A stretch of 64,000 nucleotides of DNA, taken from Fluviicola sp. XM-24bin1. Its GTDB lineage: Bacteria; Bacteroidota; Bacteroidia; Flavobacteriales_D; Crocinitomicaceae. The stretch is from contig QCWI01000010.1 of NCBI GenBank assembly GCA_003149635.1, positions 62,001 to 126,000 on the forward strand. The letters run 5' to 3'. Every line of letters begins with the position of its first letter. The first letter of the stretch is position 1. A program made the position numbers and the translations under genes. The notes beneath the pieces were generated by a model. It was not told where the DNA came from, made no database searches, and saw only the letters and a program-made list of their open reading frames with translations. This document shows, one piece after another, positions 1-64,000 of this stretch.

Positions 1-1085
1 ACGACACAACAACGAACACCGTTATTACGGATACAGTGCAACAATTTGGCATGGCTCAAACGATGAGCGTGGGTGCATCGGCAACAGCGGTTTTGTATAG
101 CTACTATCGATTTGTCGGTAAAAACAAACCGCTGCTTCGTCATTTGATGACACCTTCAATTAGCTATAGCTGGCGTCCGAATTGGAATCCGGTTTCGACC
201 TATTTGCAGGATACGATTCCTGTAAATTATTCACGATTTGAACGTAGTGCTTACAACATCTCATCTACTAGAGATCAGAACATTATCAGTTTTGGTGTAA
301 ACAATACCTTTCAGTTGAAACGTAAATCTGAAAAGGATACAGTAGACGGATTCAAACGCACCATGATTATCGACGCCCTTTCGATTCGAAGTAGCTTTGA
401 TTTTAAAGATACTTTGCGCCCACTTCGTGACTTCAACTTCAGTATGAGAACGAGTCCGGTAGACTTCATAAACATTGTTGCCAACGCTAATTTATCGCCT
501 TATAACTGGAACGATTCCACTGGCGCTCAAAGCACTGTAAATGAAGATTACGCTTGGAAAACGCGCACTGGTTGGCAGGCATTAGGTCGAATTACTCGTT
601 TTGACGTTGCTACTTCCGTAACGCTGGCCTCTAAAAAAAGTAGGGAACGCCTGAAGAATGCGGTTGACAATATTGGACAGAACTGGACAGCCGATTTCAA
701 TTACTATTTATTAAATCCAGAACAATTCCTTGACTTCGAGATCCCCTGGAAGGCAACGTTTTCACATGTTTTCACATTAACGAGAAATACGGCAATTTCT
801 GAAACGAATCCGAACACATACAACCAGATCCAAACCTTGATGTTTCAGGGAGATATCAGTTTTACGAAGCGATGGAAAATTAGCACAAGAACAAATTTTG
901 ATATCAAGGAAGCAAAAATTACAAACGCGCGTGTTTCACTAAATCGTGACATGCACTGTTGGGCGCTATCCTTTGACTGGACGCCGATTGGACTGAATCA
1001 GAGTTTTGTTTTCTCGCTTCGTTCAACGTCACCATTCTTGCAAGATATTCCGATAAACTTGCGTCGTCCCCCTACATTTTTGTAA
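1..1085 (+). CDS. LptD-like LPS assembly outer-membrane protein, C-terminal part (5' truncated)
   Basis: The reading frame is open from base 3 with no start needed, so the gene begins upstream of the window and only about the last 360 residues are present. The visible part is beta-barrel-like: alternating aromatic and polar strands with many Tyr, Trp and Asn turns. It ends with the stretch DMHCWALSFDWTPIG and a final ILRRPP-like basic tail, which I recognise from the Bacteroidota proteins annotated as putative LPS assembly protein LptD. Family knowledge places it in the outer membrane, inserting lipopolysaccharide into the outer leaflet. Only 5 to 20 bases separate it from yqgE. The family call rests on the C-terminus alone; another large outer-membrane barrel is the alternative. 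Confidence 0.7.
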   Translation, partial: DTTTNTVITDTVQQFGMAQTMSVGASATAVLYSYYRFVGKNKPLLRHLMTPSISYSWRPNWNPVSTYLQDTIPVNYSRFERSAYNISSTRDQNIISFGVNNTFQLKRKSEKDTVDGFKRTMIIDALSIRSSFDFKDTLRPLRDFNFSMRTSPVDFINIVANANLSPYNWNDSTGAQSTVNEDYAWKTRTGWQALGRITRFDVATSVTLASKKSRERLKNAVDNIGQNWTADFNYYLLNPEQFLDFEIPWKATFSHVFTLTRNTAISETNPNTYNQIQTLMFQGDISFTKRWKISTRTNFDIKEAKITNARVSLNRDMHCWALSFDWTPIGLNQSFVFSLRSTSPFLQDIPINLRRPPTFL

Positions 1086-1105
1086 ACAATTTGTATATTC
1101 GATTA

Positions 1106-1684
1106 GTGATCGATTTCGATTTTTCCACAGACGCCAAACCACAGAAGGGCAGCATCCTCATCTCAGAACCATTTCTAGCGGATGATTATTTTTCGCGTTC
1201 CGTTATCTATTTGTGTGATCACAACGAGAATGGAAGCTTCGGTTTTGTACTCAATAAGTATGTCGAAACGAGCCTTACTGATTCTATCGAAGGTTTTCCA
1301 ACCATCGATTTCAAAGTAAGTCTTGGCGGCCCGGTTGACACTTCAAATTTATACTACATCCATAGCTTTGGCGAGAGCCTCGAAAATGCCTACCCTATTG
1401 ATCAGGGCCTATATATTGGAGGTGATTTTGAAGACATGAAGTCCATTGTTACGAAGATTCCTGGTAAGGCGAAAGAAGTGCGCTTTTTCATCGGTTATTC
1501 CGGCTGGGAAGAAGGCCAATTAGAGGCTGAAATGAAGGAGAAATCTTGGATCGTACTAAACAATGTTCCAAGTTCTGTCATCATGAACACAGAGCAAGAA
1601 TCGCTGTGGAACGACCTCATGCAGCGCATGGGTGGCAAGTTCGAATTGATGAGCAAATTCCCTGTGAATCCCTCCGATAATTAG
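1106..1684 (+). CDS. yqgE: YqgE/AlgH family protein
   Basis: Small cytoplasmic protein of the UPF0301 (YqgE/AlgH) family; the biochemical role of the family is not settled. Recognisable family blocks are KPQKGSILISEPFL near the N-terminus, GSFGFVLNK, the LGGPVD block and GYSGWEEGQLEAEM followed by SWIV. There is no ATG near the start. The frame opens with TTG at 1091 and GTG at 1106; GTG gives about 192 residues and the usual short lead before the first family block, so I prefer it. It closely follows the LptD-like gene and precedes rarA by 90 bases. Confidence 0.88.
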   Translation: MIDFDFSTDAKPQKGSILISEPFLADDYFSRSVIYLCDHNENGSFGFVLNKYVETSLTDSIEGFPTIDFKVSLGGPVDTSNLYYIHSFGESLENAYPIDQGLYIGGDFEDMKSIVTKIPGKAKEVRFFIGYSGWEEGQLEAEMKEKSWIVLNNVPSSVIMNTEQESLWNDLMQRMGGKFELMSKFPVNPSDN

Positions 1685-1774
1685 GATTTGGTAAACGGCT
1701 AAAAGCAGAAAGAAGGAACGCCAATATTTTCTTCTTTTCACATTTCCACTCTCACTTTTCACTACTTTTATCCC
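1685..1774. repeat. Short pyrimidine-rich intergenic tract with imperfect tandem units
   Basis: The gap between yqgE and rarA contains, at about 1731-1763, repeated units of the form TTTTCAC / TTTCCAC / TCTCAC. It resembles the period 7-10 tracts near 15197, 18310 and 19587. No promoter box of the TAnnTTTG type is clear here. Confidence 0.35.
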
Positions 1775-3058
1775 ATGGGAATTACCGCTCCTCTTGCCGA
1801 ACGAATGCGTCCAAAAACTCTTGATGACTATCAGGGGCAGGATCATTTATTGAAAGAAGGTGCATCCCTTCGTAGAGCCTTGGATTCAGGAGTTATTCCT
1901 TCCATGATCTTTTGGGGCCCTCCAGGCGTTGGAAAAACCACATTAGCCCATCTAATTGCCACGCATTTAGATCGCCCATTCCATCAACTTTCCGCAATTT
2001 CTTCAGGTGTAAAGGACGTGCGAGAAGTCATACAAAAAGTAGAAAAAGCTGGGATGTTTCAACAAGCAGTAACTCTTTTGTTTATTGATGAAATCCATCG
2101 GTTTTCGAAAGCACAGCAGGATTCATTGCTTGGAGCTGTTGAGAAAGGAATCGTTACGTTAATTGGCGCCACGACTGAAAATCCATCGTTTGAAGTGATA
2201 TCGGCACTTTTGTCTAGATGTCAAGTCTACACGTTAAACGGACATTCGAAAGATTCCTTGCTGTCTATTTTGGACAAAGCCATTGCTGAGGATTCAGTGA
2301 TGAAGGAAAAAAAGATCAAGCTTTCGGAAACCAATGCGCTATTGGCAATTTCTGGCGGAGACGCCCGCAAACTACTGAATATTTTCGAAATCATCATTGG
2401 ATCTTTCGGCAGCAAGAAAGATATTGAGATTACCGATGAATTGGTACTGAATACGTCGCAACAAAGCGTTGCTATGTACGATAAAGACGGCGAACAACAT
2501 TACGACATCATCTCCTCCTTTATTAAATCCATTCGCGGAAGTGATCCCAATGGTGCCATTTATTGGTTAGCACGCATGGTTGAAGGTGGTGAAGATCCGA
2601 AGTTCATTGCACGAAGATTGATTATTTCCGCCTCAGAAGATATCGGATTGGCCAATCCAAACGCGTTGTTATTAGCGAACAATTGCTTCCAGGCGGTGCA
2701 AACCGTAGGATGGCCGGAAGCACGCATCATTTTAGCTCAATGCACCATTTACCTCGCGAGTTCTCCAAAAGGAAATGCGGCTTACATGGCGATCAATAGA
2801 GCACAGCAATTGGTAAAGCAAACTGGCGATTTAGGAGTTCCACTTCCATTGCGCAATGCCCCAACAAAGCTAATGAAAGAATTGGGCTACGGTGAAGGCT
2901 ACAAATACTCTCACGATTTCCCCCGAAACTTTGTGCAACAGGATTTCCTTCCAGAAGAAATCGCTGGAACCAACTTCTTCAAGGCCGGAAGCAGCTCAAA
3001 AGAAATAGAGATTGAGAAAAAAATTGCCGAATTGTGGGGCAAACGATATAACAAGTAG
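1775..3058 (+). CDS. rarA: Replication-associated recombination protein A (RarA/MgsA), AAA+ ATPase
   Basis: AAA+ ATPase of the clamp-loader clade that acts at stalled replication forks and gaps. The Walker A motif GPPGVGKT is at residues 48-55 and the Walker B motif LLFIDE at 101-106, followed by the arginine-finger region in LLSRCQVY. The C-terminal half carries the family blocks GSDPNGAIYWLARM, ASEDIGLANP and PKGNAAY. At 427 residues it has the normal family length. The ATG at 1775 follows a short intergenic tract. Its TAG stop at 3056-3058 directly abuts the ATG of the acyltransferase, so the two are probably co-transcribed. Confidence 0.96.
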   Translation: MGITAPLAERMRPKTLDDYQGQDHLLKEGASLRRALDSGVIPSMIFWGPPGVGKTTLAHLIATHLDRPFHQLSAISSGVKDVREVIQKVEKAGMFQQAVTLLFIDEIHRFSKAQQDSLLGAVEKGIVTLIGATTENPSFEVISALLSRCQVYTLNGHSKDSLLSILDKAIAEDSVMKEKKIKLSETNALLAISGGDARKLLNIFEIIIGSFGSKKDIEITDELVLNTSQQSVAMYDKDGEQHYDIISSFIKSIRGSDPNGAIYWLARMVEGGEDPKFIARRLIISASEDIGLANPNALLLANNCFQAVQTVGWPEARIILAQCTIYLASSPKGNAAYMAINRAQQLVKQTGDLGVPLPLRNAPTKLMKELGYGEGYKYSHDFPRNFVQQDFLPEEIAGTNFFKAGSSSKEIEIEKKIAELWGKRYNK

Positions 3059-3979
3059 ATGGGAGCGAAAATTGGTTACTACATATTAATTCTTCCTCTC
3101 TCCTATCTGCCATTACCCGTGCTATATGTCTTTACAGACTTCTTTTACCTTTTACTGATTTCGGTAGTGCCGTATCGTAAGAAGGTAATTTTAGGAAATA
3201 TTGAACGTAGTTTCCCAGATCTTTCCGCAAAGGAACACAAGCAGCTTCTTCGCAAGTTTTATAGGCACTTCACAGATTTATTGGCCGAAGGAGTTAAGAA
3301 TCTAACCATCTCTGAAAATGAACTTCGGAAAAGGTTTGTTGTGAAGAATCCAGAAGTAATGTCAGAATTATCCAACGAAAAAAGAAATGTTCTTCTGGTC
3401 TCTGGTCATTTCAACAACTGGGAATGGCTCATCAAGTCCCAAAACTTCCTTTTTCCGCATCAAGCCTACGGAATTGGCATGCCATTATCCTCTCAATTTT
3501 GGCATAAAAAGGTTACTTCCAGACGTGAAAGATTCGGAATGCGTGTGATCCACGCGAAGAACTACCGAGAAAAATTATCGGACAATCCAGAAGAATTAAA
3601 GGCGGTTTTGGTACTTTCGGACCAATCTCCGGGAAATTCTCTAAAGAGCTACTGGATGGAATTTCTCAACCAGCAAACTGCTGTATTGTTTGGAGCGGAA
3701 ATGATGGCTAACGAACTTGACTATACTGTGGTATTCTTTGCCACTCGTAAAGTAAAACGCGGTCACTATGAAATGAACCTAGAAGTTCTGACGAAAGACC
3801 CGCGCTCAGCAAGTTGGGGCGAAATTACAGAAGCTCATACAGAAGCATTGGAAAAGGAGATAAAAAACAATCCGGCACAATGGTTGTGGTCACATCGCCG
3901 TTGGAAACGAGAATTACCTGAGGATCTAAACAAACTTAAAACCGAACAAAATGAGAAGTTTAACGCTCGTTATCGTTAG
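3059..3979 (+). CDS. Lipid A biosynthesis-type (LpxL/HtrB-like) acyltransferase
   Basis: Predicted inner-membrane acyltransferase adding an acyl chain to lipid A or a related lipid. The N-terminus has a hydrophobic segment (about residues 5-37), then VILGNIERSFP, a typical LpxL-family block. The catalytic HX4E motif is seen as H117-F-N-N-W-E122 within SGHFNNWEW. The stretch VLSDQSP and the C-terminal WLWSHRRWK (residues about 280-288) are further family hallmarks. The ATG at 3059 is the first base after the rarA stop, and its own end overlaps the next gene by 29 bases, pointing to translational coupling. Exact substrate cannot be read from the sequence. Confidence 0.9.
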   Translation: MGAKIGYYILILPLSYLPLPVLYVFTDFFYLLLISVVPYRKKVILGNIERSFPDLSAKEHKQLLRKFYRHFTDLLAEGVKNLTISENELRKRFVVKNPEVMSELSNEKRNVLLVSGHFNNWEWLIKSQNFLFPHQAYGIGMPLSSQFWHKKVTSRRERFGMRVIHAKNYREKLSDNPEELKAVLVLSDQSPGNSLKSYWMEFLNQQTAVLFGAEMMANELDYTVVFFATRKVKRGHYEMNLEVLTKDPRSASWGEITEAHTEALEKEIKNNPAQWLWSHRRWKRELPEDLNKLKTEQNEKFNARYR

Positions 3980-4973
3980 CTTTTTCTTACTGGGAAATGT
4001 GAGCAAAAGCCTTGCTCAGAAAAAATATGTCCGTAAAAACAGAACAGCTCCCATAACAATTTATGGTGATTCAAACATGTATTCCAGAGGGATTTACGTG
4101 GACTCTTCGCTCATTTACTTTGGTAGCTCCGATGGTTCTGTAATTGAATACAATGCGGAGGAAGATAAATCCAAAAGTGTATTAAAATTAGCCCGTCGCG
4201 GCGAAAACAGAGATGTAGAAGCCTATAACGGCACTTTGTTCGTAATGCAGAGCGGTGACAACGGCTCCGTTACAAAATTAACTCCCGGAGGCGGTGTTGG
4301 ATTTATCGAACCACTTGAATGGAAAGGCGTTTTTCTGGATGCTTTAGACTTCAACGGAAAAATTGGTTTTCTACTCGGAGATCCCATAGATGGCTACTTT
4401 ACGTTGTATCACACACTAGATGGCGGGAAGACATGGTCACCATGTGAAGGAAAAGTCTCTGCAGTCACTGGTGAAGCTGCATTCGCTGCGAGTGGCTCCA
4501 ACGTGCATATTGCCAATGACAGCACCTACATGTTCATCACAGGCGGGATGGCAAGCAAATTTCACAAGTCAACAGACAATGGGAAAACGTGGGTCACTGT
4601 CGACATCCCTTACTACCCTTCTGAAACTACAGGAGCCTATTCCATGTGCTTTGCAGATGACATGAACGGTGTAATTGTTGGAGGAAACTACAAACAGCCC
4701 GAACTTCAAATGAATACTACGTATTACACCCATGACGGTGGCGAAACATGGTTCAACTCTTTTGACCCACCGGGCGGCTACCGATCTTCAGTCGTGTATC
4801 GTAACGGTGTTTTCTATGCCGGCGGACACAACGGTATTGATTTTTCATACGACGGAGAAGAATGGACGCCCTTTGCAGAAGGAAAATATTACGCATTAAG
4901 CATTTTTCAAGGACAATTGATCGCAACGATGCGTCACGGTCGTTTCCAGTCCTTCAACCTGATCAATCCATGA
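3951..4973 (+). CDS. Secreted BNR/YCF48-type beta-propeller protein, function unknown
   Basis: A signal peptide is visible (MRSLTLVIVSFFLLGNVS then SLAQ), so the protein is exported. The mature part contains repeated propeller-type hairpins with Asp-box-like endings: TLDGGKTWSP, STDNGKTWV, THDGGETWF and SYDGEEWTP. This pattern fits BNR/sialidase-like or YCF48-type propellers found widely in Bacteroidota. No catalytic residues are evident. It overlaps the acyltransferase by 29 bases upstream and the HD gene by 4 bases (ATGA) downstream. The specific partner or ligand is unknown. Confidence 0.8.
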   Translation: MRSLTLVIVSFFLLGNVSKSLAQKKYVRKNRTAPITIYGDSNMYSRGIYVDSSLIYFGSSDGSVIEYNAEEDKSKSVLKLARRGENRDVEAYNGTLFVMQSGDNGSVTKLTPGGGVGFIEPLEWKGVFLDALDFNGKIGFLLGDPIDGYFTLYHTLDGGKTWSPCEGKVSAVTGEAAFAASGSNVHIANDSTYMFITGGMASKFHKSTDNGKTWVTVDIPYYPSETTGAYSMCFADDMNGVIVGGNYKQPELQMNTTYYTHDGGETWFNSFDPPGGYRSSVVYRNGVFYAGGHNGIDFSYDGEEWTPFAEGKYYALSIFQGQLIATMRHGRFQSFNLINP

Positions 4974-5623
4974 CGATAACCGAAAAGGTAGAAAACGCCA
5001 TTCGCCATCAATTTCTCGAAGACAGTACAGGACATGACTGGTATCACATCATGCGCGTGGTAAACATGGCGAAACACATTCAATCTAAGGAAGGTGGAGA
5101 TTTGGAAGTCGTTGAATTGTCCGCGTTGCTGCACGATATCTCCGATCATAAATTCAATGGTGGCAAGCTGGATGAAGGAGGAAAAGTAGCCTTTGAATTG
5201 CTTCGTTCCTTTGACTACCCTGAAGAAAAAGCGTTGAAAGTCAAATACATTGTAAACAATATCAGTTTTAAAGGCGCGAATACCAAAGCTGAAATGAATT
5301 CCTTGGAAGGTCGCATTGTTCAAGACGCCGACAGACTTGATGCTATTGGTGCAATCGGCGTTGGAAGAACCTTCGCTTACGGCGGCTACAAAGGCCAACC
5401 CATGTACGATCCTGAGATTCCAGCGAAACTTCACGATAGCTTTGAAGAATACGCGAATTCTAAGGGCACAACTATGAATCATTTTCATGAGAAATTGTTA
5501 CTTTTAGCGGATCGATTGAGTACGAAAACCGCGAAGGAAATTGGTGAGAAAAGACATCAATTGATGGAACGTTTTCTTAATGACTTTCTAAATGAATGGG
5601 ATTTTAATCCCGACGCTAAATGA
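4970..5623 (+). CDS. HD-domain phosphohydrolase (YedJ-like)
   Basis: Cytoplasmic metal-dependent phosphohydrolase of the HD superfamily. The ATG at 4970 overlaps the preceding stop as ATGA; a longer open frame starting at 4862 lies inside the previous gene and is not used. Metal-binding motifs visible in the 217-residue protein are GHDWYHIMRV (His26), the HD pair in LLHDISDHK (H55-D56) and VQDADRLDAIG further on, a pattern typical of the YedJ-like branch. The substrate is not known. Its end overlaps the ROK kinase start in another ATGA. Confidence 0.88.
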   Translation: MTITEKVENAIRHQFLEDSTGHDWYHIMRVVNMAKHIQSKEGGDLEVVELSALLHDISDHKFNGGKLDEGGKVAFELLRSFDYPEEKALKVKYIVNNISFKGANTKAEMNSLEGRIVQDADRLDAIGAIGVGRTFAYGGYKGQPMYDPEIPAKLHDSFEEYANSKGTTMNHFHEKLLLLADRLSTKTAKEIGEKRHQLMERFLNDFLNEWDFNPDAK

Positions 5624-6561
5624 AGACCAAAATTGCCCTTGGAGTTGATGTTGGAGGAACGAACGTAGCTTTCGGACTTTGTGATGAAAAAGGCAATTCG
5701 TTTTTTGAATCTTCGTTTCCTACGAAATCGTTTGATACACCGGAATTACTGATTGAAGATATCTATCAAGTTGTCGAAAAACAAGGATTGATCGACTGTT
5801 TGACAGGAATCGGGATTGGTGCTCCCAACGGAAACATCAATTCAGGAACTATTGAATTCGCTCCGAACCTTCACTGGAAAGGAAGTATCCCACTCGCAGC
5901 CTTGTTTGAAGAGCGCTTCGGAAAACCAGCAATCCTAACCAATGACGCAAACGCTGCCGCAATCGGTGAACGCATTTATGGAAACGCGAAAGACCTTGAT
6001 GATTTTGTGTTAATTACACTCGGTACAGGTTTGGGAAGTGGTATTGTTGCTAATGGAAGACTTTTGTACGGTCACGATGGTTTTGCCGGTGAATACGGAC
6101 ATTTCCGCGTGATTCCTAATGGACGTAGCTGTGGCTGCGGAAGAAGAGGATGTCTGGAAACTTACGTCTCCGCTACCGGTGTCGTACGATCGGTAACTGA
6201 ATTAGAATCTCCGAATAAGGCGACTTCTGCCCTGCTCAAATTGGAAACCGTTTCAGCTGAAGATGTTTTCGAATTGGCGACGAACGGAGACACCTTCGCA
6301 GAAGAAATTATTGAATATACAGCCGCTATGCTAGGAAGCGCCCTAGCGGATTACACGTGTTTTTCAAGTCCCAAAGCTTACGTCTTATTTGGCGGAATTG
6401 CTCAAAGTGGCGCGCCATTTGCTGAAAAAGTAAAAACATACATGGAGCGAGAGATCCTAAACATCTATCAAAATAAGATAGAAATTCGCATCTCAAGCCT
6501 GCACGATAAGAACGCTGCGGTTTTAGGAAGTTGCTCCCTGGTCTGGAACGAACTAAATTAA
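5620..6561 (+). CDS. ROK-family sugar kinase (glucokinase-like)
   Basis: ATP-dependent hexose kinase of the ROK family. The phosphate-binding motif DVGGTN spans residues 10-15, the catalytic aspartate sits in TNDANAA (D109), and EYGHFRV carries the substrate-binding Glu158 and His161. The zinc site CGCGRRGC (171-178) is complete. Length, 313 residues, is standard. It overlaps the HD gene by 4 bases and ends 4 bases before the GH92 mannosidase. That neighbour makes mannose or another hexose a reasonable substrate, but specificity within ROK kinases cannot be decided from motifs alone. Confidence 0.92.
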   Translation: MKTKIALGVDVGGTNVAFGLCDEKGNSFFESSFPTKSFDTPELLIEDIYQVVEKQGLIDCLTGIGIGAPNGNINSGTIEFAPNLHWKGSIPLAALFEERFGKPAILTNDANAAAIGERIYGNAKDLDDFVLITLGTGLGSGIVANGRLLYGHDGFAGEYGHFRVIPNGRSCGCGRRGCLETYVSATGVVRSVTELESPNKATSALLKLETVSAEDVFELATNGDTFAEEIIEYTAAMLGSALADYTCFSSPKAYVLFGGIAQSGAPFAEKVKTYMEREILNIYQNKIEIRISSLHDKNAAVLGSCSLVWNELN

Positions 6562-6565
6562 TTCT

Positions 6566-9500
6566 ATGAGAAATTGGAACGCTCTAATCTTGTGCGCTAT
6601 GGTAGCCTGCACAGGTCATGCCCAAATTCCCGAATTGAAACGGGCTTCGGATAAAGCCCAAAGCACTATTGATAATTCCTCAACGGTTTTTCAAGAAGAC
6701 AAAATTCAATATGTCAATCCATTTATTGGAACCGGTGGACACGGACACACGTACCCTGGAGCTTCGGCGCCATTTGGGATGATTCAATTGAGTCCCGATA
6801 CGCGTTACGAAGGATGGGATGGTTGTTCTGGATACCATTACTCAGACGATACTATTTACGGTTTCAGTCATACGCACTTAAGTGGAACCGGTGTTAGCGA
6901 TTACGGCGATTTATTGGTCGTTCCGCAGCATGGTTCTCCCCGATTGGATCCAGGATATCTGGTGGAAGACGGATACGGCGCATCTTTCTCTCATGACAAA
7001 GAAACAGCGTCTCCTGGATTTTACAGCGTTCATTTGGAGGAGCCGGATATCGATGTTCGATTAGCAACGACAACACGGGCCGGGATTCACGAATACACTT
7101 TCAATAAGTTGAAGGGTAAGAAATTTCTTTTGCTTGATCTTGATCACCGCGACCGGATTATTGCGACAGATATGGAAGCCACGGACAAGAACACCGTGCA
7201 AGGATATCGAATTTCTCAAGCTTGGGCGGAACGCCAGGAATTTCATTTTTACATGAAAACCGATGTTCCATTTCAAAAAGCGCGCATGATTTTGAAAAAG
7301 GGGCGTCACAAAATGTTGCTGATTTTCCCGAAAGAGACAAAGAAAGTGACACTACGTGTTGGAATTTCTGCTGTGGACATCAAAGGCGCAGAAGCCAATG
7401 TCAATGCCGAAATCCCGCATTTTGATTTGGACAAAGTCAAAATGGCTACCGAAAATCAATGGCGCAACGAACTCATTAAGATTCAGTTTCAAAGCGACGA
7501 CAAAGAAGTGATGACCAACTTCTACACGGCGTTGTATCATTCCTACCTAAATCCAAACGTATTCTCAGATGCTGATGGGCGTTATCGCGGATACGATGGA
7601 AATATTCATGAACTCCCGAAGGATTCGAAAAATAATTACACGGTATTTTCGCTGTGGGACACTTACCGGGCCACACACCCATTGTTTACGCTCACTCAAG
7701 TACAAAGAACCAATGATTTCATTCGGACGTTCTTGCGACAGTTCGAACAAAAAGGAACTTTGCCGATTTGGGAACTTGCAGGAAACGAAACGGGCTGTAT
7801 GATTGGTTATCACAGTGTTTCTGTTATTGCGGATGCGTACACCAAAGGCATTCAAGATTACGACGCGAAAGCAGCGATCAAAGCCATGATTGCAACATCT
7901 GTACGAGATGAATTGGGGAAATTGGAATACGGTTCGCAAGGATTCTTGGGAGTATCAAACGAACCTGAATCCGTATCCAAGACCTTGGAATACGCTTACA
8001 ACGACTTCTGTATCGCTGAAATGATTGCAGATTATCACAAAAAAAGCAATTCAACAACTTTCGCAAAGGATCAAGACGAATACCGCAAGCGATCCATGAA
8101 CTTCATCAATTTATACGATCCGAGCACCAAATTCATGCGTGCGCGTCGTTCTGGAAGCTGGTTCTCCCCTTTTAACCCAGCAGAGGTGAACTTCAATTAT
8201 ACGGAAGCGAACAGTTGGCAGTATTCCCTCTACACGCCTCATGCAGTGGGTGTTCACACCGATTTATTGGGCAGTAAAGATTCATTGGAAGCTTGGCTGG
8301 ATCGATTGTTTACGACCCCATCCGATCTTTCAGGACGACATCAAGTCGACATCACAGGTTTAATTGGTCAGTATGCGCATGGAAACGAGCCTTCGCATCA
8401 CATGGCGTATTTGTACAATTACACGAATGCACCTGAAAAGACCGCGGAATACATTCATCAAATTAGCACTACCCTATATTCAAATGCTCCTGATGGACTA
8501 TCAGGCAATGAAGATTGTGGCCAAATGTCATCTTGGTACGTGCTAAGCGCCTTAGGATTCTATCAAATCGCTCCGGGTCGACCATATTACGATTTTGGTA
8601 CTCCGATGATGAACGATGCTATGATGCAATTTGAAGGAGGTCGCAAATTGCGCATTCAAGCTAAACGCGCAAGCAAAAGCTCCAAATACATCGATAAGAT
8701 TGTATTCAATGGTAAGGAGTTAAAGCAACGTTATATCAGCCATGAACAATTGAAGAAAGGCGGAACATTGGAATATTTCCTAACTGATGCTCCAAGTGAG
8801 AATTACAAATCGTACGCAATGGCGCCGACCATTGATGAAGTTCCTGATAATTTCGTTCCAGCGCCTTACCGCGTGCAAACGAACCGTGTTTTCGAAGATC
8901 AGGCGGAAGTAACATTGAAGACGCCATTGCCAGCGGACATCTATTATACGACCGATGGTTCTGATCCGAAGTCAAGTAAATCTGTGAAAAAATACGGAGG
9001 AATTACTCCTGTTGTAATTGGATCGCAAGGGCCCGCACCATCAACTGGTGAGAGCATTTATGTGACAGAAACCACTCAAGTTAAGGCGTACGCAAAAGAT
9101 TCTCTTGGTAATGAAAGTGCTGTGGTTACGATGGATTTGGTTAAGAAAGACCCAAATATTTCCATCGAAATCCGATCGACTTATGCGAATCAATATGCTG
9201 CTTATGGCGATTTGACCATGATTGATGGCATTCGCGGTGGAAACGAATACAGAACCGGAGATTGGCAAGGATACTGGGCACAAGATATAATGGTGGAATT
9301 GACGTTCAAGAATCCGCGTACTATTTCAGAATTAGCCCTAGGTTGTTTAGAAGACACCAAATCATGGATTTTCTTGCCGAACGCCGTAGTATTCGAAGGA
9401 AGTACGGATGGAGTGAATTTTGAAATCCTTGGAATCAATAAGCAAATTCATACGGCTACGAGCAATCGACCTCCGATCGTCAAAGACTTCAAATGGACTA

Positions 9501-9625
9501 TTGAACAAGCCAAAGCATTTAAGAAAATCCGTGTTACAGCATTGAATTATGGAAAATGTCCTGTCTGGCACCTTGGAGCTGGAAATGACACCTGGCTCTT
9601 TGTTGACGAAATTGTATTGAAATAA
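6566..9625 (+). CDS. Secreted GH92 alpha-1,2-mannosidase with C-terminal accessory domains
   Basis: Exo-acting alpha-mannosidase of glycoside hydrolase family 92, which removes mannose from N-glycans or mannans with calcium. A signal peptide (about residues 1-19) ends at GHAQ. Diagnostic blocks are YVNPFIGTGGHGHTYPGAS, GWDGCSGYHY, FSHTHLSGTG, YAHGNEPSHH (Glu608, candidate general acid) and GNEDCGQMSSWY (647-658, the base region). The core ends near residue 760. The protein is 1019 residues, longer than most: a chitobiase C-terminal-type segment (YYTTDGSDPKSS) is followed by an F5/8-type or CBM32-like domain from about 860. It closes the run of overlapping genes that includes the ROK kinase. 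Confidence 0.95.
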   Translation: MRNWNALILCAMVACTGHAQIPELKRASDKAQSTIDNSSTVFQEDKIQYVNPFIGTGGHGHTYPGASAPFGMIQLSPDTRYEGWDGCSGYHYSDDTIYGFSHTHLSGTGVSDYGDLLVVPQHGSPRLDPGYLVEDGYGASFSHDKETASPGFYSVHLEEPDIDVRLATTTRAGIHEYTFNKLKGKKFLLLDLDHRDRIIATDMEATDKNTVQGYRISQAWAERQEFHFYMKTDVPFQKARMILKKGRHKMLLIFPKETKKVTLRVGISAVDIKGAEANVNAEIPHFDLDKVKMATENQWRNELIKIQFQSDDKEVMTNFYTALYHSYLNPNVFSDADGRYRGYDGNIHELPKDSKNNYTVFSLWDTYRATHPLFTLTQVQRTNDFIRTFLRQFEQKGTLPIWELAGNETGCMIGYHSVSVIADAYTKGIQDYDAKAAIKAMIATSVRDELGKLEYGSQGFLGVSNEPESVSKTLEYAYNDFCIAEMIADYHKKSNSTTFAKDQDEYRKRSMNFINLYDPSTKFMRARRSGSWFSPFNPAEVNFNYTEANSWQYSLYTPHAVGVHTDLLGSKDSLEAWLDRLFTTPSDLSGRHQVDITGLIGQYAHGNEPSHHMAYLYNYTNAPEKTAEYIHQISTTLYSNAPDGLSGNEDCGQMSSWYVLSALGFYQIAPGRPYYDFGTPMMNDAMMQFEGGRKLRIQAKRASKSSKYIDKIVFNGKELKQRYISHEQLKKGGTLEYFLTDAPSENYKSYAMAPTIDEVPDNFVPAPYRVQTNRVFEDQAEVTLKTPLPADIYYTTDGSDPKSSKSVKKYGGITPVVIGSQGPAPSTGESIYVTETTQVKAYAKDSLGNESAVVTMDLVKKDPNISIEIRSTYANQYAAYGDLTMIDGIRGGNEYRTGDWQGYWAQDIMVELTFKNPRTISELALGCLEDTKSWIFLPNAVVFEGSTDGVNFEILGINKQIHTATSNRPPIVKDFKWTIEQAKAFKKIRVTALNYGKCPVWHLGAGNDTWLFVDEIVLK

Positions 9626-9671
9626 TTATCAGAAAGTTGGTATTTTAGCCAGCGAAAAATTAAAACCAAAC

Positions 9672-11822
9672 ATGAAACAAATCAAATTTGCATTACTGGC
9701 AGTTGTGATCTTTGCAGGATCGTTTGCAGCTCGCGCTGATGAAGGAATGTGGCTCCCTTTCTTACTAGGGCGAAACTACGAAGACATGAAAGCTCACGGA
9801 TTGAATCTTACCCCTGAGCAGATTTACGATATCAATAACGCTTCCTTGAAAGATGCCATCGTTTCTTTCGGTGGATTCTGTACAGGTGAAGTTATTTCCG
9901 ATAAAGGTTTGGTTCTTACCAACCACCACTGTGGATACGACGCTATCGCTGAAGCATCGACTTCGGAAAACAATATCCTAGACAACGGTTTCTGGGCTAA
10001 GAATCACGGAGAAGAAATTCCGGTTCCAGGCCTTTCGGTAACATTTATCGTGAGCATGGAAGATGTTACTTCTTCAGTTCTTGCAAACTTGAACGATAAC
10101 ATGTCCGAAGATGAGCGTAACGAGGAAATCGATAAAGTACGTAAAACCTTGATTGAAGATGCGACGAAAGGAACCATCTACTCTGCAAGCGTAAAGTCAT
10201 TCTTCGAAGGAAACGAGTTCTACCTATTTGTTAAGAAAACATACAAAGACATTCGTATTGTAGGAACGCCTCCTCAATCTGCTGGAAAGTACGGAGGAGA
10301 CACTGACAACTGGATGTGGCCTCGTCACACGGCTGACTTCTCAATGTTCCGTATTTATGCCGATTCAAACAACGAACCAGCTGACTACAGCGACAAGAAT
10401 GTTCCAATGAAGCCTAAGCACTCTTTGCCTATCAGCTTGAAAGGAGTGAAAGACGGAGATTACGCAATGGTTATGGGATTCCCTGGATCTACAGATCGTT
10501 ACTTGAGCTCTTGGGGAGTTGAGCAAGCGGTTACTTTGGAGCAGCCAAAACGCGTTGATATCCGCGCGATGAAATTGGACATCATGAAGAAGTACATGGA
10601 TATGGACACAGACGTTCGTTTGCAGTACTCTTCTAAATACGCTCAAGTTGCGAATTACTGGAAGTACTTCATTGGTCAAACGGCACAGGTGAAGAACAAC
10701 GATGTAATTGGTAAGAAACAAGCGTTGGAAGCGCAGTTCGCTGATTACATGAAGAACAAGCGATTGAACTTCGATATCATGGGTGCCATGAAAAAGTACT
10801 ACGAAGCAACAAACGACGTAGTGTACATCAATGCATACCAATCAGAGTTCTTGTATCAGGTAGATGCCATTATCAACGTGATTCGCTACAAATTCTGGGC
10901 GGATGCCATGGTAGACGAAGATCCAGTAATGAATCAGCGCGCTGGAATGATGGCTACATTCTTCAAACCACAAGTGATGGAATTCTTCGAAAAGAGCCAC
11001 TTGGAAATGGAAACAGAGATTGTACATGAAGTACTAGCGATGTACGTTGAAGACATTCCAGAAGGACAACACGGTGAATTCTTAGCGAAAATTGCTTCGA
11101 AAGGACGTAAAGGCGTTGATAAGTTCATGAAGAAAGCGAAGAAGAAATCCATCTTCTTGAACAAAGACAAGTTCGAAGCTTTTGCTGATAACCCAACGAT
11201 CGAAGCATTGGAAAAAGATCCAATGTATCAATTGGTAGTTGACATGTGGGACGCCAATGAAGCAGCAAATGGAACGGATGAAATGAAGAAGGTAGAAGAT
11301 GATTTGAGCAAAGCCAATCGTTTGTTTGTTTATCATTTGCGTGAAATGAACTCGGATAAAAACTACTATCCAAATGCTAACTTCACGTTGCGTGTGACTT
11401 ACGGAAATGTACTTCCTTACTCACCTAAAGATGGAATTACGTACAACTACACGACTACTTTGGAAGGAATGTTGGCGAAAGAAGACGCTTCAAATCCTGA
11501 GTTCAATGTAGATCCACGCATCAAGCAAGTACACAAGAAGCGTGATTATGGTCAGTATGCCGATGAGAATGGAAACTTGATCGTGAATTTCCTTTCGAAC
11601 AATGACATTACAGGTGGAAACTCAGGTTCCCCAGTAATTAACGGAGATGGTGAATTGATCGGAACTGCATTCGACGGTAACTGGGAAGCGATGTCTGGTG
11701 ACATCTATTTCGAGCCGAATATTCAGCGTACTATTTCTTGTGACATCCGCTACACATTGTGGTTGGTTGACAAGTGTTATGGTGCAACGAACATCATTCA
11801 AGAATTGAACATCGTTAAGTAA
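9672..11822 (+). CDS. S46-family dipeptidyl peptidase, DPP7-type
   Basis: Periplasmic serine dipeptidyl peptidase of family S46, releasing dipeptides from oligopeptides. A signal peptide ends at ARAD. The catalytic triad region is visible: TNHHCGYD (His85/86), WPRHTADFS (Asp222) and GGNSGSP (Ser651). The residue 18 positions after the catalytic serine, which separates DPP7 (Gly) from DPP11 (Arg) in Porphyromonas, is Gly669 in FDGNWEAMSGDI. A preference for hydrophobic P1 residues, rather than Asp or Glu, is therefore inferred. At 716 residues it is full length. The ATG at 9672 is followed by a typical MKQIKFALL leader. A strong terminator follows. Confidence 0.95.
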   Translation: MKQIKFALLAVVIFAGSFAARADEGMWLPFLLGRNYEDMKAHGLNLTPEQIYDINNASLKDAIVSFGGFCTGEVISDKGLVLTNHHCGYDAIAEASTSENNILDNGFWAKNHGEEIPVPGLSVTFIVSMEDVTSSVLANLNDNMSEDERNEEIDKVRKTLIEDATKGTIYSASVKSFFEGNEFYLFVKKTYKDIRIVGTPPQSAGKYGGDTDNWMWPRHTADFSMFRIYADSNNEPADYSDKNVPMKPKHSLPISLKGVKDGDYAMVMGFPGSTDRYLSSWGVEQAVTLEQPKRVDIRAMKLDIMKKYMDMDTDVRLQYSSKYAQVANYWKYFIGQTAQVKNNDVIGKKQALEAQFADYMKNKRLNFDIMGAMKKYYEATNDVVYINAYQSEFLYQVDAIINVIRYKFWADAMVDEDPVMNQRAGMMATFFKPQVMEFFEKSHLEMETEIVHEVLAMYVEDIPEGQHGEFLAKIASKGRKGVDKFMKKAKKKSIFLNKDKFEAFADNPTIEALEKDPMYQLVVDMWDANEAANGTDEMKKVEDDLSKANRLFVYHLREMNSDKNYYPNANFTLRVTYGNVLPYSPKDGITYNYTTTLEGMLAKEDASNPEFNVDPRIKQVHKKRDYGQYADENGNLIVNFLSNNDITGGNSGSPVINGDGELIGTAFDGNWEAMSGDIYFEPNIQRTISCDIRYTLWLVDKCYGATNIIQELNIVK

Positions 11823-11840
11823 GACTTAACTACATATTTT

Positions 11841-11884
11841 AAAATCCCCGTTTATCGATCAAATTCGAGATGCGGGGATTTTTT
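11841..11884 (+). terminator. Rho-independent terminator after the S46 peptidase
   Basis: AAATCCCCG at 11842-11850 pairs with CGGGGATTT ending near 11881, across a loop of about 22 bases, and runs into T6. It separates the S46 gene from the TerB-J pair that starts 12 bases later. Confidence 0.85.
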
Positions 11885-11895
11885 AGTTTAACCAC

Positions 11896-12714
11896 ATGAC
11901 CTTATCTCAAATCACTGATCTCAACGAGGATTCGCTAGAAACTTATGGCGCATTGACCTCAGTGCTCGTCGTATTACTCATCTTTTTCGGGCCGTTCTTT
12001 GCGTATTACCTCTACTCTGTTTGGAGAGTTCGGCGGTGGGAAAACAGCATTTTACATCGAAAAGGTGATCGAAACGCACATAATTTCGGGCTGGCTTACG
12101 TCGTTCTTATCGGAATGCTTTTGAAACAAGATCCGAGAGAATACGCTGCGAAAAGCTCGTTCATCAAGAAATCGTTGCAGGAGATTTCGGCCAATACCAT
12201 TGATCTGGATAACATCCTCCAGAAAATCCATCAGAGAGATGTTCGCGTGAAGCATGTTGCCCACTGGGCCAATTTACGATTGAGCGAAGTGGAACGAGAA
12301 GAATTGATGTATGCGCTGATTGAAATCGTGTACATGGATGAAACACTGATTCGAAAGGAGATGTCCCTCCTACTTGACTTCGTGAAATACACGCATATTT
12401 CGAAGCGCGATCTGGAAAGCATGATGGCGTCTCACAAGCAACGTTTGGCCCGCGAAGCGGAAGAAGAACGACGAGAAGAACAGAAAAAGCGCAGGGAATC
12501 CACCTTGGCGTATCGTCGTGAAAAAGCGTTTCAAATATTGGGTGTATCACCTTTCGCCTGTCATGATGAAATAAAGAAAGCCTACCGTGAATTGGTCAAA
12601 AAGCACCATCCCGATCTTTTTTATGGAAAGGACGCATCTCTCAGAGAAGCGGCTGAAAGTCGATTCATCGAAATTCAGAAGGCGTATGACCTGATCACTT
12701 CAAATATTTCGTAG
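11896..12714 (+). CDS. Membrane-anchored TerB-like plus J-domain protein (copy 1)
   Basis: One transmembrane segment near residues 21-45 is followed by a helical TerB/DjlA-like region (about 65-170), a charged Arg/Glu-rich linker, and a C-terminal J domain (about 210-272) with the HPD motif at 238-240 in KKHHPDLF. J domains stimulate the ATPase of DnaK, so this is a candidate membrane-tethered co-chaperone. The layout resembles DjlA. It is followed 9 bases later by a paralogue of the same architecture. The client or site of action is unknown. Confidence 0.87.
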   Translation: MTLSQITDLNEDSLETYGALTSVLVVLLIFFGPFFAYYLYSVWRVRRWENSILHRKGDRNAHNFGLAYVVLIGMLLKQDPREYAAKSSFIKKSLQEISANTIDLDNILQKIHQRDVRVKHVAHWANLRLSEVEREELMYALIEIVYMDETLIRKEMSLLLDFVKYTHISKRDLESMMASHKQRLAREAEEERREEQKKRRESTLAYRREKAFQILGVSPFACHDEIKKAYRELVKKHHPDLFYGKDASLREAAESRFIEIQKAYDLITSNIS

Positions 12715-12723
12715 ATTCGAATT

Positions 12724-13569
12724 GTGAGAGGATTATTGCTAGAGGTCGATTGGAATCAGGTTGAGAAGGATGCATTAAACAGTCACGGCTGGTGGTCAGT
12801 GGCACTCATACTCTTCATCGTTATTGCTCCTGGAGTTATTTTCTATTTCTATTCTAATTGGAAAATGAAACGTTGGGAGAATTCCATTCTTCCCAAAACA
12901 GGTGACGAATCCAATCGAAATTTTGCCATGGCGTACCTATGTCTAGCCATGCTTCTGATGAAGAACGATCGTCGGGAATTTGAACTCAAACAAAGTCGAC
13001 TGAATCATGCCTTAGCTGAATTTTCTCATAGCTTGCGTGATTTGGAAAATGAGTTCAACGAATTGCTCACCAAGGACATTCGCCTGAAACATGTTGCCAA
13101 ATGGGTAAATTGGAAGTTCAATCACGTGCAGCGTGAGGAGCTGATGTATCTATTGATTGAAATTTCATTAATCGATGGCTCCATCATTTCCAGAGAACAA
13201 GAAATACTGTTCGAACTCGCCGATCACTTCGAAATCAGCAGAAAAGAATTGAAAAGTATGGTGGCTTCGCATTATCAGCGCATGGAGCGTGAACGTCGTG
13301 AGCACCGAAAAAAGCAACAGGAATGGCGACAAAAGGAACGAAAGGAGCGAAAAGCAAGAATCGTTAAGAGTGATAGTGATAGAGAACGTGCCTTTGAAAT
13401 CCTCGGAATCTCTCCTCATGCCTCAGAAGCCGAAATAAAAAAAGCGTTTCGATCCTTGGTTAAAAAGCATCATCCTGACCGTTTTGCTGGGCAAGAGGAA
13501 GCTATTGTAAAAGCAGCAGAGGCGCGGTTTATAGAGATTCAGCAGGCCTACAAAATCATCACTGGTTAA
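12724..13569 (+). CDS. Membrane-anchored TerB-like plus J-domain protein (copy 2)
   Basis: Tandem paralogue of the preceding gene: same N-terminal transmembrane segment (about 23-43), the shared RWENSIL block just after it, VKHVA/LKHVAKW-type blocks, the TerB-like helices, an Arg-rich linker, and a J domain with HPD at 250-252 in KKHHPDRF. The start is GTG at 12724, as no ATG fits; upstream in the same frame is very short. The two copies differ most in the linker and N-terminus, and the shared blocks suggest an old duplication. Probably co-transcribed with copy 1. Confidence 0.86.
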   Translation: MRGLLLEVDWNQVEKDALNSHGWWSVALILFIVIAPGVIFYFYSNWKMKRWENSILPKTGDESNRNFAMAYLCLAMLLMKNDRREFELKQSRLNHALAEFSHSLRDLENEFNELLTKDIRLKHVAKWVNWKFNHVQREELMYLLIEISLIDGSIISREQEILFELADHFEISRKELKSMVASHYQRMERERREHRKKQQEWRQKERKERKARIVKSDSDRERAFEILGISPHASEAEIKKAFRSLVKKHHPDRFAGQEEAIVKAAEARFIEIQQAYKIITG

Positions 13570-13661
13570 CAAAGATTGGTGGCATTTCCCAAAAAAATAT
13601 AATCGGATACTAGGAACAATCGGGAGGCGTTTTTGGAAGGAAACCAAAAAAACAACTCACC

Positions 13662-15209
13662 ATGAAGCAGCCAAATTCTGTGCGGGTGCTACTTGTATTC
13701 GCTGTTATATTCGCCTTTTTATTTCATAGACAAAGTTTGGGATTGAATGTTGTAATCTTCGAAGGCCTACTCTTCGGATGGTTTGCGTTCACTCAGCAAT
13801 TAAAACTAAAAACCTTTTTTGAGCGACTCGTTTTCGCATGTACTTTACTAACCATAGGATTTACCGTCCTCCACCACTCTATTTGGAGTTATTTGATCCA
13901 TTTTTCAGTGCTATTTATGTACGTCGGAGTACTAATTGCTCCTAAGCTCAGATCCCTCGTAAACGTTATGGGAATGGCTTTGAGCAATATTTTCCTTTCG
14001 TACAACGAATTGTTCCGTGATAAGCCCGACGATGCAGAAATTCCGCAAAAGGAATCGAAGCGTAAATTTCAATTCAAACGACTTCGTTTTTATATCATCC
14101 CAGTGGCCATCATCATCCTGTTTGCATCGTTGTACGGCTTTGCCAATCCTGATTTCGGGGAATACGTGTATGCCGTGTTGGGAGAATTGTACGAAGCTCT
14201 GATTTACTTCTTCAAGAACATCGATTTCTTGTGGATCATGACCTTCCTACTTGGAGTGATCGTCTGCATCTTCTTGCTCATGCGTAAGAAAAATGAAGTA
14301 TTGGAAGAGCGTGACACCAAAGCTCTGGACGATAAGATCCGTGTGCGCAACAAATACGCGAGATCGACAATGACGGGCCTCAAGAACGAATACCGAGTGG
14401 GAATCTTCCTGTTTGGTGCATTGAACTTGTTGCTTTTGATGATGAATATCATGGACATCGATAAAGTATGGTTGCATTTTAAGTTCGAAGGTCAGTATTT
14501 GCGCCAGTTCGTGCATTACGGAACCATCGTGTTGATTGTCGCGATTCTACTTTCGATTGTTCTGGTATTGTCATTTTTCCGAGGAAATCTCAACTTCTAT
14601 AAGAAGAATGTATGGTTGAAACGACTATGTTATTTGTGGTTGGCACAAAATGGCATCTTGGCGATTTCAGCGGCTGTTCGAAATTACTATTACATTCAGC
14701 ATTACTCGTTGGCGCACAAGAGAATTGCCGTAATATTTTTCATTCTACTAGTATTGTACGGATTGTTCAGCGTTTTCATCAAGATTCGCGACACACGATC
14801 GAATTTCTATTTGTTGCGCAAGAATGCCGTTGCCTGGTTGATCGTTTTGACCGTTTCTTCTGGATTTAACTGGGATAGAATCATCGCGAAGTATAATTTC
14901 AGTCGTGGCGATGGAGCTTTTGTGCACTTGAACTTCCTTTCAACGCTATCTGATTCCGCCCTACCGCACTTGGATCAACCGTTGGATAAGGTCACTGCCA
15001 TGGATCGCAAACAAGGTCTTTGGATGAGCGCTTTTAAACGAGGACTTTCGCGCAAGCGCTACTGTAAAATGTATATGAGTCCAGAGGAATACAGCATGAT
15101 GATTGAATATCGTAAGGCTGCGTTTCAATGGGAATGGAAGAAGAAATCCTGGTTGGAATGGAATTATGCGGAGTGGAAAGCGTACAATGAAATACGTAAT
15201 AATGAATGA
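13662..15209 (+). CDS. Multipass membrane protein, DUF4173/DUF4153-like
   Basis: A 515-residue integral membrane protein with roughly a dozen hydrophobic segments, a charged cytoplasmic loop near 120-140 and a soluble C-terminal tail rich in Trp, Lys and Glu. The opening LFHRQSLGLNVVIFEGLLF and the later YNFSRGDGAFVHLNFL-type region resemble DUF4173 proteins of Bacteroidota. No enzymatic motif is visible. The ATG at 13662 follows 92 bases of non-coding sequence after the J-domain gene. Function is unknown; transporter or signalling roles are both open. Confidence 0.68.
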   Translation: MKQPNSVRVLLVFAVIFAFLFHRQSLGLNVVIFEGLLFGWFAFTQQLKLKTFFERLVFACTLLTIGFTVLHHSIWSYLIHFSVLFMYVGVLIAPKLRSLVNVMGMALSNIFLSYNELFRDKPDDAEIPQKESKRKFQFKRLRFYIIPVAIIILFASLYGFANPDFGEYVYAVLGELYEALIYFFKNIDFLWIMTFLLGVIVCIFLLMRKKNEVLEERDTKALDDKIRVRNKYARSTMTGLKNEYRVGIFLFGALNLLLLMMNIMDIDKVWLHFKFEGQYLRQFVHYGTIVLIVAILLSIVLVLSFFRGNLNFYKKNVWLKRLCYLWLAQNGILAISAAVRNYYYIQHYSLAHKRIAVIFFILLVLYGLFSVFIKIRDTRSNFYLLRKNAVAWLIVLTVSSGFNWDRIIAKYNFSRGDGAFVHLNFLSTLSDSALPHLDQPLDKVTAMDRKQGLWMSAFKRGLSRKRYCKMYMSPEEYSMMIEYRKAAFQWEWKKKSWLEWNYAEWKAYNEIRNNE

Positions 15210-15323
15210 TGAGTTATGAATTATGAATTCTGTACGCTGAAAGCCCTTTTAATAAGGAATAAAGAATCATAAATATTGAATAACGGGCTCTGAGGCTCTC
15301 GAAGTGTCCGTTTTTATTACTAC
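15197..15323. repeat. Intergenic region with TTATGAATTATGAATT tandem tract
   Basis: Between two convergent genes, 15197-15229 contains near-tandem units of the form AATGA / TTATGAA. The remainder includes AACGG at 15282-15286 and CCGTT with a T-run at 15308-15315, which could be a weak terminator stem with a long loop. I see no gene here. Confidence 0.35.
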
Positions 15324-16400
15324 CTATTGCTTCATAGCGATTCCGAAGTGCGAGTAGATTGGACGTTCGATACCATCGCTGTCTGCCGGACGGTTGATGA
15401 TTCCTCCCATGTTGCGCACGTACATGCAAGAAGATCCCCCTTGATCGCAGGCCATAGCGTCAGACGCTCCTAAGGCTCTTAGGATTTTCGCACAATCCTG
15501 ATAGGTCAATCCGGCGCTGTAATCCGGGCGTTTTCCATCCACGATCATCAGGTACAAATACGTTCCTTCCGCGTTTACTGCCATCACTGTGCGGGCGTAT
15601 GGGCGATCGTTTTCGTGCTTTACTAATTCGTTGTTTTTGAGGATATCAAATCGGCCCCAAATCGTGTTGTAGTAGGCATCCTTATATTCCGTATCAACAA
15701 ATGATTCCTCGTAATACTTTGCTTTGTTTTCTTTGGAAATCCCAATGAACGGGCGCTTTTTCGTATCGGCCATCATTACGACTTTACCGTCAGAAACCCA
15801 GTTTCCAGACCATTCGCCCAATTCGCAGTCCATTGCCATGGTTTCTCCCGCTTCTCCATTAATTGCAAGAATACAGTTGTTTTTCTCGGCGAATTTCGAT
15901 GTAAGGAACTTCTTCCCTTTCTTTCTGGTAATCTGTACGTCTACCGCAGGATGCGTAAGATCTATTCGAGCCACAAAGCTCACCGCATTCGGATCTTTTT
16001 GAGTAATCGTTACCAGCTGAATCGCTTCGTTGATGGGACGTTCCGCCAATTCTGCTTTCGGGAATTCTTTCTTTAATTCCGTGAGATCGTAAGGCGTTCC
16101 TCCGGATACGGATACTCCCATCATTTGCACCTTCCTGATTTTCTCATTCAAAAATGTCATTTCAGAGCGCATGAAATCCATTTTCTTATCAATAATCAAT
16201 AGAAGCATCAAAAGGACAAGGCCTCCGTTGATATACAATCTTTTTTGCTCTGAAATGCGTTTCAACCAGCGTCGTCCCAACCAATTCAGCAAAATGATTC
16301 CAACAACAAGCATCAATAACAAGGCATACAAAGGTAAGTCCATGAGACGCCATGTCACTGAAATCAAGTTGTCAATAAGATTATTAATGAAATTTCCCAT
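15324..16400 (-). CDS. Phosphodiester glycosidase (NAGPA-domain) family membrane protein
   Basis: An N-terminal hydrophobic helix (about residues 22-40) and a second (about 52-68) anchor the protein. The C-terminal 230 residues form a NAGPA/DUF2233 domain: CILAINGEAGETMAMDC, RPYARTVMAVNAEG, LYLMIVDGKRPDYSAGLT and the DQGGSSCM block near residue 318. The domain is known from the uncovering enzyme that cleaves GlcNAc phosphodiesters and from bacterial exopolysaccharide-related proteins. It is the last gene of a three-gene minus-strand set with the SRPBCC and DUF2807 genes (gaps of 18 and 36 bases). Bacterial substrate unknown. Confidence 0.85.
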   Translation of the reverse strand: MGNFINNLIDNLISVTWRLMDLPLYALLLMLVVGIILLNWLGRRWLKRISEQKRLYINGGLVLLMLLLIIDKKMDFMRSEMTFLNEKIRKVQMMGVSVSGGTPYDLTELKKEFPKAELAERPINEAIQLVTITQKDPNAVSFVARIDLTHPAVDVQITRKKGKKFLTSKFAEKNNCILAINGEAGETMAMDCELGEWSGNWVSDGKVVMMADTKKRPFIGISKENKAKYYEESFVDTEYKDAYYNTIWGRFDILKNNELVKHENDRPYARTVMAVNAEGTYLYLMIVDGKRPDYSAGLTYQDCAKILRALGASDAMACDQGGSSCMYVRNMGGIINRPADSDGIERPIYSHFGIAMKQ

Positions 16401-16418
16401 TCAGTATCGGCGAAGATA

Positions 16419-17408
16419 CTAAGACTTTACCGCAAATAGAACTTCTGTTTCCAAATCGTTTTCCTCGGTATTCGTTGGGCTATTCAAATAGCGCTCCATC
16501 GGATCAACTCCTTTGTTGGCTTTGAACTGCTTTCCGCGCTGACGCATCATCTGCGCTGACCAAATATTTCCCGTGAATCGGTACGGCCCTTTTCCATGGA
16601 TTACATGCACTTTCGTTGCGGGTACACTCCCCGTAATCACTCCTGAAGGCAAATCAGATGGAATTTCACTTACCGGAACGCAAGCCGTATAAGACGTTTG
16701 CCCTTTAACCATTTCCCATTTATGATAGATTGAGAAGGCATCACCGCTTACTTTGTCAGGATGATTCTCCATCACATAGGTCATCAGCTTCGTATAATCT
16801 TCCTCCATCGCGCTTGAAATCTCTTTGATGGCAACATCGCGCTTAATACCAATATACGTAGCACCTCCGAAATCCTGAATTCCTTTAACGGTCATAGTAT
16901 GTGGAACTTCACCTTGCTCGGTGTAATCCTTCAACATGGTTAATCCTCGTTCGTAATCCATTCCAAAAAATGCTTCCGTCATTTTCTTCATCCAGAACAG
17001 GAAAAACGGCAAACTGCTATCCATGTCCCAAGACAAACGCACTCCTTCCCCTTCTTCTTTCATTTGAAACGAAACTTTCGCCTTCGATTTCCATGGCTTC
17101 AGGAACATCAAGTCGATATCTACTGAAGTGTTCTCTACTTTATTTGCGATGGTCATCTCACCGGCTCCAACGATATCTCCTTCCCACGAATAGAACTTAC
17201 CGTCTTCGCGAACGGTCACTTTGGCTTCAGGCTCGGCTACTAACCAAGGAGACCAGTCCGTCCAGGTATGGAAATCGCTTACAATTTTGAATACTTTGTC
17301 AATAGGGGCGTTGATCAGAGCTGATCTTTCAATCTGCATTTTGGGCATGTCGGTACGTTTAATAGTCAGCGAAAGATATTGATTTACAACAAGAATCCCA
17401 ATCACCAA
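16419..17408 (-). CDS. SRPBCC-domain protein with C-terminal GyrI-like region
   Basis: After an N-terminal hydrophobic segment comes an SRPBCC (START-like, polyketide-cyclase) domain: IERSALINAPIDKVFKIVSD, WTDWSPW, then GMDYERGLTMLKDY at its end near residue 167. The C-terminal half (VKGIQDFGGATYIGIK through KVHVIHGKGPY) looks like a GyrI/AraC effector-binding fold. The start is uncertain: the frame has TTG at 17408 and GTG at 17405 but its first ATG is only at 17348, after the hydrophobic stretch. It lies between a DUF2807 lipoprotein and a NAGPA-domain gene, likely in one operon. Ligand unknown. Confidence 0.82.
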   Translation of the reverse strand: MVIGILVVNQYLSLTIKRTDMPKMQIERSALINAPIDKVFKIVSDFHTWTDWSPWLVAEPEAKVTVREDGKFYSWEGDIVGAGEMTIANKVENTSVDIDLMFLKPWKSKAKVSFQMKEEGEGVRLSWDMDSSLPFFLFWMKKMTEAFFGMDYERGLTMLKDYTEQGEVPHTMTVKGIQDFGGATYIGIKRDVAIKEISSAMEEDYTKLMTYVMENHPDKVSGDAFSIYHKWEMVKGQTSYTACVPVSEIPSDLPSGVITGSVPATKVHVIHGKGPYRFTGNIWSAQMMRQRGKQFKANKGVDPMERYLNSPTNTEENDLETEVLFAVKS

Positions 17409-17444
17409 CGCAGGTACTTGGGAAACTCGGTAAATGACTTGTAA

Positions 17445-18161
17445 TTATTGTTTGTTAACGGAAGATGCTCCCGAGATATCCAATTCGTTGATCACTCCGT
17501 TTCCCTTATAATTGAAGCGACTTACTCCTGAAACTTCGATATCCATCACTCCATCGCAAGTTAATTCGGCTTTACTTGCTCCTGAAAGGTCGATTTCCAA
17601 ATAATTGTTGATCAAGAAGGCGAAATCTCCGATATTACTGGCACCAGACGCCTTCATTTCGGTAGAATCGGTAGTTCCCCAAATTTCTACGTTGGATGCT
17701 CCTTCTGCGTTAACTTTTATATCTCCGGTGTAAATTCCTCCTTGAAAACGACTGGCTCCATCGATATCAATCTCGAAGTTAGATGTCGTAACGTCGTTAA
17801 TGAATTCCACGCGTGATGCGTCATCCAGCAGCACTTGATCTATCGTTGTTGCGCTCACATAAATCTTGATTTCAGAACCTGATTTAATGCGAATGTTGTT
17901 TTTCAATCTGATTTTCAGCACCCCATTTACGACATCGGTAAGAATGTATTGATGCAAGTTGGAATTCGCTTCAACAATGACCTCTTCTTGTTGTCCGAAG
18001 GTAACTTCAACTTCCATCGCGTCGGATACATCCAGTTTTGTATAGCCGGATAACTGACGCGTTTCCGTTGTGATATCATCCGATGGTTTGATTGCTTTTT
18101 TACATGACGTGAAGACGAATGCTATGGATAGAACTGCTCCAAAAAAATACGTTGCTCTCAT
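17445..18161 (-). CDS. DUF2807 (head GIN domain) lipoprotein
   Basis: Exported lipoprotein with a putative auto-transporter adhesin head GIN fold. The ATG at 18161 gives a lipoprotein signal MRATYFFGAVLS ending in the lipobox FTSC; a longer frame upstream lacks this and is rejected. The mature part has repeated right-handed helix turns with the recurring D.SGAS / DGASR / SGVSR pattern typical of DUF2807. Function unknown; the family is abundant in Bacteroidota envelopes. It starts the minus-strand set that continues with the SRPBCC and NAGPA genes. Confidence 0.88.
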   Translation of the reverse strand: MRATYFFGAVLSIAFVFTSCKKAIKPSDDITTETRQLSGYTKLDVSDAMEVEVTFGQQEEVIVEANSNLHQYILTDVVNGVLKIRLKNNIRIKSGSEIKIYVSATTIDQVLLDDASRVEFINDVTTSNFEIDIDGASRFQGGIYTGDIKVNAEGASNVEIWGTTDSTEMKASGASNIGDFAFLINNYLEIDLSGASKAELTCDGVMDIEVSGVSRFNYKGNGVINELDISGASSVNKQ

Positions 18162-18506
18162 AATTTCAATTTTGTTTACTCTTATGACAATGGAATTGAA
18201 GGTACCCCCTAGTGTGAAGTGCAAATAATATAATTTATTTTTTTTTACATTGATATAAAGCAACTTAACTCATTTTAACTAAAGCATTAATTACCCCTAG
18301 TTCGCCATTTAGCGAATTAGCTAATTAGCGAATTCTACAATTTTAGAATTGGATTTCACTAGGATCTCATTTCGAAAATCACTATTCTATATTACGCACG
18401 AACTACGTCCGATCAAAGAAATTATCCCAAAAATCGAGCATTACAATCGCTTTGACTATGAATCCAATGACAAGAAGTTCAAAAAATGAAAACATAACAT
18501 ATCATT
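18162..18506. other. 345-base gap: short repeats and a possible gene remnant
   Basis: The part next to 18162 is the probable promoter region of the DUF2807 gene and is AT-rich. At 18309-18336 the unit AGCGAATT occurs twice around the palindrome AATTAGCTAATT. From 18325 to 18489 (+) an open frame of 54 codons without an ATG looks protein-like (HELRPIKEIIPKIEHYN, YESNDKKFKK) and ends in TGA. It may be the tail of a degraded gene. No RNA gene was seen. Confidence 0.4.
18325..18489 (+). pseudogene. Possible C-terminal gene remnant, family not recognised
   Basis: Open frame after a TAA stop at 18322, ending TGA at 18487-18489. It has no ATG; TTG at 18349 is the only plausible start. The composition is that of a soluble charged protein end rather than random AT-rich translation (repeated Ile-Pro-Lys-Ile and Asp-Lys-Lys groups). 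No family is recognised, and chance cannot be excluded. Confidence 0.28.
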
Positions 18507-19487
18507 TTACAAAGCCGTATTCATAACCCAGTAATAGCCGTAGGGACTCCCCGATACATAAACAACACCTATGCCAACCTTCCTACTTGACTTGTTAAAC
18601 ATGTTCTCGTAATGGCCCTTACTGTTGAACCATTGCATGTACGTATCGTGTGCACCTTGATTTCCGGCAGCAATGTTTTCGGAATTCACAAATGATGCAG
18701 TATAGAAGCTTTTGATTCTAGCAAACGTGCCTCCAACCTTTTCATGGTGCTTCTGAGCATTATCCTTCGAATCGTAACTATCATGATCGAAATAGCGTTG
18801 CGAGCCCATATCGAATGCATGGTATCGTGCGGCTCTCGCCAAATCTTCGTCCCATTCTAGAGCTGGCATATCTTGTTTCAATCGTTCCGCATTGATATAC
18901 TCCAACATTTCACGTTCGCTTCGGATATTGTAAGACGGAATCATTTCCGTTCCGTTTGGCATTCCAAAGTATTGACCGCTACGCATCGTAGAGACCGGCG
19001 CCGCCTCTTCTGTTTTTTCATTATGGTCCGCTAGATCAACAGTGACGGATTCCTCCATCCAATCGAAGCGGCGCGCTTTTTTCTCTACAATTGCCGACAG
19101 TTTGTACAATTCGGCGTCATCTAATTCTTCTTTCACAGTCTCAGTAAAGACTCTGACAAATGGCGTTAACGTGTCCCACGCTACCTTATCAAGGAATTCC
19201 TGATGATTGGTTTTCTCTAATTCGCGAGCGTACTTCAGCGACTTTACCAATCCTAGGTATCGCTTTCGTACCACAGTCTGTTCCTGCGCTTTCTCGAAAT
19301 GAATGAGGGAAGCATAATAATATGCCGCAGGGTTATTGGGCAGTATTTTCATCCATCGCTCGGCTCGATCTAGCGTATTCTCATAGTCGGTTTCGTACGA
19401 TTTCTTAAGTTGCTTGTACGGTAATTCAATGGCTTTACATGATAGGGTGACGAAGCCTACCATGACAATGGTGAGGAGATTTTTCAT
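18507..19487 (-). CDS. CAP-domain (SCP/PR-1) lipoprotein
   Basis: Lipoprotein signal MKNLLTIVMVGFVTLSC with the lipobox ending at Cys17, then a helical region that may contain tetratricopeptide-like helices (residues 30-150). The C-terminal 130 residues are a CAP domain: PALEWDEDLARAARYHAFDM, the HxxYxS-type region YFDHDSYDS, SENIAAGN, and the final GYYWVMNTAL. CAP proteins are secreted, with varied and often unknown functions in bacteria. It is transcribed alone; a 144-base gap with a period-9 tract separates it from the papain-like gene upstream. Confidence 0.9.
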   Translation of the reverse strand: MKNLLTIVMVGFVTLSCKAIELPYKQLKKSYETDYENTLDRAERWMKILPNNPAAYYYASLIHFEKAQEQTVVRKRYLGLVKSLKYARELEKTNHQEFLDKVAWDTLTPFVRVFTETVKEELDDAELYKLSAIVEKKARRFDWMEESVTVDLADHNEKTEEAAPVSTMRSGQYFGMPNGTEMIPSYNIRSEREMLEYINAERLKQDMPALEWDEDLARAARYHAFDMGSQRYFDHDSYDSKDNAQKHHEKVGGTFARIKSFYTASFVNSENIAAGNQGAHDTYMQWFNSKGHYENMFNKSSRKVGIGVVYVSGSPYGYYWVMNTAL

Positions 19488-19631
19488 TACAACTGGTTTT
19501 CTAGTTCGATTGGTTTGAATGCAAAAGCACTCTCTTTTAGTACGAAAATCAATTGCAAATATTATGCCTGCATATAATTATTAGATAAAAGATGGAAAGA
19601 TGAAAGAAAAACGACGAGAAAATAACCTGTT
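19488..19631. repeat. Intergenic gap with GATGGAAAGATGAAAG tract
   Basis: At 19587-19611 the units AAAGATGG / AAAGATG / AAAGAAA form a short imperfect tandem repeat, like those at 1731 and 15197. On the minus strand, TGCTTTTG near 19525 is close to the -7 consensus of the CAP gene. No gene is seen. Confidence 0.35.
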
Positions 19632-20741
19632 TTAATAGATTACCGCTGCGATTGGGATTTTGAAATTATCCTCTGAATAGATTAGGAATCCACCGTGCTT
19701 TTTAACCAGTCGCTTCATGTATCGACTTCCTCCGTTTCCTTTCTTCAAATTCTCATTCATGTAAATCCCTTTGTCAGGTCTGCCTTTTTCGTCCAAGATC
19801 CCTTCAAAGAAACCGTACGCCTTAATGTTTTGACGTCCGAATCCCCCTTCTCCAGCGCCGAAATCGACCATGTCAGGAACCTTTAACTCCGTGTAAATCA
19901 TGTAAGCCGCTTCCTGGAACGCATTGAAATCTTCATATCGAATCCAACAGAAGCCATCATCTCCCCATTCTGTTCCCCAGGAATTTACCACTCGGAATGC
20001 GCCGCCATATAAATCGTCGTCGAACCCAACAATTGTCAAAGCATGCGCCGCTGTCATCGTATTTCTATTTCGTTCATCTTCACTGGGACGGAACAATCCA
20101 TCGTATGCCACCCATTGAAAGGATTCTGGAATGTGCATCGAAAAAACGACTGCATGGTAATTGGCTAAAGCATATTTTACGCTTGTTATGTTGCTGGAAT
20201 CAGCACGATTGGGATCTGTCAGTCGAACAGTTTCTTGAAAATCAAGTAACGACCACGATTTATCGAATACAGGAACTTTGTCACAATCCGCCAAATCGAT
20301 ATTCATGCGCTTCGCCCCTTTCTCTTCCAAGGCGTGACATAATTCTGAGAGATAGACTTCGCCTACACATCCGCTGCCGGCACCAGCGACATTGTTCAAA
20401 TAAAAAGGATCATAGGCAAACGCATCCACCAATGCCTGATTGGATTCATTGGCGATCATTGCCCATTCAGTGGAAGCGAAATAGTATCCAACGGCCCAGC
20501 CTCCAACATTCTCATGCTGCTCTTGCGAACGAACGGTAGGCACAAAATCTTCTAAAGATATGGAAGTGGGAATGTCTATTTCGATTCCTTCCCATGGCTC
20601 AAATAAATCAACGGCTTGATCAATAGTGGGCTCAATGGAAAGTCCAGATTTACGATGTGGAACTTCCATTCCATTGGATTGCGAAAAGGCACTAAAGCCA
20701 ATCAATGAACAGAAAATAAGGGAAAATGTGAGTTGGTTCAT
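19632..20741 (-). CDS. Papain-like (C1) protein lacking the catalytic cysteine
   Basis: Secreted protein of the C1 papain fold; the ATG at 20741 gives a signal peptide ending at AFSQ, while an upstream extension is discarded. The residues VRSQ.Q...GGWAVGYYFAS align without gaps to the C1 block in which Gln, Cys and Trp are normally spaced, but the cysteine position is Val79 (GTT at 20505-20507). The other active-site residues are present: His233 in AAHALTIVGFDDD and Asn253 in VVNSWGTEWGDDGF. It is therefore predicted to be a pseudoprotease, or a member using another residue. It follows a class A-like serine hydrolase gene by 41 bases. Confidence 0.87.
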   Translation of the reverse strand: MNQLTFSLIFCSLIGFSAFSQSNGMEVPHRKSGLSIEPTIDQAVDLFEPWEGIEIDIPTSISLEDFVPTVRSQEQHENVGGWAVGYYFASTEWAMIANESNQALVDAFAYDPFYLNNVAGAGSGCVGEVYLSELCHALEEKGAKRMNIDLADCDKVPVFDKSWSLLDFQETVRLTDPNRADSSNITSVKYALANYHAVVFSMHIPESFQWVAYDGLFRPSEDERNRNTMTAAHALTIVGFDDDLYGGAFRVVNSWGTEWGDDGFCWIRYEDFNAFQEAAYMIYTELKVPDMVDFGAGEGGFGRQNIKAYGFFEGILDEKGRPDKGIYMNENLKKGNGGSRYMKRLVKKHGGFLIYSEDNFKIPIAAVIY

Positions 20742-20782
20742 ACAAGATCTTTGGGAAGTGAATTCAATATTCATGCCAGCAC

Positions 20783-21964
20783 TTATTTCTTGTGCCATTC
20801 TAAGATTTTCGAAAATAATGCCTCTGCAAAAGGGCGCGCAACCGTTTCATAATCGTATTCGCCATCATTTACAATATCATTGGAGTTGACGTAAACACTG
20901 TAAGTCAACAAAACACCGTTACCAACGCCTTCCGAAGGAACGTACACCGTTTCTGACGCGAAACCATACGACAATCCGAGTTTGCCAAAGGTTCTACCCT
21001 CCGCGTATCCTTCTGTGTTTTGGACATATTTGTACACGTCATCTTTGTACCGAGACAAACTTCGATACGATTCTTCAATTTCAGAAGGATATGCGCCCAA
21101 TGCCTCTTCCAGAAGCTTTCGATCAGCTAGTGTGATCTTCCATCTTTGTTCTTCTGGCACCATGTTAGGATATAGAAACGAGAGCAGAATCTGATGCATT
21201 TGATCTAAAGGAATTTCAATTTGATAGTTCAAATCGTACGGCCCATCTATAATGTCTCCATCAGCATTTTCATGCTTGCTTCCGAACAATCGTTCTTCTG
21301 TATATTGGTACTCTTCGTCAAGAATAGTACTGTCCATTTCTGTGGCTGCATTATGATAAGATGAGCGTTCTAAATACAGACCTAGATCGACCTTATTCGG
21401 ATAGGTGCGCAGTTGATCCACTTTATCACAGCCCGTGAATGCTCGGTAGATTTTAATTCCTTCGAACCCCTTCTCATTAAGTCGTGCATTGAGCTCCGCA
21501 GGAGTAATGAAATGATAAAGTGCATTGTAGAAATGGTTGTCGCTTACGACTATCAACTCTTGCAACATTTGGCTGAAAGGAACCTGATGCTCCATACAAA
21601 TCTCTACAAACTTGGTCGACCCGCAAGCATTAATCGTATCAAACTCGGGAAATGCAGTAGTTGGAATTCTTCTTTCATTCAGAATTTCAAGTAGCACCAA
21701 AGCTGCGGGAAGTTTGACCAAACTTGCTGGATAATAGTACTTATCTGTGCCGTACGAAACAGATTTATTCATCTTCCCTTGTTTGAAGGAAGTTGCAACA
21801 AATTGAAAGCGGAATTTCGAATTTCTGGCGACGTCCATATCCAATCCCAAGGAATCAAGAACAGAAGATTTATCAACAGCGTCAAGCATTTCAACGGATT
21901 CCTCCGATTGCGAATGAGAACATGAAACAAGGAGTCCTAGTAGGATACTAAGCGTCCACTTCAT
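20783..21964 (-). CDS. Beta-lactamase-like serine hydrolase lipoprotein
   Basis: Class A-type serine hydrolase fold. The ATG at 21964 gives the lipoprotein signal MKWTLSILLGLLVSC; it overlaps the end of the permease gene by 17 bases. The nucleophile motif S81-L-V-K84 (SxxK) and the S141-D-N143 motif are present. Where class A enzymes have KTG, this protein reads GKLGLSYGFASETV, so the third motif is changed. Family relatives include penicillin-interacting enzymes and non-resistance hydrolases, and true beta-lactamase activity is not implied. Operon: permease, this gene, papain-like gene. Confidence 0.85.
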   Translation of the reverse strand: MKWTLSILLGLLVSCSHSQSEESVEMLDAVDKSSVLDSLGLDMDVARNSKFRFQFVATSFKQGKMNKSVSYGTDKYYYPASLVKLPAALVLLEILNERRIPTTAFPEFDTINACGSTKFVEICMEHQVPFSQMLQELIVVSDNHFYNALYHFITPAELNARLNEKGFEGIKIYRAFTGCDKVDQLRTYPNKVDLGLYLERSSYHNAATEMDSTILDEEYQYTEERLFGSKHENADGDIIDGPYDLNYQIEIPLDQMHQILLSFLYPNMVPEEQRWKITLADRKLLEEALGAYPSEIEESYRSLSRYKDDVYKYVQNTEGYAEGRTFGKLGLSYGFASETVYVPSEGVGNGVLLTYSVYVNSNDIVNDGEYDYETVARPFAEALFSKILEWHKK

Positions 21965-23351
21965 TGTTAGCTTCTTTGTCATGTTGCCCGTCATCAAGAA
22001 GTTCCTCATTTAATTCATTATTCTTTCTTCCCGATGAATAATATAGCAAAACCGCCGGAGCAATCAGAATTAAGAGCCAAACAAGCACCATCGGTTTCAT
22101 ATTCGCGAAGAAGTAAATCATCCAGATAGAGAATCCAGCGAAAATGATCGGTGTTATGGGATACAAGAATGATGAAACCGTATTCGAAGTGCGTTTCTTT
22201 TTAGCACGAAGGATGAAAACACCCAATACAGTAAGAAGTGCGAAAATTCCGAGTGTGACCCCCGTGAACTCTAAGAGCTCGTTGAACGGTACCGTAAAGA
22301 TCATGATTGACGCAATGGCGAAAATAACTAACAAAGCCAATTTAGGTGCTCCGTTCTTAGACTCCTGTCCCAATTTCTCGAACAAGGAATAATCCTTTCC
22401 AATCTCTTGAACCACGCGTGGAGCAGCAATAAACATCGCATTTACTCCTGAAATCAATGCCAGAGAAAGTACACTGGTGAATACCAATCCCCAATCCTTA
22501 CCCATAGCTTTATATGCTACGATATTTCCGATTTCCAACTGTCCGGCAAGATCGTCAAAATCGGAAACGTACATGAACACAAGATTCAACAGTACGTACA
22601 AAACGGTTACGATCAAAGTTCCAACGATCAGTGAATATGGCAAGTTTCGCTTCGGATTCTCTAATGATCCAACGATGTAGGTACTGGCGTTCCAGCCGCT
22701 GTACGCAAACAACACGAAGACCAAAGACCCCGCGAATGGCAGGCTGAATATCGTATCCCATGAATCTTTATCTGCGCCAAAATGATTGTTCGATGGCTCA
22801 TAATTCCCTCCAAAAATGAACGGCATTAACAAAAAGAAAAAGATCAAACCAAGCTTGATGGCAGTCATGTAATTTTGGAACTTCCCACTCGTTTTTACGC
22901 CTTGCCATTGAATCAACAAGACCAAAAGCAATACGAGAAAGGCCACCACTTTTCCAATTTCAATGCCGCCAAACTTAAAATCACCTGACACACCAATCAA
23001 GGGTAGAAAGTATTCACCAACAGCCAATCCAAGCATGGCGATTGCGGCCGAGAAGCCGACCAATATTGACACCCAACCACTGATGAATCCAAGTAAAGGA
23101 TGATACAATTCAGATAGAAAGGCGTACTCTCCCCCCGACTTATTGATCGTCGTGGCAATCTCTCCATACACCGTCGCTCCACACAAAGCGATAATTCCTC
23201 CCAGAATCCAAATCACAATGATGGCGAACCCATCTGGAATCCCGAATACAGGATCCAGCTGAAATCCAAGTGAAGTGAAGATTCCAGTACCGATCATATT
23301 GGCAATCACCATGTTAATCGCTACGGAACGCGTGTATTTTTGCGCTTTCAT
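21948..23351 (-). CDS. APC-family amino acid permease
   Basis: Inner-membrane amino acid transporter with about 12 transmembrane segments in 467 residues. The first helix carries the APC substrate-binding motif ANMIGTGIFTSLG, followed by INKSGGEYAFLSE and FAYSGWNASTYIVGSLENPKRNLP, the classic LAT/APC blocks. The C-terminus is a hydrophilic tail rich in Asp and Glu. The ATG at 23351 is 107 bases from the divergent lipoprotein gene. It heads a three-gene minus operon with the serine hydrolase and the papain-like protein. Substrate cannot be named. Confidence 0.93.
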   Translation of the reverse strand: MKAQKYTRSVAINMVIANMIGTGIFTSLGFQLDPVFGIPDGFAIIVIWILGGIIALCGATVYGEIATTINKSGGEYAFLSELYHPLLGFISGWVSILVGFSAAIAMLGLAVGEYFLPLIGVSGDFKFGGIEIGKVVAFLVLLLVLLIQWQGVKTSGKFQNYMTAIKLGLIFFFLLMPFIFGGNYEPSNNHFGADKDSWDTIFSLPFAGSLVFVLFAYSGWNASTYIVGSLENPKRNLPYSLIVGTLIVTVLYVLLNLVFMYVSDFDDLAGQLEIGNIVAYKAMGKDWGLVFTSVLSLALISGVNAMFIAAPRVVQEIGKDYSLFEKLGQESKNGAPKLALLVIFAIASIMIFTVPFNELLEFTGVTLGIFALLTVLGVFILRAKKKRTSNTVSSFLYPITPIIFAGFSIWMIYFFANMKPMVLVWLLILIAPAVLLYYSSGRKNNELNEELLDDGQHDKEANNEVDA

Positions 23352-23458
23352 AGATTGATTTTGCCCCTAAAGTAATGAAACATTGGAAGACATGGATTTT
23401 GAATCTCAATTTGGGGTAATTCAAAATAAATCAGCACTTTTGTCCCAAACATAACGCT

Positions 23459-24667
23459 ATGCGCCTTTACCACATACTACTTGCAGGTCTCTTCTTTTTG
23501 ACCGCGTGTGATAACACCAAAGAATCAACTACAGAATCACCGAAATCGGAGGATACCACGAAGGATACTGTGGTGACTGAAACACCAACTTATCCGGAAG
23601 AAGGGCGATTCAACGATTTTGCCAAGTTCATTGCAGGTTCTGAAGGACGACCGGAGAGCGAATTGAAGGCTTTGGAGTCCAGCGACACATGGCAGGCATA
23701 TCGAATGAACTTGGACAACTTATGGCTCAAGACGAATAAGAAGCTGCCTACCATCAAGGATTGGACAAAGCAAGAGTTGAGCGATGTAAATACATCGGGA
23801 GGAACCCTTTTCTATCCTTTCTCTGGAGCCGACTTCCTCCATGCTGATTTGTTTTTTCCTGAACACGATCATATTGTAATGATGGCATTGGAACCTGTTG
23901 GCGATTTCGCTGATTTGAACGCAAAAAATAACGAAGGAACACTTACGGCGTATCTAAACGGATTGAAACGCGCTATGAACGCTATACTTCGTTTGAGCTT
24001 TTTCCGAACGATTGCAATGGCGAGTGATTTCCAGTCGGAAATGGATGGAACCCTGCATGTATTGGTGCATTTTATGTCTCGTACTGGGCACGATTTGATG
24101 TATCAAGAAAAAGTAGCCATTCAACCCGATGGAAGTTTAACCAACGACCTAACAATTGTTGCAGATAGCGCTTATATCGGAAATCGATTCTACTTTAGAA
24201 AAGCGGGAGAAGAAAAGGTCAAAACCTTGACCTACTTTGCTGTGAACGTTCAGAATTCGCCGTATGTAAGTCGTGGTGGACTTGTAGCGAAAGGATTGGA
24301 AGATCGTACGGACTTGGTGAATTATTTCAAGAAGATCGATATCAAAACCACGTACCTTAAATCAGCATCCTATCTAATGCACCGTCATGATTCGTTCAGC
24401 ATTATTCGCAATTTGATCCTTGACGAATCCGAATACGTACTACAAGATGATTCTGGAATTCCGGTGAAATACTTCGATCAAAACAAATGGGATTTGACTT
24501 TCTACGGAACCTACTCCTTCCCTATTTCCTTGTTCGCCGAGCGCCATCAGGAAGATTTGAAGGAAATCTACTTAAAGAAAGAAATGAAGGTAAAACCACT
24601 TCCATTTGGAATTGGTTACCAATACCGACAAGGAACGTCGAACTTAATGTTGGCTCGAAAGAAGTGA
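23459..24667 (+). CDS. Lipoprotein of unknown function, 402 residues
   Basis: The lipobox LTAC at about residues 14-17 follows a short hydrophobic leader, then a low-complexity Thr/Lys/Glu linker and a globular region from residue 45. I recognise no named domain. Conserved-looking blocks include SGGTLFYPFSGADFLHADLFFP and LMHRHDSFSIIRNLIL. The protein may belong to a family found in Bacteroidota and related phyla without known function. It is divergent from the permease. The open frame ends directly before a degraded-looking gene in the same frame, so the two may have been neighbours in an operon. Confidence 0.8.
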   Translation: MRLYHILLAGLFFLTACDNTKESTTESPKSEDTTKDTVVTETPTYPEEGRFNDFAKFIAGSEGRPESELKALESSDTWQAYRMNLDNLWLKTNKKLPTIKDWTKQELSDVNTSGGTLFYPFSGADFLHADLFFPEHDHIVMMALEPVGDFADLNAKNNEGTLTAYLNGLKRAMNAILRLSFFRTIAMASDFQSEMDGTLHVLVHFMSRTGHDLMYQEKVAIQPDGSLTNDLTIVADSAYIGNRFYFRKAGEEKVKTLTYFAVNVQNSPYVSRGGLVAKGLEDRTDLVNYFKKIDIKTTYLKSASYLMHRHDSFSIIRNLILDESEYVLQDDSGIPVKYFDQNKWDLTFYGTYSFPISLFAERHQEDLKEIYLKKEMKVKPLPFGIGYQYRQGTSNLMLARKK

Positions 24668-25233
24668 GTAGAAACATTAGATCACATAGGTAAGTATTTT
24701 CAACTTGAAGGTGATACGTTGACAATTCACGCAAAGCGACCACCAATGTTCGTTATTGGTGTTTTTGCCTTCATAAGTTTTGTACCCTTCACCGCTCCTC
24801 TGATTATACTAATTGTCTCAATGGCTAATGGCGGACGTGTTCCAATTGGAAATGTCATTGCTATTGGTACGGGAATATTCGTTGGCTTCTTGCCTTTTCG
24901 CACTTTTCTTTGGAATACTTACGGAAAAGATATTTATACATTCAAAGAAGACATGATTGAACTGATTTCAGGTTTCAAGTACTTCAAGAATGAAAAAGAA
25001 AGCGCCTTTTGCTCTACCAACTTAGCTTTTCCATTGAGTTTGTTGGGTACGAAGAGGACAACAATCGCGTTCTTGTTATTCAATCAAGGCACGGTGCTCT
25101 TCGTGGCAGCGCTAAATTCCTGGAGATGAAATGGCGAAATAATTCGATTGCTCGAAAAGCGTTATCAACGCTGAGACGCTCATTTATCTTCCAAAAAACC
25201 TTCGAAGTATTGAATAATGGTTTCAACCTCTGA
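24668..25233 (+). pseudogene. Small membrane-protein gene with lost start and probable frameshift
   Basis: The frame continues open right after the preceding stop, and its residues look coding (GKYFQLEGDTLTIHAKRPP), yet no ATG precedes them; ATA at 24686 and TTG at 24719 are the only candidates. Two hydrophobic segments (about 24746-24820 and 24850-24900) and a soluble part follow. From about 25010 the frame gives a hydrophobic, atypical tail ending at 25129, while the +1 shifted frame (to 25233) gives SIEFVGYEEDNNRVLVI, which fits a soluble continuation better. The sense of decay is inferred. An intact 136-residue protein from TTG 24719 is the alternative. Its end overlaps the convergent hydrolase. 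Confidence 0.42.
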
Positions 25234-26058
25234 AGCCCAGAAATCGTAATTGTGTTCGGCGGCACCATCTACTCGAAACGCCCAACCATTCTGCGAAATA
25301 TTGAGGGAATCAACAACGGTCTGCAATCTATATTGATGCGCCACAGACACAATGCTATCTGCCCCTCCATGTGCGAGATACATGGGAACTTTCCAACTTG
25401 AAGCAAAGCTTACTGGATTTTCGTCATCCGACCATTGATCCGGATTGCTTCCAAAATAACCTCGGTACAAATTGTCCCCAGGAAATGCATTCTGATCGTA
25501 ATCACCCGACAAAGAACATCCTGCCTTAAATACTTCCGGATTCTCTTGTGATACAATCAATGCGCCTCTCCCACCTGTCGATAACCCCATCACGAAGTTG
25601 TTTGAATTCTCATCAAACAAATTATAATCCGCTTGAAGCTGAGCAATCATGGTATCCACCAACCAAGTTCTAGTTGGATACTTTTGCCAATCCTTTCGAG
25701 TCTGTGGATAAATGCGTTTGTGGTAAATGCTCTTCCCCATATCCGGCATTACCAAAGCAAAACCAGCGTCTGAAGCTAATTCTACTAAGTCCGAACTATC
25801 GCTCCAACTGGTATTTGGAAAATTCCAGCCTTGCAGGACTAAAATTGTCCCTCTGAACGATGTTTTTGGCATCTCCACTATGACCGAAGACTCAAAATCA
25901 CCAGCTTTAAAGACGATTGTTGTGTCGGAAATGGATGGAATTACTGTTGACTCTTCCATTACCTCTTGTTCTTCAGCAAATTCTTCATCAGTTGATTCAG
26001 AAGGCCCACAAGCGGCAAGCAACAATAACAAACAAGGTAGGAATCGGACTAATTTCAT
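25180..26058 (-). CDS. Alpha/beta hydrolase (esterase-like) lipoprotein
   Basis: Secreted alpha/beta hydrolase of the esterase/feruloyl-esterase-like group. The ATG at 26058 gives the lipoprotein signal MKLVRFLPCLLLLLAAC; the longer upstream frame is rejected. The nucleophile elbow is GLSTGGRGAL (GxSxG), and PMYLAHGGADSIV and GAAEHNYDFW carry the likely catalytic Asp and His. Residues 20-40 form a Glu-rich linker. It ends 122 bases before the divergent end of the decayed gene region on the other strand, with which its 3' end overlaps. The substrate is not known. Confidence 0.88.
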   Translation of the reverse strand: MKLVRFLPCLLLLLAACGPSESTDEEFAEEQEVMEESTVIPSISDTTIVFKAGDFESSVIVEMPKTSFRGTILVLQGWNFPNTSWSDSSDLVELASDAGFALVMPDMGKSIYHKRIYPQTRKDWQKYPTRTWLVDTMIAQLQADYNLFDENSNNFVMGLSTGGRGALIVSQENPEVFKAGCSLSGDYDQNAFPGDNLYRGYFGSNPDQWSDDENPVSFASSWKVPMYLAHGGADSIVSVAHQYRLQTVVDSLNISQNGWAFRVDGAAEHNYDFWASEVETIIQYFEGFLEDK

Positions 26059-26133
26059 GCGATAAATGTACAAACTTCATTGAATGCAATTCGAGAACGG
26101 GGCTTTTCGTATATTCGAAAATCGAAAGCAACC

Positions 26134-26970
26134 ATGGCAGTATTAACTGATAAATATCCTGCAGTCAAATCAACCTCCAGAAGAATTCTCATGAGTCTCA
26201 TCATGAGCTTTTTTGTATTTGTTTTTCTTGTCATATTCCGCCCTTTTGGATTGAGCACAGAATCCAATGCCGTATTGATTTGCACAGGCTACGGACTGAC
26301 GTGCTTCCTTGTAATGTTCGTTCTCAACGTTGTCATCATACCATTGCTGCCTGGCTTTTTCGATGAAAACAACTGGCTGGTTTGGAAAGAAATTGTTTGG
26401 GTGACCATCAACGTAAGTCTAATCGGTCTGGCGAACGCCTTCTACTCCGCTTGGTTCTTGAAATTGGAATTTACCCCTGAATTGTTCGGTACGTTTCAAT
26501 TCTACACGGTGGCTGTTGCACTCCTACCGATAATCTTATCCATTCTGACCAATTATTCACGATTACGCAGTAAATACGAGCGCTACTCCGAAAACCTCTC
26601 AAAGGATGTCGTGGGGCACAGTGCCACAATCCTGAATTTTTCGATCACCAGCGGAAATGAGAAAATCTTATTGAATACTGAAACTTTCCTTTACGCCAAA
26701 TCTGCCGATAACTATTTGGAAGTTGTTTATCAAGACGGCGAAACATTGAAAAGAGATTTGGTTCGCAAAACGATGAAAAGTGCATCCGAGGAATTAAAAG
26801 ACTTGGAACATATCTTTCAAGTGCACCGAAGTTATTTGGTCAATCTGGAGCGTGTAAGTCGATTTTCAGGAAATGCGCAAGGACTTAGACTCCATTTCGC
26901 TGAAACCGATACCATGGTTCCCGTATCCAGAAATCTGACGAATGCTCTCAGAGAACGATTAACAATATAA
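26134..26970 (+). CDS. LytTR-family transcriptional regulator with N-terminal membrane domain
   Basis: Four hydrophobic segments (residues about 15-130) precede a C-terminal LytTR DNA-binding domain: FLYAKSADNYLEVVY, VRKTMKSASEEL and FQVHRSYLVNLERV are the typical blocks. There is no receiver domain, so this is the direct membrane-anchored LytTR type common in Bacteroidota. The ATG at 26134 is preferred over TTG at 26080; TATATTCG at 26110-26117, similar to the -7 box, lies 16 bases upstream. It is divergent from the alpha/beta hydrolase gene and may regulate it or itself. Confidence 0.9.
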   Translation: MAVLTDKYPAVKSTSRRILMSLIMSFFVFVFLVIFRPFGLSTESNAVLICTGYGLTCFLVMFVLNVVIIPLLPGFFDENNWLVWKEIVWVTINVSLIGLANAFYSAWFLKLEFTPELFGTFQFYTVAVALLPIILSILTNYSRLRSKYERYSENLSKDVVGHSATILNFSITSGNEKILLNTETFLYAKSADNYLEVVYQDGETLKRDLVRKTMKSASEELKDLEHIFQVHRSYLVNLERVSRFSGNAQGLRLHFAETDTMVPVSRNLTNALRERLTI

Positions 26971-27222
26971 TTATAAGATTCTCATAGCTGGTCTTACCAC
27001 AAAGGCACTAAGGGCACGAAACATTGATGACCGAAATAGCTTGGTGTACAAAAAGGATTATGACTTTGTCATAATCTAGAAAAATGCTTTGCAATACGCC
27101 ACTAAAACTTCCCATTCGCCCATTTTGCCTTGCATTTCGCCACGTAAGTTGTCATCCCCCACATTGACAATCGTGGTCCAAAAATTAGGTTTTAGGTTTG
27201 TCAAAAATCGAAACTGACAAAT
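26971..27222. repeat. Intergenic copy 1 of a palindromic dispersed element
   Basis: The gap holds ACCACAAAGGCACTAAGGGC (from 26996), then a perfect hairpin GATTATGAC-TTT-GTCATAATC (27056-27076) followed by CTAG, and an inverted-looking TTTTGCCTTGCATTTCGCC (about 27125-27143). The same modules occur at 33528-33697. No gene is present. It is not an obvious terminator, since the hairpin has no T-run. Confidence 0.55.
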
Positions 27223-27843
27223 ATGGAAACGATCGCAAACATTCTTTTAATCGTACATGTTGCCTCTGGAATGACTTGTCTCGGTGCTGGTATAATGGCC
27301 ATCGCCACAAAGAAAGGCGGAAAATTACATGCTATCTCAGGAAAGAGCTACTTCATTGCCATGTTCACGGTGATTGGAACTGCATTGGCACTCGCATTTT
27401 TCCGATACAATCTGTTTTTATTACTGATCGCCTCTTTCTCCTTCTATATGACATGGGCCGGAGTTCGAAGTGTACACAACAAATCGCTAAAAGCAAGTGT
27501 ACTGGATTGGATCTTTCTCGGAACGGCAATCGTTACGGCGGCTTCAATGATCTTGACTTTCAACATTGTACTCATCGTATTTGGATCGTTACTCACTGTA
27601 AATATTATCCAAGAGACAACAACTTTCTTTCAAGCTAGAAAAGCGCAATTAGAAAAAACCAACAAATGGTTGATTCGCCACATTGGAATGATGCTCGGTT
27701 CGTTCATTGCGACCACCACCGCCTTTCTCGTAACGAATGTGCAAGATTTCGATCCGGCTTGGTTACCGTGGTTGGCCCCAACGATTGTAGGAAGTCCACT
27801 AATCGCTTATTACACACGAAAGACGATCAAGAACGGCATATAG
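27223..27843 (+). CDS. Multipass membrane protein of unknown function
   Basis: A 206-residue protein with about six hydrophobic helices, including HVASGMTCLGAGIMAIAT near the N-terminus and a small His/Gly-containing turn KLHAISGKSYF (the histidine could bind haem or metal, but that is speculation). The pattern recalls DUF2306-like membrane proteins. The ATG at 27223 is the only sensible start; upstream lies the palindromic element. It is followed 31 bases later by a signal-peptide protein on the same strand. Confidence 0.75.
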   Translation: METIANILLIVHVASGMTCLGAGIMAIATKKGGKLHAISGKSYFIAMFTVIGTALALAFFRYNLFLLLIASFSFYMTWAGVRSVHNKSLKASVLDWIFLGTAIVTAASMILTFNIVLIVFGSLLTVNIIQETTTFFQARKAQLEKTNKWLIRHIGMMLGSFIATTTAFLVTNVQDFDPAWLPWLAPTIVGSPLIAYYTRKTIKNGI

Positions 27844-27874
27844 ATTTTGGTGCAATTATTGCTTAATTTGAAGC

Positions 27875-28636
27875 ATGATTCGATTTGCGACCTTACTCGG
27901 CATTATCCTGATCTCAAGTTTCTCTTTTGCCCAAGAGAATCAAGGGACTATGGACACTCTTTCCTTTATCCGATTGGGATACGGATACACGCAACTTACT
28001 GCGGTTCACAATGGCGACACCACGATCCACTCGTTCTATCCGAACGGTCAACTAGAATCGCGTAAACCGATGAGCACAGGAATCTATCAGCGTTATTACG
28101 ATGATGGAAACTTGATGTGGGAACAGGAAATGGAGCTTGGAAGAGCCAATGGAGAAATGAAATTCTACTTTGAAGGATCGCATTTGGGCACACTCGAATT
28201 CAAGAACGACACTATCATCGACACGATTGCTTTAAGTAATAAACACACTTTTGTTTTTGGTCAATTTACCTATTCCTCTCGCATCCATGGTGGAATGCGC
28301 AGACCAGATGGCTCCTCCAACATATCAAATAGTAAAGGAAATAAGATGTTCGCTCCCGTGTTTGCAGTCAAACACCAAAAAGATGTTCCCACGGCAAAAT
28401 ATCGCGAGTTCTGGACGGATATGAACGGATATTTCTTCTTCGTCGCTGAAGAAGGATCTTTTGGCATCTTTCCTGATTACCAGAACATTGAACTGATAAC
28501 TAGTGATATGGGCGCACCCATTGGACGACAGGGTTCTGGATCAACCATTACCTGGAATGTAACGTCCCCCATAAAAATCTCAGGAAATTTCTGTTACTTA
28601 CCGCTGCATGTGAATTCTATAGGATATGCACCATAA
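27875..28636 (+). CDS. Secreted protein with MORN/YwqK-like repeats
   Basis: The signal peptide (MIRFATLLGIILISSFSFAQ) shows export. In the first half, SFYPNGQLESRKPM, IYQRYYDDGNLMWEQEM and KFYFEGSHLGTLEF look like MORN/YwqK-type beta-hairpin repeats, normally read as adhesin- or antitoxin-like in Bacteroidota. The second half has no recognised domain. A 9-base gap to the DUF4846 gene suggests co-transcription. Function unknown. Confidence 0.75.
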   Translation: MIRFATLLGIILISSFSFAQENQGTMDTLSFIRLGYGYTQLTAVHNGDTTIHSFYPNGQLESRKPMSTGIYQRYYDDGNLMWEQEMELGRANGEMKFYFEGSHLGTLEFKNDTIIDTIALSNKHTFVFGQFTYSSRIHGGMRRPDGSSNISNSKGNKMFAPVFAVKHQKDVPTAKYREFWTDMNGYFFFVAEEGSFGIFPDYQNIELITSDMGAPIGRQGSGSTITWNVTSPIKISGNFCYLPLHVNSIGYAP

Positions 28637-28645
28637 ATTCTTCCT

Positions 28646-29506
28646 ATGCTGAAACACCTGACCCTCCTCGTTCTCGCCGCCTCAATTTTTACGGCATGTT
28701 CGCAGAAATCGAATGATGCGACAACACCCGATTCTTCCCAAGCGGAAGGAAATACCGAAGAATTCAATCCGGATGGAATGACCATAGCGTCGCGGTATAA
28801 TACACCCAATGGTTTCGAAAGAATTAGTGCGGATTCATCTAGTTTTGCTCATTACTTGAGAAATCTTCCACTCAAAGACGCTGATGAGTTGGTAACCTAT
28901 TACAATGGCGGTAAAAAAGCGCAAAGCGATGTTTATCGCTCGGTAGTAGATTTGCCCATTGGAAATAAGAACCTACATCAATGCGCCGATGCCGTAATGC
29001 GATTTCGAGCGGAATATCTCTGGAGCACTGGTCAACATAACGACATCCATTTCAATTTTACCAATGGTTTTCGCGTCGACTACAGCAAATGGTTGGCCGG
29101 AAACAGAATGGTGGTTTCAGGAAATAAGACATACTGGTCTCCGGGTTCAGCACGATCTAACACATATTCAACCTTCTGGAAGTACATGGAACTCATCTTT
29201 AACTATGCCGGAACACTTTCTTTGGAAAAGGAATTGGCGTCTAGACCGTTTGATCAAATGCAGATAGGTGATGTGCTAATTCGAGGCGGAAGCCCCGGGC
29301 ATGCGGTTATTGTCGTGGATATGTGTGAAAACAAGGAAGCAGGAGAAAAGCGTTATCTCTTGGCTCAGAGCTACATGCCTGCTCAAGAAACACAAGTGCT
29401 GCTGAATCCGAGCAACCCTGAATCATCATGGTACAGTTTGAATGCTTCTGGTTCGATCTACACGCCTGAATGGTCGTTTGACACAAGCAATCTGAAACAC
29501 TTCTGA
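28646..29506 (+). CDS. DUF4846 lipoprotein
   Basis: The lipobox FTAC follows a hydrophobic leader (residues about 3-19). The mature protein carries the family blocks NLPLKDAD, YRSVVDLPIGNKNLHQCADAVMR and MQIGDVLIRGGSPGHAVIVVDM typical of DUF4846. The function of the family is unknown; GSPGHAVIVVD is reminiscent of NlpC/P60-type folds but a catalytic cysteine is not obvious. A bidirectional terminator follows the gene. Confidence 0.85.
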   Translation: MLKHLTLLVLAASIFTACSQKSNDATTPDSSQAEGNTEEFNPDGMTIASRYNTPNGFERISADSSSFAHYLRNLPLKDADELVTYYNGGKKAQSDVYRSVVDLPIGNKNLHQCADAVMRFRAEYLWSTGQHNDIHFNFTNGFRVDYSKWLAGNRMVVSGNKTYWSPGSARSNTYSTFWKYMELIFNYAGTLSLEKELASRPFDQMQIGDVLIRGGSPGHAVIVVDMCENKEAGEKRYLLAQSYMPAQETQVLLNPSNPESSWYSLNASGSIYTPEWSFDTSNLKHF

Positions 29507-29593
29507 TGTAACGGAAAGATCCAGTTGCGTTAGATTATTACAACACATTCGAACAACACCAACTATCCAACTAGTACAAACACACCTAATCAC

Positions 29594-29625
29594 AAAAAAA
29601 GGCCGCACTTTCGAACGGCCTTTTA
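29594..29625. terminator. Bidirectional terminator between DUF4846 and PDH E2
   Basis: A-run, then AGGCCG pairing with CGGCCT around a CACTTTCGAA loop, then TTTT. The stem reads the same way on both strands with T-runs on each side, so it can end both the plus-strand DUF4846 transcript and the minus-strand pdh transcript. Confidence 0.85.
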
Positions 29626-29643
29626 TATTTTTCAACAGTTGAT

Positions 29644-30924
29644 TTATTGAACTACCAATGCAATTGGGTTCTCCATCAATTCTTTAAACGTTTGTAAGAA
29701 TGCTGCTCCTGTTGCTCCGTCCACCACTCGGTGATCACATGACAAAGTAACTTTCATCACATTCCCTGGAACTACTGCTCCATCTTTCACAACTGGAACA
29801 TTCTTGATTCCCCCAACAGCCAAAATACAGCTATCCGGCGGGTTCACAATCGCAGTAAATTCTTCAATTCCGAACATTCCAAGGTTGGAAATCGTGAACG
29901 TATTCCCCTCCCATTCTGCCGGCTGTAACTTCTTGGATTTCGCTTTCTTCGCTAAGTCGCGAACTTCAGCTCCAATCTCTTGCATTTCTTTACCGTCAGC
30001 AAAACGAACCACAGGAACCAACAATCCTTCGTCAACCGCTACAGCAACTCCAATGTGGATGTGCTCATTACGACGGATGAAATCTCCGTGCCAGCTACTG
30101 TTCACGTTTGGATGCTCACGAAGTGCCAATCCAACCGCTTTGATTACCATATCATTGAAGGAAATCTTCACTCCTTCCAAAGAATTCAATTGCTTACGAA
30201 GTGAAATCGCCATATCCATGTCGATATCCAACGTGAGGTAGAAATGCGGTGCAGTGAATTTACTCTCTGACAATCGACGGGCGATTGTTTTACGCATTTG
30301 CGAAACAGTTTCATCTGTGAACGACTCCGTTCCAACAAATCCACGTTTCTTCGAGGCTCCAACGTATGGTACGTAGTGATCGATGTCTCGCTTCACGATA
30401 CGTCCGTTCTCACCTGTTCCCTGCACAGAATTTAGATCGATTCCTTTCTCATTTGCCATTTTCTTAGCCAATGGAGAAGCAAATACGCGTCCGTTTGATT
30501 CTGCAACTGAAGCTGCTGCTGGAGCAGGCGCTGGAGCATGTGCTGGCGTTGGAGTCACAGGTGCTGGCGCAGGTGTTGGAACCTCTGCTACTGGAGCTGG
30601 AGTTGGCGCTGGAGCCGCTTCCTCTTTTGCTTCTTCAGCGGGTGCTGCCGCTTCTGCTTCTTTAAGAATCGCATCAACATCTTCTCCTTTTTCACCAATA
30701 ATTGCCAAAACAGCATTCACAGGCGCATTTCCTCCTTTTTCTACACCGATGTGCAGTAAGACTCCATCAAAGAACGACTCGAATTCCATCGTCGCTTTGT
30801 CTGTCTCAATTTCCGCTAGAAGTTCCCCGGAAGCAACTTCGTCTCCTACTTGTTTGTGCCATTCAGCCACAACCCCTTCGGTCATGGTATCACTCAATTT
30901 CGGCATCAAAACGATTTCCGCCAT
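29644..30924 (-). CDS. pdhC: Pyruvate dehydrogenase E2 component (dihydrolipoamide acetyltransferase)
   Basis: E2 core of the pyruvate dehydrogenase complex, passing acetyl groups from lipoate to CoA. A single lipoyl domain is seen at the N-terminus with lipoyl-Lys43 in EIETDKATME, then a long Ala/Pro linker, the peripheral subunit-binding domain (ASPLAKKMANEKGIDL ... GENGRIVKRDI, about residues 150-190) and the catalytic domain ending with CDHRVVDG. Bacteroidota PDH E2 proteins often have two lipoyl domains and are longer than these 426 residues. It lies 12 bases after pdhA and is co-transcribed with it. Confidence 0.94.
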   Translation of the reverse strand: MAEIVLMPKLSDTMTEGVVAEWHKQVGDEVASGELLAEIETDKATMEFESFFDGVLLHIGVEKGGNAPVNAVLAIIGEKGEDVDAILKEAEAAAPAEEAKEEAAPAPTPAPVAEVPTPAPAPVTPTPAHAPAPAPAAASVAESNGRVFASPLAKKMANEKGIDLNSVQGTGENGRIVKRDIDHYVPYVGASKKRGFVGTESFTDETVSQMRKTIARRLSESKFTAPHFYLTLDIDMDMAISLRKQLNSLEGVKISFNDMVIKAVGLALREHPNVNSSWHGDFIRRNEHIHIGVAVAVDEGLLVPVVRFADGKEMQEIGAEVRDLAKKAKSKKLQPAEWEGNTFTISNLGMFGIEEFTAIVNPPDSCILAVGGIKNVPVVKDGAVVPGNVMKVTLSCDHRVVDGATGAAFLQTFKELMENPIALVVQ

Positions 30925-30936
30925 CTCAGTCTTGGT

Positions 30937-31986
30937 TTAGTATTCAATAATGTAAGGATAGTCTGGTGTTTTGTAGACATCCTCGTATAGTTCTTTTCCT
31001 TCTGGGTAAGGCGAATTCTCCGCAAATTCAATAGATTCCTTCACTTCATTTTTCACCCAATCATCGATCTCTTTGATTTCAGATTCCGTCAACCATTTGT
31101 TGTCTTGGATCACTTTCAAGCAGTGCTGAATCGGATCTTGCTCCATCCATTCTGAAACCTCATCCTTCGTACGATATTTCTGAGGATCGGACATGGAGTG
31201 TCCTTTGTATCGGTAAGTTCTGATATCCAGAAGCGTTGGCCCATCTCCGCGACGCGCGCGATCTGCAGCTTCTTCGATAGCTTCATGCACAGCTTCTGGC
31301 GACATTCCGTTAACAACACGTGAAGGCATTTCGTAAGACGCACCGATTTTTGACAAATCCGTTACGTTCGTAGTACGCTCAACCGATGTACCCATCGCGT
31401 AGTTGTTGTTCTCAATGATGAAAATCGCAGGAATCTTCCAGTTCATTGCCATGTTGAATGTTTCGTGCAATGCTCCTTGACGAACCGCTCCATCTCCCAT
31501 AGAGACGAAAGCTACATTTCCTGTCCTATTGTATTTCTCGGCAAAAGCTACTCCAGCTCCCATAGCAATTTGCGCTCCTACAATACCGTGACCTCCCATA
31601 AAGTTCACCTCTTTATCAAAGAAGTGCATGGAACCACCCTTTCCTTTAGAACAACCATCCACACGACCGAACAACTCAGCCATTAATACACGTGGATCTG
31701 TACCCAAAGCTATCGGATGACCGTGATCACGATACGCTGTCATGTGTTTATCACCTTTCTGACAAGCGCTTGCCGTCCCCGCCACAATTGCCTCCTGCCC
31801 GATGTACAAGTGACAGAATCCACCAAATTTTTGCTGGATGTATAATTGACCTGTCTTTTCTTCGAACTTGCGAATCAACAACATGTCTTTATACCACTTC
31901 ACATAAGTTTCCTTGGAAAACTTCGATGCTTTTGATGCAGCACTCTTACGGGTCGTTTTTGAAGGCTTCGTATCCTTTACAGCCAT
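30937..31986 (-). CDS. pdhA: Pyruvate dehydrogenase E1 component, alpha subunit
   Basis: E1-alpha subunit, binding thiamine diphosphate with the beta subunit for pyruvate decarboxylation. The TPP motif GDGAVRQGALHE...IENNNYAM (about residues 165-200) is complete, and the phosphorylation-loop-like RYKGHSMSDPQKYRTKDE block is present. A basic N-terminal Ser/Lys/Thr-rich stretch (1-28) precedes the core. No E1-beta gene is adjacent in this window, as is usual in Bacteroidota where it lies elsewhere. TATATTTG at 32016-32023 (minus) is a good -7 promoter box. Confidence 0.95.
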   Translation of the reverse strand: MAVKDTKPSKTTRKSAASKASKFSKETYVKWYKDMLLIRKFEEKTGQLYIQQKFGGFCHLYIGQEAIVAGTASACQKGDKHMTAYRDHGHPIALGTDPRVLMAELFGRVDGCSKGKGGSMHFFDKEVNFMGGHGIVGAQIAMGAGVAFAEKYNRTGNVAFVSMGDGAVRQGALHETFNMAMNWKIPAIFIIENNNYAMGTSVERTTNVTDLSKIGASYEMPSRVVNGMSPEAVHEAIEEAADRARRGDGPTLLDIRTYRYKGHSMSDPQKYRTKDEVSEWMEQDPIQHCLKVIQDNKWLTESEIKEIDDWVKNEVKESIEFAENSPYPEGKELYEDVYKTPDYPYIIEY

Positions 31987-32015
31987 AGTTTAATTTTTGA
32001 ATAAACGAAGTGACA

Positions 32016-32023
32016 AATATATA
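32016..32023 (-). promoter_or_regulatory. -7 promoter box for pdhA
   Basis: On the minus strand the sequence reads TATATTTG, matching TAnnTTTG exactly. It lies 29 bases before the pdhA start, giving a leader of roughly 25 nt. No convincing TTG at -33 was found at the usual spacing. Confidence 0.6.
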
Positions 32024-32146
32024 AAATATTCGACTGAAAAAGTGCTTTCAAATTTGGTGAAATTGTTAACAAACGATTCTCGAAAACTCGCTTCGCCGCT
32101 ACAACACAGAAGTAAGTGTACTTTTAACAATAAGAAAGTTGAAAGA

Positions 32147-32953
32147 TTAGTGCTTCACAATACCTTCTAATTCAGATAATGGGATCTGTAAATCAATGAC
32201 ACCAGCCGCATACGGAGCGATTTCATAAGCATTGTAAACGAAGATCATTTTTCCTCCTGAGAAATAGAAATTATCATTCAAGTGAAATGTATCATTCCCA
32301 AACCAGAATCCAGGTTCATTGATTGGGGTACTTGGCTCCATTTCATGTTCATCTCTAAAATATTTCTCTGCAACAGTCAATAAAGCTTCCATATCCAGAG
32401 TAAAATCCTCAAGCAGCATAATGCTTCCGTCCTCTTTGGAGAAGTATTCGTAATAAGAATAGCCGTTTCCGTGGGCTCCACCTGTGTAAGCCCAACCGTG
32501 AGATGACAGGCAGACATATTCATTCGTTTCAGAAATATCAAAGCCTGCTTCCATTTGCCAGCGCCACATTTCGTAATCTTCATCCTCCTCTGTCTCGTCA
32601 ACGGTGAAATCATCCACGACTCTTTCGAAATAGTAATCCGTTAATGGGCCAAGCAGCACAGTTTCCGTATCAGGCGATTGCATCGCAGCTATTTCAACAA
32701 TGCGCACGTTTACAGAATCCTTGAAAATGCTGTCCATCACTCCAGACGAAAATTGAGGCGTGTAATATTGATAATCGATGATACTAGCTGTCGAATCAGA
32801 ACGATCCAAGTTGTATGCATATGCTTTCGCTCGGCCTGAAGCAATTCGATCCGGCAAATTCAATTCATCGGATACATCATCGATAAGATCTTCGGTAGTT
32901 CCGCAGCCAACAAGTAGCGTCGCTGCAACAAAGTAAAGTAGTAGTTGTTTCAT
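32147..32953 (-). CDS. DUF3298/RsiV-like lipoprotein
   Basis: A lipoprotein signal (MKQLLLYFVAATLLVGC) precedes an Asp-rich region. From about residue 120 the block YVCLSSHGWAYTGGAHGNGYSYYEYF is the DUF3298 signature (as in RsiV-type anti-sigma C-termini), and YEIAPYAAGVIDLQIPLSEL is typical of its end. Role unknown; the domain is extracytoplasmic. The start ATG overlaps the stop of cdd by 4 bases (ATGA), so translation is probably coupled. Confidence 0.87.
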   Translation of the reverse strand: MKQLLLYFVAATLLVGCGTTEDLIDDVSDELNLPDRIASGRAKAYAYNLDRSDSTASIIDYQYYTPQFSSGVMDSIFKDSVNVRIVEIAAMQSPDTETVLLGPLTDYYFERVVDDFTVDETEEDEDYEMWRWQMEAGFDISETNEYVCLSSHGWAYTGGAHGNGYSYYEYFSKEDGSIMLLEDFTLDMEALLTVAEKYFRDEHEMEPSTPINEPGFWFGNDTFHLNDNFYFSGGKMIFVYNAYEIAPYAAGVIDLQIPLSELEGIVKH

Positions 32954-33420
32954 ATCCCAAATGCTAAGGGTAAAAATGATGCCGCTGAATTCGCGACGAT
33001 AGTAACGTTGTTTTGACTCACTAGAATCACACGGAAGGATTTATTTTGACGTTTTTCCGTCTCCACCATTACCTGACGGCAACCTCCACAAGGTGAAAGC
33101 AATGCCTCGGTATCCACTAAGTCACCTTGAGCTACAATACACAAGGTATCCAACGTTTTATCAGGATGATTGGCTCCCGCAAAGAACAAGGCCACACGTT
33201 CAGCACACAATCCTGAAGGATATGCAATGTTTTCTTGATTGCTTCCCGTAATGACAGTTCCATCCTCCAATAACAATGAAGCGCCAACACGAAACTTACT
33301 GTAGGGAGCATAAGCGCCATCCATTACATTGTAAGCAGCTTCCACCAATGCATGATCTGCTTCAGATAACTCCTTCCAATGTCCTAACTGCGTGTATTTA
33401 AAAGACAATTCTTTTTCCAT
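32950..33420 (-). CDS. cdd: Cytidine deaminase
   Basis: Converts cytidine and deoxycytidine to uridine forms in pyrimidine salvage. The zinc-site motifs are CAERVALF (Cys with catalytic Glu) and PCGGCRQVM (two Cys). AYAPYSKFRVGASLLLEDG is the standard N-terminal block and SNQENIAYPSG follows. The ATG at 33420 gives 156 residues; a TTG nine bases earlier is less likely. It is followed by the DUF3298 gene in overlapping arrangement. Confidence 0.96.
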   Translation of the reverse strand: MEKELSFKYTQLGHWKELSEADHALVEAAYNVMDGAYAPYSKFRVGASLLLEDGTVITGSNQENIAYPSGLCAERVALFFAGANHPDKTLDTLCIVAQGDLVDTEALLSPCGGCRQVMVETEKRQNKSFRVILVSQNNVTIVANSAASFLPLAFGI

Positions 33421-33757
33421 CGAAGTCAAAATAAGTAAAAATCATCCAGTTGACATGCAATTGCAAACGAATAGGCGGGAATAACTCACCCGTCGGCAAT
33501 AAGCAAGTCAAGAAGCCCAAAGTTTATTTTCTACCGCAACGGCGCAAAGAGCGCCATTTGCTGTTTTAAAGTTGCTAACTAAAGATCGCAATGGATTATG
33601 AGGACGTCATAACCTAGCGTTCACCAAGAGAAGAAGGATACAACAACCTACATAGAACTTATCGAACTCCTGCGTTCTTTGCGCCTTTGCAGTAAAAAGC
33701 AGTTGAGTGTTCGAGAATTTGCCGTGTAATTGGATTCTCTGTATTTTTGCCCCCGCA
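33421..33757. repeat. 337-base gap with intergenic copy 2 of the palindromic element
   Basis: Contains CTACCGCAACGGCGCAAAG (33531-33549) and, inverted, TCTTTGCGCCTTTGCAGTAA (33677-33696), which face each other about 128 bases apart. Between them is GGATTATGAGGACGTCATAA (33593-33612) followed by CCTAG. These modules match the copy at 26994-27143 in order and orientation for the first two. The right end holds the mtaB promoter. No gene was seen. Confidence 0.55.
33719..33749 (+). promoter_or_regulatory. Promoter of mtaB
   Basis: TTG at 33719-33721 and TATTTTTG at 33742-33749 (TAnnTTTG) are 20 bases apart, within the Bacteroidota spacing. The ATG at 33758 is only 8 bases after the box, so the transcript would be leaderless or nearly so. 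Confidence 0.7.
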
Positions 33758-35074
33758 ATGATTCAGTACAAAAAAGTCGCATTTTACACACTTGGGTGCA
33801 AACTCAACTTTTCGGAGACGTCAACGATTGGTCGTGCCTTCGAAGAAGCGGGCTACGCCAAAGTGAAGTTTGATGACACTCCCGACATCTTTGTTATCAA
33901 TACATGTTCTGTTACCGAAAATGCGGATAAGAAGTGTCGACAGTTGGTGAAGAAGGCGATGAAAGTGAATCCGAACGGGTTTGTAGCAATCATCGGATGT
34001 TACGCACAACTGAAGCCACAGGATATTGCAGCAATTCCGGGAGTTGACATTGTACTTGGAGCCAACGAGAAGTTCAATATCGTAGAGCACATTGAATCCT
34101 TGGACAAGTTAGAAGAAACGGTCATTGAGAACGAGAGCATCAAGGAAACGAAAGAATTCGTTCCGGCTTTCTCCTTGGGAGATCGAACGCGTTCCTTCTT
34201 GAAAGTGCAGGACGGATGCGATTACTTCTGTACGTTTTGTACTATCCCACTTGCACGTGGTAAAAGTCGAAATGCTTCTATTGCGAAAACCATCGTTGAA
34301 GCCAAGAAAATTGCGCAAACAGAAGTGAAAGAAGTTGTTCTTACTGGAGTCAACATCGGAGATTTCGGACAAGGTGGCGATGAAAATTTCTTCGAATTGA
34401 CAAAAGCGTTAGACGAAGTGGAGAACATCGAACGATTCCGCATTTCTTCTATCGAACCGAACTTACTTTCAGATGAAATCATTGAATTCACACTGAATAA
34501 TTCGAAGCACTTTGTACCGCATTTCCACATCCCACTGCAGTCTGGAAGCGATAAGCTCTTGAAGAAAATGCGTCGTAAGTACGAACGTTCGTTGTTCGCA
34601 GATCGTGTGAATTCTATCAAAGCGAAGAATCCGGATACTTGTATTGGAGTTGATGTTATAGTTGGTTTCCCTGGAGAAACAGATGATGACTTTATGGAAA
34701 CCGTGAATTTCTTGAAAGATTTGGACGTTTCCTACCTTCATGTCTTCACCTACTCCGAACGTGCGAATACCACTGCGGTTAAATTGGGTGATCCCGTTCC
34801 AATGAACATCCGCAAAGAACGCAGCAAACAATTACACTTGCTTTCTCACAAAAAGAAACGTGCATTCTACGAGGAGAATGTTGGAAAAACGAAAGTGGTT
34901 CTTTTCGAACAAGAAGACAACGAAGGATATATGTTTGGATTCACGGATAACTACGTTAAAGTCAAACTTCCATTCGATTCAAAGTTGACAAATACCCTTC
35001 AAACGGTGCATTTGGACGAAATTGATCGTGATGGAATCTTCAAATGTACTATTCAGCAAGTAGTAACGGCTTAA
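33758..35074 (+). CDS. mtaB: tRNA t6A37 methylthiotransferase MtaB
   Basis: Radical SAM enzyme that adds a methylthio group to N6-threonylcarbamoyladenosine at position 37 of ANN-decoding tRNAs. The N-terminal UPF0004 domain has Cys14, Cys50 and Cys81 (LGCKLN, NTCSVTE, GCYAQ). The radical SAM motif CDYFCTFC supplies Cys154, 158 and 161. A TRAM-like C-terminus (EGYMFGFTDNYVKVKL) is present. The ATG at 33758 follows a short upstream frame that is not used. The 438-residue length is normal. Its stop overlaps the ATG of a small downstream open frame (TAATG). Confidence 0.95.
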   Translation: MIQYKKVAFYTLGCKLNFSETSTIGRAFEEAGYAKVKFDDTPDIFVINTCSVTENADKKCRQLVKKAMKVNPNGFVAIIGCYAQLKPQDIAAIPGVDIVLGANEKFNIVEHIESLDKLEETVIENESIKETKEFVPAFSLGDRTRSFLKVQDGCDYFCTFCTIPLARGKSRNASIAKTIVEAKKIAQTEVKEVVLTGVNIGDFGQGGDENFFELTKALDEVENIERFRISSIEPNLLSDEIIEFTLNNSKHFVPHFHIPLQSGSDKLLKKMRRKYERSLFADRVNSIKAKNPDTCIGVDVIVGFPGETDDDFMETVNFLKDLDVSYLHVFTYSERANTTAVKLGDPVPMNIRKERSKQLHLLSHKKKRAFYEENVGKTKVVLFEQEDNEGYMFGFTDNYVKVKLPFDSKLTNTLQTVHLDEIDRDGIFKCTIQQVVTA

Positions 35075-35313
35075 TGACAGATCACAAAGATTTCCTCAAA
35101 GAATTTCCGTGGTGCGGTGGTAAAACTAAACTAGGACGTGTTAAAGCTAGTCGAAGAAAAACTCCAAACCGTCTCGGCATTAACTGGTTTGAAAAGGAAG
35201 ATTCGAATTTAAAGCGATCATTTATGTTCACTGGAACACATCTCGGCTACACTTTCATCGCACAACGTTGTACAGTTTGTTTCAAAACTACCTTGCTGGA
35301 AAAGGAGAACTAA
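35074..35313 (+). CDS. Small Cys-containing protein, unknown
   Basis: A 79-residue open frame whose ATG overlaps the mtaB stop (TAATG). It is basic and has FPWCGGKTKLGRVK near the start and QRCTVCFKT (CxxC) near the end, which could form a zinc or disulfide site. No family was recognised. The overlap with mtaB and the compact charged composition favour a real gene, but length limits certainty. Confidence 0.5.
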   Translation: MTDHKDFLKEFPWCGGKTKLGRVKASRRKTPNRLGINWFEKEDSNLKRSFMFTGTHLGYTFIAQRCTVCFKTTLLEKEN

Positions 35314-35349
35314 TCCACACTCAACCTGTACCTTAAGCCTGTCGAAGAG

Positions 35350-36015
35350 TCACCCTACGACTTTAGTCGCCCTTGTCATTTCTCTCTTTCCCGGAGGCCC
35401 TGGAAGTCTTTCAATTGTAAACCCTAACGATTTCAAATGTCGTTTGAATTGCCCTTGTGCACAGTAGGTCACTAAAATCCCACCTGGCTTGATCATTTCT
35501 GCCATTTTCTCCAAAACGGGCAACTCCCACATGTCCCCTTGGGCTCGTGGCCCGAAAGCATCGAAATAAATTATATCGACAGAATTGGACTGCGGTTCAT
35601 AATCTTCAATTTTCTGATGAATTTTGGTCAAATGGAAATCACCAAAATCAATGCCTTCTCCCCATGGAGCGTCGTGCATTTTTTTAAAATCTTCGGTGTA
35701 CTTCTCTCCTATTTCATCAAGATAATTCAATTCCTGAATCATTGAATCCTCTACCGGATACGCCTCGATTCCAATGTAGTTGATCTTCTTGTCGTTTTCC
35801 GACGTATAATCCAGTGTCAATAAAGCGTTCAGCCCGGTTCCAAACCCCATTTCAAAAATCGTCAACTCCTCCTGACTCACGCTCCTCACTCCATACTGAA
35901 TAAAGACGTGTTTCGCCTCCTGAATGGCCCCGTGATGCGAGTGGTAGTTTTCATCCATCTCTGGGATGTAAATGGTTGTAGAACCATCGGCCGTCTTTGT
36001 GATCTCGCGTTTCAA
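35350..36015 (-). CDS. mnmD: tRNA 5-methylaminomethyl-2-thiouridine methyltransferase MnmD
   Basis: Stand-alone MnmD methyltransferase for the wobble uridine of tRNAs, using S-adenosylmethionine. The family blocks are EITKTADGSTTIYIPEMDE, NYHSHHGAIQEAKHVF, FEMGFGTGLNA (SAM binding), IIYFDAFGPRAQGDMW and PGPPGKREMTRA. The start is TTG at 36015: the residues after it match the family N-terminus and no ATG lies upstream. It follows the FG-GAP gene by 10 bases on the minus strand. MnmC fuses this domain to an oxidase in other bacteria; here it stands alone. Confidence 0.93.
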   Translation of the reverse strand: MKREITKTADGSTTIYIPEMDENYHSHHGAIQEAKHVFIQYGVRSVSQEELTIFEMGFGTGLNALLTLDYTSENDKKINYIGIEAYPVEDSMIQELNYLDEIGEKYTEDFKKMHDAPWGEGIDFGDFHLTKIHQKIEDYEPQSNSVDIIYFDAFGPRAQGDMWELPVLEKMAEMIKPGGILVTYCAQGQFKRHLKSLGFTIERLPGPPGKREMTRATKVVG

Positions 36016-36025
36016 ACCACTTCTT

Positions 36026-37453
36026 TTACTTCAGCGTTCCGTTTTCTTTTCCTCCAAGATAGCCAGGCCAGGAAAGCTGCTGAAAAGTACTTTCCAAATC
36101 AATGCGTTCGATCGTTGTTTTTCCCATCCCTAATCCGGAAGTTGCTACCACCAGTTCGTACCGACCGTCTCCATCCAGATCAACAATCGCGGGAGAAGAA
36201 GCCATAGACATCCCTGTTCTTTTTTCCCCGACAAACGATGATTTCTTATTCTGAATATCGTAGATGCGTACTTGATTGCCAATGCTCAATTGCTGATCTT
36301 CACCGAAGTTCATTACATTCTCCACGAACACAATTTCGTCTATTCCGTCGCCGTTAAAGTCTACCGCAACACATGGAGAAAACTGATTCGTCCCTACTTC
36401 CTCCTGAAGCAGTATATCACCGCTGGCTCCATCGATTACAATCAATTCAAATTTCGAATACTGCGGGAAGGTTCCGTAGGCAATAATTGTGAAAAAATCA
36501 GGAACATCATCTTTGTTAAAATAGCCAAGGGACGGTGTAACATAACATTCTGCTCCTTCAAATTGATGTTTCCAAATCGTTTTCTTGTTTTTACCGTTAA
36601 CCGCGACCAATTTCCCATCCATTTGAGCATTCATCAAGTCGAGATGCCCATCTCCGGTAATATCTGCCAAAACGGAGTTCAAGATGAACCCTTTCACGCT
36701 ATCTTGAGCAACTACTTTAGCTCCTTTCGTCGAGTTTTTCAACAACCTTTTATACGACAATTGCCATAACTTACCGTCCACCGTTTCTCCACCGGTTCCA
36801 AAGACCACGAATTCCTTGTTCTTGTATTTGTAGATGTGAGGCGCATAGTACGATTCGCGCTGCTCTGGCATGTAAACCTGGTTGATCACCTCTCCCGTGG
36901 CACCACTTAAAATCATCAATTGAGCCGTTGGACGTTGTTCATCAGAAGGTGCTTTTAGATAATCACCGCCATTTGTAACAAGCAAATCTTTGTAACCATC
37001 GCCGTCTACATCCTCTACCAACTGAGTTCCGAAAAAATTCAGATATCCCTTCCTCCTGGACTCGTTGGCGGAGCCTTCAAAAAATTGCCAGATGATCTCT
37101 CCCGTTGCTCCGTTGAGAGCATAATAGGAAGCTGCTCGTCCGCCAATAAAAACGTCGTCAATTCCATCACCCGAAATGTCTTGAAACAACGCGCTGGTGT
37201 ATATTTGCGTTGAAGTAGGTACTTTCCATAACAACGCACCACTTTCTCCATTTATGGCAAAAACACCGTGAGTAATGGCTACATCTTCCACTCCTCCTCC
37301 CAAAACGACATCTTTGACACCGTCTTCATTTAAATCTGTAAACCGTGGAGACGAAAAGATATTTGCCGAATCTGCAAAATATTGCCATTTCATGCCTTGC
37401 GCTATGCTGCCACCAGAAACGAAAAAGAGAAGAAATAAGAGACCGAAACGCAT
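36026..37453 (-). CDS. Secreted FG-GAP/VCBS-repeat beta-propeller protein
   Basis: A signal peptide (MRFGLLFLLFFVSGGSIAQ) begins at the ATG at 37453; an upstream in-frame extension is rejected. The mature 455 residues contain FG-GAP repeats with calcium-type loops DLNEDGVKDVVLGG, DISGDGIDDVFIGG, DVDGDGYKDLLVTNGG, DFNGDGIDEIVFV and DLDGDGRYELVVATSG, mixed with PQQ-like segments (GESGALLWKV, GATGEIIWQF). It is a cell-surface or periplasmic propeller with no catalytic motif. Divergent from the haloperoxidase gene with only 23 bases between starts. The mnmD gene follows it closely. Confidence 0.87.
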   Translation of the reverse strand: MRFGLLFLLFFVSGGSIAQGMKWQYFADSANIFSSPRFTDLNEDGVKDVVLGGGVEDVAITHGVFAINGESGALLWKVPTSTQIYTSALFQDISGDGIDDVFIGGRAASYYALNGATGEIIWQFFEGSANESRRKGYLNFFGTQLVEDVDGDGYKDLLVTNGGDYLKAPSDEQRPTAQLMILSGATGEVINQVYMPEQRESYYAPHIYKYKNKEFVVFGTGGETVDGKLWQLSYKRLLKNSTKGAKVVAQDSVKGFILNSVLADITGDGHLDLMNAQMDGKLVAVNGKNKKTIWKHQFEGAECYVTPSLGYFNKDDVPDFFTIIAYGTFPQYSKFELIVIDGASGDILLQEEVGTNQFSPCVAVDFNGDGIDEIVFVENVMNFGEDQQLSIGNQVRIYDIQNKKSSFVGEKRTGMSMASSPAIVDLDGDGRYELVVATSGLGMGKTTIERIDLESTFQQLSWPGYLGGKENGTLK

Positions 37454-37458
37454 ACTAT

Positions 37459-37476
37459 TAGTTTCGTGCAAAAGTA
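37459..37476. promoter_or_regulatory. Overlapping divergent promoter boxes
   Basis: Minus strand: TACTTTTG at 37476-37469, an exact TAnnTTTG, gives a short leader for the FG-GAP gene. Plus strand: TAGTTTCG at 37459-37466, one base off consensus, lies 10 bases before the ATG at 37477. The whole divergent space is 23 bases, so the two transcription starts must interfere or be coordinated. Confidence 0.55.
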
Positions 37477-38826
37477 ATGAGGATTCCAGATATACTATTA
37501 ATTTTGGTTTTAATTATGTTACGTACTGCGCTCCTACTTTTTATTTTTCCTAGCTCAATTTTCTACACGAACGCGCAATCAGAGACACACGACAACTGTC
37601 TAAATATTCACAATACTTATTTAAGCACTGCATTCGACCTGACTAAAAATTGCGTAGGATTCTCAGCTCCGGTAAGCGGACGAGCGTACGGATACATTTC
37701 CGTTGGAATGTACGAGGCTACTGTTGATTTCCTTCCCACTAAAATATCGCTACAAAAACAACTCAACGGATACACGAGAAATGTGGAGGTACCGGAAAAG
37801 GTAAATTGGGCTTTGGCAGTCAATGCCGCCGACTATCAACTGCTTTCGTATTTCTACCGAAATATGCCACCCACTCAAAAAGAGCGTCTCGATTCACTCT
37901 ATACTTATCAGAAAAAGGAATACGCAAGTAAAGTACGTAAGAAAACCGTCAAAGCTTCTGAATTATACGGTCAGGAAATCGCCAACGGTATTATTGAATG
38001 GTCCAAAACGGATGGAGCAGAAAACGGACATTTGAACAATTTTCCTGAAGATTTTGAAATCGTGAAATGTGAGTCGTGTTGGGAACGCACTTTCCCAGGA
38101 TATTTACCTGCGCTTACACCGCATTGGGGAAATAACCGTCCGATGTTAAAACAGTCTCCTGACGTTTATAAGAACATGGAAATCTTCGATTTCGATACAG
38201 ACTCTGCTTCAGTCATGTATAAGGAGGCGGCCGCGGTGTATCAAAATGCCATGAATGAAAATCCAGAGTACGAAATTATTGCCGAATATTGGGACGACGC
38301 AGCAGGATACTCCGGAACGCCATCAGGTCACTTTTTCACCATTGCCAGCAGCGTTGTAGCTTCCAGCGAATTAGAACTGGAACAAGCCGTTCAGTTGTAC
38401 GCTACCCTAGGAGTCGCCATTAATGACGCATTCATTGGCTCTTTTTATTTGAAGTACAAGTTCAATTTCATTCGCCCGATCACTTATATCCATCGCTACA
38501 TCGAACCACAGTTCAATTCCCGTTTGGCTTCTCCTCCGTTTCCTGAATACCCTTCGGGGCACTCTTTTCAGTCAGGTGCAGCAACTGAGGTAATGAAAAG
38601 CATCTTTGGAGACACGACAATCATTGTGGACGAAACAAACAAGAATCGGAACGATATCGATGGAAGTCCGAGAACCTATCAGTCGTTTACCGAGATGTCA
38701 GAAGAAATCTCAATTTCCAGATTTTACGGCGGCATTCATTTTCTGAAAACGCTGAATAACAGTCTGGACTACGGCCGACGCATTGGACAATATGTCGTAG
38801 CTACCCTAAAATTTAGCAATGAGTAG
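37477..38826 (+). CDS. Vanadium-dependent haloperoxidase-like (PAP2 superfamily) secreted protein
   Basis: A hydrophobic leader (residues about 4-27) indicates export. The three conserved blocks of the vanadium haloperoxidase/PAP2 fold are visible in the C-terminal half: KFNFIRPITYIHRY, PPFPEYPSGHSFQSGA and EISISRFYGGIHF. They correspond to the phosphate/vanadate-binding Lys/Arg, Ser-Gly-His and Arg-His sites. True haloperoxidase activity versus phosphatase cannot be decided from sequence. The end overlaps the ATG of the CRTAC1 gene by 8 bases. First of a three-gene overlapping operon. Confidence 0.9.
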   Translation: MRIPDILLILVLIMLRTALLLFIFPSSIFYTNAQSETHDNCLNIHNTYLSTAFDLTKNCVGFSAPVSGRAYGYISVGMYEATVDFLPTKISLQKQLNGYTRNVEVPEKVNWALAVNAADYQLLSYFYRNMPPTQKERLDSLYTYQKKEYASKVRKKTVKASELYGQEIANGIIEWSKTDGAENGHLNNFPEDFEIVKCESCWERTFPGYLPALTPHWGNNRPMLKQSPDVYKNMEIFDFDTDSASVMYKEAAAVYQNAMNENPEYEIIAEYWDDAAGYSGTPSGHFFTIASSVVASSELELEQAVQLYATLGVAINDAFIGSFYLKYKFNFIRPITYIHRYIEPQFNSRLASPPFPEYPSGHSFQSGAATEVMKSIFGDTTIIVDETNKNRNDIDGSPRTYQSFTEMSEEISISRFYGGIHFLKTLNNSLDYGRRIGQYVVATLKFSNE

Positions 38827-40435
38827 ACTCACATTATTCATTTTGTTTTTTTGGTTCTGTCCAGTACACAGTCAAACACTCTTTACAGAAGTGAGTGACG
38901 AAATTGGGGTCGACTACGTATACCCTGGAGTAGATTTCCAAATGGCCGGCGGTGGTGTGATGGTCATTGACGTAAACAACGATGGCTGGGAGGATTTTTA
39001 CCAATCTGGCGGTGTGTTTGATTCCAAACTATGGGTCAATCATCAAGGAACTTTCAAAGACGAAACGAAGCGCTACGGACTCAATATTTTGTCCGGGTAC
39101 TTTATTCAGGGGGCATTTGCAGCTGATTTCAATAATGACGGATTTGAAGACTTCTTCATCGCGAATTTTGGTCTCGGAATGGGTATGGGCGACAAACACG
39201 CTCCACTTCTGCTCGTAAACGATAACGGCAACGGGTTCAAACCCCATTACCTCGATTCCTTGCTGCAGCCTGAGGACTACACTTCGGCAACCTGGGGGGA
39301 TTTTAACAAAGATGGATATTCCGACTTATACATTACCAACTACGTCGCGACCATGGGAGAACTCATGGACTCCTCAAAAAATGTCATCGGTTATGACCCA
39401 ATTTGTTCCGAAAACAAATTATTACTCAACGTAAATGGCACGGGATTTCGCGAAGTCTCAGATCTTTATGGATTGAACAATTCAGGCTGCGGTTTGGCCG
39501 CACGGTTTACGGATTTTGATAAAGATGGAGATTTGGACCTTTTGCTCTTGAATGACTTTGGCGAATGGACCGACGAAGGCAATAAATGTTATCGAAATGA
39601 ATTTCCGGAAGCCGCTTTCACAGATATCTCCGACGCAATTGGATTCAATCACAGAATGTATGGAATGGGCATTGGTCCGGGAGATTTCGATCATGACAAC
39701 GATTTGGACTACTTCGTAACGAATGTCGGCCCAAATTATTTGTTTCAAAACGAAGGTGACACCCTCAGCAACGTAGCAATTCAGATGCAACTAGACGATC
39801 CTTACGCCTACAACACCACGTTTGGAACCAGCTGGAGCGGCTTTTTCTTCGATTACGAATTTGATGGAGATCTCGACCTGTATGTATCCAAAGGAAATGT
39901 AGCCATATTGGTTCCCCCCACGTCAGTTTCGGACCCAAACAGAATCTATATCAACGACAATGGAGCCTATGTTGATTCCTCTTCGGGATCTGGAGTCAAT
40001 GACATTCTTTCCCATCGTGGCGCAGTAATTTTAGACTACGATCATGATGGAGATTTGGACATCATTTCTTCCATTGTTAAACTGCCGTGGGGTAAATTTT
40101 CAGGACTTGAACAGAAATTGAAAATCTATAGAAACGAAGCAAATGCAGGAAACTGGATCGGTATCAAACTCAAAGGAACGGATGGACTCGCTTTTGATTG
40201 CTTCGGCTGTGCCCTTGTATTCGAACAGAACGGCCGGGAGACGCGCATGGAAGTTGATGGAGGAAGCGGGCAGGCATCGCAGTCGACCCGAATCAATTAT
40301 TACGGATTGGGCAAAGCCAAACGATTGGAAAAATTGCGCATTGAGTGGTTGAATGGCGAGGTACTTGAGCTCAATAAGTTGAAAGCAAATAAAATGTACG
40401 AAATTACGCTCGACGGAATTCAAGTAGTACGATGA
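38819..40435 (+). CDS. CRTAC1/ASPIC-UnbV FG-GAP-repeat secreted protein
   Basis: A leader of about 20 residues ends near VHSQ. Repeated calcium loops follow: DVNNDGWEDFY, DFNNDGFEDFFIANFG, DFNKDGYSDLYITNY, DFDKDGDLDLLLLND, DFDHDNDLDYFVTN and DYDHDGDLDIISS, forming an integrin-like propeller. The C-terminal 110 residues (NWIGIKLKG ... GGSGQASQSTRINYYGLG) are an ASPIC/UnbV domain. This is the CRTAC1 architecture. It overlaps both neighbours (8 and 4 bases), implying coupled translation with the haloperoxidase and the barrel. Likely surface-exposed. Confidence 0.92.
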   Translation: MSRLTLFILFFWFCPVHSQTLFTEVSDEIGVDYVYPGVDFQMAGGGVMVIDVNNDGWEDFYQSGGVFDSKLWVNHQGTFKDETKRYGLNILSGYFIQGAFAADFNNDGFEDFFIANFGLGMGMGDKHAPLLLVNDNGNGFKPHYLDSLLQPEDYTSATWGDFNKDGYSDLYITNYVATMGELMDSSKNVIGYDPICSENKLLLNVNGTGFREVSDLYGLNNSGCGLAARFTDFDKDGDLDLLLLNDFGEWTDEGNKCYRNEFPEAAFTDISDAIGFNHRMYGMGIGPGDFDHDNDLDYFVTNVGPNYLFQNEGDTLSNVAIQMQLDDPYAYNTTFGTSWSGFFFDYEFDGDLDLYVSKGNVAILVPPTSVSDPNRIYINDNGAYVDSSSGSGVNDILSHRGAVILDYDHDGDLDIISSIVKLPWGKFSGLEQKLKIYRNEANAGNWIGIKLKGTDGLAFDCFGCALVFEQNGRETRMEVDGGSGQASQSTRINYYGLGKAKRLEKLRIEWLNGEVLELNKLKANKMYEITLDGIQVVR

Positions 40436-41484
40436 AAACAATTCTACTATTAGCCACTCTGTTCATCGGTAAGATTGCCTTCGTTCAGGACACTTTGCAA
40501 ACAAGAAAATTTAAGGTGCTTCCCGTACCAGCCTTTGGCTTTTCTCCTGAAACCAGCTATTACATTGGGGCTGTAAGCCTTTTCACCTACGATAGAAACG
40601 ATCAAAAAACCAGAGCTTCGAATGCCAAAGTAGAATTCAATTACACCTGGAATCGACAAATCATTCTAGAAAGTCAAATCAATCATTTTTTCAAAGAGGA
40701 AAAATGGTTTCTTAGCAACGAAGTTCACTACTCGAAGTACCCGGATAGATACTACGGAATTGGAGCGGCAACAGCAGATTCAAACGAAGTTCTATTTCAA
40801 AGCAATCGGTTCAAATTCGACGTTGAACTCAGTCGCAAAATCAAACCACAAATGTTCATCGGCGGTGGATTTCGATATTTCAATTACAACAACATCGGAA
40901 TTCTTTCAGGGCCTTCAAACCTATATGACGAGCTAACCAACCGACAAAACATAGAACTGAAAGTTGACTTTTTCAAAGACTCGCGAAACCGATTGCTAAC
41001 TCCAACAGAAGGGGAATACTACAAAGTGACCATTGGCTACAGCTATACCGATGGATCCTACATACACATGCTTTTTGATGCACGCAAATACTATTCACTC
41101 GGTAAGAAAAAGAATCATGTGGTTGCGGCAAGAATTCTCCAGACTTCTGTTCTTGGTAATGCTCCCTTCTACGATCTTGCCATACTCGGTGGCGACTTTA
41201 TATCAAGAGGCTATTTTTACGGACGCTTTCGAGACAAACACTTAAGCACCCTCCAGCTGGAATACCGAACACCGTATTTGTGGCGTCTGGGACTTTCGCT
41301 TTTCGGAGGAAATTCCCTTGTCTATGGCTCAAGTGCATGGTCTCAACAAGCGATAAAACCGAACGCTGGAATCGGACTTCGCTTCCTTGTCGATAAAAAA
41401 GACCGAACGAACTTGCGCTTTGATTATGCAATCGGAAGAGACGGACAGTCAGGATTCTACGTGAGCTTTGGAGAATCGTTTTGA
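40432..41484 (+). CDS. BamA/TamA-type outer-membrane beta-barrel without POTRA domains
   Basis: After a signal peptide, the protein is almost entirely beta-strand: short alternating stretches with aromatic girdles and a C-terminal Phe (YVSFGESF), as in outer-membrane barrels. Only about 330 residues remain after the signal, with no POTRA repeats, matching the bacterial surface antigen (Omp85) domain alone: GIGAATADSNEV, GGGFRYFNYNNIG and GGDFISRGYFYGRFRD resemble that domain. Start ATGA overlaps the CRTAC1 stop. It may export or display the upstream proteins, but that is inference. Confidence 0.83.
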   Translation: MKTILLLATLFIGKIAFVQDTLQTRKFKVLPVPAFGFSPETSYYIGAVSLFTYDRNDQKTRASNAKVEFNYTWNRQIILESQINHFFKEEKWFLSNEVHYSKYPDRYYGIGAATADSNEVLFQSNRFKFDVELSRKIKPQMFIGGGFRYFNYNNIGILSGPSNLYDELTNRQNIELKVDFFKDSRNRLLTPTEGEYYKVTIGYSYTDGSYIHMLFDARKYYSLGKKKNHVVAARILQTSVLGNAPFYDLAILGGDFISRGYFYGRFRDKHLSTLQLEYRTPYLWRLGLSLFGGNSLVYGSSAWSQQAIKPNAGIGLRFLVDKKDRTNLRFDYAIGRDGQSGFYVSFGESF

Positions 41485-41496
41485 AAATCAACGACT

Positions 41497-43226
41497 TCAA
41501 TATGTTTCAACCACCGGAAGAACCAGGAACGAATTATAGGTTTGAGAACCGTGAATTGTCATTGTCGGCTTCCCTCGTTTCGGACACTTGTTAAAAATCG
41601 CCTTATCGGCGCCAGCAATTGCGATTCGGATAGAATGTCCTGCTTTAATCTTGACGGAAGTGGGCAATAAACGCAACGTTATTTCTTCGATTTGATCTGG
41701 AACCATATGAAGTGCATCCTCTCTTTTAAATGTATGCAGGTTGAATCGGCAATTTTCCTATGGATCAATCGCAATCCACCTTCTGTGATATATGTACTCT
41801 TTCCGTTTTCATCTGCATCTTCCAGATACATCAGCACTACTCCATCTTCATGGGTCGATGACAACCACAGCGTGACTTCAGGTGTTCCCGTAATTTGAAC
41901 ATCTTCGAGAACCGGTTCCGAAGTGTATACCAGCATCCTTTCGTCCATCTCATTGCGATCGTTCAACTCAGTAACTGGGCCTTCCATTTGAGTGGTCCAA
42001 CGATTGTATTTGCTTGTTTGTACCTTGAAATCAACTTTGTAATCGTCGTGCCAGAGAGTATCCGATCGAGAATCGTTCAGAGAGTTCTCAACACCGAAGT
42101 ACCACTTCTTCTCTATAGTTCCGGGGATCGGCCAATCATTTGATTCTTTGAATGTTGTATCGCCGAGGTTATGGTAACGAATCAATGGCCAGTCATCTAC
42201 ACCATTCTGCTCTCCTTTCAGGTGATAATCGAGAAAGGTAAGCATCATTTGACTTTGCTCTCCATAAAGTGGTTGCGGATAGATGAATGAATCGCTTACA
42301 AAAAATGGATCTGCATTGCACCAACCACCGTGAGCTGTTGCCATCAGCAGTACATTCTGAGGATTACTAAAATGCTCTAATCGTTGAATCGTTCCTTCCG
42401 CTGTTCCCGCATCCATCCAACTCGCTACAACAAACATCGGAACACCAGAAGCTTCAATTTCCTTTTGCCAATGAATTACTGAGCACTCTTCGTAGTCAAA
42501 ACCACTTAACGCGTCATCACTAAAGTCCGAACTCCGCGTGTACTTGTGCACTTTCGGATTGTCCTTGTGCTCTTTCAGTGCAGGCTTCAAGGAATCTTCA
42601 AGTATGGGATTAACGGAACTTCTGATGATCAGCGAACGATTACGATCCAGCAAGTGCACATACAATCCCCAATTGTTGATGAATTTACTCGCTAGCATCC
42701 CGTATGGCCTGGCAGGACTTCGATACAAATCAAAATCGGACCAACCTGGAATTACAGCCTTTAACGCTGGATGTTGCGTCGCACAGAGCAATTCTGCAGT
42801 AGTTCCCGTGTATGACGTTCCATAAGAACCGATATTTCCATCGCACCAAGATTGCAAAACGATCCAATCCAATACCGTTTTTGAATCCATCAATTGGATA
42901 GGCGAATACTCCGATTGCCTCGTCCCGAACGAAGCCCCAGTGCCGCGCGTGTCCACAATCATGATGATGTACCTATGTTCGCTGAAGAATTTATCAAGTC
43001 CTATAATGGTCGAAGTATCTTTATCCTTCTTATCAACGCTCGATCGCCAGAATCGTTCAAATTGCACAAACACTGGCAATTCCTCTCCTGCACAGTTTTC
43101 TGGAAAATAAACGTCCGCAGCCAAATTGACACCATCAGGCATGGTGATAAAATGCGATGTACGCGTTTGTGCAAAAGGAAGGAATTGATTATAGCAGAAA
43201 AATGCGATGAACGCGAGTGGTCTCAT
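41497..43226 (-). pseudogene. CocE/NonD (S15 X-Pro dipeptidyl-peptidase-type) hydrolase with frameshifted C-terminus
   Basis: Secreted alpha/beta hydrolase: ATG at 43226 gives a signal peptide ending at PFAQ. The nucleophile motif is SYGTSYTG (Ser138), with the WMDAGTAEG and TAHGGWC blocks for Asp and His. The reading frame stops early at 41679 with an unnatural tail (IWFQIKSKK). The -1 shifted frame continues from about 41705: MVPDQIEEITLRLLPTSVKIKAGHSIRIAIAG, the expected C-terminal beta-sandwich, ending at 41497. Adding one base near 41705 would restore the gene. A sequencing error or a true mutation are both possible. Confidence 0.78.
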
Positions 43227-43368
43227 AGAAGGTTTGTTTTCGTTATTATCCCAACGACAATATTGGGAATAAATTCTTCGCGACCTGAATAACTTTGTGA
43301 ATTTCGTGTTCATATCACGTTCAAAAATCTTTATGATATTTTAAGTGAACATTCGGCCGCATTTGTTG

Positions 43369-43376
43369 TATCTTTG
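43369..43376 (+). promoter_or_regulatory. -7 promoter box of dnaB
   Basis: TATCTTTG fits TAnnTTTG exactly and ends 4 bases before the dnaB ATG, so transcription would start at or in the start codon. No clear TTG at -33 is present at the usual distance. Confidence 0.55.
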
Positions 43377-43380
43377 AGAG

Positions 43381-44949
43381 ATGGAGAACCAACAAGATAA
43401 ACCTCGCAAAACTGCAAACCGTACCAATCGACTGGCTTCTGTAGCCAACGAAATGGGACGTGTACCGCCGCAGTCCGTGGATCTTGAAAAAGCGGTTCTT
43501 GGAGCCATGATGCTCGAAAAAAATGCCGTTACGGATACCATTGACATTCTCATGCAAGAGAGTTTCTACGATCCGAAACACCAATACATCTTTGCCGCGA
43601 TTAAAGAATTGTTTGGTTCCTCGAAACCCATCGATATTCTCACAGTTACGGACAAACTGAAGCAAAATGGTGAATTGGAAGCAGCAGGTGGAGCCGTTTA
43701 TATCTCCCAACTGACCAATCGAATTGCTTCTACAGCTCATGTTGAATACCATGCTCGTGTCATTGCTGAGAAGTACATCAAACGCGAGTTGATCCGCATG
43801 AGCTCGGAGGTAATGAAGGAAGCATTCGACGATACCAACGATGTATTCGATGTCCTAAACAAGGCAGAAGGCGATCTCTTCAAGATTGCAGAGAATAACA
43901 TGGGTAAATCGGTGGACATCATGCAGAATGTTGTCCGTGAAGCCATTGAAGAAATTGAAAAGGCGTCTCAGAATAGCGATGGGATTTCAGGAATTCCAAC
44001 TGGATTCTACGGATTAGACAAATTGACGGCTGGTTGGCAGCGATCGGATATGATCGTATTAGCCGCACGTCCGGCGATGGGAAAAACGGCTTTCGTACTT
44101 TCTATGGCACGCAATACTGCAGTAGATTTCAATCAAGGTGTAGCCATCTTTTCATTGGAGATGTCCTCTGTACAATTGGTAAAACGTTTGATTTCCTCAG
44201 AAACGCGTTTACCGGCGGAAAAATTGAGAAAGGGAGATTTGCGCGACGACGAATTCCAACAACTCCATTCTAGAATTACAAAACTCTCCACAGCGCCAAT
44301 ATACATTGATGACACCCCAGGGATTAGTGTTTTCGACCTTCGAGCAAAATGCCGTCGTTTGAAAATGCAGTACGATATTCAAATTGTCATTATTGATTAC
44401 TTGCAATTGATGACCGCTGGAGGTAGCAAAGGACAAGGAAACCGCGAGCAAGAAATTTCCACGATCTCACGTTCCATCAAGGAAATCGCAAAAGAGTTGA
44501 ATGTTCCGGTAATCGCACTTTCACAGCTCAGCCGATCGGTAGAGCAACGCGGTGGAGATAAACGTCCGGTGCTTTCCGACCTTCGTGAGTCCGGAGCGAT
44601 TGAGCAGGATGCCGATATCGTATCCTTTATTTATCGACCGGAATACTACGGATTCTTGCAAGATGAAGAAGGAAATTCAAACGCTGGTGTTGGGGAAATC
44701 ATCGTAGCCAAGCACCGTAATGGTGGATTAGAAAATATTCGACTTCGTTTTATTAAAGAATATGCACGTTTTGACAATCTGGAAGGCTTTAGCGACGATC
44801 CGGAAATGTCAGGGCACAACAATTTGACAGCAAATGCATCGTTTGATGATCAAGGTGTTGGAAGCATCACTATTCCGAGTAAAATGAACTCTTTCGACGA
44901 CGACGCAAACGACTTCGACCTTTCAGATGGAGAAGAATCTCCGTTTTAG
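43381..44949 (+). CDS. dnaB: Replicative DNA helicase DnaB
   Basis: Hexameric replicative helicase. The N-terminal DnaB domain (PPQSVDLEKAVLGAMMLE) and the RecA-like C-terminal domain with Walker A in RPAMGKTAFVLSMA (about residues 229-242), the block VIIDYLQLMTA (Walker B) and LSQLSRSVEQRGGDKRP are complete. The 522 residues are within the family range. The ATG at 43381 follows directly after the -7 box TATCTTTG. The acidic C-terminal tail is normal. Confidence 0.97.
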   Translation: MENQQDKPRKTANRTNRLASVANEMGRVPPQSVDLEKAVLGAMMLEKNAVTDTIDILMQESFYDPKHQYIFAAIKELFGSSKPIDILTVTDKLKQNGELEAAGGAVYISQLTNRIASTAHVEYHARVIAEKYIKRELIRMSSEVMKEAFDDTNDVFDVLNKAEGDLFKIAENNMGKSVDIMQNVVREAIEEIEKASQNSDGISGIPTGFYGLDKLTAGWQRSDMIVLAARPAMGKTAFVLSMARNTAVDFNQGVAIFSLEMSSVQLVKRLISSETRLPAEKLRKGDLRDDEFQQLHSRITKLSTAPIYIDDTPGISVFDLRAKCRRLKMQYDIQIVIIDYLQLMTAGGSKGQGNREQEISTISRSIKEIAKELNVPVIALSQLSRSVEQRGGDKRPVLSDLRESGAIEQDADIVSFIYRPEYYGFLQDEEGNSNAGVGEIIVAKHRNGGLENIRLRFIKEYARFDNLEGFSDDPEMSGHNNLTANASFDDQGVGSITIPSKMNSFDDDANDFDLSDGEESPF

Positions 44950-44972
44950 GTACCGTTTTTGATAGAAATTTT

Positions 44973-46250
44973 ATGATGAAGCAGATTCTAATTGTATTCA
45001 CAGCACTTCTTCTCTCCTTTCAGGGAAATGCCTCTCAATTGCTGATTCCTATGGATGAATCGCAATCGAACCACTTGAAGGCCTACGGAGTTGCTTATTA
45101 TGTATTGGAAAGTGAAGTAGTGATTGATTGGCTCCTTAATTACCGAGGAGGATCATTTATGATGCCGCATTTAACGGCCATTGAAGAAGAATTGGTGCTT
45201 CGCGGCGTGAGTTACGAAATCATTGCGGATGCTCAGGCGGTTGGCATCAAAGAACAAATTGCCAATCCTGAAATAAATATGGAGGTCGTGCAATTGGAGA
45301 AAGCTCCGAAAATTGCCGTGTACACTCCAGGAGGCAAACAACCTTGGGACGATGCAGTAACATTGGTAATGGAATATGCTGAAATTCCGTACGAGAAAAT
45401 TTACGATTCTGCCATTGTGATGGGTGTATTACCTGAATACGACTGGTTGCACCTCCACCACGAGGATTTCACAGGTCAATACGGTAAGTTCTATGCGAGT
45501 TTCCGTTCCTACGCCTGGTACAAACAACAAGTAGCAGATTTGGAAGCTTCTGCAGCGCAATTAGGCTTTGATAAGGTTTCAGAGATGAAATTAGCCGTTG
45601 CTACCAACATTAAAAACTTCGTTATCGGAGGTGGATTCCTGTTTACGATGTGTAGCGGAACCGATAGTTTCGACATCGGACTGGCGGCTCATCAAACGGA
45701 TATTTGTGAAGTAATGTTCGATGGTGACCCAGCAGATCCTAACGCGCAAAGCAAATTGGATTTCAACAACACGCTAGCCTTCGAAAACTTTGAATTGGTG
45801 CGCGATCCATTGACATACGAATATTCCAATATCGATGGGACGGATCTTCGAAACAGACGACTTCCTGAGGCGCAAGCAGCCAAAGGAGATAAGTTTACAT
45901 TGTTCGAATTCTCGGCCAAATGGGATGTCGTTCCAACGATGCTCACACAGTGCCATACAGATGTTGTCAATGGATTCATGGGGCAAACTACCGATTTCAA
46001 GAAGGATTTCATCAAATCTAACGTGCTCATTATGGGTGAATCCAAAGCTTATGGAACAGCCCGATACATTCATGGAGAATTAGGACAGGGAACATGGACC
46101 TTCTACGGAGGTCATGACCCGGAAGATTATCAGCATCGCGTGGGCGATCCTCCTACTGACTTAAACCTTCACCCTAACTCTCCTGGATATCGCTTGATCC
46201 TCAATAATATTCTTTTCCCTGCAGCAAAAAAGAAAAAGCGAAAAACCTAA
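44973..46250 (+). CDS. Conserved secreted Bacteroidota protein, GATase1-like
   Basis: Signal peptide (MMKQILIVFTALLLSFQGNAS) and a mature region beginning LLIPMDESQSNHLKAYGVAYYVLE. This family is often annotated as asparagine synthetase B, but no AsnB glutaminase or synthetase motif is visible. The middle resembles a class I glutamine-amidotransferase-like fold: YTPGGKQPWDDAVTLV, LHLHHEDFTGQYGKF, IGGGFLFTMCSGTD and NFTMGESKAYG-like blocks. Exported and conserved, function unproven. The ATG at 44973 is the second of two possible M; 23 bases after dnaB. Confidence 0.78.
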   Translation: MMKQILIVFTALLLSFQGNASQLLIPMDESQSNHLKAYGVAYYVLESEVVIDWLLNYRGGSFMMPHLTAIEEELVLRGVSYEIIADAQAVGIKEQIANPEINMEVVQLEKAPKIAVYTPGGKQPWDDAVTLVMEYAEIPYEKIYDSAIVMGVLPEYDWLHLHHEDFTGQYGKFYASFRSYAWYKQQVADLEASAAQLGFDKVSEMKLAVATNIKNFVIGGGFLFTMCSGTDSFDIGLAAHQTDICEVMFDGDPADPNAQSKLDFNNTLAFENFELVRDPLTYEYSNIDGTDLRNRRLPEAQAAKGDKFTLFEFSAKWDVVPTMLTQCHTDVVNGFMGQTTDFKKDFIKSNVLIMGESKAYGTARYIHGELGQGTWTFYGGHDPEDYQHRVGDPPTDLNLHPNSPGYRLILNNILFPAAKKKKRKT

Positions 46251-46317
46251 TCACACTGTTTCTGTCCGCAGATAGATTTTTGTATATTGCTTGTTCTAAG
46301 CTATTACTAAATAAACT

Positions 46318-49300
46318 ATGAACAAGAACTTTCTGACGGTCGCAGCCGTTACGCTGGGGTTGACCTCATTTGGTCAAATTCAGCAAGTAGGTCAAGAGAA
46401 TCTTGCTCCTTCTACAACTACAGCATCGGAACTACCGATCATCTCAAACATAAGTGACAGATCTGTACCGATAAATAATCCACTACAAATAACCGCTGCA
46501 AATGCGAATACACCGGGAGCTCATTCCTGTTCAATGCATGATTTAAATGAGGCCCATTATGCTTCCCGTGGTCTTTTGAATGAATACCATCAAAGTTCAA
46601 TGGCTGGTGCTCAAGCAGCTGCAAACATGAGCTTCCCAGAGACTCCTGGTGTGAATGAGATTTCTGTGATTTTCCACGTTGTTCACAATCCAAATAACCC
46701 TGCTGAGAATGTTTCAAATGCTCAGATTATGGCATTGTTCCAAGAGCTTCAGGAAGATTATCAGTTATTGAACTCAGACGCGGGCTTGGTGCGCAGTGGT
46801 TACGGATTTACTCCGGCAGATTGTGATATCAATTTCTGTTTGGCAACACAAGACCCAACAGGTACACCTCTTACGGAAATCGGTGTAGTCAGAGTAGCAA
46901 CAACTGAGGACTTTTACGACCAAAATGCTGGTGAAGAAAACAAAATGAAGTCTTCGGCAACAGGTGGTTCAGACATTTGGAACAGAAACAACTATTTGAA
47001 TATTTGGATTTGTGACATTACCAATGGAGCATCGTTTGGGGTTGCCGGTTATGCTTACCGCCCAACGCCTACACTACTTCCAAGTCCAACAATTGATGGA
47101 ATTGTAATTGATTACAACTTAGGATTTGGATCAAATGTACTTACCCACGAAGTAGGTCACTACCTTGGACTTGATCACACTTGGGGTGGCTCAGGTAGCT
47201 GTTCTAGCGATGACGGCTTTACTGATACTCCGAATACTATTGGACCTGCAGATAACCAACCAGGTTTCTTCTGTGGTATAGCCAACTTTCAAACTTGCGG
47301 TGCTACTGAGGTTCAATATGAAAACTACATGGACTATGCTACTGGATGTACATACATGTTTACTCAAGAACAAGCGAACTACCAATTATCGATACTACAG
47401 GGAATCAGAGGGTCATTATTGTTGTCTCCAGGTTGTGACCCGACGAACACTCCCCCAAACTCGGCGTTTACTTCTTTCCCTGCAGGACCTTCACCGATAA
47501 TTATTCCGCAGAATGCAAGTGTTAATTTCTACGACGCTTCTACGAACGTCCCTACAGGATGGACATGGACTATTTCTGGTGTGCAAGGAACGGATTGGCA
47601 ATGGATAGGTGGTACAAACCAAAATTCACAAGATCCAGTTGCTGAGTTTTACACAGTTGGCACTTATGATGTGACATTAACAGCGTCTAATATCTATGGT
47701 GTAGATGCAACACCGGCCGTTGAAAATTTATATGTACAAGTTGCAGCAGCTGCTACAGGAATTGGATGTGATACACTTCGTAACTGGATCCCAGGTCAAG
47801 CTGCGGGTGAAATTGGATGGCAACCACCATCTACTGGGCATGTTAATGGACACGCGGTTATAGGAACCTCTCAATCGCTTGAGTGGGCGCAACCTCTATC
47901 ATCACCAACAACAACAGATATTAAGGCTATTGAGTATGCTGCTGTAAATGTTGATGGAACTACTGGTGAGGTTATTTGGAAAATTTATGCAGACAATGCT
48001 GGTGAACCAGGAACCGTTCTCGGGAGAGACACTGTTCAACTTCAAGATATTGTTGAAGGAGCTTGGAACCAAATAGATGTTGTACCACCTGTCACGGGTA
48101 TCACAGGAACCTTCTGGGTTGGTTTTGAAATAGACTATACGAATCCAAGTGATACATTTGGAATATTTACTCAAATAGCAGCAAGCGCTGCATCCAACAC
48201 AGACTGGTGGTATGATGGTACTACTTGGGAAAGTATTGCCACAACCACTGGTAATGCTGCTGGCACACACAGTTTAGTAGATGTATTAACATCAACAGGA
48301 TCAGCACCAACAATGGATTTTACTGCCACGGGTGATTCAGTTTGTCAAGGCGGCGATATTTTGGTTGACGGATCGATTTCAACAAACAATCAAGATTATC
48401 GCTGGTATATCGATGATACTTTCCCTGGACTATCAAATCCTGTTTTGGATCAATCAAACAGTTCAAGTAATACTTTTAACTTCCCATACACTCCAGGCAC
48501 TTATTATATGTATTTATTCGGAGACGGTTCATGTTTGACTTCAGGTGTTTACTTGCCAATCGAAGTATTAGCACCTGTATCTGCTACGGCAACGCCAACA
48601 GCAACCACTTGTGGTAACAATAATGGATCTATTACTGTAACCGGGTCGACAGGTGGTGATGGCACTTATTTCTACAGTCTTGATGGCACGAACTACCAAG
48701 CGAGCAATACTTTCACCGGCCTAGCTCCAGGGGACTATGACGTTTATGTTGCTACGAACTGGAACGGATGCGAAGTAATGTACACAGTGAATGTGGCAGC
48801 TTCAACTCCAGCGACGGCAACAGTTAGTGCTAGCCAGGCTGTTTGTCCTGGTGGAAGTGCAACAATTTCCGCGACTGGTGGAGGAACGTACGATTGGTCC
48901 GATGGATTTTCTTCTATTGGAACCGGTGCCTCTGAAACAGTTTCACCTGCGATAACAACACAGTACAGTTGTTTAGTAACTGATGGATTTGGATGTCAAA
49001 CTACGGTTTATACCACAGTAAATGTGAATACACCTATCCCGCCGACTATTTCTGCAAGTGGAACGGCAACAATTTGTGCCGGGTCAACTGTTGATTTAAC
49101 GTCTTCCACTCCAACAGGTAACGTTTGGAATACAACTGAGACAAGCTCCACAATTACTGTTAGCACTGCCGGAAGTTACACTGTTACCTCGAATGACGTT
49201 AACGGATGTTCAGCAACTTCGGCGCCATTTGTAGTTTCTGTCAACGCTGCTCCTTCAATTGCTGGTGCACCGTCAGATCCAACGTCTTGTGGAACAACAA

Positions 49301-50415
49301 CAGGATGGATTCAAGTAACTGGACCAAGTACTGGATCTGTTTCTTGGACTGGGACCTCAACCGGTAACTCTGGAGGATCAGTAACACTACCATACAACAT
49401 CAACAACTTGGCTGCTGGTTCATACAACATCACGTTGATTGATGTAAATGGATGTGCGTCTAACTTGTTAGTTCAAGCGTTGAACGATCCTAACCCACCG
49501 ACAACTCCAACAATTTCGAATTCTGGAGCCTTAACTTTCTGTGACGGAGGATCAGTAGTATTGACATCATCCTACACAGGAGCTGGTAACAACTGGTCGA
49601 CTGGTGAAACTACAGACAATATTACTGTAACAACTTCACAGACAATTTCTGTAACATACACAGACGGAACTGGTTGTTCTTCAACATCAGCTCCAATTAC
49701 AGTTACTGTGAACCCATTACCAAGCACACCTACAATTACACCAAGTGGATCTACCACTATCTGTGATGGTGAAACTGTTACTTTAAGTTCATCACAAGGA
49801 ACGGGAAATCTTTGGTCTACTGGTGAAACAACTCAGGATATCGATATAGCTACGTCACAAACTATTGATTTGGTTTATACTGACGCAAATGGATGTTCGG
49901 CTACTTCTGCACCAATTACGATTACCGTAAATCCTTTACCTACAGTTACATTGTCGGCATTGAATCAAGTTTGTGATTATACACCAAGCTTCACTCTTTC
50001 TGGAGGATCACCTGCTGGCGGTACTTATTCTGGCCCTGGTGTTTCTGGTGGAGATTTTGATCCTGCAACTGCTGGATTGGGTACGCATACAATTACGTAT
50101 GAGTACACAGATGGAAACGGATGTACAAACATAGCTACTCAAGATATTCTTGTTGATCCTTGTGTTTCAATAGACGAAGTTGCACAAGCTGGATTGTTGA
50201 TCTACCCTAACCCAACTGACAACGTTGTTTACGTTGAGTTGGAAGGAGAATTCAACTACACAGTTCAAGATGCTCGTGGCCGATTGATCACAAGCGGAAA
50301 CGCAAATGACAAAGCAAGCATTTCATTGCACAGTGTAGAAACTGGAGTTTACTTTATCAATGTAACTGATACTGCAAACGATTCCGTTTCAACAACGCGT
50401 GTGGTGAAGCAGTAA
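46318..50415 (+). CDS. T9SS-exported M43 metalloprotease (cytophagalysin/pappalysin-like)
   Basis: A zinc endopeptidase secreted by the type IX system. Signal peptide of about 18 residues. The M43 zinc site HEVGHYLGLDH gives His277, Glu278, His281 and His287, and the Met-turn region is NYMDYATGCTYMFT. After the catalytic domain come a PKD-like segment (about 395-470) and three or more Ig-like repeats with the recurring STICDG / NLWSTGETT / VTVNPLP phrases. The last 80 residues (LLIYPNPTDNVVYVELEG onward) are the type A T9SS sorting domain. The 1365-residue protein is the largest gene here. Likely degrades extracellular proteins. Confidence 0.94.
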   Translation: MNKNFLTVAAVTLGLTSFGQIQQVGQENLAPSTTTASELPIISNISDRSVPINNPLQITAANANTPGAHSCSMHDLNEAHYASRGLLNEYHQSSMAGAQAAANMSFPETPGVNEISVIFHVVHNPNNPAENVSNAQIMALFQELQEDYQLLNSDAGLVRSGYGFTPADCDINFCLATQDPTGTPLTEIGVVRVATTEDFYDQNAGEENKMKSSATGGSDIWNRNNYLNIWICDITNGASFGVAGYAYRPTPTLLPSPTIDGIVIDYNLGFGSNVLTHEVGHYLGLDHTWGGSGSCSSDDGFTDTPNTIGPADNQPGFFCGIANFQTCGATEVQYENYMDYATGCTYMFTQEQANYQLSILQGIRGSLLLSPGCDPTNTPPNSAFTSFPAGPSPIIIPQNASVNFYDASTNVPTGWTWTISGVQGTDWQWIGGTNQNSQDPVAEFYTVGTYDVTLTASNIYGVDATPAVENLYVQVAAAATGIGCDTLRNWIPGQAAGEIGWQPPSTGHVNGHAVIGTSQSLEWAQPLSSPTTTDIKAIEYAAVNVDGTTGEVIWKIYADNAGEPGTVLGRDTVQLQDIVEGAWNQIDVVPPVTGITGTFWVGFEIDYTNPSDTFGIFTQIAASAASNTDWWYDGTTWESIATTTGNAAGTHSLVDVLTSTGSAPTMDFTATGDSVCQGGDILVDGSISTNNQDYRWYIDDTFPGLSNPVLDQSNSSSNTFNFPYTPGTYYMYLFGDGSCLTSGVYLPIEVLAPVSATATPTATTCGNNNGSITVTGSTGGDGTYFYSLDGTNYQASNTFTGLAPGDYDVYVATNWNGCEVMYTVNVAASTPATATVSASQAVCPGGSATISATGGGTYDWSDGFSSIGTGASETVSPAITTQYSCLVTDGFGCQTTVYTTVNVNTPIPPTISASGTATICAGSTVDLTSSTPTGNVWNTTETSSTITVSTAGSYTVTSNDVNGCSATSAPFVVSVNAAPSIAGAPSDPTSCGTTTGWIQVTGPSTGSVSWTGTSTGNSGGSVTLPYNINNLAAGSYNITLIDVNGCASNLLVQALNDPNPPTTPTISNSGALTFCDGGSVVLTSSYTGAGNNWSTGETTDNITVTTSQTISVTYTDGTGCSSTSAPITVTVNPLPSTPTITPSGSTTICDGETVTLSSSQGTGNLWSTGETTQDIDIATSQTIDLVYTDANGCSATSAPITITVNPLPTVTLSALNQVCDYTPSFTLSGGSPAGGTYSGPGVSGGDFDPATAGLGTHTITYEYTDGNGCTNIATQDILVDPCVSIDEVAQAGLLIYPNPTDNVVYVELEGEFNYTVQDARGRLITSGNANDKASISLHSVETGVYFINVTDTANDSVSTTRVVKQ

Positions 50416-50436
50416 GTTATATCATACTTTAATAGG

Positions 50437-50467
50437 AGCCCCGTTCGTGAGATCGGGGCTTTTTTAT
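50437..50467 (+). terminator. Terminator after the M43 protease
   Basis: AGCCCCG (50437-50443) pairs with CGGGGCT (50454-50460) around a 10-base loop and is followed by TTTTTTA. The next gene starts 20 bases later. Confidence 0.88.
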
Positions 50468-50473
50468 TTGCAG

Positions 50474-50481
50474 TATCTTCG
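50474..50481 (+). promoter_or_regulatory. Putative -7 box of the OB-fold lipoprotein
   Basis: TATCTTCG is one base off TAnnTTTG and ends 5 bases before the ATG at 50487. It immediately follows the terminator of the M43 gene. Weak evidence on its own. Confidence 0.4.
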
Positions 50482-50486
50482 CCTCC

Positions 50487-50909
50487 ATGAAAACCATCTT
50501 CATTTTCTTTCTTTCAGGTTTGATATTAATTTCATGTGAGAGTGAACCAGATAGAGATCCAATTCTGGATAAAGTAGCTAACCTGCCTCATTTCAATGCG
50601 GAAAGTATTCCTCAACAAATCTTAGATGATCCTCTTTTTGAGAAAAAATACCAGAATCAGCTGGTAGTAGTTAAAGGCAAAATCCATAGGATTGATTATA
50701 AGAAGGATGGCACTTTAGCGGTTCAGTTCTACCCTATGGCCACTCCGATTCATTGTGACATGAAAAACGAGCAAAAGTACTACAGGAAGGATTATAATGG
50801 CGAAATGACTGCAACTGTTGTCGGCAAGGCGGAGGTTTTTAGATACACAACAGAACGAGGAGAAAAGCTCGCTTTTTTGACATTGCGGCAAGGAGTCTTC
50901 GTTCGATAG
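50487..50909 (+). CDS. Small OB-fold lipoprotein
   Basis: Lipoprotein signal with lipobox LISC (residues about 14-17), then 120 residues with an OB-fold, tRNA_anti-like pattern: KYQNQLVVVKGKIHRIDY, the GTLAVQFYP strand, and AEVFRYTTERGEKLAFL. Similar small OB lipoproteins occur in Bacteroidota without defined function. It is convergent with gyrB, and its own transcript end is not marked by a separate stem on this strand. Confidence 0.75.
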   Translation: MKTIFIFFLSGLILISCESEPDRDPILDKVANLPHFNAESIPQQILDDPLFEKKYQNQLVVVKGKIHRIDYKKDGTLAVQFYPMATPIHCDMKNEQKYYRKDYNGEMTATVVGKAEVFRYTTERGEKLAFLTLRQGVFVR

Positions 50910-50911
50910 AC

Positions 50912-50943
50912 AAAAAAAGCCCCGATCCGAAGATCGAGGCTTA
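50912..50943 (-). terminator. Terminator of gyrB with a UUCG loop
   Basis: On the minus strand GCCTCGATC and GATCGGGGC pair (with one G-U) around TTCG, then T7. The tetraloop is of the very stable UUCG kind. Confidence 0.88.
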
Positions 50944-50966
50944 CCACTGTTCGACTATTCACTTTA

Positions 50967-52985
<2,019 letters not shown>

Positions 52986-53146
52986 CTATCTTTTTTACCA
53001 GTTTTCAAGGGGTCAGAAGTAGCTACTTATCAACATAATTTCTTTAAAATTGTTAATAGCGGCATCCGTTTTGCAGATTGACTTTCAGAATCATTTTTTT
53101 CAATCAAAAATTGGAACTTTTTTACTGTTTTTACGTTACAAGAAAT

Positions 53147-54016
53147 ATGCGAGTGCTACTTCTCTTAATAAGTTGTTTTTTAAGCCTTTCCGTTTTCTCT
53201 GGCGAAGGGGATTTTCATGGCTCATGGCAAGGTGTTGTCATGCGTGCAGGTCAGTCCATGAACAAAGGCACAATCGTCTATGTAGATTTTGACGTTGAAG
53301 ACGGCGTTTTATCCGGATACATGCGAGAAGAAACCTACGACACCGATTACTTCGCAATTAAGCAAATCAAAGGAAAACGTGAAGGCGATATCCTGAAATT
53401 TGAACAAACGGTCATCGAAGACGATAAAACTGCATTCCGTTCCAAATGGTGCTTGTACAAAGGACAATTCGAATACAACGAAGAAACAGGCTACCTACAC
53501 GGAAGCTTTTCCAGCACCGACTGTGGCCGCGTTAGTGGAAAAATCATCATGTATCAAAACGATTTTGAGATTTCTAAAAGTGCACAATCGCACGCCACGC
53601 ATTCTTGGTTCAAGGGATTCGTAAAAGATTATAACGAAGGACTAAACGCTCCAGTTATTCGAAAAAAAGAGCGCGAAAACTTCGTATTTGAGCCTATCTT
53701 CTTTGATTTTGATAAATCAGAAATTCGAGACGAGCACAAAGCTTTCCTAGATCGACTTATTAAGGTGGTCAAAGGTCACTCGGATTTACGTGTTCAAGTT
53801 ACTGGACATACAGACTCTGAAGGAACGAACGGATACAATGACGGCCTTTCAAAAAGACGCGCACAAGCCATCATTAATTATTTCGTTGAGAATGGATTAA
53901 GTGCAGATCGGTTAAAGTTTGATTTCAAAGGAGAAACGGATCCAGCTGCAACAAATGACACCGCAGAAGGACGTCAAAGAAACCGCCGCGTAGACTTCGA
54001 ATTTATTCAGCACTAA
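53147..54016 (+). CDS. OmpA-family outer-membrane protein
   Basis: A signal peptide (MRVLLLLISCFLSLSVFSG) starts at the ATG at 53147; a longer upstream frame lacks it. The N-terminal 160 residues (beginning DFHGSWQGVV) form an unrecognised beta domain with strands typical of lipocalin-like folds. The C-terminal domain has the OmpA peptidoglycan-binding pattern FDFDKSEIRDE, VTGHTDSEGTNGYN, LSKRRAQAIINYFV and QRNRRVDFEF. It anchors the outer membrane to peptidoglycan. It is convergent with trpG, overlapping by 14 bases. Confidence 0.92.
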   Translation: MRVLLLLISCFLSLSVFSGEGDFHGSWQGVVMRAGQSMNKGTIVYVDFDVEDGVLSGYMREETYDTDYFAIKQIKGKREGDILKFEQTVIEDDKTAFRSKWCLYKGQFEYNEETGYLHGSFSSTDCGRVSGKIIMYQNDFEISKSAQSHATHSWFKGFVKDYNEGLNAPVIRKKERENFVFEPIFFDFDKSEIRDEHKAFLDRLIKVVKGHSDLRVQVTGHTDSEGTNGYNDGLSKRRAQAIINYFVENGLSADRLKFDFKGETDPAATNDTAEGRQRNRRVDFEFIQH

Positions 54017-54587
54017 TTGGCGTTTCTACCGCTACTTCTTCCAAGAAATTTTCAAGAATCTCCATCCCTTTTGGCGTCAATATCGATTCCGGATGAAATT
54101 GCACTCCATAACAACGTAACGACTTGTTTTCCAACGCCATCACCGTTCCATTTTTAGACTCAGCAGTTATCGTATAATCACCTTCCTTCGATACGGCCCA
54201 GCTGTGATACAGTCCCACTTCGAATTCTGAATCATCCTGAGAGAATAGCACTCCCCTTTTCGTTATAATCGATTCTTGAACCCCATGTTTTACCACTTGC
54301 TGATTGTAAAGCGTCCCACCAAGTTGCACTGCCAATGCTTGCATTCCGAGACACACACCTAGAATGGGAATTTCACCCAAGAACTCGGCTACAAAAACCT
54401 TCAAATCTCCCGATTCTTCTGGCAATCCCGGCCCGGGAGACAAAACTACTGCATCGTATTTATTAGCTACGCCAATGGGTATTGCAGTATTATAACAGAC
54501 ATCTACTGAGCAATCATGCGATTCCAGATAGTGCACCAAATTATAGGTGAATGAATCAAAATTATCAACCAGCAGAATGCGTTTCAA
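54003..54587 (-). CDS. trpG/pabA: Anthranilate or para-aminobenzoate synthase glutamine amidotransferase
   Basis: Class I glutamine amidotransferase subunit, giving ammonia to TrpE or PabB. Motifs: VDNFDSFTYNLVHYLE, VVLSPGPGLPEESG, the catalytic Cys79 in GVCLGMQALA, and VQFHPESILTPKG with the catalytic His and Glu. Start is TTG at 54587, where the residues after it match the family N-terminus (MKRILLVDNF). Whether it is TrpG or PabA cannot be told without the partner subunit, which is not in the window. 42 bases from the divergent RidA gene. Confidence 0.9.
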   Translation of the reverse strand: MKRILLVDNFDSFTYNLVHYLESHDCSVDVCYNTAIPIGVANKYDAVVLSPGPGLPEESGDLKVFVAEFLGEIPILGVCLGMQALAVQLGGTLYNQQVVKHGVQESIITKRGVLFSQDDSEFEVGLYHSWAVSKEGDYTITAESKNGTVMALENKSLRCYGVQFHPESILTPKGMEILENFLEEVAVETPISAE

Positions 54588-54628
54588 TTGTCCGTTTTTT
54601 TGGTAAACTTGTACAAAAATAAGGAAAG

Positions 54629-55006
54629 ATGAAAAAGGCTTTGCAAATACCTGGAGCACCGGCTCCAATCGGCCCATATAGCCAAGCAATCCTCAAAAAC
54701 GATACACTGTACGTTTCTGGTCAAATCCCGATGGATCCAATGACCGGAAAAATCATTGAAAATGATGTAGCAGCAGCTACGCGTCAGGTAATGCAAAATA
54801 TTGAAGCCTTGCTTTCAGAGGCAGACATGACTTTCGAAAACGTTGTGAAATGCTCCATTTTCTTGAAAGATTTGAACGATTTTGAGACCGTTAATGCAAT
54901 TTACGCCGAGTTTCTCCGTTCTGAACCACCGGCAAGAGAAACGGTTCAGGTAGCACGATTACCGAAAGATGTTTCCGTAGAAATCTCTTGTATTGCTATC
55001 CGCTAA
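54629..55006 (+). CDS. ridA: RidA-family enamine/imine deaminase
   Basis: Hydrolyses 2-aminoacrylate and related imines. The family blocks are ALQIPGAPAPIGPYSQAI, LYVSGQIPMDPMTG, MQNIEALLSEADMTFENVVK and the active-site Arg in PPARETVQVARLPKDVSVEISCI. The 125-residue length is standard. The ATG at 54629 is divergent from the trpG-type gene. The glycosyltransferase gene begins 3 bases after its stop, in a different frame. Confidence 0.95.
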   Translation: MKKALQIPGAPAPIGPYSQAILKNDTLYVSGQIPMDPMTGKIIENDVAAATRQVMQNIEALLSEADMTFENVVKCSIFLKDLNDFETVNAIYAEFLRSEPPARETVQVARLPKDVSVEISCIAIR

Positions 55007-55008
55007 AT

Positions 55009-56928
55009 TTGTCGAAAAACACTGCTACATATCAACTCACAGTTATAGTCGTTAATTACAACGTCGAATACTTTCTGGATCAATGTTTACAATCGGTTGA
55101 GAAAGCCTCGAAAGACCTTAAAATTGAGACAATTGTTGTTGACAATGCATCTATGGATGGTTCCGTGGAGATGCTAGAGACAAAATACAGTCATCTCCAC
55201 CTCATTCTCAACAAAGACAATGTTGGATTTTCAAAAGCGAATAATCAAGGAATTGACATCGCAAAAGGAAAGTATGTTCTTTTATTGAATCCTGATACCG
55301 TAGTCGAGGAAACAAGCTTCCAAAAAGTCATCGATTATATGGAGGCACATCCCGACACAGGAGGATTAGGCGTTCGCATGATCGACGGACGAGGAAACTT
55401 TCTTCCTGAATCCAAACGCGGTCTACCTCGCCCGATGGTGGCATTTTACAAGATTTTTGGGCTTTCTAGAATTTTCTCAAAATCAAAACGCTTTGGACAA
55501 TATCATTTAGGGCATCTGTCGGAATTTGAAACAGCTGAGATCGATGTACTCAGTGGAGCCTTCATGCTCATGCGCAAAGAAGCATTGGACAAACTTGGAA
55601 ATCTGGACGAAGCCTTCTTCATGTACGGTGAAGACATTGACCTTTCCTACAGAATTCAAAAAGGAGGGTACAAAAACATCTACTTCCCAGAAACTACCAT
55701 CATACATTATAAAGGTGAAAGCACGAAGAAGAGTTCTGTAAATTACGTCTTCGTATTCTATCGCGCGATGGTCATTTTTGCGAAGAAACATTTTTCAGGA
55801 AATAATGCTTGGTTGTTCTCTTTCCTGATCAACATGGCAATTTACTTCAGAGCATCGCTCGCGATCATCACACGCCTTATTCGAACCCTTTTCCTCCCTG
55901 TTTTTGATTTGATCTGCATTATTCTTGGATTGTTCGCATTGACGAATTACTGGAGCATGTCGAATATTGAATTCCCTGAGGAATTGATCCAATATTCCAT
56001 CCCGGCGTACGGATTGACCTGGGTAGCTGTGGTTTATTTCAATGGCGGCTACGACAGACCGATCAAATTGTTCAAATTTTTGAAAGGAACCATTTTAGGA
56101 ACACTGCCAATTCTCGTCGCCTATGCCATTTTACCGAAAACACTACAGTTTTCACGACTTTTCATCTTCATTGGTGCCATTTGGGTACTCACTTATTATT
56201 TAATTTCTCGGGTTTACTTCCATTTCGCTTTCCCTAAGAAATTCCGATTGCGAAGCAAGGAGAAAAAGAACTTCACAATTTACAGTGGTAAGGATGAATT
56301 TGAGCGCATTTCTCAATTACTGAAGCAAACTCAGACGAATATTGGTGAAGTTTCTCATGTTTCATCCAAAGACGAGTTAGACGAAATCAAAAACGACATC
56401 GACGAACTCATTTTTTCATCCAGAGACATTTCAAATTCTGAGATTATTACCTTAATGTCGGAATTGAAGTCCAACTCACTGGATTTCAAAATTGCTCCAG
56501 AAACAAATGATCTGTTAATTGGAAGTAATTCCATCGATACGGCTGGTGATCTCTACATTCTTAATTTGAACGCGCTAATTAGTAACGAAAACAAGCGGAA
56601 AAAGCGACTTTTCGATTTAATGGCGTCCACCTGCATGATGCTGAGTTTACCCGTGTCGATCCTATTCTACCAGAACAAATCCACCTTCGTTCGAAACGTA
56701 TTCTCCGTATTACTTGGAAAGAAATCGTTCATTGGATTTTCCGAAGCACTTTCACTTAAAGACGTCCGCTTGCCTCGCATCAAAAAAGGCATTCTTACAC
56801 CCGACGACGGCTTTGAATTTCAGGATGAGGGAATTACGGAAAAACTCAACCTTCTTTATGCCCGCGATTACTCCATGCGCAAAGACTTCTCCATCGTATG
56901 GAAGGCATGGCGCAAATTAGATCGCTAA
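55009..56928 (+). CDS. GT2 glycosyltransferase fused to a degenerate sugar-phosphate transferase-like region
   Basis: Membrane glycosyltransferase. The first 250 residues are family GT2: TVIVVNYN, VDNASMDGSVE, VGFSKANNQG, LLLNPDTVVEE and a GAFMLMRKEALDKLG / GEDIDLSYRI region. Then come several hydrophobic segments (about 280-420), a CoA-binding-like soluble part, and a C-terminal piece (KRKKRLFDLMASTCMML and YSMRKDFSIVWKAWRKL) recalling bacterial sugar transferases (PglC/WcaJ type) but lacking clear catalytic Asp-Glu blocks. No ATG fits; TTG at 55009 just after ridA is chosen. Probably in polysaccharide or glycan assembly. Confidence 0.82.
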   Translation: MSKNTATYQLTVIVVNYNVEYFLDQCLQSVEKASKDLKIETIVVDNASMDGSVEMLETKYSHLHLILNKDNVGFSKANNQGIDIAKGKYVLLLNPDTVVEETSFQKVIDYMEAHPDTGGLGVRMIDGRGNFLPESKRGLPRPMVAFYKIFGLSRIFSKSKRFGQYHLGHLSEFETAEIDVLSGAFMLMRKEALDKLGNLDEAFFMYGEDIDLSYRIQKGGYKNIYFPETTIIHYKGESTKKSSVNYVFVFYRAMVIFAKKHFSGNNAWLFSFLINMAIYFRASLAIITRLIRTLFLPVFDLICIILGLFALTNYWSMSNIEFPEELIQYSIPAYGLTWVAVVYFNGGYDRPIKLFKFLKGTILGTLPILVAYAILPKTLQFSRLFIFIGAIWVLTYYLISRVYFHFAFPKKFRLRSKEKKNFTIYSGKDEFERISQLLKQTQTNIGEVSHVSSKDELDEIKNDIDELIFSSRDISNSEIITLMSELKSNSLDFKIAPETNDLLIGSNSIDTAGDLYILNLNALISNENKRKKRLFDLMASTCMMLSLPVSILFYQNKSTFVRNVFSVLLGKKSFIGFSEALSLKDVRLPRIKKGILTPDDGFEFQDEGITEKLNLLYARDYSMRKDFSIVWKAWRKLDR

Positions 56929-56943
56929 AAGACCTTTCAGGCA

Positions 56944-56973
56944 TTGACTAAAAAGAAATTTCGGTTATTTTTG
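56944..56973 (+). promoter_or_regulatory. Promoter of the second E2 gene
   Basis: TTG at 56944-56946 and TATTTTTG at 56966-56973 are 19 bases apart, both in consensus. The ATG at 57004 gives a leader of about 25 nt. Confidence 0.72.
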
Positions 56974-57003
56974 TACTCAGAAATTTCAACATTACTAGAA
57001 TTT

Positions 57004-58386
57004 ATGGCGCAAATTGAAATCCGCCTTCCTAAAATGGGAGAAAGTGTTACCGAAGCGACGATCACGAATTGGTTAAAAGAAGTTGGTGATACCATCGAAA
57101 TGGACGAACCTCTTGTGGAGGTTGCAACAGACAAGGTGGACAATGAACTTCCTTCTGAAGCGGAAGGAGTTTTGGTGAAGAAACTTTTCGAAAAGGACGA
57201 AGTTGCGCAAGTTGGTGATGTAATCGCCGTAATCTCTACAGATGGTGATGCACCAGCTGATGATTCCAGCGCACCTGCGGCAGCGGTAGAACAAACAGAA
57301 GCATCTGCTCCAGCAGTAGTTGCCGAGTCGATTACTGCAGAAGTAGCAACAATGACAGCGACTGTGAACGGGAACGGAAATGGTGTTGTAGCGAAAAACG
57401 GCCCAAGTGGTAAATTCTACTCTCCATTGGTACGAAGCATTGCTGAAAAAGAAGGTGTTTCAATGTCTGAATTAGAAACTATCGCTGGTTCAGGACAAAA
57501 TGGACGTGTAACTAAGAAAGATATTTTAGGATACATTGGTGGTGATCGTTCTGCAGCTACAGTTGCAGCTCCGACTCCAAGCGCTCCGGCAGCAGCGCCA
57601 AAAACAGCACCAGCGCCAGCAGCGGCTGGAGGTGGATTCCTTTCCAATATCAAAGAGCCTGTGGTTACTGCTGGGCCAGACGATGAAATCATGGAAATGG
57701 ATCGTATGCGTAAGTTGATCGCCGATCACATGGTGATGTCAACGCATGTATCTCCGCACGTAACAAGCTACGTAGAGGCAGATGTAACGAACATCTTCAA
57801 CTGGAGAAAGAAAGTAAAGAAAGAGTTCATGGATCGCGAAGGAGAAAACATCACCTTCACACCGATCTTCATGGAGGCTGTTGTAAAAGCAATTAAAGAC
57901 TTCCCAATGATCAACGTATCAGTTTCGGGAGATCAAATAATCAAACGTAAGCACATCAACATCGGTATGGCAACTGCATTGCCTTCTGGAAACTTAATCG
58001 TGCCAGTAATCAAAGATGCAGATCGTTTGAATCTTACAGGATTGACAAAAGCTGTTAACGAGATGGCAAATAACGCACGTAATAACAGCTTGAAGCCAGA
58101 AGACATCCAAGGTGGAACTTACACTGTTACCAACGTTGGAACTTTTGGAAACGTAATGGGAACTCCAATTATCAACCAGCCGCAAGTAGCGATCTTGGCA
58201 TTAGGTGCCATCAGAAAAGTTCCAGCGGTTATTGAAACTCCGGATGGAGACTTCATTGGAATTCGTCACAAAATGTTCTTGTCGCATTCATACGACCACC
58301 GAGTGGTAGATGGTGCTCTCGGAGGACAATTTGTGCGTCGTGTTGCTGATTACTTAGAGCAATTCGACCCTGAGCGTGAACTATAA
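57004..58386 (+). CDS. 2-oxoacid dehydrogenase E2 acyltransferase, branched-chain/2-oxoglutarate type
   Basis: Dihydrolipoamide acyltransferase of a second 2-oxoacid dehydrogenase complex. ATG at 57004 gives MAQIEIRLPKMGESV with the lipoyl domain and lipoyl-Lys44 in EVATDKVDNE. An Ala/Pro linker and a subunit-binding domain (VRSIAEKEGVSMSEL ... GRVTKKDI, about 140-180) follow, then the catalytic core with SYDHRVVDGALGG. The MGESVTEATITNW start is the type usual in branched-chain or 2-oxoglutarate E2, but the pair E1 genes are not nearby. A consensus promoter lies upstream. Confidence 0.92.
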   Translation: MAQIEIRLPKMGESVTEATITNWLKEVGDTIEMDEPLVEVATDKVDNELPSEAEGVLVKKLFEKDEVAQVGDVIAVISTDGDAPADDSSAPAAAVEQTEASAPAVVAESITAEVATMTATVNGNGNGVVAKNGPSGKFYSPLVRSIAEKEGVSMSELETIAGSGQNGRVTKKDILGYIGGDRSAATVAAPTPSAPAAAPKTAPAPAAAGGGFLSNIKEPVVTAGPDDEIMEMDRMRKLIADHMVMSTHVSPHVTSYVEADVTNIFNWRKKVKKEFMDREGENITFTPIFMEAVVKAIKDFPMINVSVSGDQIIKRKHINIGMATALPSGNLIVPVIKDADRLNLTGLTKAVNEMANNARNNSLKPEDIQGGTYTVTNVGTFGNVMGTPIINQPQVAILALGAIRKVPAVIETPDGDFIGIRHKMFLSHSYDHRVVDGALGGQFVRRVADYLEQFDPEREL

Positions 58387-58403
58387 ACACTAACAACTCA
58401 CTA

Positions 58404-60710
58404 ATGAAAAAGCTACTCCTACTGCTTTTAATCGTACCTATGAGCACTTTTGCTCAAATGACTGATGCGCAGGTCAAAGCATTGGCAGAAACAGGTACTG
58501 AAGATGAATTGGTGCTTCGTAGCTCCGAAATGATTCAGAACAACTTCTTGTATCATGCCGGAATTTTGGTGGATCGCCTGTTGGAGATCAAACCGCAGAG
58601 CGCGAACTACAATTACCGTAAAGGTTTTATCGTGTACACAGCAGATACGGATTATCCAACTGCGATCAATCACTTCCAAAAAGCGGTAATTGAAGTAAAG
58701 AAGAACTACGATCCATACACCGTGAAGGAAACTGGAACGCCATATGACGCGTACTACTACCTAGCGAAGTGCTACCATTTGGATGAGCAGTTGGATCAAG
58801 CGGAGAATTATTACAAATTATTTCTTGAGAATTCAGCCAAGAAATCACGATTGGTAGATCTTACGAATCTTGGATTGGAGCAATTGGTTGTAGCACGTCG
58901 CGAAATGGCAAGCCCACGTAGCGCTATCGTGAAAAACGTTGGAGACGCTGTAAATGGCCCTGAGGCAGACTACGCTCCAGTAATTTCATTGGATGGTAAC
59001 TCTTTGTATTTCACGTCACGACGCCAGTGGGAAGGTGTTCCGGATGGAAAGTTTAGAGATCCAATGTTGTACGACCTTCCAGAAGACATCTTCGTTTCGT
59101 TTGCCGATTTTGATGGCGAGTGGACAGCTCCAACAAAATTGGAGTTCTGTGTAGACTCATTAAACGAAGCAACGATTGGAGTTAGTGCCGATGAGCGCCG
59201 AATCTTCGTTTACGAGGATCGTTCGGGAGGTGGTGACATCTATTTCTCAGACATTTTGGATAACGGTCGTTTCGATCAAATGGAAAAATTGCGTTACAGC
59301 GAGTTGAACTCAGAATACTGGGAAACGCACTGTACCATGACTCCAGACGGACAGTATTTGTATTTTGCTTCAGATCGTCCAGGTGGATACGGAGGTCGTG
59401 ATATTTACCGATTGACGCGCTTGCCGAATGGAGAATGGAGTAAGGCTCAAAACATGGGGCCAGAAATCAATACTCCGTACGATGAAGACTCGCCGTTTAT
59501 CGCCGTGAATAACAAGACTTTGTACTACGCAAGTAATGGCCCCGAGAGTATGGGAGGATTCGACGTCTTCGTAACGTTCCGCGATGAGGAAAACAACTGG
59601 TCGCAACCAGCGAACATGGGATATCCAATCAATTCGACGGGAGACGACATCTACTACACTACGACAGTAGACGGATTGCGCGGCTACCTCTCCTCTTTCC
59701 GTAAAAATGGATACGGTGAGAAGGACATCTATGAAATTCAGAACGATTACCTTGGGAACCGACCAATTAGTTCACTGCTAGGTCAGTTCGTAATGTTGGA
59801 CGGATCTCCGCTACCGAACGATCTTGATGTGAAGGTAAAATGTACGAATTGCGAATTGGAGGCGGACAAGATGTTCCATCCACGTGTGAAAAACGAAGGA
59901 CGATTCTTTGCTCCGTTAAAGCGTTGTAAGGATTACGAACTTGAATTCTACCGAGGAGGAGATTTGGTTGAGACCAAAACGTTCGTAACGCTTTGTAATA
60001 ACGAGAACGAAGAAATTGAAAAGGTGCACTACCTTGACAATTACGTATTGGATGCGACTGTTGCTGATGTGAAAACATTGGAAATTCTTCCAGGATCAAA
60101 AGTGATCATCTATGAAGCAGGAACGAAAAACGAGCTTCACTCCTTTGACACAGACGGACAAGCAAAGTTCCCGAAAGATTTGATCGCTGACAATTTACCG
60201 GGCGATCGTATTGCATGGGACATCCACATTGAAAAAGACGATTACATCGTTCAAACCTTCAAATTGGATACCGTTCTTGGAGTTTGGGGAACATTGAAAT
60301 TGGATTACTTATTGAACAAGGTTGAAGTTGGAACTGATATCGGTGCCATTTTCGACTTGAATCCTATTTACTTCGATTTGAACAAATCTGACATTCGTCC
60401 TGATGCGGCAATTGAGTTGGATAAGATCGTAGAAATCATGAATGAGAACCCAGACATTAAAATCGAATTGGGATCTCACACAGACTGTCGTGCGTCGAAA
60501 TCTTACAATACACGTCTATCTTCTAGACGTGCGGTTTCATCGGCTGAATACATCAAGCAAAGAATCTCTGACCCTTCTCGAATTTACGGTAAAGGATATG
60601 GTGAGTCTCAATTGGTGAACGATTGTGGATGTGAAGGCAATGTGGTTTCCGATTGTACAGAAGAAGAGCATCAGGCCAACCGTCGAACTGAATTTAAAAT
60701 CGTTAAGTAA
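58404..60710 (+). CDS. OmpA-family protein with TPR and PD40 propeller (PorE-like)
   Basis: Signal peptide (MKKLLLLLLIVPMSTFAQ) and three parts: a helical TPR-like region (residues about 20-160), a PD40/WD40-like propeller (about 180-460; GNSLYFTSRRQW, DGQYLYFASDRPGGYGGRDIY, NKTLYYASNGPESMGGFDVF), and a C-terminal OmpA domain (FDLNKSDIRPDA, GSHTDCRASKSYN, NRRTEFKI) binding peptidoglycan. The architecture is that of envelope proteins tied to the T9SS trans-periplasm ring (PorE-like), which fits the T9SS substrate elsewhere here. A tandem paralogue follows. Confidence 0.9.
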   Translation: MKKLLLLLLIVPMSTFAQMTDAQVKALAETGTEDELVLRSSEMIQNNFLYHAGILVDRLLEIKPQSANYNYRKGFIVYTADTDYPTAINHFQKAVIEVKKNYDPYTVKETGTPYDAYYYLAKCYHLDEQLDQAENYYKLFLENSAKKSRLVDLTNLGLEQLVVARREMASPRSAIVKNVGDAVNGPEADYAPVISLDGNSLYFTSRRQWEGVPDGKFRDPMLYDLPEDIFVSFADFDGEWTAPTKLEFCVDSLNEATIGVSADERRIFVYEDRSGGGDIYFSDILDNGRFDQMEKLRYSELNSEYWETHCTMTPDGQYLYFASDRPGGYGGRDIYRLTRLPNGEWSKAQNMGPEINTPYDEDSPFIAVNNKTLYYASNGPESMGGFDVFVTFRDEENNWSQPANMGYPINSTGDDIYYTTTVDGLRGYLSSFRKNGYGEKDIYEIQNDYLGNRPISSLLGQFVMLDGSPLPNDLDVKVKCTNCELEADKMFHPRVKNEGRFFAPLKRCKDYELEFYRGGDLVETKTFVTLCNNENEEIEKVHYLDNYVLDATVADVKTLEILPGSKVIIYEAGTKNELHSFDTDGQAKFPKDLIADNLPGDRIAWDIHIEKDDYIVQTFKLDTVLGVWGTLKLDYLLNKVEVGTDIGAIFDLNPIYFDLNKSDIRPDAAIELDKIVEIMNENPDIKIELGSHTDCRASKSYNTRLSSRRAVSSAEYIKQRISDPSRIYGKGYGESQLVNDCGCEGNVVSDCTEEEHQANRRTEFKIVK

Positions 60711-60856
60711 ACCAATTTTGCAATTGTCAATCAGGATATTAAAAACTACATGTGGGAAAATACCACTGTAATTTATTTGCGAAAAGATGGCAGATTGCGT
60801 AACATTATATACCCAACACCGTATCAACCAGAATAATGAAAGTAAAATTACACGTT

Positions 60857-62968
60857 ATGGACTTGAAAAAGGCTGTATTCTCCGCAGTTGCCATACTAGC
60901 TACTACGATCACATTTGGTCAAAGGCCAGGCGAACCGCTTACTGAACAGGAGGTTCGAGACATTGCGGCAACCGCGAAGGAATCAGAACTTGTAATGCAA
61001 AACTCCACCCTTATGCAGGATGGATATTTGTATTACTCTGAAATTATTGCGGATCGTCTCTTGGAGTTGAATCCTCAAAATCCAAACTACAATTACCGTA
61101 AAGGGTTCTTGATTTTGGAAATTCGTAAAGATTACGAAGGAGCGATTCCAATGTTCCAAAAGGCTGTGACGGATACAGATCAAAATTTTGACATGTACTC
61201 TCATCGTGAAACAAGCTCCCCACCGGATGCCTACTTTCACTTGGCGACTTGTTACCACTTAAATGAGGACATTGACAAAGCCATTGAGAACTACAATAAA
61301 TTCTTAGAAATTTCTCGTTCAAAATCAGAGTTGCGCCCAGTTACTGAACTTCGTTTGAAGCAGTGTGAGGAAGCGAAACGCCAGATGGCAGCTCCGGTAA
61401 ACGTTACTCTAAAGAACATGGGGCCTTCCATCAACACGAAATACCCAGAATACTCGCCGGTAGTATCGTTGGACGGTTCGGCTTTGTACTTTACAGCACG
61501 TAAGCCTTGGGAAAACGGTGAAACTGAAAACTTCCGTGATTTGGCGACCAACCAATACCCAGAGGATGTTTACGTAAGTTACCTTGATTTCGATTCTTCT
61601 TGGACGACTCCACAGAAATTACAGTTCTGTGATGATGAGCGTAACGAGGCATCAATCTCAATGAGTGGCGATGAGCGTAAAATCTACCTTTACCAAGATA
61701 CGGTTGGTAACGGAGACATCTTTACTACAGATTTCTACCATGCTAAATTCAACGAAATTGAGCCGTTGGACATGAAGAAAGTAAACTCGAATGATTGGGA
61801 GACGCACTGTATGATGTCTCACAATAAGCGTCGTTTCTTCTTTGTATCAGATCGTCCTGGAGGTTTCGGTGGACGTGACATCTACGTGATGGAACGTAAA
61901 AAGAACGGAAAGTGGACAAATCCTAAGAACCTTGGGCCTGGAATCAACACGCCTTACGATGAGGATGCTCCATTTATCGCAATTGATAACAGAACATTAT
62001 ACTACGCATCTAACGGCGAGAAGAGTATCGGAGGTTTCGACATCTTTAAAAGTGAGATGCAGGAGGACAGTACTTGGGTAGAAGGATCCAATCTTGGATA
62101 TCCATTCAACTCAACAAACGATGATATCTTCTATACCACTACTCTAGACGGACGTCGTGGATACATGACATCTTACCGTAAAGATGGTAAAGGAGAAAAA
62201 GACATCTACGAGATCTTCAACGATTACCTTGGTGTGAAAGACATCGCTGTATTGAAAGGATTGATTAAAACGGTAGATGATAAGCCAATTCCAGAAGATT
62301 TCGCAATTAACGTGAAATTGGTTTGTTTGAACTGTGATGAGCAAGAAGAACGTCAGGTCTTCCCTCGCCTTCGTGATGGAGTCTTCATGACAGGATTGCA
62401 GCCATGTAAAGATTACCGATTGGAATACACGAACCTTAAGGACAGTGTGACAATGGGAGAAGATGAGTTCTCTACGGAATGTGAGACGAACTATCAAGAA
62501 ATTTACCGTGAATTGTTGCTTGACGTAGATAAGCGTGCAATCATTATGATTGAAGATACACTTGATTTGGATACCGTTGTAACCGGCGGATACCCAGATC
62601 TAGAGTTCATGCACTACTTCGCTTACAACAAGAACAAATTATCTGTGAAGAAAGGAGACTTGAAGAAATTTGTAAAAGATGTAGAAGCTCAATTGGCCAA
62701 TGGACGTGAGTCTATTACGATCTCTATCTTCTCATCTGCATCGAATGTACCTACGAAAACGTACGGAACTAACGAGAAGCTTGCGAAGATTCGTGCGGAG
62801 AACATGAAGTACGATCTAGTCGCCTACTTCGAGCAGTTCGAACAATACAAAGGAAAAGTGAACATTGTAATTGTTACTTCTGAAGTGAAAGGTCCAGAAT
62901 ACGCTAAGGATGCCTCTAACAAAGAGAAATACTTCCCTTATCAGTACGTTGGTTTGAAAACTGAATAA
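60857..62968 (+). CDS. Tandem paralogue: TPR-PD40 envelope protein with diverged OmpA-like end
   Basis: Shares the arrangement and many blocks of the preceding gene: a leader ending ITFGQ, NYNYRKGF, PDAYFHLATCYHL, the propeller phrases SALYFTARKPW, FFFVSDRPGGFGGRDIY and RTLYYASNGEKSIGGFDIF. The C-terminus (LEFMHYFAYNKNKLSVKKGD ... EKLAKIRAENMKYDLVAYF) still looks OmpA-like in fold but lacks the usual HTD and RNRR-type residues, so peptidoglycan binding may be lost. ATG at 60857 is preferred for the signal; ATG 60836 is 7 residues upstream. 146 bases after copy 1. Confidence 0.88.
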   Translation: MDLKKAVFSAVAILATTITFGQRPGEPLTEQEVRDIAATAKESELVMQNSTLMQDGYLYYSEIIADRLLELNPQNPNYNYRKGFLILEIRKDYEGAIPMFQKAVTDTDQNFDMYSHRETSSPPDAYFHLATCYHLNEDIDKAIENYNKFLEISRSKSELRPVTELRLKQCEEAKRQMAAPVNVTLKNMGPSINTKYPEYSPVVSLDGSALYFTARKPWENGETENFRDLATNQYPEDVYVSYLDFDSSWTTPQKLQFCDDERNEASISMSGDERKIYLYQDTVGNGDIFTTDFYHAKFNEIEPLDMKKVNSNDWETHCMMSHNKRRFFFVSDRPGGFGGRDIYVMERKKNGKWTNPKNLGPGINTPYDEDAPFIAIDNRTLYYASNGEKSIGGFDIFKSEMQEDSTWVEGSNLGYPFNSTNDDIFYTTTLDGRRGYMTSYRKDGKGEKDIYEIFNDYLGVKDIAVLKGLIKTVDDKPIPEDFAINVKLVCLNCDEQEERQVFPRLRDGVFMTGLQPCKDYRLEYTNLKDSVTMGEDEFSTECETNYQEIYRELLLDVDKRAIIMIEDTLDLDTVVTGGYPDLEFMHYFAYNKNKLSVKKGDLKKFVKDVEAQLANGRESITISIFSSASNVPTKTYGTNEKLAKIRAENMKYDLVAYFEQFEQYKGKVNIVIVTSEVKGPEYAKDASNKEKYFPYQYVGLKTE

Positions 62969-62989
62969 GAAGCATTTCAAACATACTCG

Positions 62990-63020
62990 AAAGTCCCGGT
63001 AATTTTGCCGGGACTTTTTT
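62990..63020 (+). terminator. Terminator after the PD40 protein pair
   Basis: AAAGTCCCGG pairs with CCGGGACTTT around an 8-base TAATTTTG loop, followed by more T. It separates the envelope genes from the exonuclease. Confidence 0.9.
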
Positions 63021-63053
63021 GTTCCCCCCCTTCCCTATCCTTATATTTAGCAC

Positions 63054-63890
63054 ATGAATATTAAGCTGCAAAAATCGCTGGCCATTTTCGATCTCGAAGC
63101 AACAGGTTTGAATGTTACACACGATCGTATTGTACAAATCGCCGTTGTAAAAATTTCGCCGGACGGAACGACTACCAATTTCGACCGTCTTGTGAATCCG
63201 GAAATTCCAATTCCAAAAGAAGTGAGCGAAATTCACGGAATTTATGATGCTGACATTGCCGACGCTCCAACTTTCAAAGAAATAATTCCTGAATTGGAGG
63301 CTTTCCTTGAAGATTGTGATTTTGCGGGCTATAATTCAAACAAGTTCGATTTACCGATGTTGGCAGAAGAACTCCTGCGCGCAGAAAGCACGTTCGATCT
63401 CTCAATACGCAAGCACATCGATGTCCAAAACATCTTCCATAAGATGGAACAACGCACGTTAATTGCAGCATACAAGTTCTATTGTCAGAAGGAATTGAAC
63501 AACGCTCACAATGCGCTAGCTGATGCACAAGCAACGTGGGAAGTTCTAGACGCTCAAATATCGCATTATGACGAACTGAACGGAGATGTATCTTTTTTAG
63601 CGGATTTCTCGCGTCACAATGATATGGATCGTGCTGATTTCGCTGGAAGACTTGCCTATAATAAGAAAGGCGAAGTCGTCTATAACTTTGGAAAACACAA
63701 AAACAAATCAGTTGAGCAAGTTCACAAGATTGAACCAGGATATTACGGTTGGATGTTGGATGCAGACTTTCCCTTGTACACCAAGCAGATTCTTCGCAAA
63801 GAGATGGAGGAGATCAAACAACGCAATCAGCCTCCACAACAGAGTTACGAAGATAAATTGAGTGCCTTAAAAGATAAATTCAAGAAATGA
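63054..63890 (+). CDS. DEDDh 3'-5' exonuclease (DnaQ/exonuclease-like)
   Basis: Exonuclease domain of the DnaQ type: [11 protein letters not shown] (Asp13, Glu15), then the second motif [12 protein letters not shown], and the final [10 protein letters not shown] with the general-base His and last Asp. The C-terminal part contains the [25 protein letters not shown] region common in exonucleases used in repair and replication editing. The ATG at 63054 follows a terminator by about 33 bases. It overlaps the next gene in an ATGA. Role: processing DNA 3' ends; whether polymerase-associated cannot be told. Confidence 0.9.
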
Positions 63891-64000
63891 AAATCATTTG
63901 TATCGGAAGAAACTACGCAGATCACGCTAAGGAAATGCAATCTGCAGTACCGGAAACGCCCATGTTCTTTATGAAGCCTGATGTTGCACTCCTGAAGGCC
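63887..64000 (+). CDS. Fumarylacetoacetate hydrolase family protein, N-terminus (3' truncated)
   Basis: Starts ATGA-overlapping the exonuclease stop and runs off the window after 38 codons. The visible start [17 protein letters not shown] and the block [12 protein letters not shown] are the FAH-family N-terminal pattern (C-C bond hydrolases or decarboxylases of keto acids). The active-site metal residues lie beyond the window, so the precise reaction is unknown. Confidence 0.85.

Follow-up and report, generated by a model that had tools for sequence, protein, structure and literature searches.

A predicted vanadium haloperoxidase and a CRTAC1-type propeller protein form a conserved gene pair in Bacteroidota and Pseudomonadota

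Results

The 64,000-nucleotide stretch of Fluviicola sp. XM-24bin1 DNA analyzed here (the window; contig QCWI01000010.1) carries two overlapping genes for a predicted vanadium haloperoxidase (VHPO) and a CRTAC1-type propeller. This VHPO-CRTAC pair, and not the trio with an Omp85 barrel that an earlier note had taken for a functional unit, is what is conserved. VHPO and CRTAC stay adjacent in Bacteroidota and Pseudomonadota though their order and neighbors vary.

Gene 1 (37477..38826, + strand, 449 aa) encodes the VHPO-like protein, predicted to be exported, gene 2 (38819..40435, + strand, 538 aa) a CRTAC1-like FG-GAP propeller with a UnbV_ASPIC domain and gene 3 (40432..41484, + strand, 350 aa) a POTRA-less Omp85 barrel. 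Genes 1 and 2 share the 8 bases ATGAGTAG (38819..38826, + strand) and genes 2 and 3 the 4 bases ATGA (40432..40435, + strand). The earlier note had these coordinates and overlaps exactly right, and its family calls (haloperoxidase-like, CRTAC1-ASPIC, POTRA-less Omp85 barrel) are borne out by domains, folds and residues; for its claim that the products are exported, the sole basis is their hydrophobic N-termini, judged by eye. Since each protein has relatives elsewhere that align over most of its length, the reading of three genes is not due to chance. The junction of genes 1 and 2 overlaps by 4–16 bases in 8/8 close relatives (mechanical ORF starts), and the relatives examined show no counterpart of the ATGA shared by genes 2 and 3. 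A promoter and terminator scan at the locus gave scores no better than those of shuffles.

According to its fold and active-site residues, gene 1 is predicted to be a VHPO. Its product matches PAP2 in Pfam (3.6e-06, 27.2 bits, exactly at the cut-off) and, under the cut-off, VCPO_2nd (1.2e-04). The candidate vanadate-site residues are K326, R333, S360-G361-H362, R415 and H421, invariant in 9/9 sequences of alignment A1 and 26/26 of alignment A5 (window included). The product matches all three of the patterns Kx6RP, PSGH and SRx5H, which we take to mark the vanadate site; in a wider set, just 91/124 VHPO-like sequences match all three in their strict form. The predicted structure (pLDDT 90.6) has the VHPO helical-bundle fold, and over nearly the whole chain it superposes on PDB 4cit (Z 49.8, 394 residues, 2.1 A, 29% identity; phmmer 2.9e-44), with the vanadate-site residues aligned. 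PDB 4cit and 4usz are the vanadium iodoperoxidase of Zobellia galactanivorans. The two proteins differ in an active-site insertion, which has 18 residues (by pattern) in the Zobellia enzyme and 6 in gene 1, where a gap stands opposite 4cit; by this loop, gene 1 falls outside the Zobellia-type iodoperoxidase subgroup. The long form was seen in 32/201 sequences by a loop pattern that failed on 92/201, so that loop counts are partial. Among 77 short-loop VHPO sequences, the adjoining CRTAC is short in 67, long in 2 and missing in 8.

Gene 2 encodes a propeller of the CRTAC1 type that carries an ASPIC domain. FG-GAP repeats (FG-GAP_3, 4.4e-27) are followed by UnbV_ASPIC (6e-08), and the predicted structure (pLDDT 85.0) has the fold of murine CRTAC1 (PDB 9etn; E 1e-28, TMq 0.75). 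CRTAC1, cartilage acidic protein 1, is an extracellular protein in humans whose function is poorly known. Gene 2 resembles it in its FG-GAP propeller and UnbV_ASPIC domain (phmmer 8.1e-12) but is bacterial, only 18% identical in the structural alignment and encoded beside a VHPO. CRTAC homologues also exist without a VHPO, as in the VHPO-negative family genome G457, which has two paralogues of 35–36% identity.

To follow the pair, we sampled 100 genomes of the family, where the window-type VHPO and the CRTAC orthologue occur in the same 9 genomes, with adjacent and overlapping ORFs in 9/9. For 10 of 14 listed VHPOs, from 8 genomes, a UnbV_ASPIC domain is found no more than 5 kb away, whereas 20,000 random placements gave 0.15 such cases on average and never more than 3. 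This control covers the listed VHPO matches up to E 1e-25, which leaves out a weaker one listed for G118, and one of the ten close cases is counted across the presumed circular join of G249. Over 67 pairs, VHPO distances track CRTAC distances (matrix correlation r 0.90; 0/1000 shuffles within each of three groups), as would be expected from linked inheritance alone.

A search with a single VHPO sequence, before alignment A1 served as the query, found no relatives. The search with A1 gave 449 matches, of which we used the best 80, with phyla assigned from record titles. Within these best 80, CRTAC is adjacent at 55/56 pseudomonadotan loci, and at 32/32 of those with at least 6.5 kb on either side, while it is not adjacent at 9/9 Chloroflexota loci, some of them on short contigs. 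The propeller gene precedes VHPO in 9/10 betaproteobacterial loci (the tenth begins at a contig end) and comes second, after VHPO, in alphaproteobacterial loci. In the window's own phylum, about half of 109 loci adjoin a CRTAC-family gene and 54/109 do not; these are the better VHPO matches listed, and several share one genome. Plasmids carry VHPO genes in 10 records, at <60% identity. In the open-access literature, as covered by titles, the starts of abstracts and some passages, we found no published account of the VHPO-CRTAC pair.

Gene 3 matches Omp85 (PF01103, 3.6e-13) at residues 64–350 of 350, without POTRA or any other Pfam match at E 0.01. Gene 3 shares this domain layout with the noNterm subfamily of Omp85/TpsB, which likewise has no N-terminal extension; passages of PMC4104836 go no further than to suggest that this subfamily might take part in the biogenesis of membrane proteins. 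R259-G260 is invariant in 9/9 aligned sequences, and gene 3 is the sole barrel match in its own genome at E 0.001. Conservation of the exact trio, on which the earlier note had staked its model, fails: a barrel follows CRTAC in 0/6 family relatives whose downstream side is visible (the contigs of L045 and L046 end too soon to be counted), and so is not constantly encoded with a cargo. It is also absent after CRTAC in two further relatives, L173 and L174. Around the pseudomonadotan pairs, the fetched stretches gave no match to the barrel model, and in 120 fetched stretches around VHPOs of the phylum and family no match exceeded 48 bits. Our neighbor count covers 118 of these 120, since in L139 and L152 the VHPO was lost to a longer ORF that overlaps it; barrel-model matches occur within 3 genes of VHPO at 4/118 loci, at 38–48 bits and in proteins of 1237–1305 aa. 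For a fifth such large protein, in L102, Pfam calls Metallophos only.

Barrel orthologues of about 50% identity are present in 4/10 VHPO-positive family genomes (own genome included) versus 1/90 VHPO-negative ones (Fisher p 2.5e-4, uncorrected for relatedness), and the VHPO-negative G444 carries a broken copy. In L082 the orthologue and an FG-GAP gene share 4 bases. In L224, a Chitinophaga MAG, an FG-GAP gene, VHPO and a 36%-identical barrel stand in a row with the barrel on the opposite strand; L224 was found through its VHPO and is therefore not an independent case. Because the barrel follows CRTAC in 0/6 relatives and adjoins FG-GAP or VHPO in just two other genomes, we regard it as an accessory at most. 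Thus, of the proposed functional unit, the pairing of genes 1 and 2 is well supported and the barrel as a fixed member is not.

A further gene (36026..37471, − strand, 481 aa), apparently exported and not among the three of the earlier note, encodes a divergent FG-GAP/FAM234-type propeller protein (Pfam). The mechanical ORF starts of this gene and gene 1 are 5 bp apart; the propeller ORF opens at TTG, with an ATG at about 37453. Orthologues are found in 6/10 VHPO-positive family genomes (own included) versus 0/90 VHPO-negative ones, and adjoin the VHPO-CRTAC pair in 5 of the 6 genomes that bear them. This propeller and the POTRA-less barrel would be lineage-restricted accessories.

Again from the best 80 of 449 matches, xyl genes are present at 26/56 pseudomonadotan VHPO loci and at 18/32 of those with at least 6.5 kb on each side; the xylA, xylB and xylF seeds score above the NCBIfam cut-offs. 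At seven listed loci without xyl genes, the flanks are mostly unlike and the pair is intact. SusD lies within 6 genes of VHPO at 26/118 phylum and family loci. Bacteroidota loci with SusC, SusD, a long CRTAC and VHPO resemble the window in having VHPO beside a CRTAC-family protein, and three of them (L059, L065 and L076) also have a short CRTAC after VHPO. The window differs from them in that it lacks SusC, SusD and the long CRTAC: it holds no SusC/SusD utilization locus, no match to the SUSC or SUSD models built from fetched loci and no xyl genes. For this reason, any carbohydrate link for the window is borrowed from its relatives.

Discussion

We lean toward the view that the locus encodes an exported two-part halide-oxidizing module linked to carbohydrate use. 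The gene 1 product would bind vanadate and use H2O2 to oxidize a halide, most likely iodide or bromide, to hypohalous species, either in the periplasm or on the cell surface. The gene 2 product may dock onto the VHPO as a calcium-stabilized partner and could tether it, aim it at glycan-bearing material or help to supply the oxidant; the barrel would perhaps give outer-membrane anchoring or passage. The repeated xylose operons and SusC/SusD genes near relatives suggest that the module serves the catabolism of carbohydrate from plant or algal biomass. There are two precedents. In Arenibacter C-21, according to passages of PMC5064120, iodine uptake depends on glucose, oxygen and calcium, and the enzymes proposed for it are a glucose oxidase and a haloperoxidase. 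A CRTAC1-family gene is also part of hydrazine-synthase-like gene clusters, where, as described in part of PMC12758564, it is kept next to relatives of a diheme-peroxidase-like enzyme, from a family unrelated to VHPO. Several observations weigh against the module: the short active-site insertion, the PAP2 fold common to VHPOs and acid phosphatases, the incomplete match of many VHPO-like sequences to the site patterns, the CRTAC homologues without a VHPO, the many VHPOs with no CRTAC adjacent and the lack of xyl and SusC/SusD genes in the window.

Instead, gene 1 might encode an exported phosphatase of the PAP2 type that has a sugar or lipid phosphate as its substrate and CRTAC as a lectin-like partner. 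The fold is common to acid phosphatases and G6PC1, the relatives have sugar-gene neighborhoods and the VHPO-specific model VCPO_2nd stays under its cut-off. We nevertheless judge this unlikely, as the top sequence and structure matches are haloperoxidases (Z 49.8 with 4cit versus at most 14.8 with an acid phosphatase). Moreover, the PAP2 phosphatase signature closes with an Asp four residues past the last His (H-x3-D), a position held in gene 1 by Thr425, invariant in A1, and in 4cit by Ala (phmmer alignment). If gene 1 is a haloperoxidase, the pair could still form an antimicrobial or H2O2-detoxifying system with no carbohydrate link. Such roles have already been proposed for haloperoxidases (in the part of PMC4926216 consulted), expression of the Zobellia vIPO3 rises on a brown alga (passages of PMC9296495) and some loci have no evident sugar genes nearby, but the xyl and SusD counts given above speak against it and we hold it to be rather doubtful.

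Concerning the barrel, the model of the earlier note amounts to a dedicated three-part secretion system in which it may export or display VHPO and CRTAC. In line with this model, genes 2 and 3 overlap by 4 bases, barrels adjoin FG-GAP or VHPO in L082 and L224 and barrel orthologues are enriched among VHPO-positive family genomes. We find it very improbable given the 0/6 count, the lack of a barrel match around pseudomonadotan pairs, the opposite strand in L224 and the location of the G476, G479 and G405 orthologues elsewhere. These three of the five near-50% barrels lie away from both the pair and FG-GAP, which favors the view that the barrel is a passenger: it would have arrived downstream of CRTAC in this lineage without taking any part in the module. 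The G479 barrel follows a fabF-like gene (by eye) and the G444 remnant lies one gene past such a gene; no gene for VHPO, CRTAC or FG-GAP lies within roughly 1.5 kb of seven more distant barrels of 25–32% identity (L085–L091), and barrel homologues as a whole are frequent (38/100 family genomes at E 1e-5). Against this, the other two of the five (window and G483) adjoin the pair or FG-GAP, with L224 as a third, non-independent case, and we give the passenger explanation a little under an even chance.

Returning to the halide-oxidizing module, a more far-reaching and speculative version, which we do not expect to hold as a whole, would make VHPO-CRTAC an undescribed oxidative two-protein machine, spread across phyla and tied to sugar catabolism. 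Sugar-linked H2O2 would power halide oxidation by VHPO, the calcium-dependent CRTAC propeller would hold the enzyme and direct it toward lignocellulose or algal glycan, from which usable sugars would be released, and POTRA-less barrels and FG-GAP propellers would have been added in Bacteroidota for outer-membrane placement.

To our knowledge, the cellular role of most bacterial vanadium haloperoxidases is not settled. A partner kept beside VHPO across phyla offers a concrete hypothesis, that the enzyme works with this partner, and the recurrent xylose-operon and SusC/SusD neighbors raise that of a carbohydrate-linked role. In turn, the bacterial relatives of CRTAC1 gain a candidate enzyme partner.

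The haloperoxidase locus

Our analysis recovered the three open reading frames of the earlier note at exactly the same coordinates and with the same overlaps of 8 and 4 bases. They encode a vanadium-haloperoxidase-like protein (VHPO; 37477-38826, +, 449 aa), a CRTAC1/UnbV_ASPIC propeller (CRTAC; 38819-40435, +, 538 aa) and an Omp85 barrel (40432-41484, +, 350 aa). Pfam assigned a PAP2 domain to the first product, FG-GAP repeats and UnbV_ASPIC to the second, and an Omp85 barrel (residues 64-350 of 350) with no POTRA match to the third; the consulted text of PMC4104836 already describes such POTRA-less "noNterm" proteins as a subfamily. Export of the proteins was judged by eye from their N-termini. 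A divergent FG-GAP/FAM234-type gene (36026-37471, -), absent from the earlier note's list, has its mechanical ORF start 5 bp away from that of the VHPO gene.

On the other side, the ORF of a CocE/NonD (S15) hydrolase (41484-43313, -) stops early, its PepX_C match covering only positions 1-143 of 217. The C-terminal part seems to lie in another reading frame, through a frameshifted gene or a sequence error. For a 425-aa protein with a hydrophobic N-terminus (44973-46250, +), neither Pfam nor NCBIfam gave a match at E 0.01.

Predicted structures of VHPO and CRTAC

The best sequence match of VHPO is the Zobellia galactanivorans iodoperoxidase (4cit, 2.9e-44). A structure model built from 25 homologues (pLDDT 90.6) aligned to 4cit with a Z of 49.8, at 29% identity and 2.1 A across 394 residues; next came other chains of the VHPO family, at Z 32 to 17, and then acid phosphatases, at 14.8 and below. 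The active-site insertion is 6 residues long in the window VHPO, compared to 18 in 4cit. Candidate vanadate-site residues K326, R333, S360-G361-H362, R415 and H421 were invariant in a close (9/9) and a wider (26/26) alignment. The predicted structure has a VHPO fold, and it carries these candidate site residues. In a broader set, only 91 of 124 VHPO-like sequences matched all three strict site patterns, and the site of the window protein is therefore not common to every relative.

The CRTAC model (24 homologues, pLDDT 85.0) matches murine CRTAC1 (9etn; E 1e-28, TMq 0.75). Propeller lectins that bind sugar (TMq about 0.4) are among the next, much weaker matches; sugar-binding lectins are reported among VCBS-type propellers in the consulted part of PMC8023676.

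VHPO and CRTAC form the conserved unit

Among 100 Crocinitomicaceae genomes, our own included, ten carry a VHPO, which is of the window type in nine (41-61% identity in the other eight). A CRTAC orthologue was found in exactly these nine genomes and no others, VHPO-negative G457 having only two paralogues (35-36%). In G440, the tenth VHPO-positive genome, the VHPO is less closely related (39%) and the fetched stretch contains no CRTAC. The two genes are adjacent in 8/8 relatives, with ORF overlaps of 4-16 bases (mechanical starts); in G483 the CRTAC frame is shortened near the contig end. The conserved unit is the VHPO-CRTAC pair. At three other loci (L252, L253, L254), CRTAC paralogues (35-37%) stand without an adjoining VHPO, and the last two have neighbours in common, by eye aminotransferase-like and biotin-synthesis-like genes.

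Beyond this sample, we scored the best 80 of 449 named loci for a CRTAC next to VHPO on the same strand. The closest relatives among them are Flavobacteriales and Fluviicola MAGs, suggesting that the window stems from that group and so belongs to Bacteroidota. The pair was found in 55/56 pseudomonadotan, 8/14 Bacteroidota, 0/9 Chloroflexota (some on short contigs) and 0/1 Deinococcales loci. In the sole pseudomonadotan miss (L237), the contig ends 81 bases away on the side where relatives carry CRTAC, and the pair is present at all loci of that phylum flanked on each side by 6.5 kb or more (32/32). VHPO comes first in alphaproteobacterial loci and CRTAC in 9/10 betaproteobacterial ones.

In the phylum of the window, VHPO was detected at E 1e-10 in 82/395 genomes. 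Of 120 fetched loci (111 from the phylum sample, 9 from the family), 118 were scorable, and a CRTAC-family gene is the immediate neighbour of VHPO at 63 of them and at most three genes away at 74; the counts become 55/109 and 66/109 once the nine loci from the family, eight with the pair, are excluded. As a control, in 8 genomes with 47 UnbV_ASPIC domains, one of these domains is found at most 5 kb from 10 of the 14 listed VHPOs; 20,000 random placements gave a mean of 0.15 and a maximum of 3. In a midpoint-rooted tree of 201 VHPOs, all 70 short-CRTAC contexts fall in one half and 57/58 long-CRTAC-only contexts in the other, with a support of only 0.64 for that half. Hydrazine-synthase-like genes likewise have a CRTAC1-family gene beside them, according to the consulted part of PMC12758564.

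The barrel and the FG-GAP gene

The earlier note suggested that all three genes form a functional unit, in which the barrel might export or display the other two products. This arrangement was not conserved: the barrel follows CRTAC in 0/6 family relatives with that side visible, nor does it in loci L173 and L174, and it lies away from the pair in G476, G479 and G405. The barrel is at most an occasional companion of the pair. Orthologues near 50% identity occur in 4/10 VHPO-positive versus 1/90 VHPO-negative family genomes, and FG-GAP orthologues in 6/10 versus 0/90 (Fisher p 2.5e-4 and 1.8e-7, own genome included and kinship ignored); barrels of any distance were found in 38/100 at E 1e-5. 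Of the six genomes having the FG-GAP gene, five carry it beside the pair. In the sixth, G483, it is on a different contig from the pair and shares a 4-base overlap with the barrel gene. A Chitinophaga MAG locus found via VHPO (L224) has consecutive long CRTAC, FG-GAP and VHPO genes; a barrel (36% identical) faces VHPO, their ends overlapping by 4 bases.

The intact barrel of G479 immediately follows a fabF-looking gene; VHPO-negative G444 (L259) has a barrel remnant with stop codons, one gene past such a gene. Relatives of the window's FG-GAP gene adjoin CRTAC-model genes at 4/8 other loci examined (L272, L273, L276, L278). Proteins of 1237-1305 aa with weak barrel-model matches lie a few genes from VHPO at L102, L128, L136, L141 and L145, all in genomes of one family; the one tested, from L102, is a metallophosphoesterase.

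Carbohydrate-gene neighbourhoods and possible role

Genes matching xylF, G, H, A or B seeds at ≥250 bits inside the fetched stretch occur at 26/56 pseudomonadotan VHPO loci, and at 18/32 with full flanks (best 80 of 449 named loci). The Deinococcales locus has them without CRTAC. Five Rhodobacterales loci (L191, L193, L222, L226, L229) show the one-strand order xylF-H-G-B-A-VHPO-CRTAC, the pair coming immediately after the genes for xylose transport and catabolism. By NCBIfam, the xylose isomerase, xylulokinase and xylose-binding protein seeds score above cut-offs; those of the permease and ATPase hit sugar ABC families with scores that stay below cut-offs. Seven listed loci without xyl genes have mostly unrelated surroundings, two (L213, L218) being similar. 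SusD lies within six genes of VHPO in 26/118 phylum and family loci, and some Bacteroidota loci read SusC-SusD-long CRTAC-VHPO, three of them with a short CRTAC as well. The window itself has none of these xyl or SusC/SusD arrangements.

For the chemistry, the consulted part of PMC5064120 offers a precedent in Arenibacter C-21, in which iodine uptake requires glucose, oxygen and calcium and is proposed to involve glucose oxidase plus haloperoxidase; its genome holds at least 5 homologues of the Zobellia enzyme. The open-access literature consulted contains no apparent description of the VHPO-CRTAC pair, and a paper outside that scope is possible. Each part comes from a known family, and what seems new is the pairing with its neighbourhoods. 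VHPO would bind vanadate and oxidise halide using H2O2, possibly in contact with CRTAC, and the pair may have a role in carbohydrate use.
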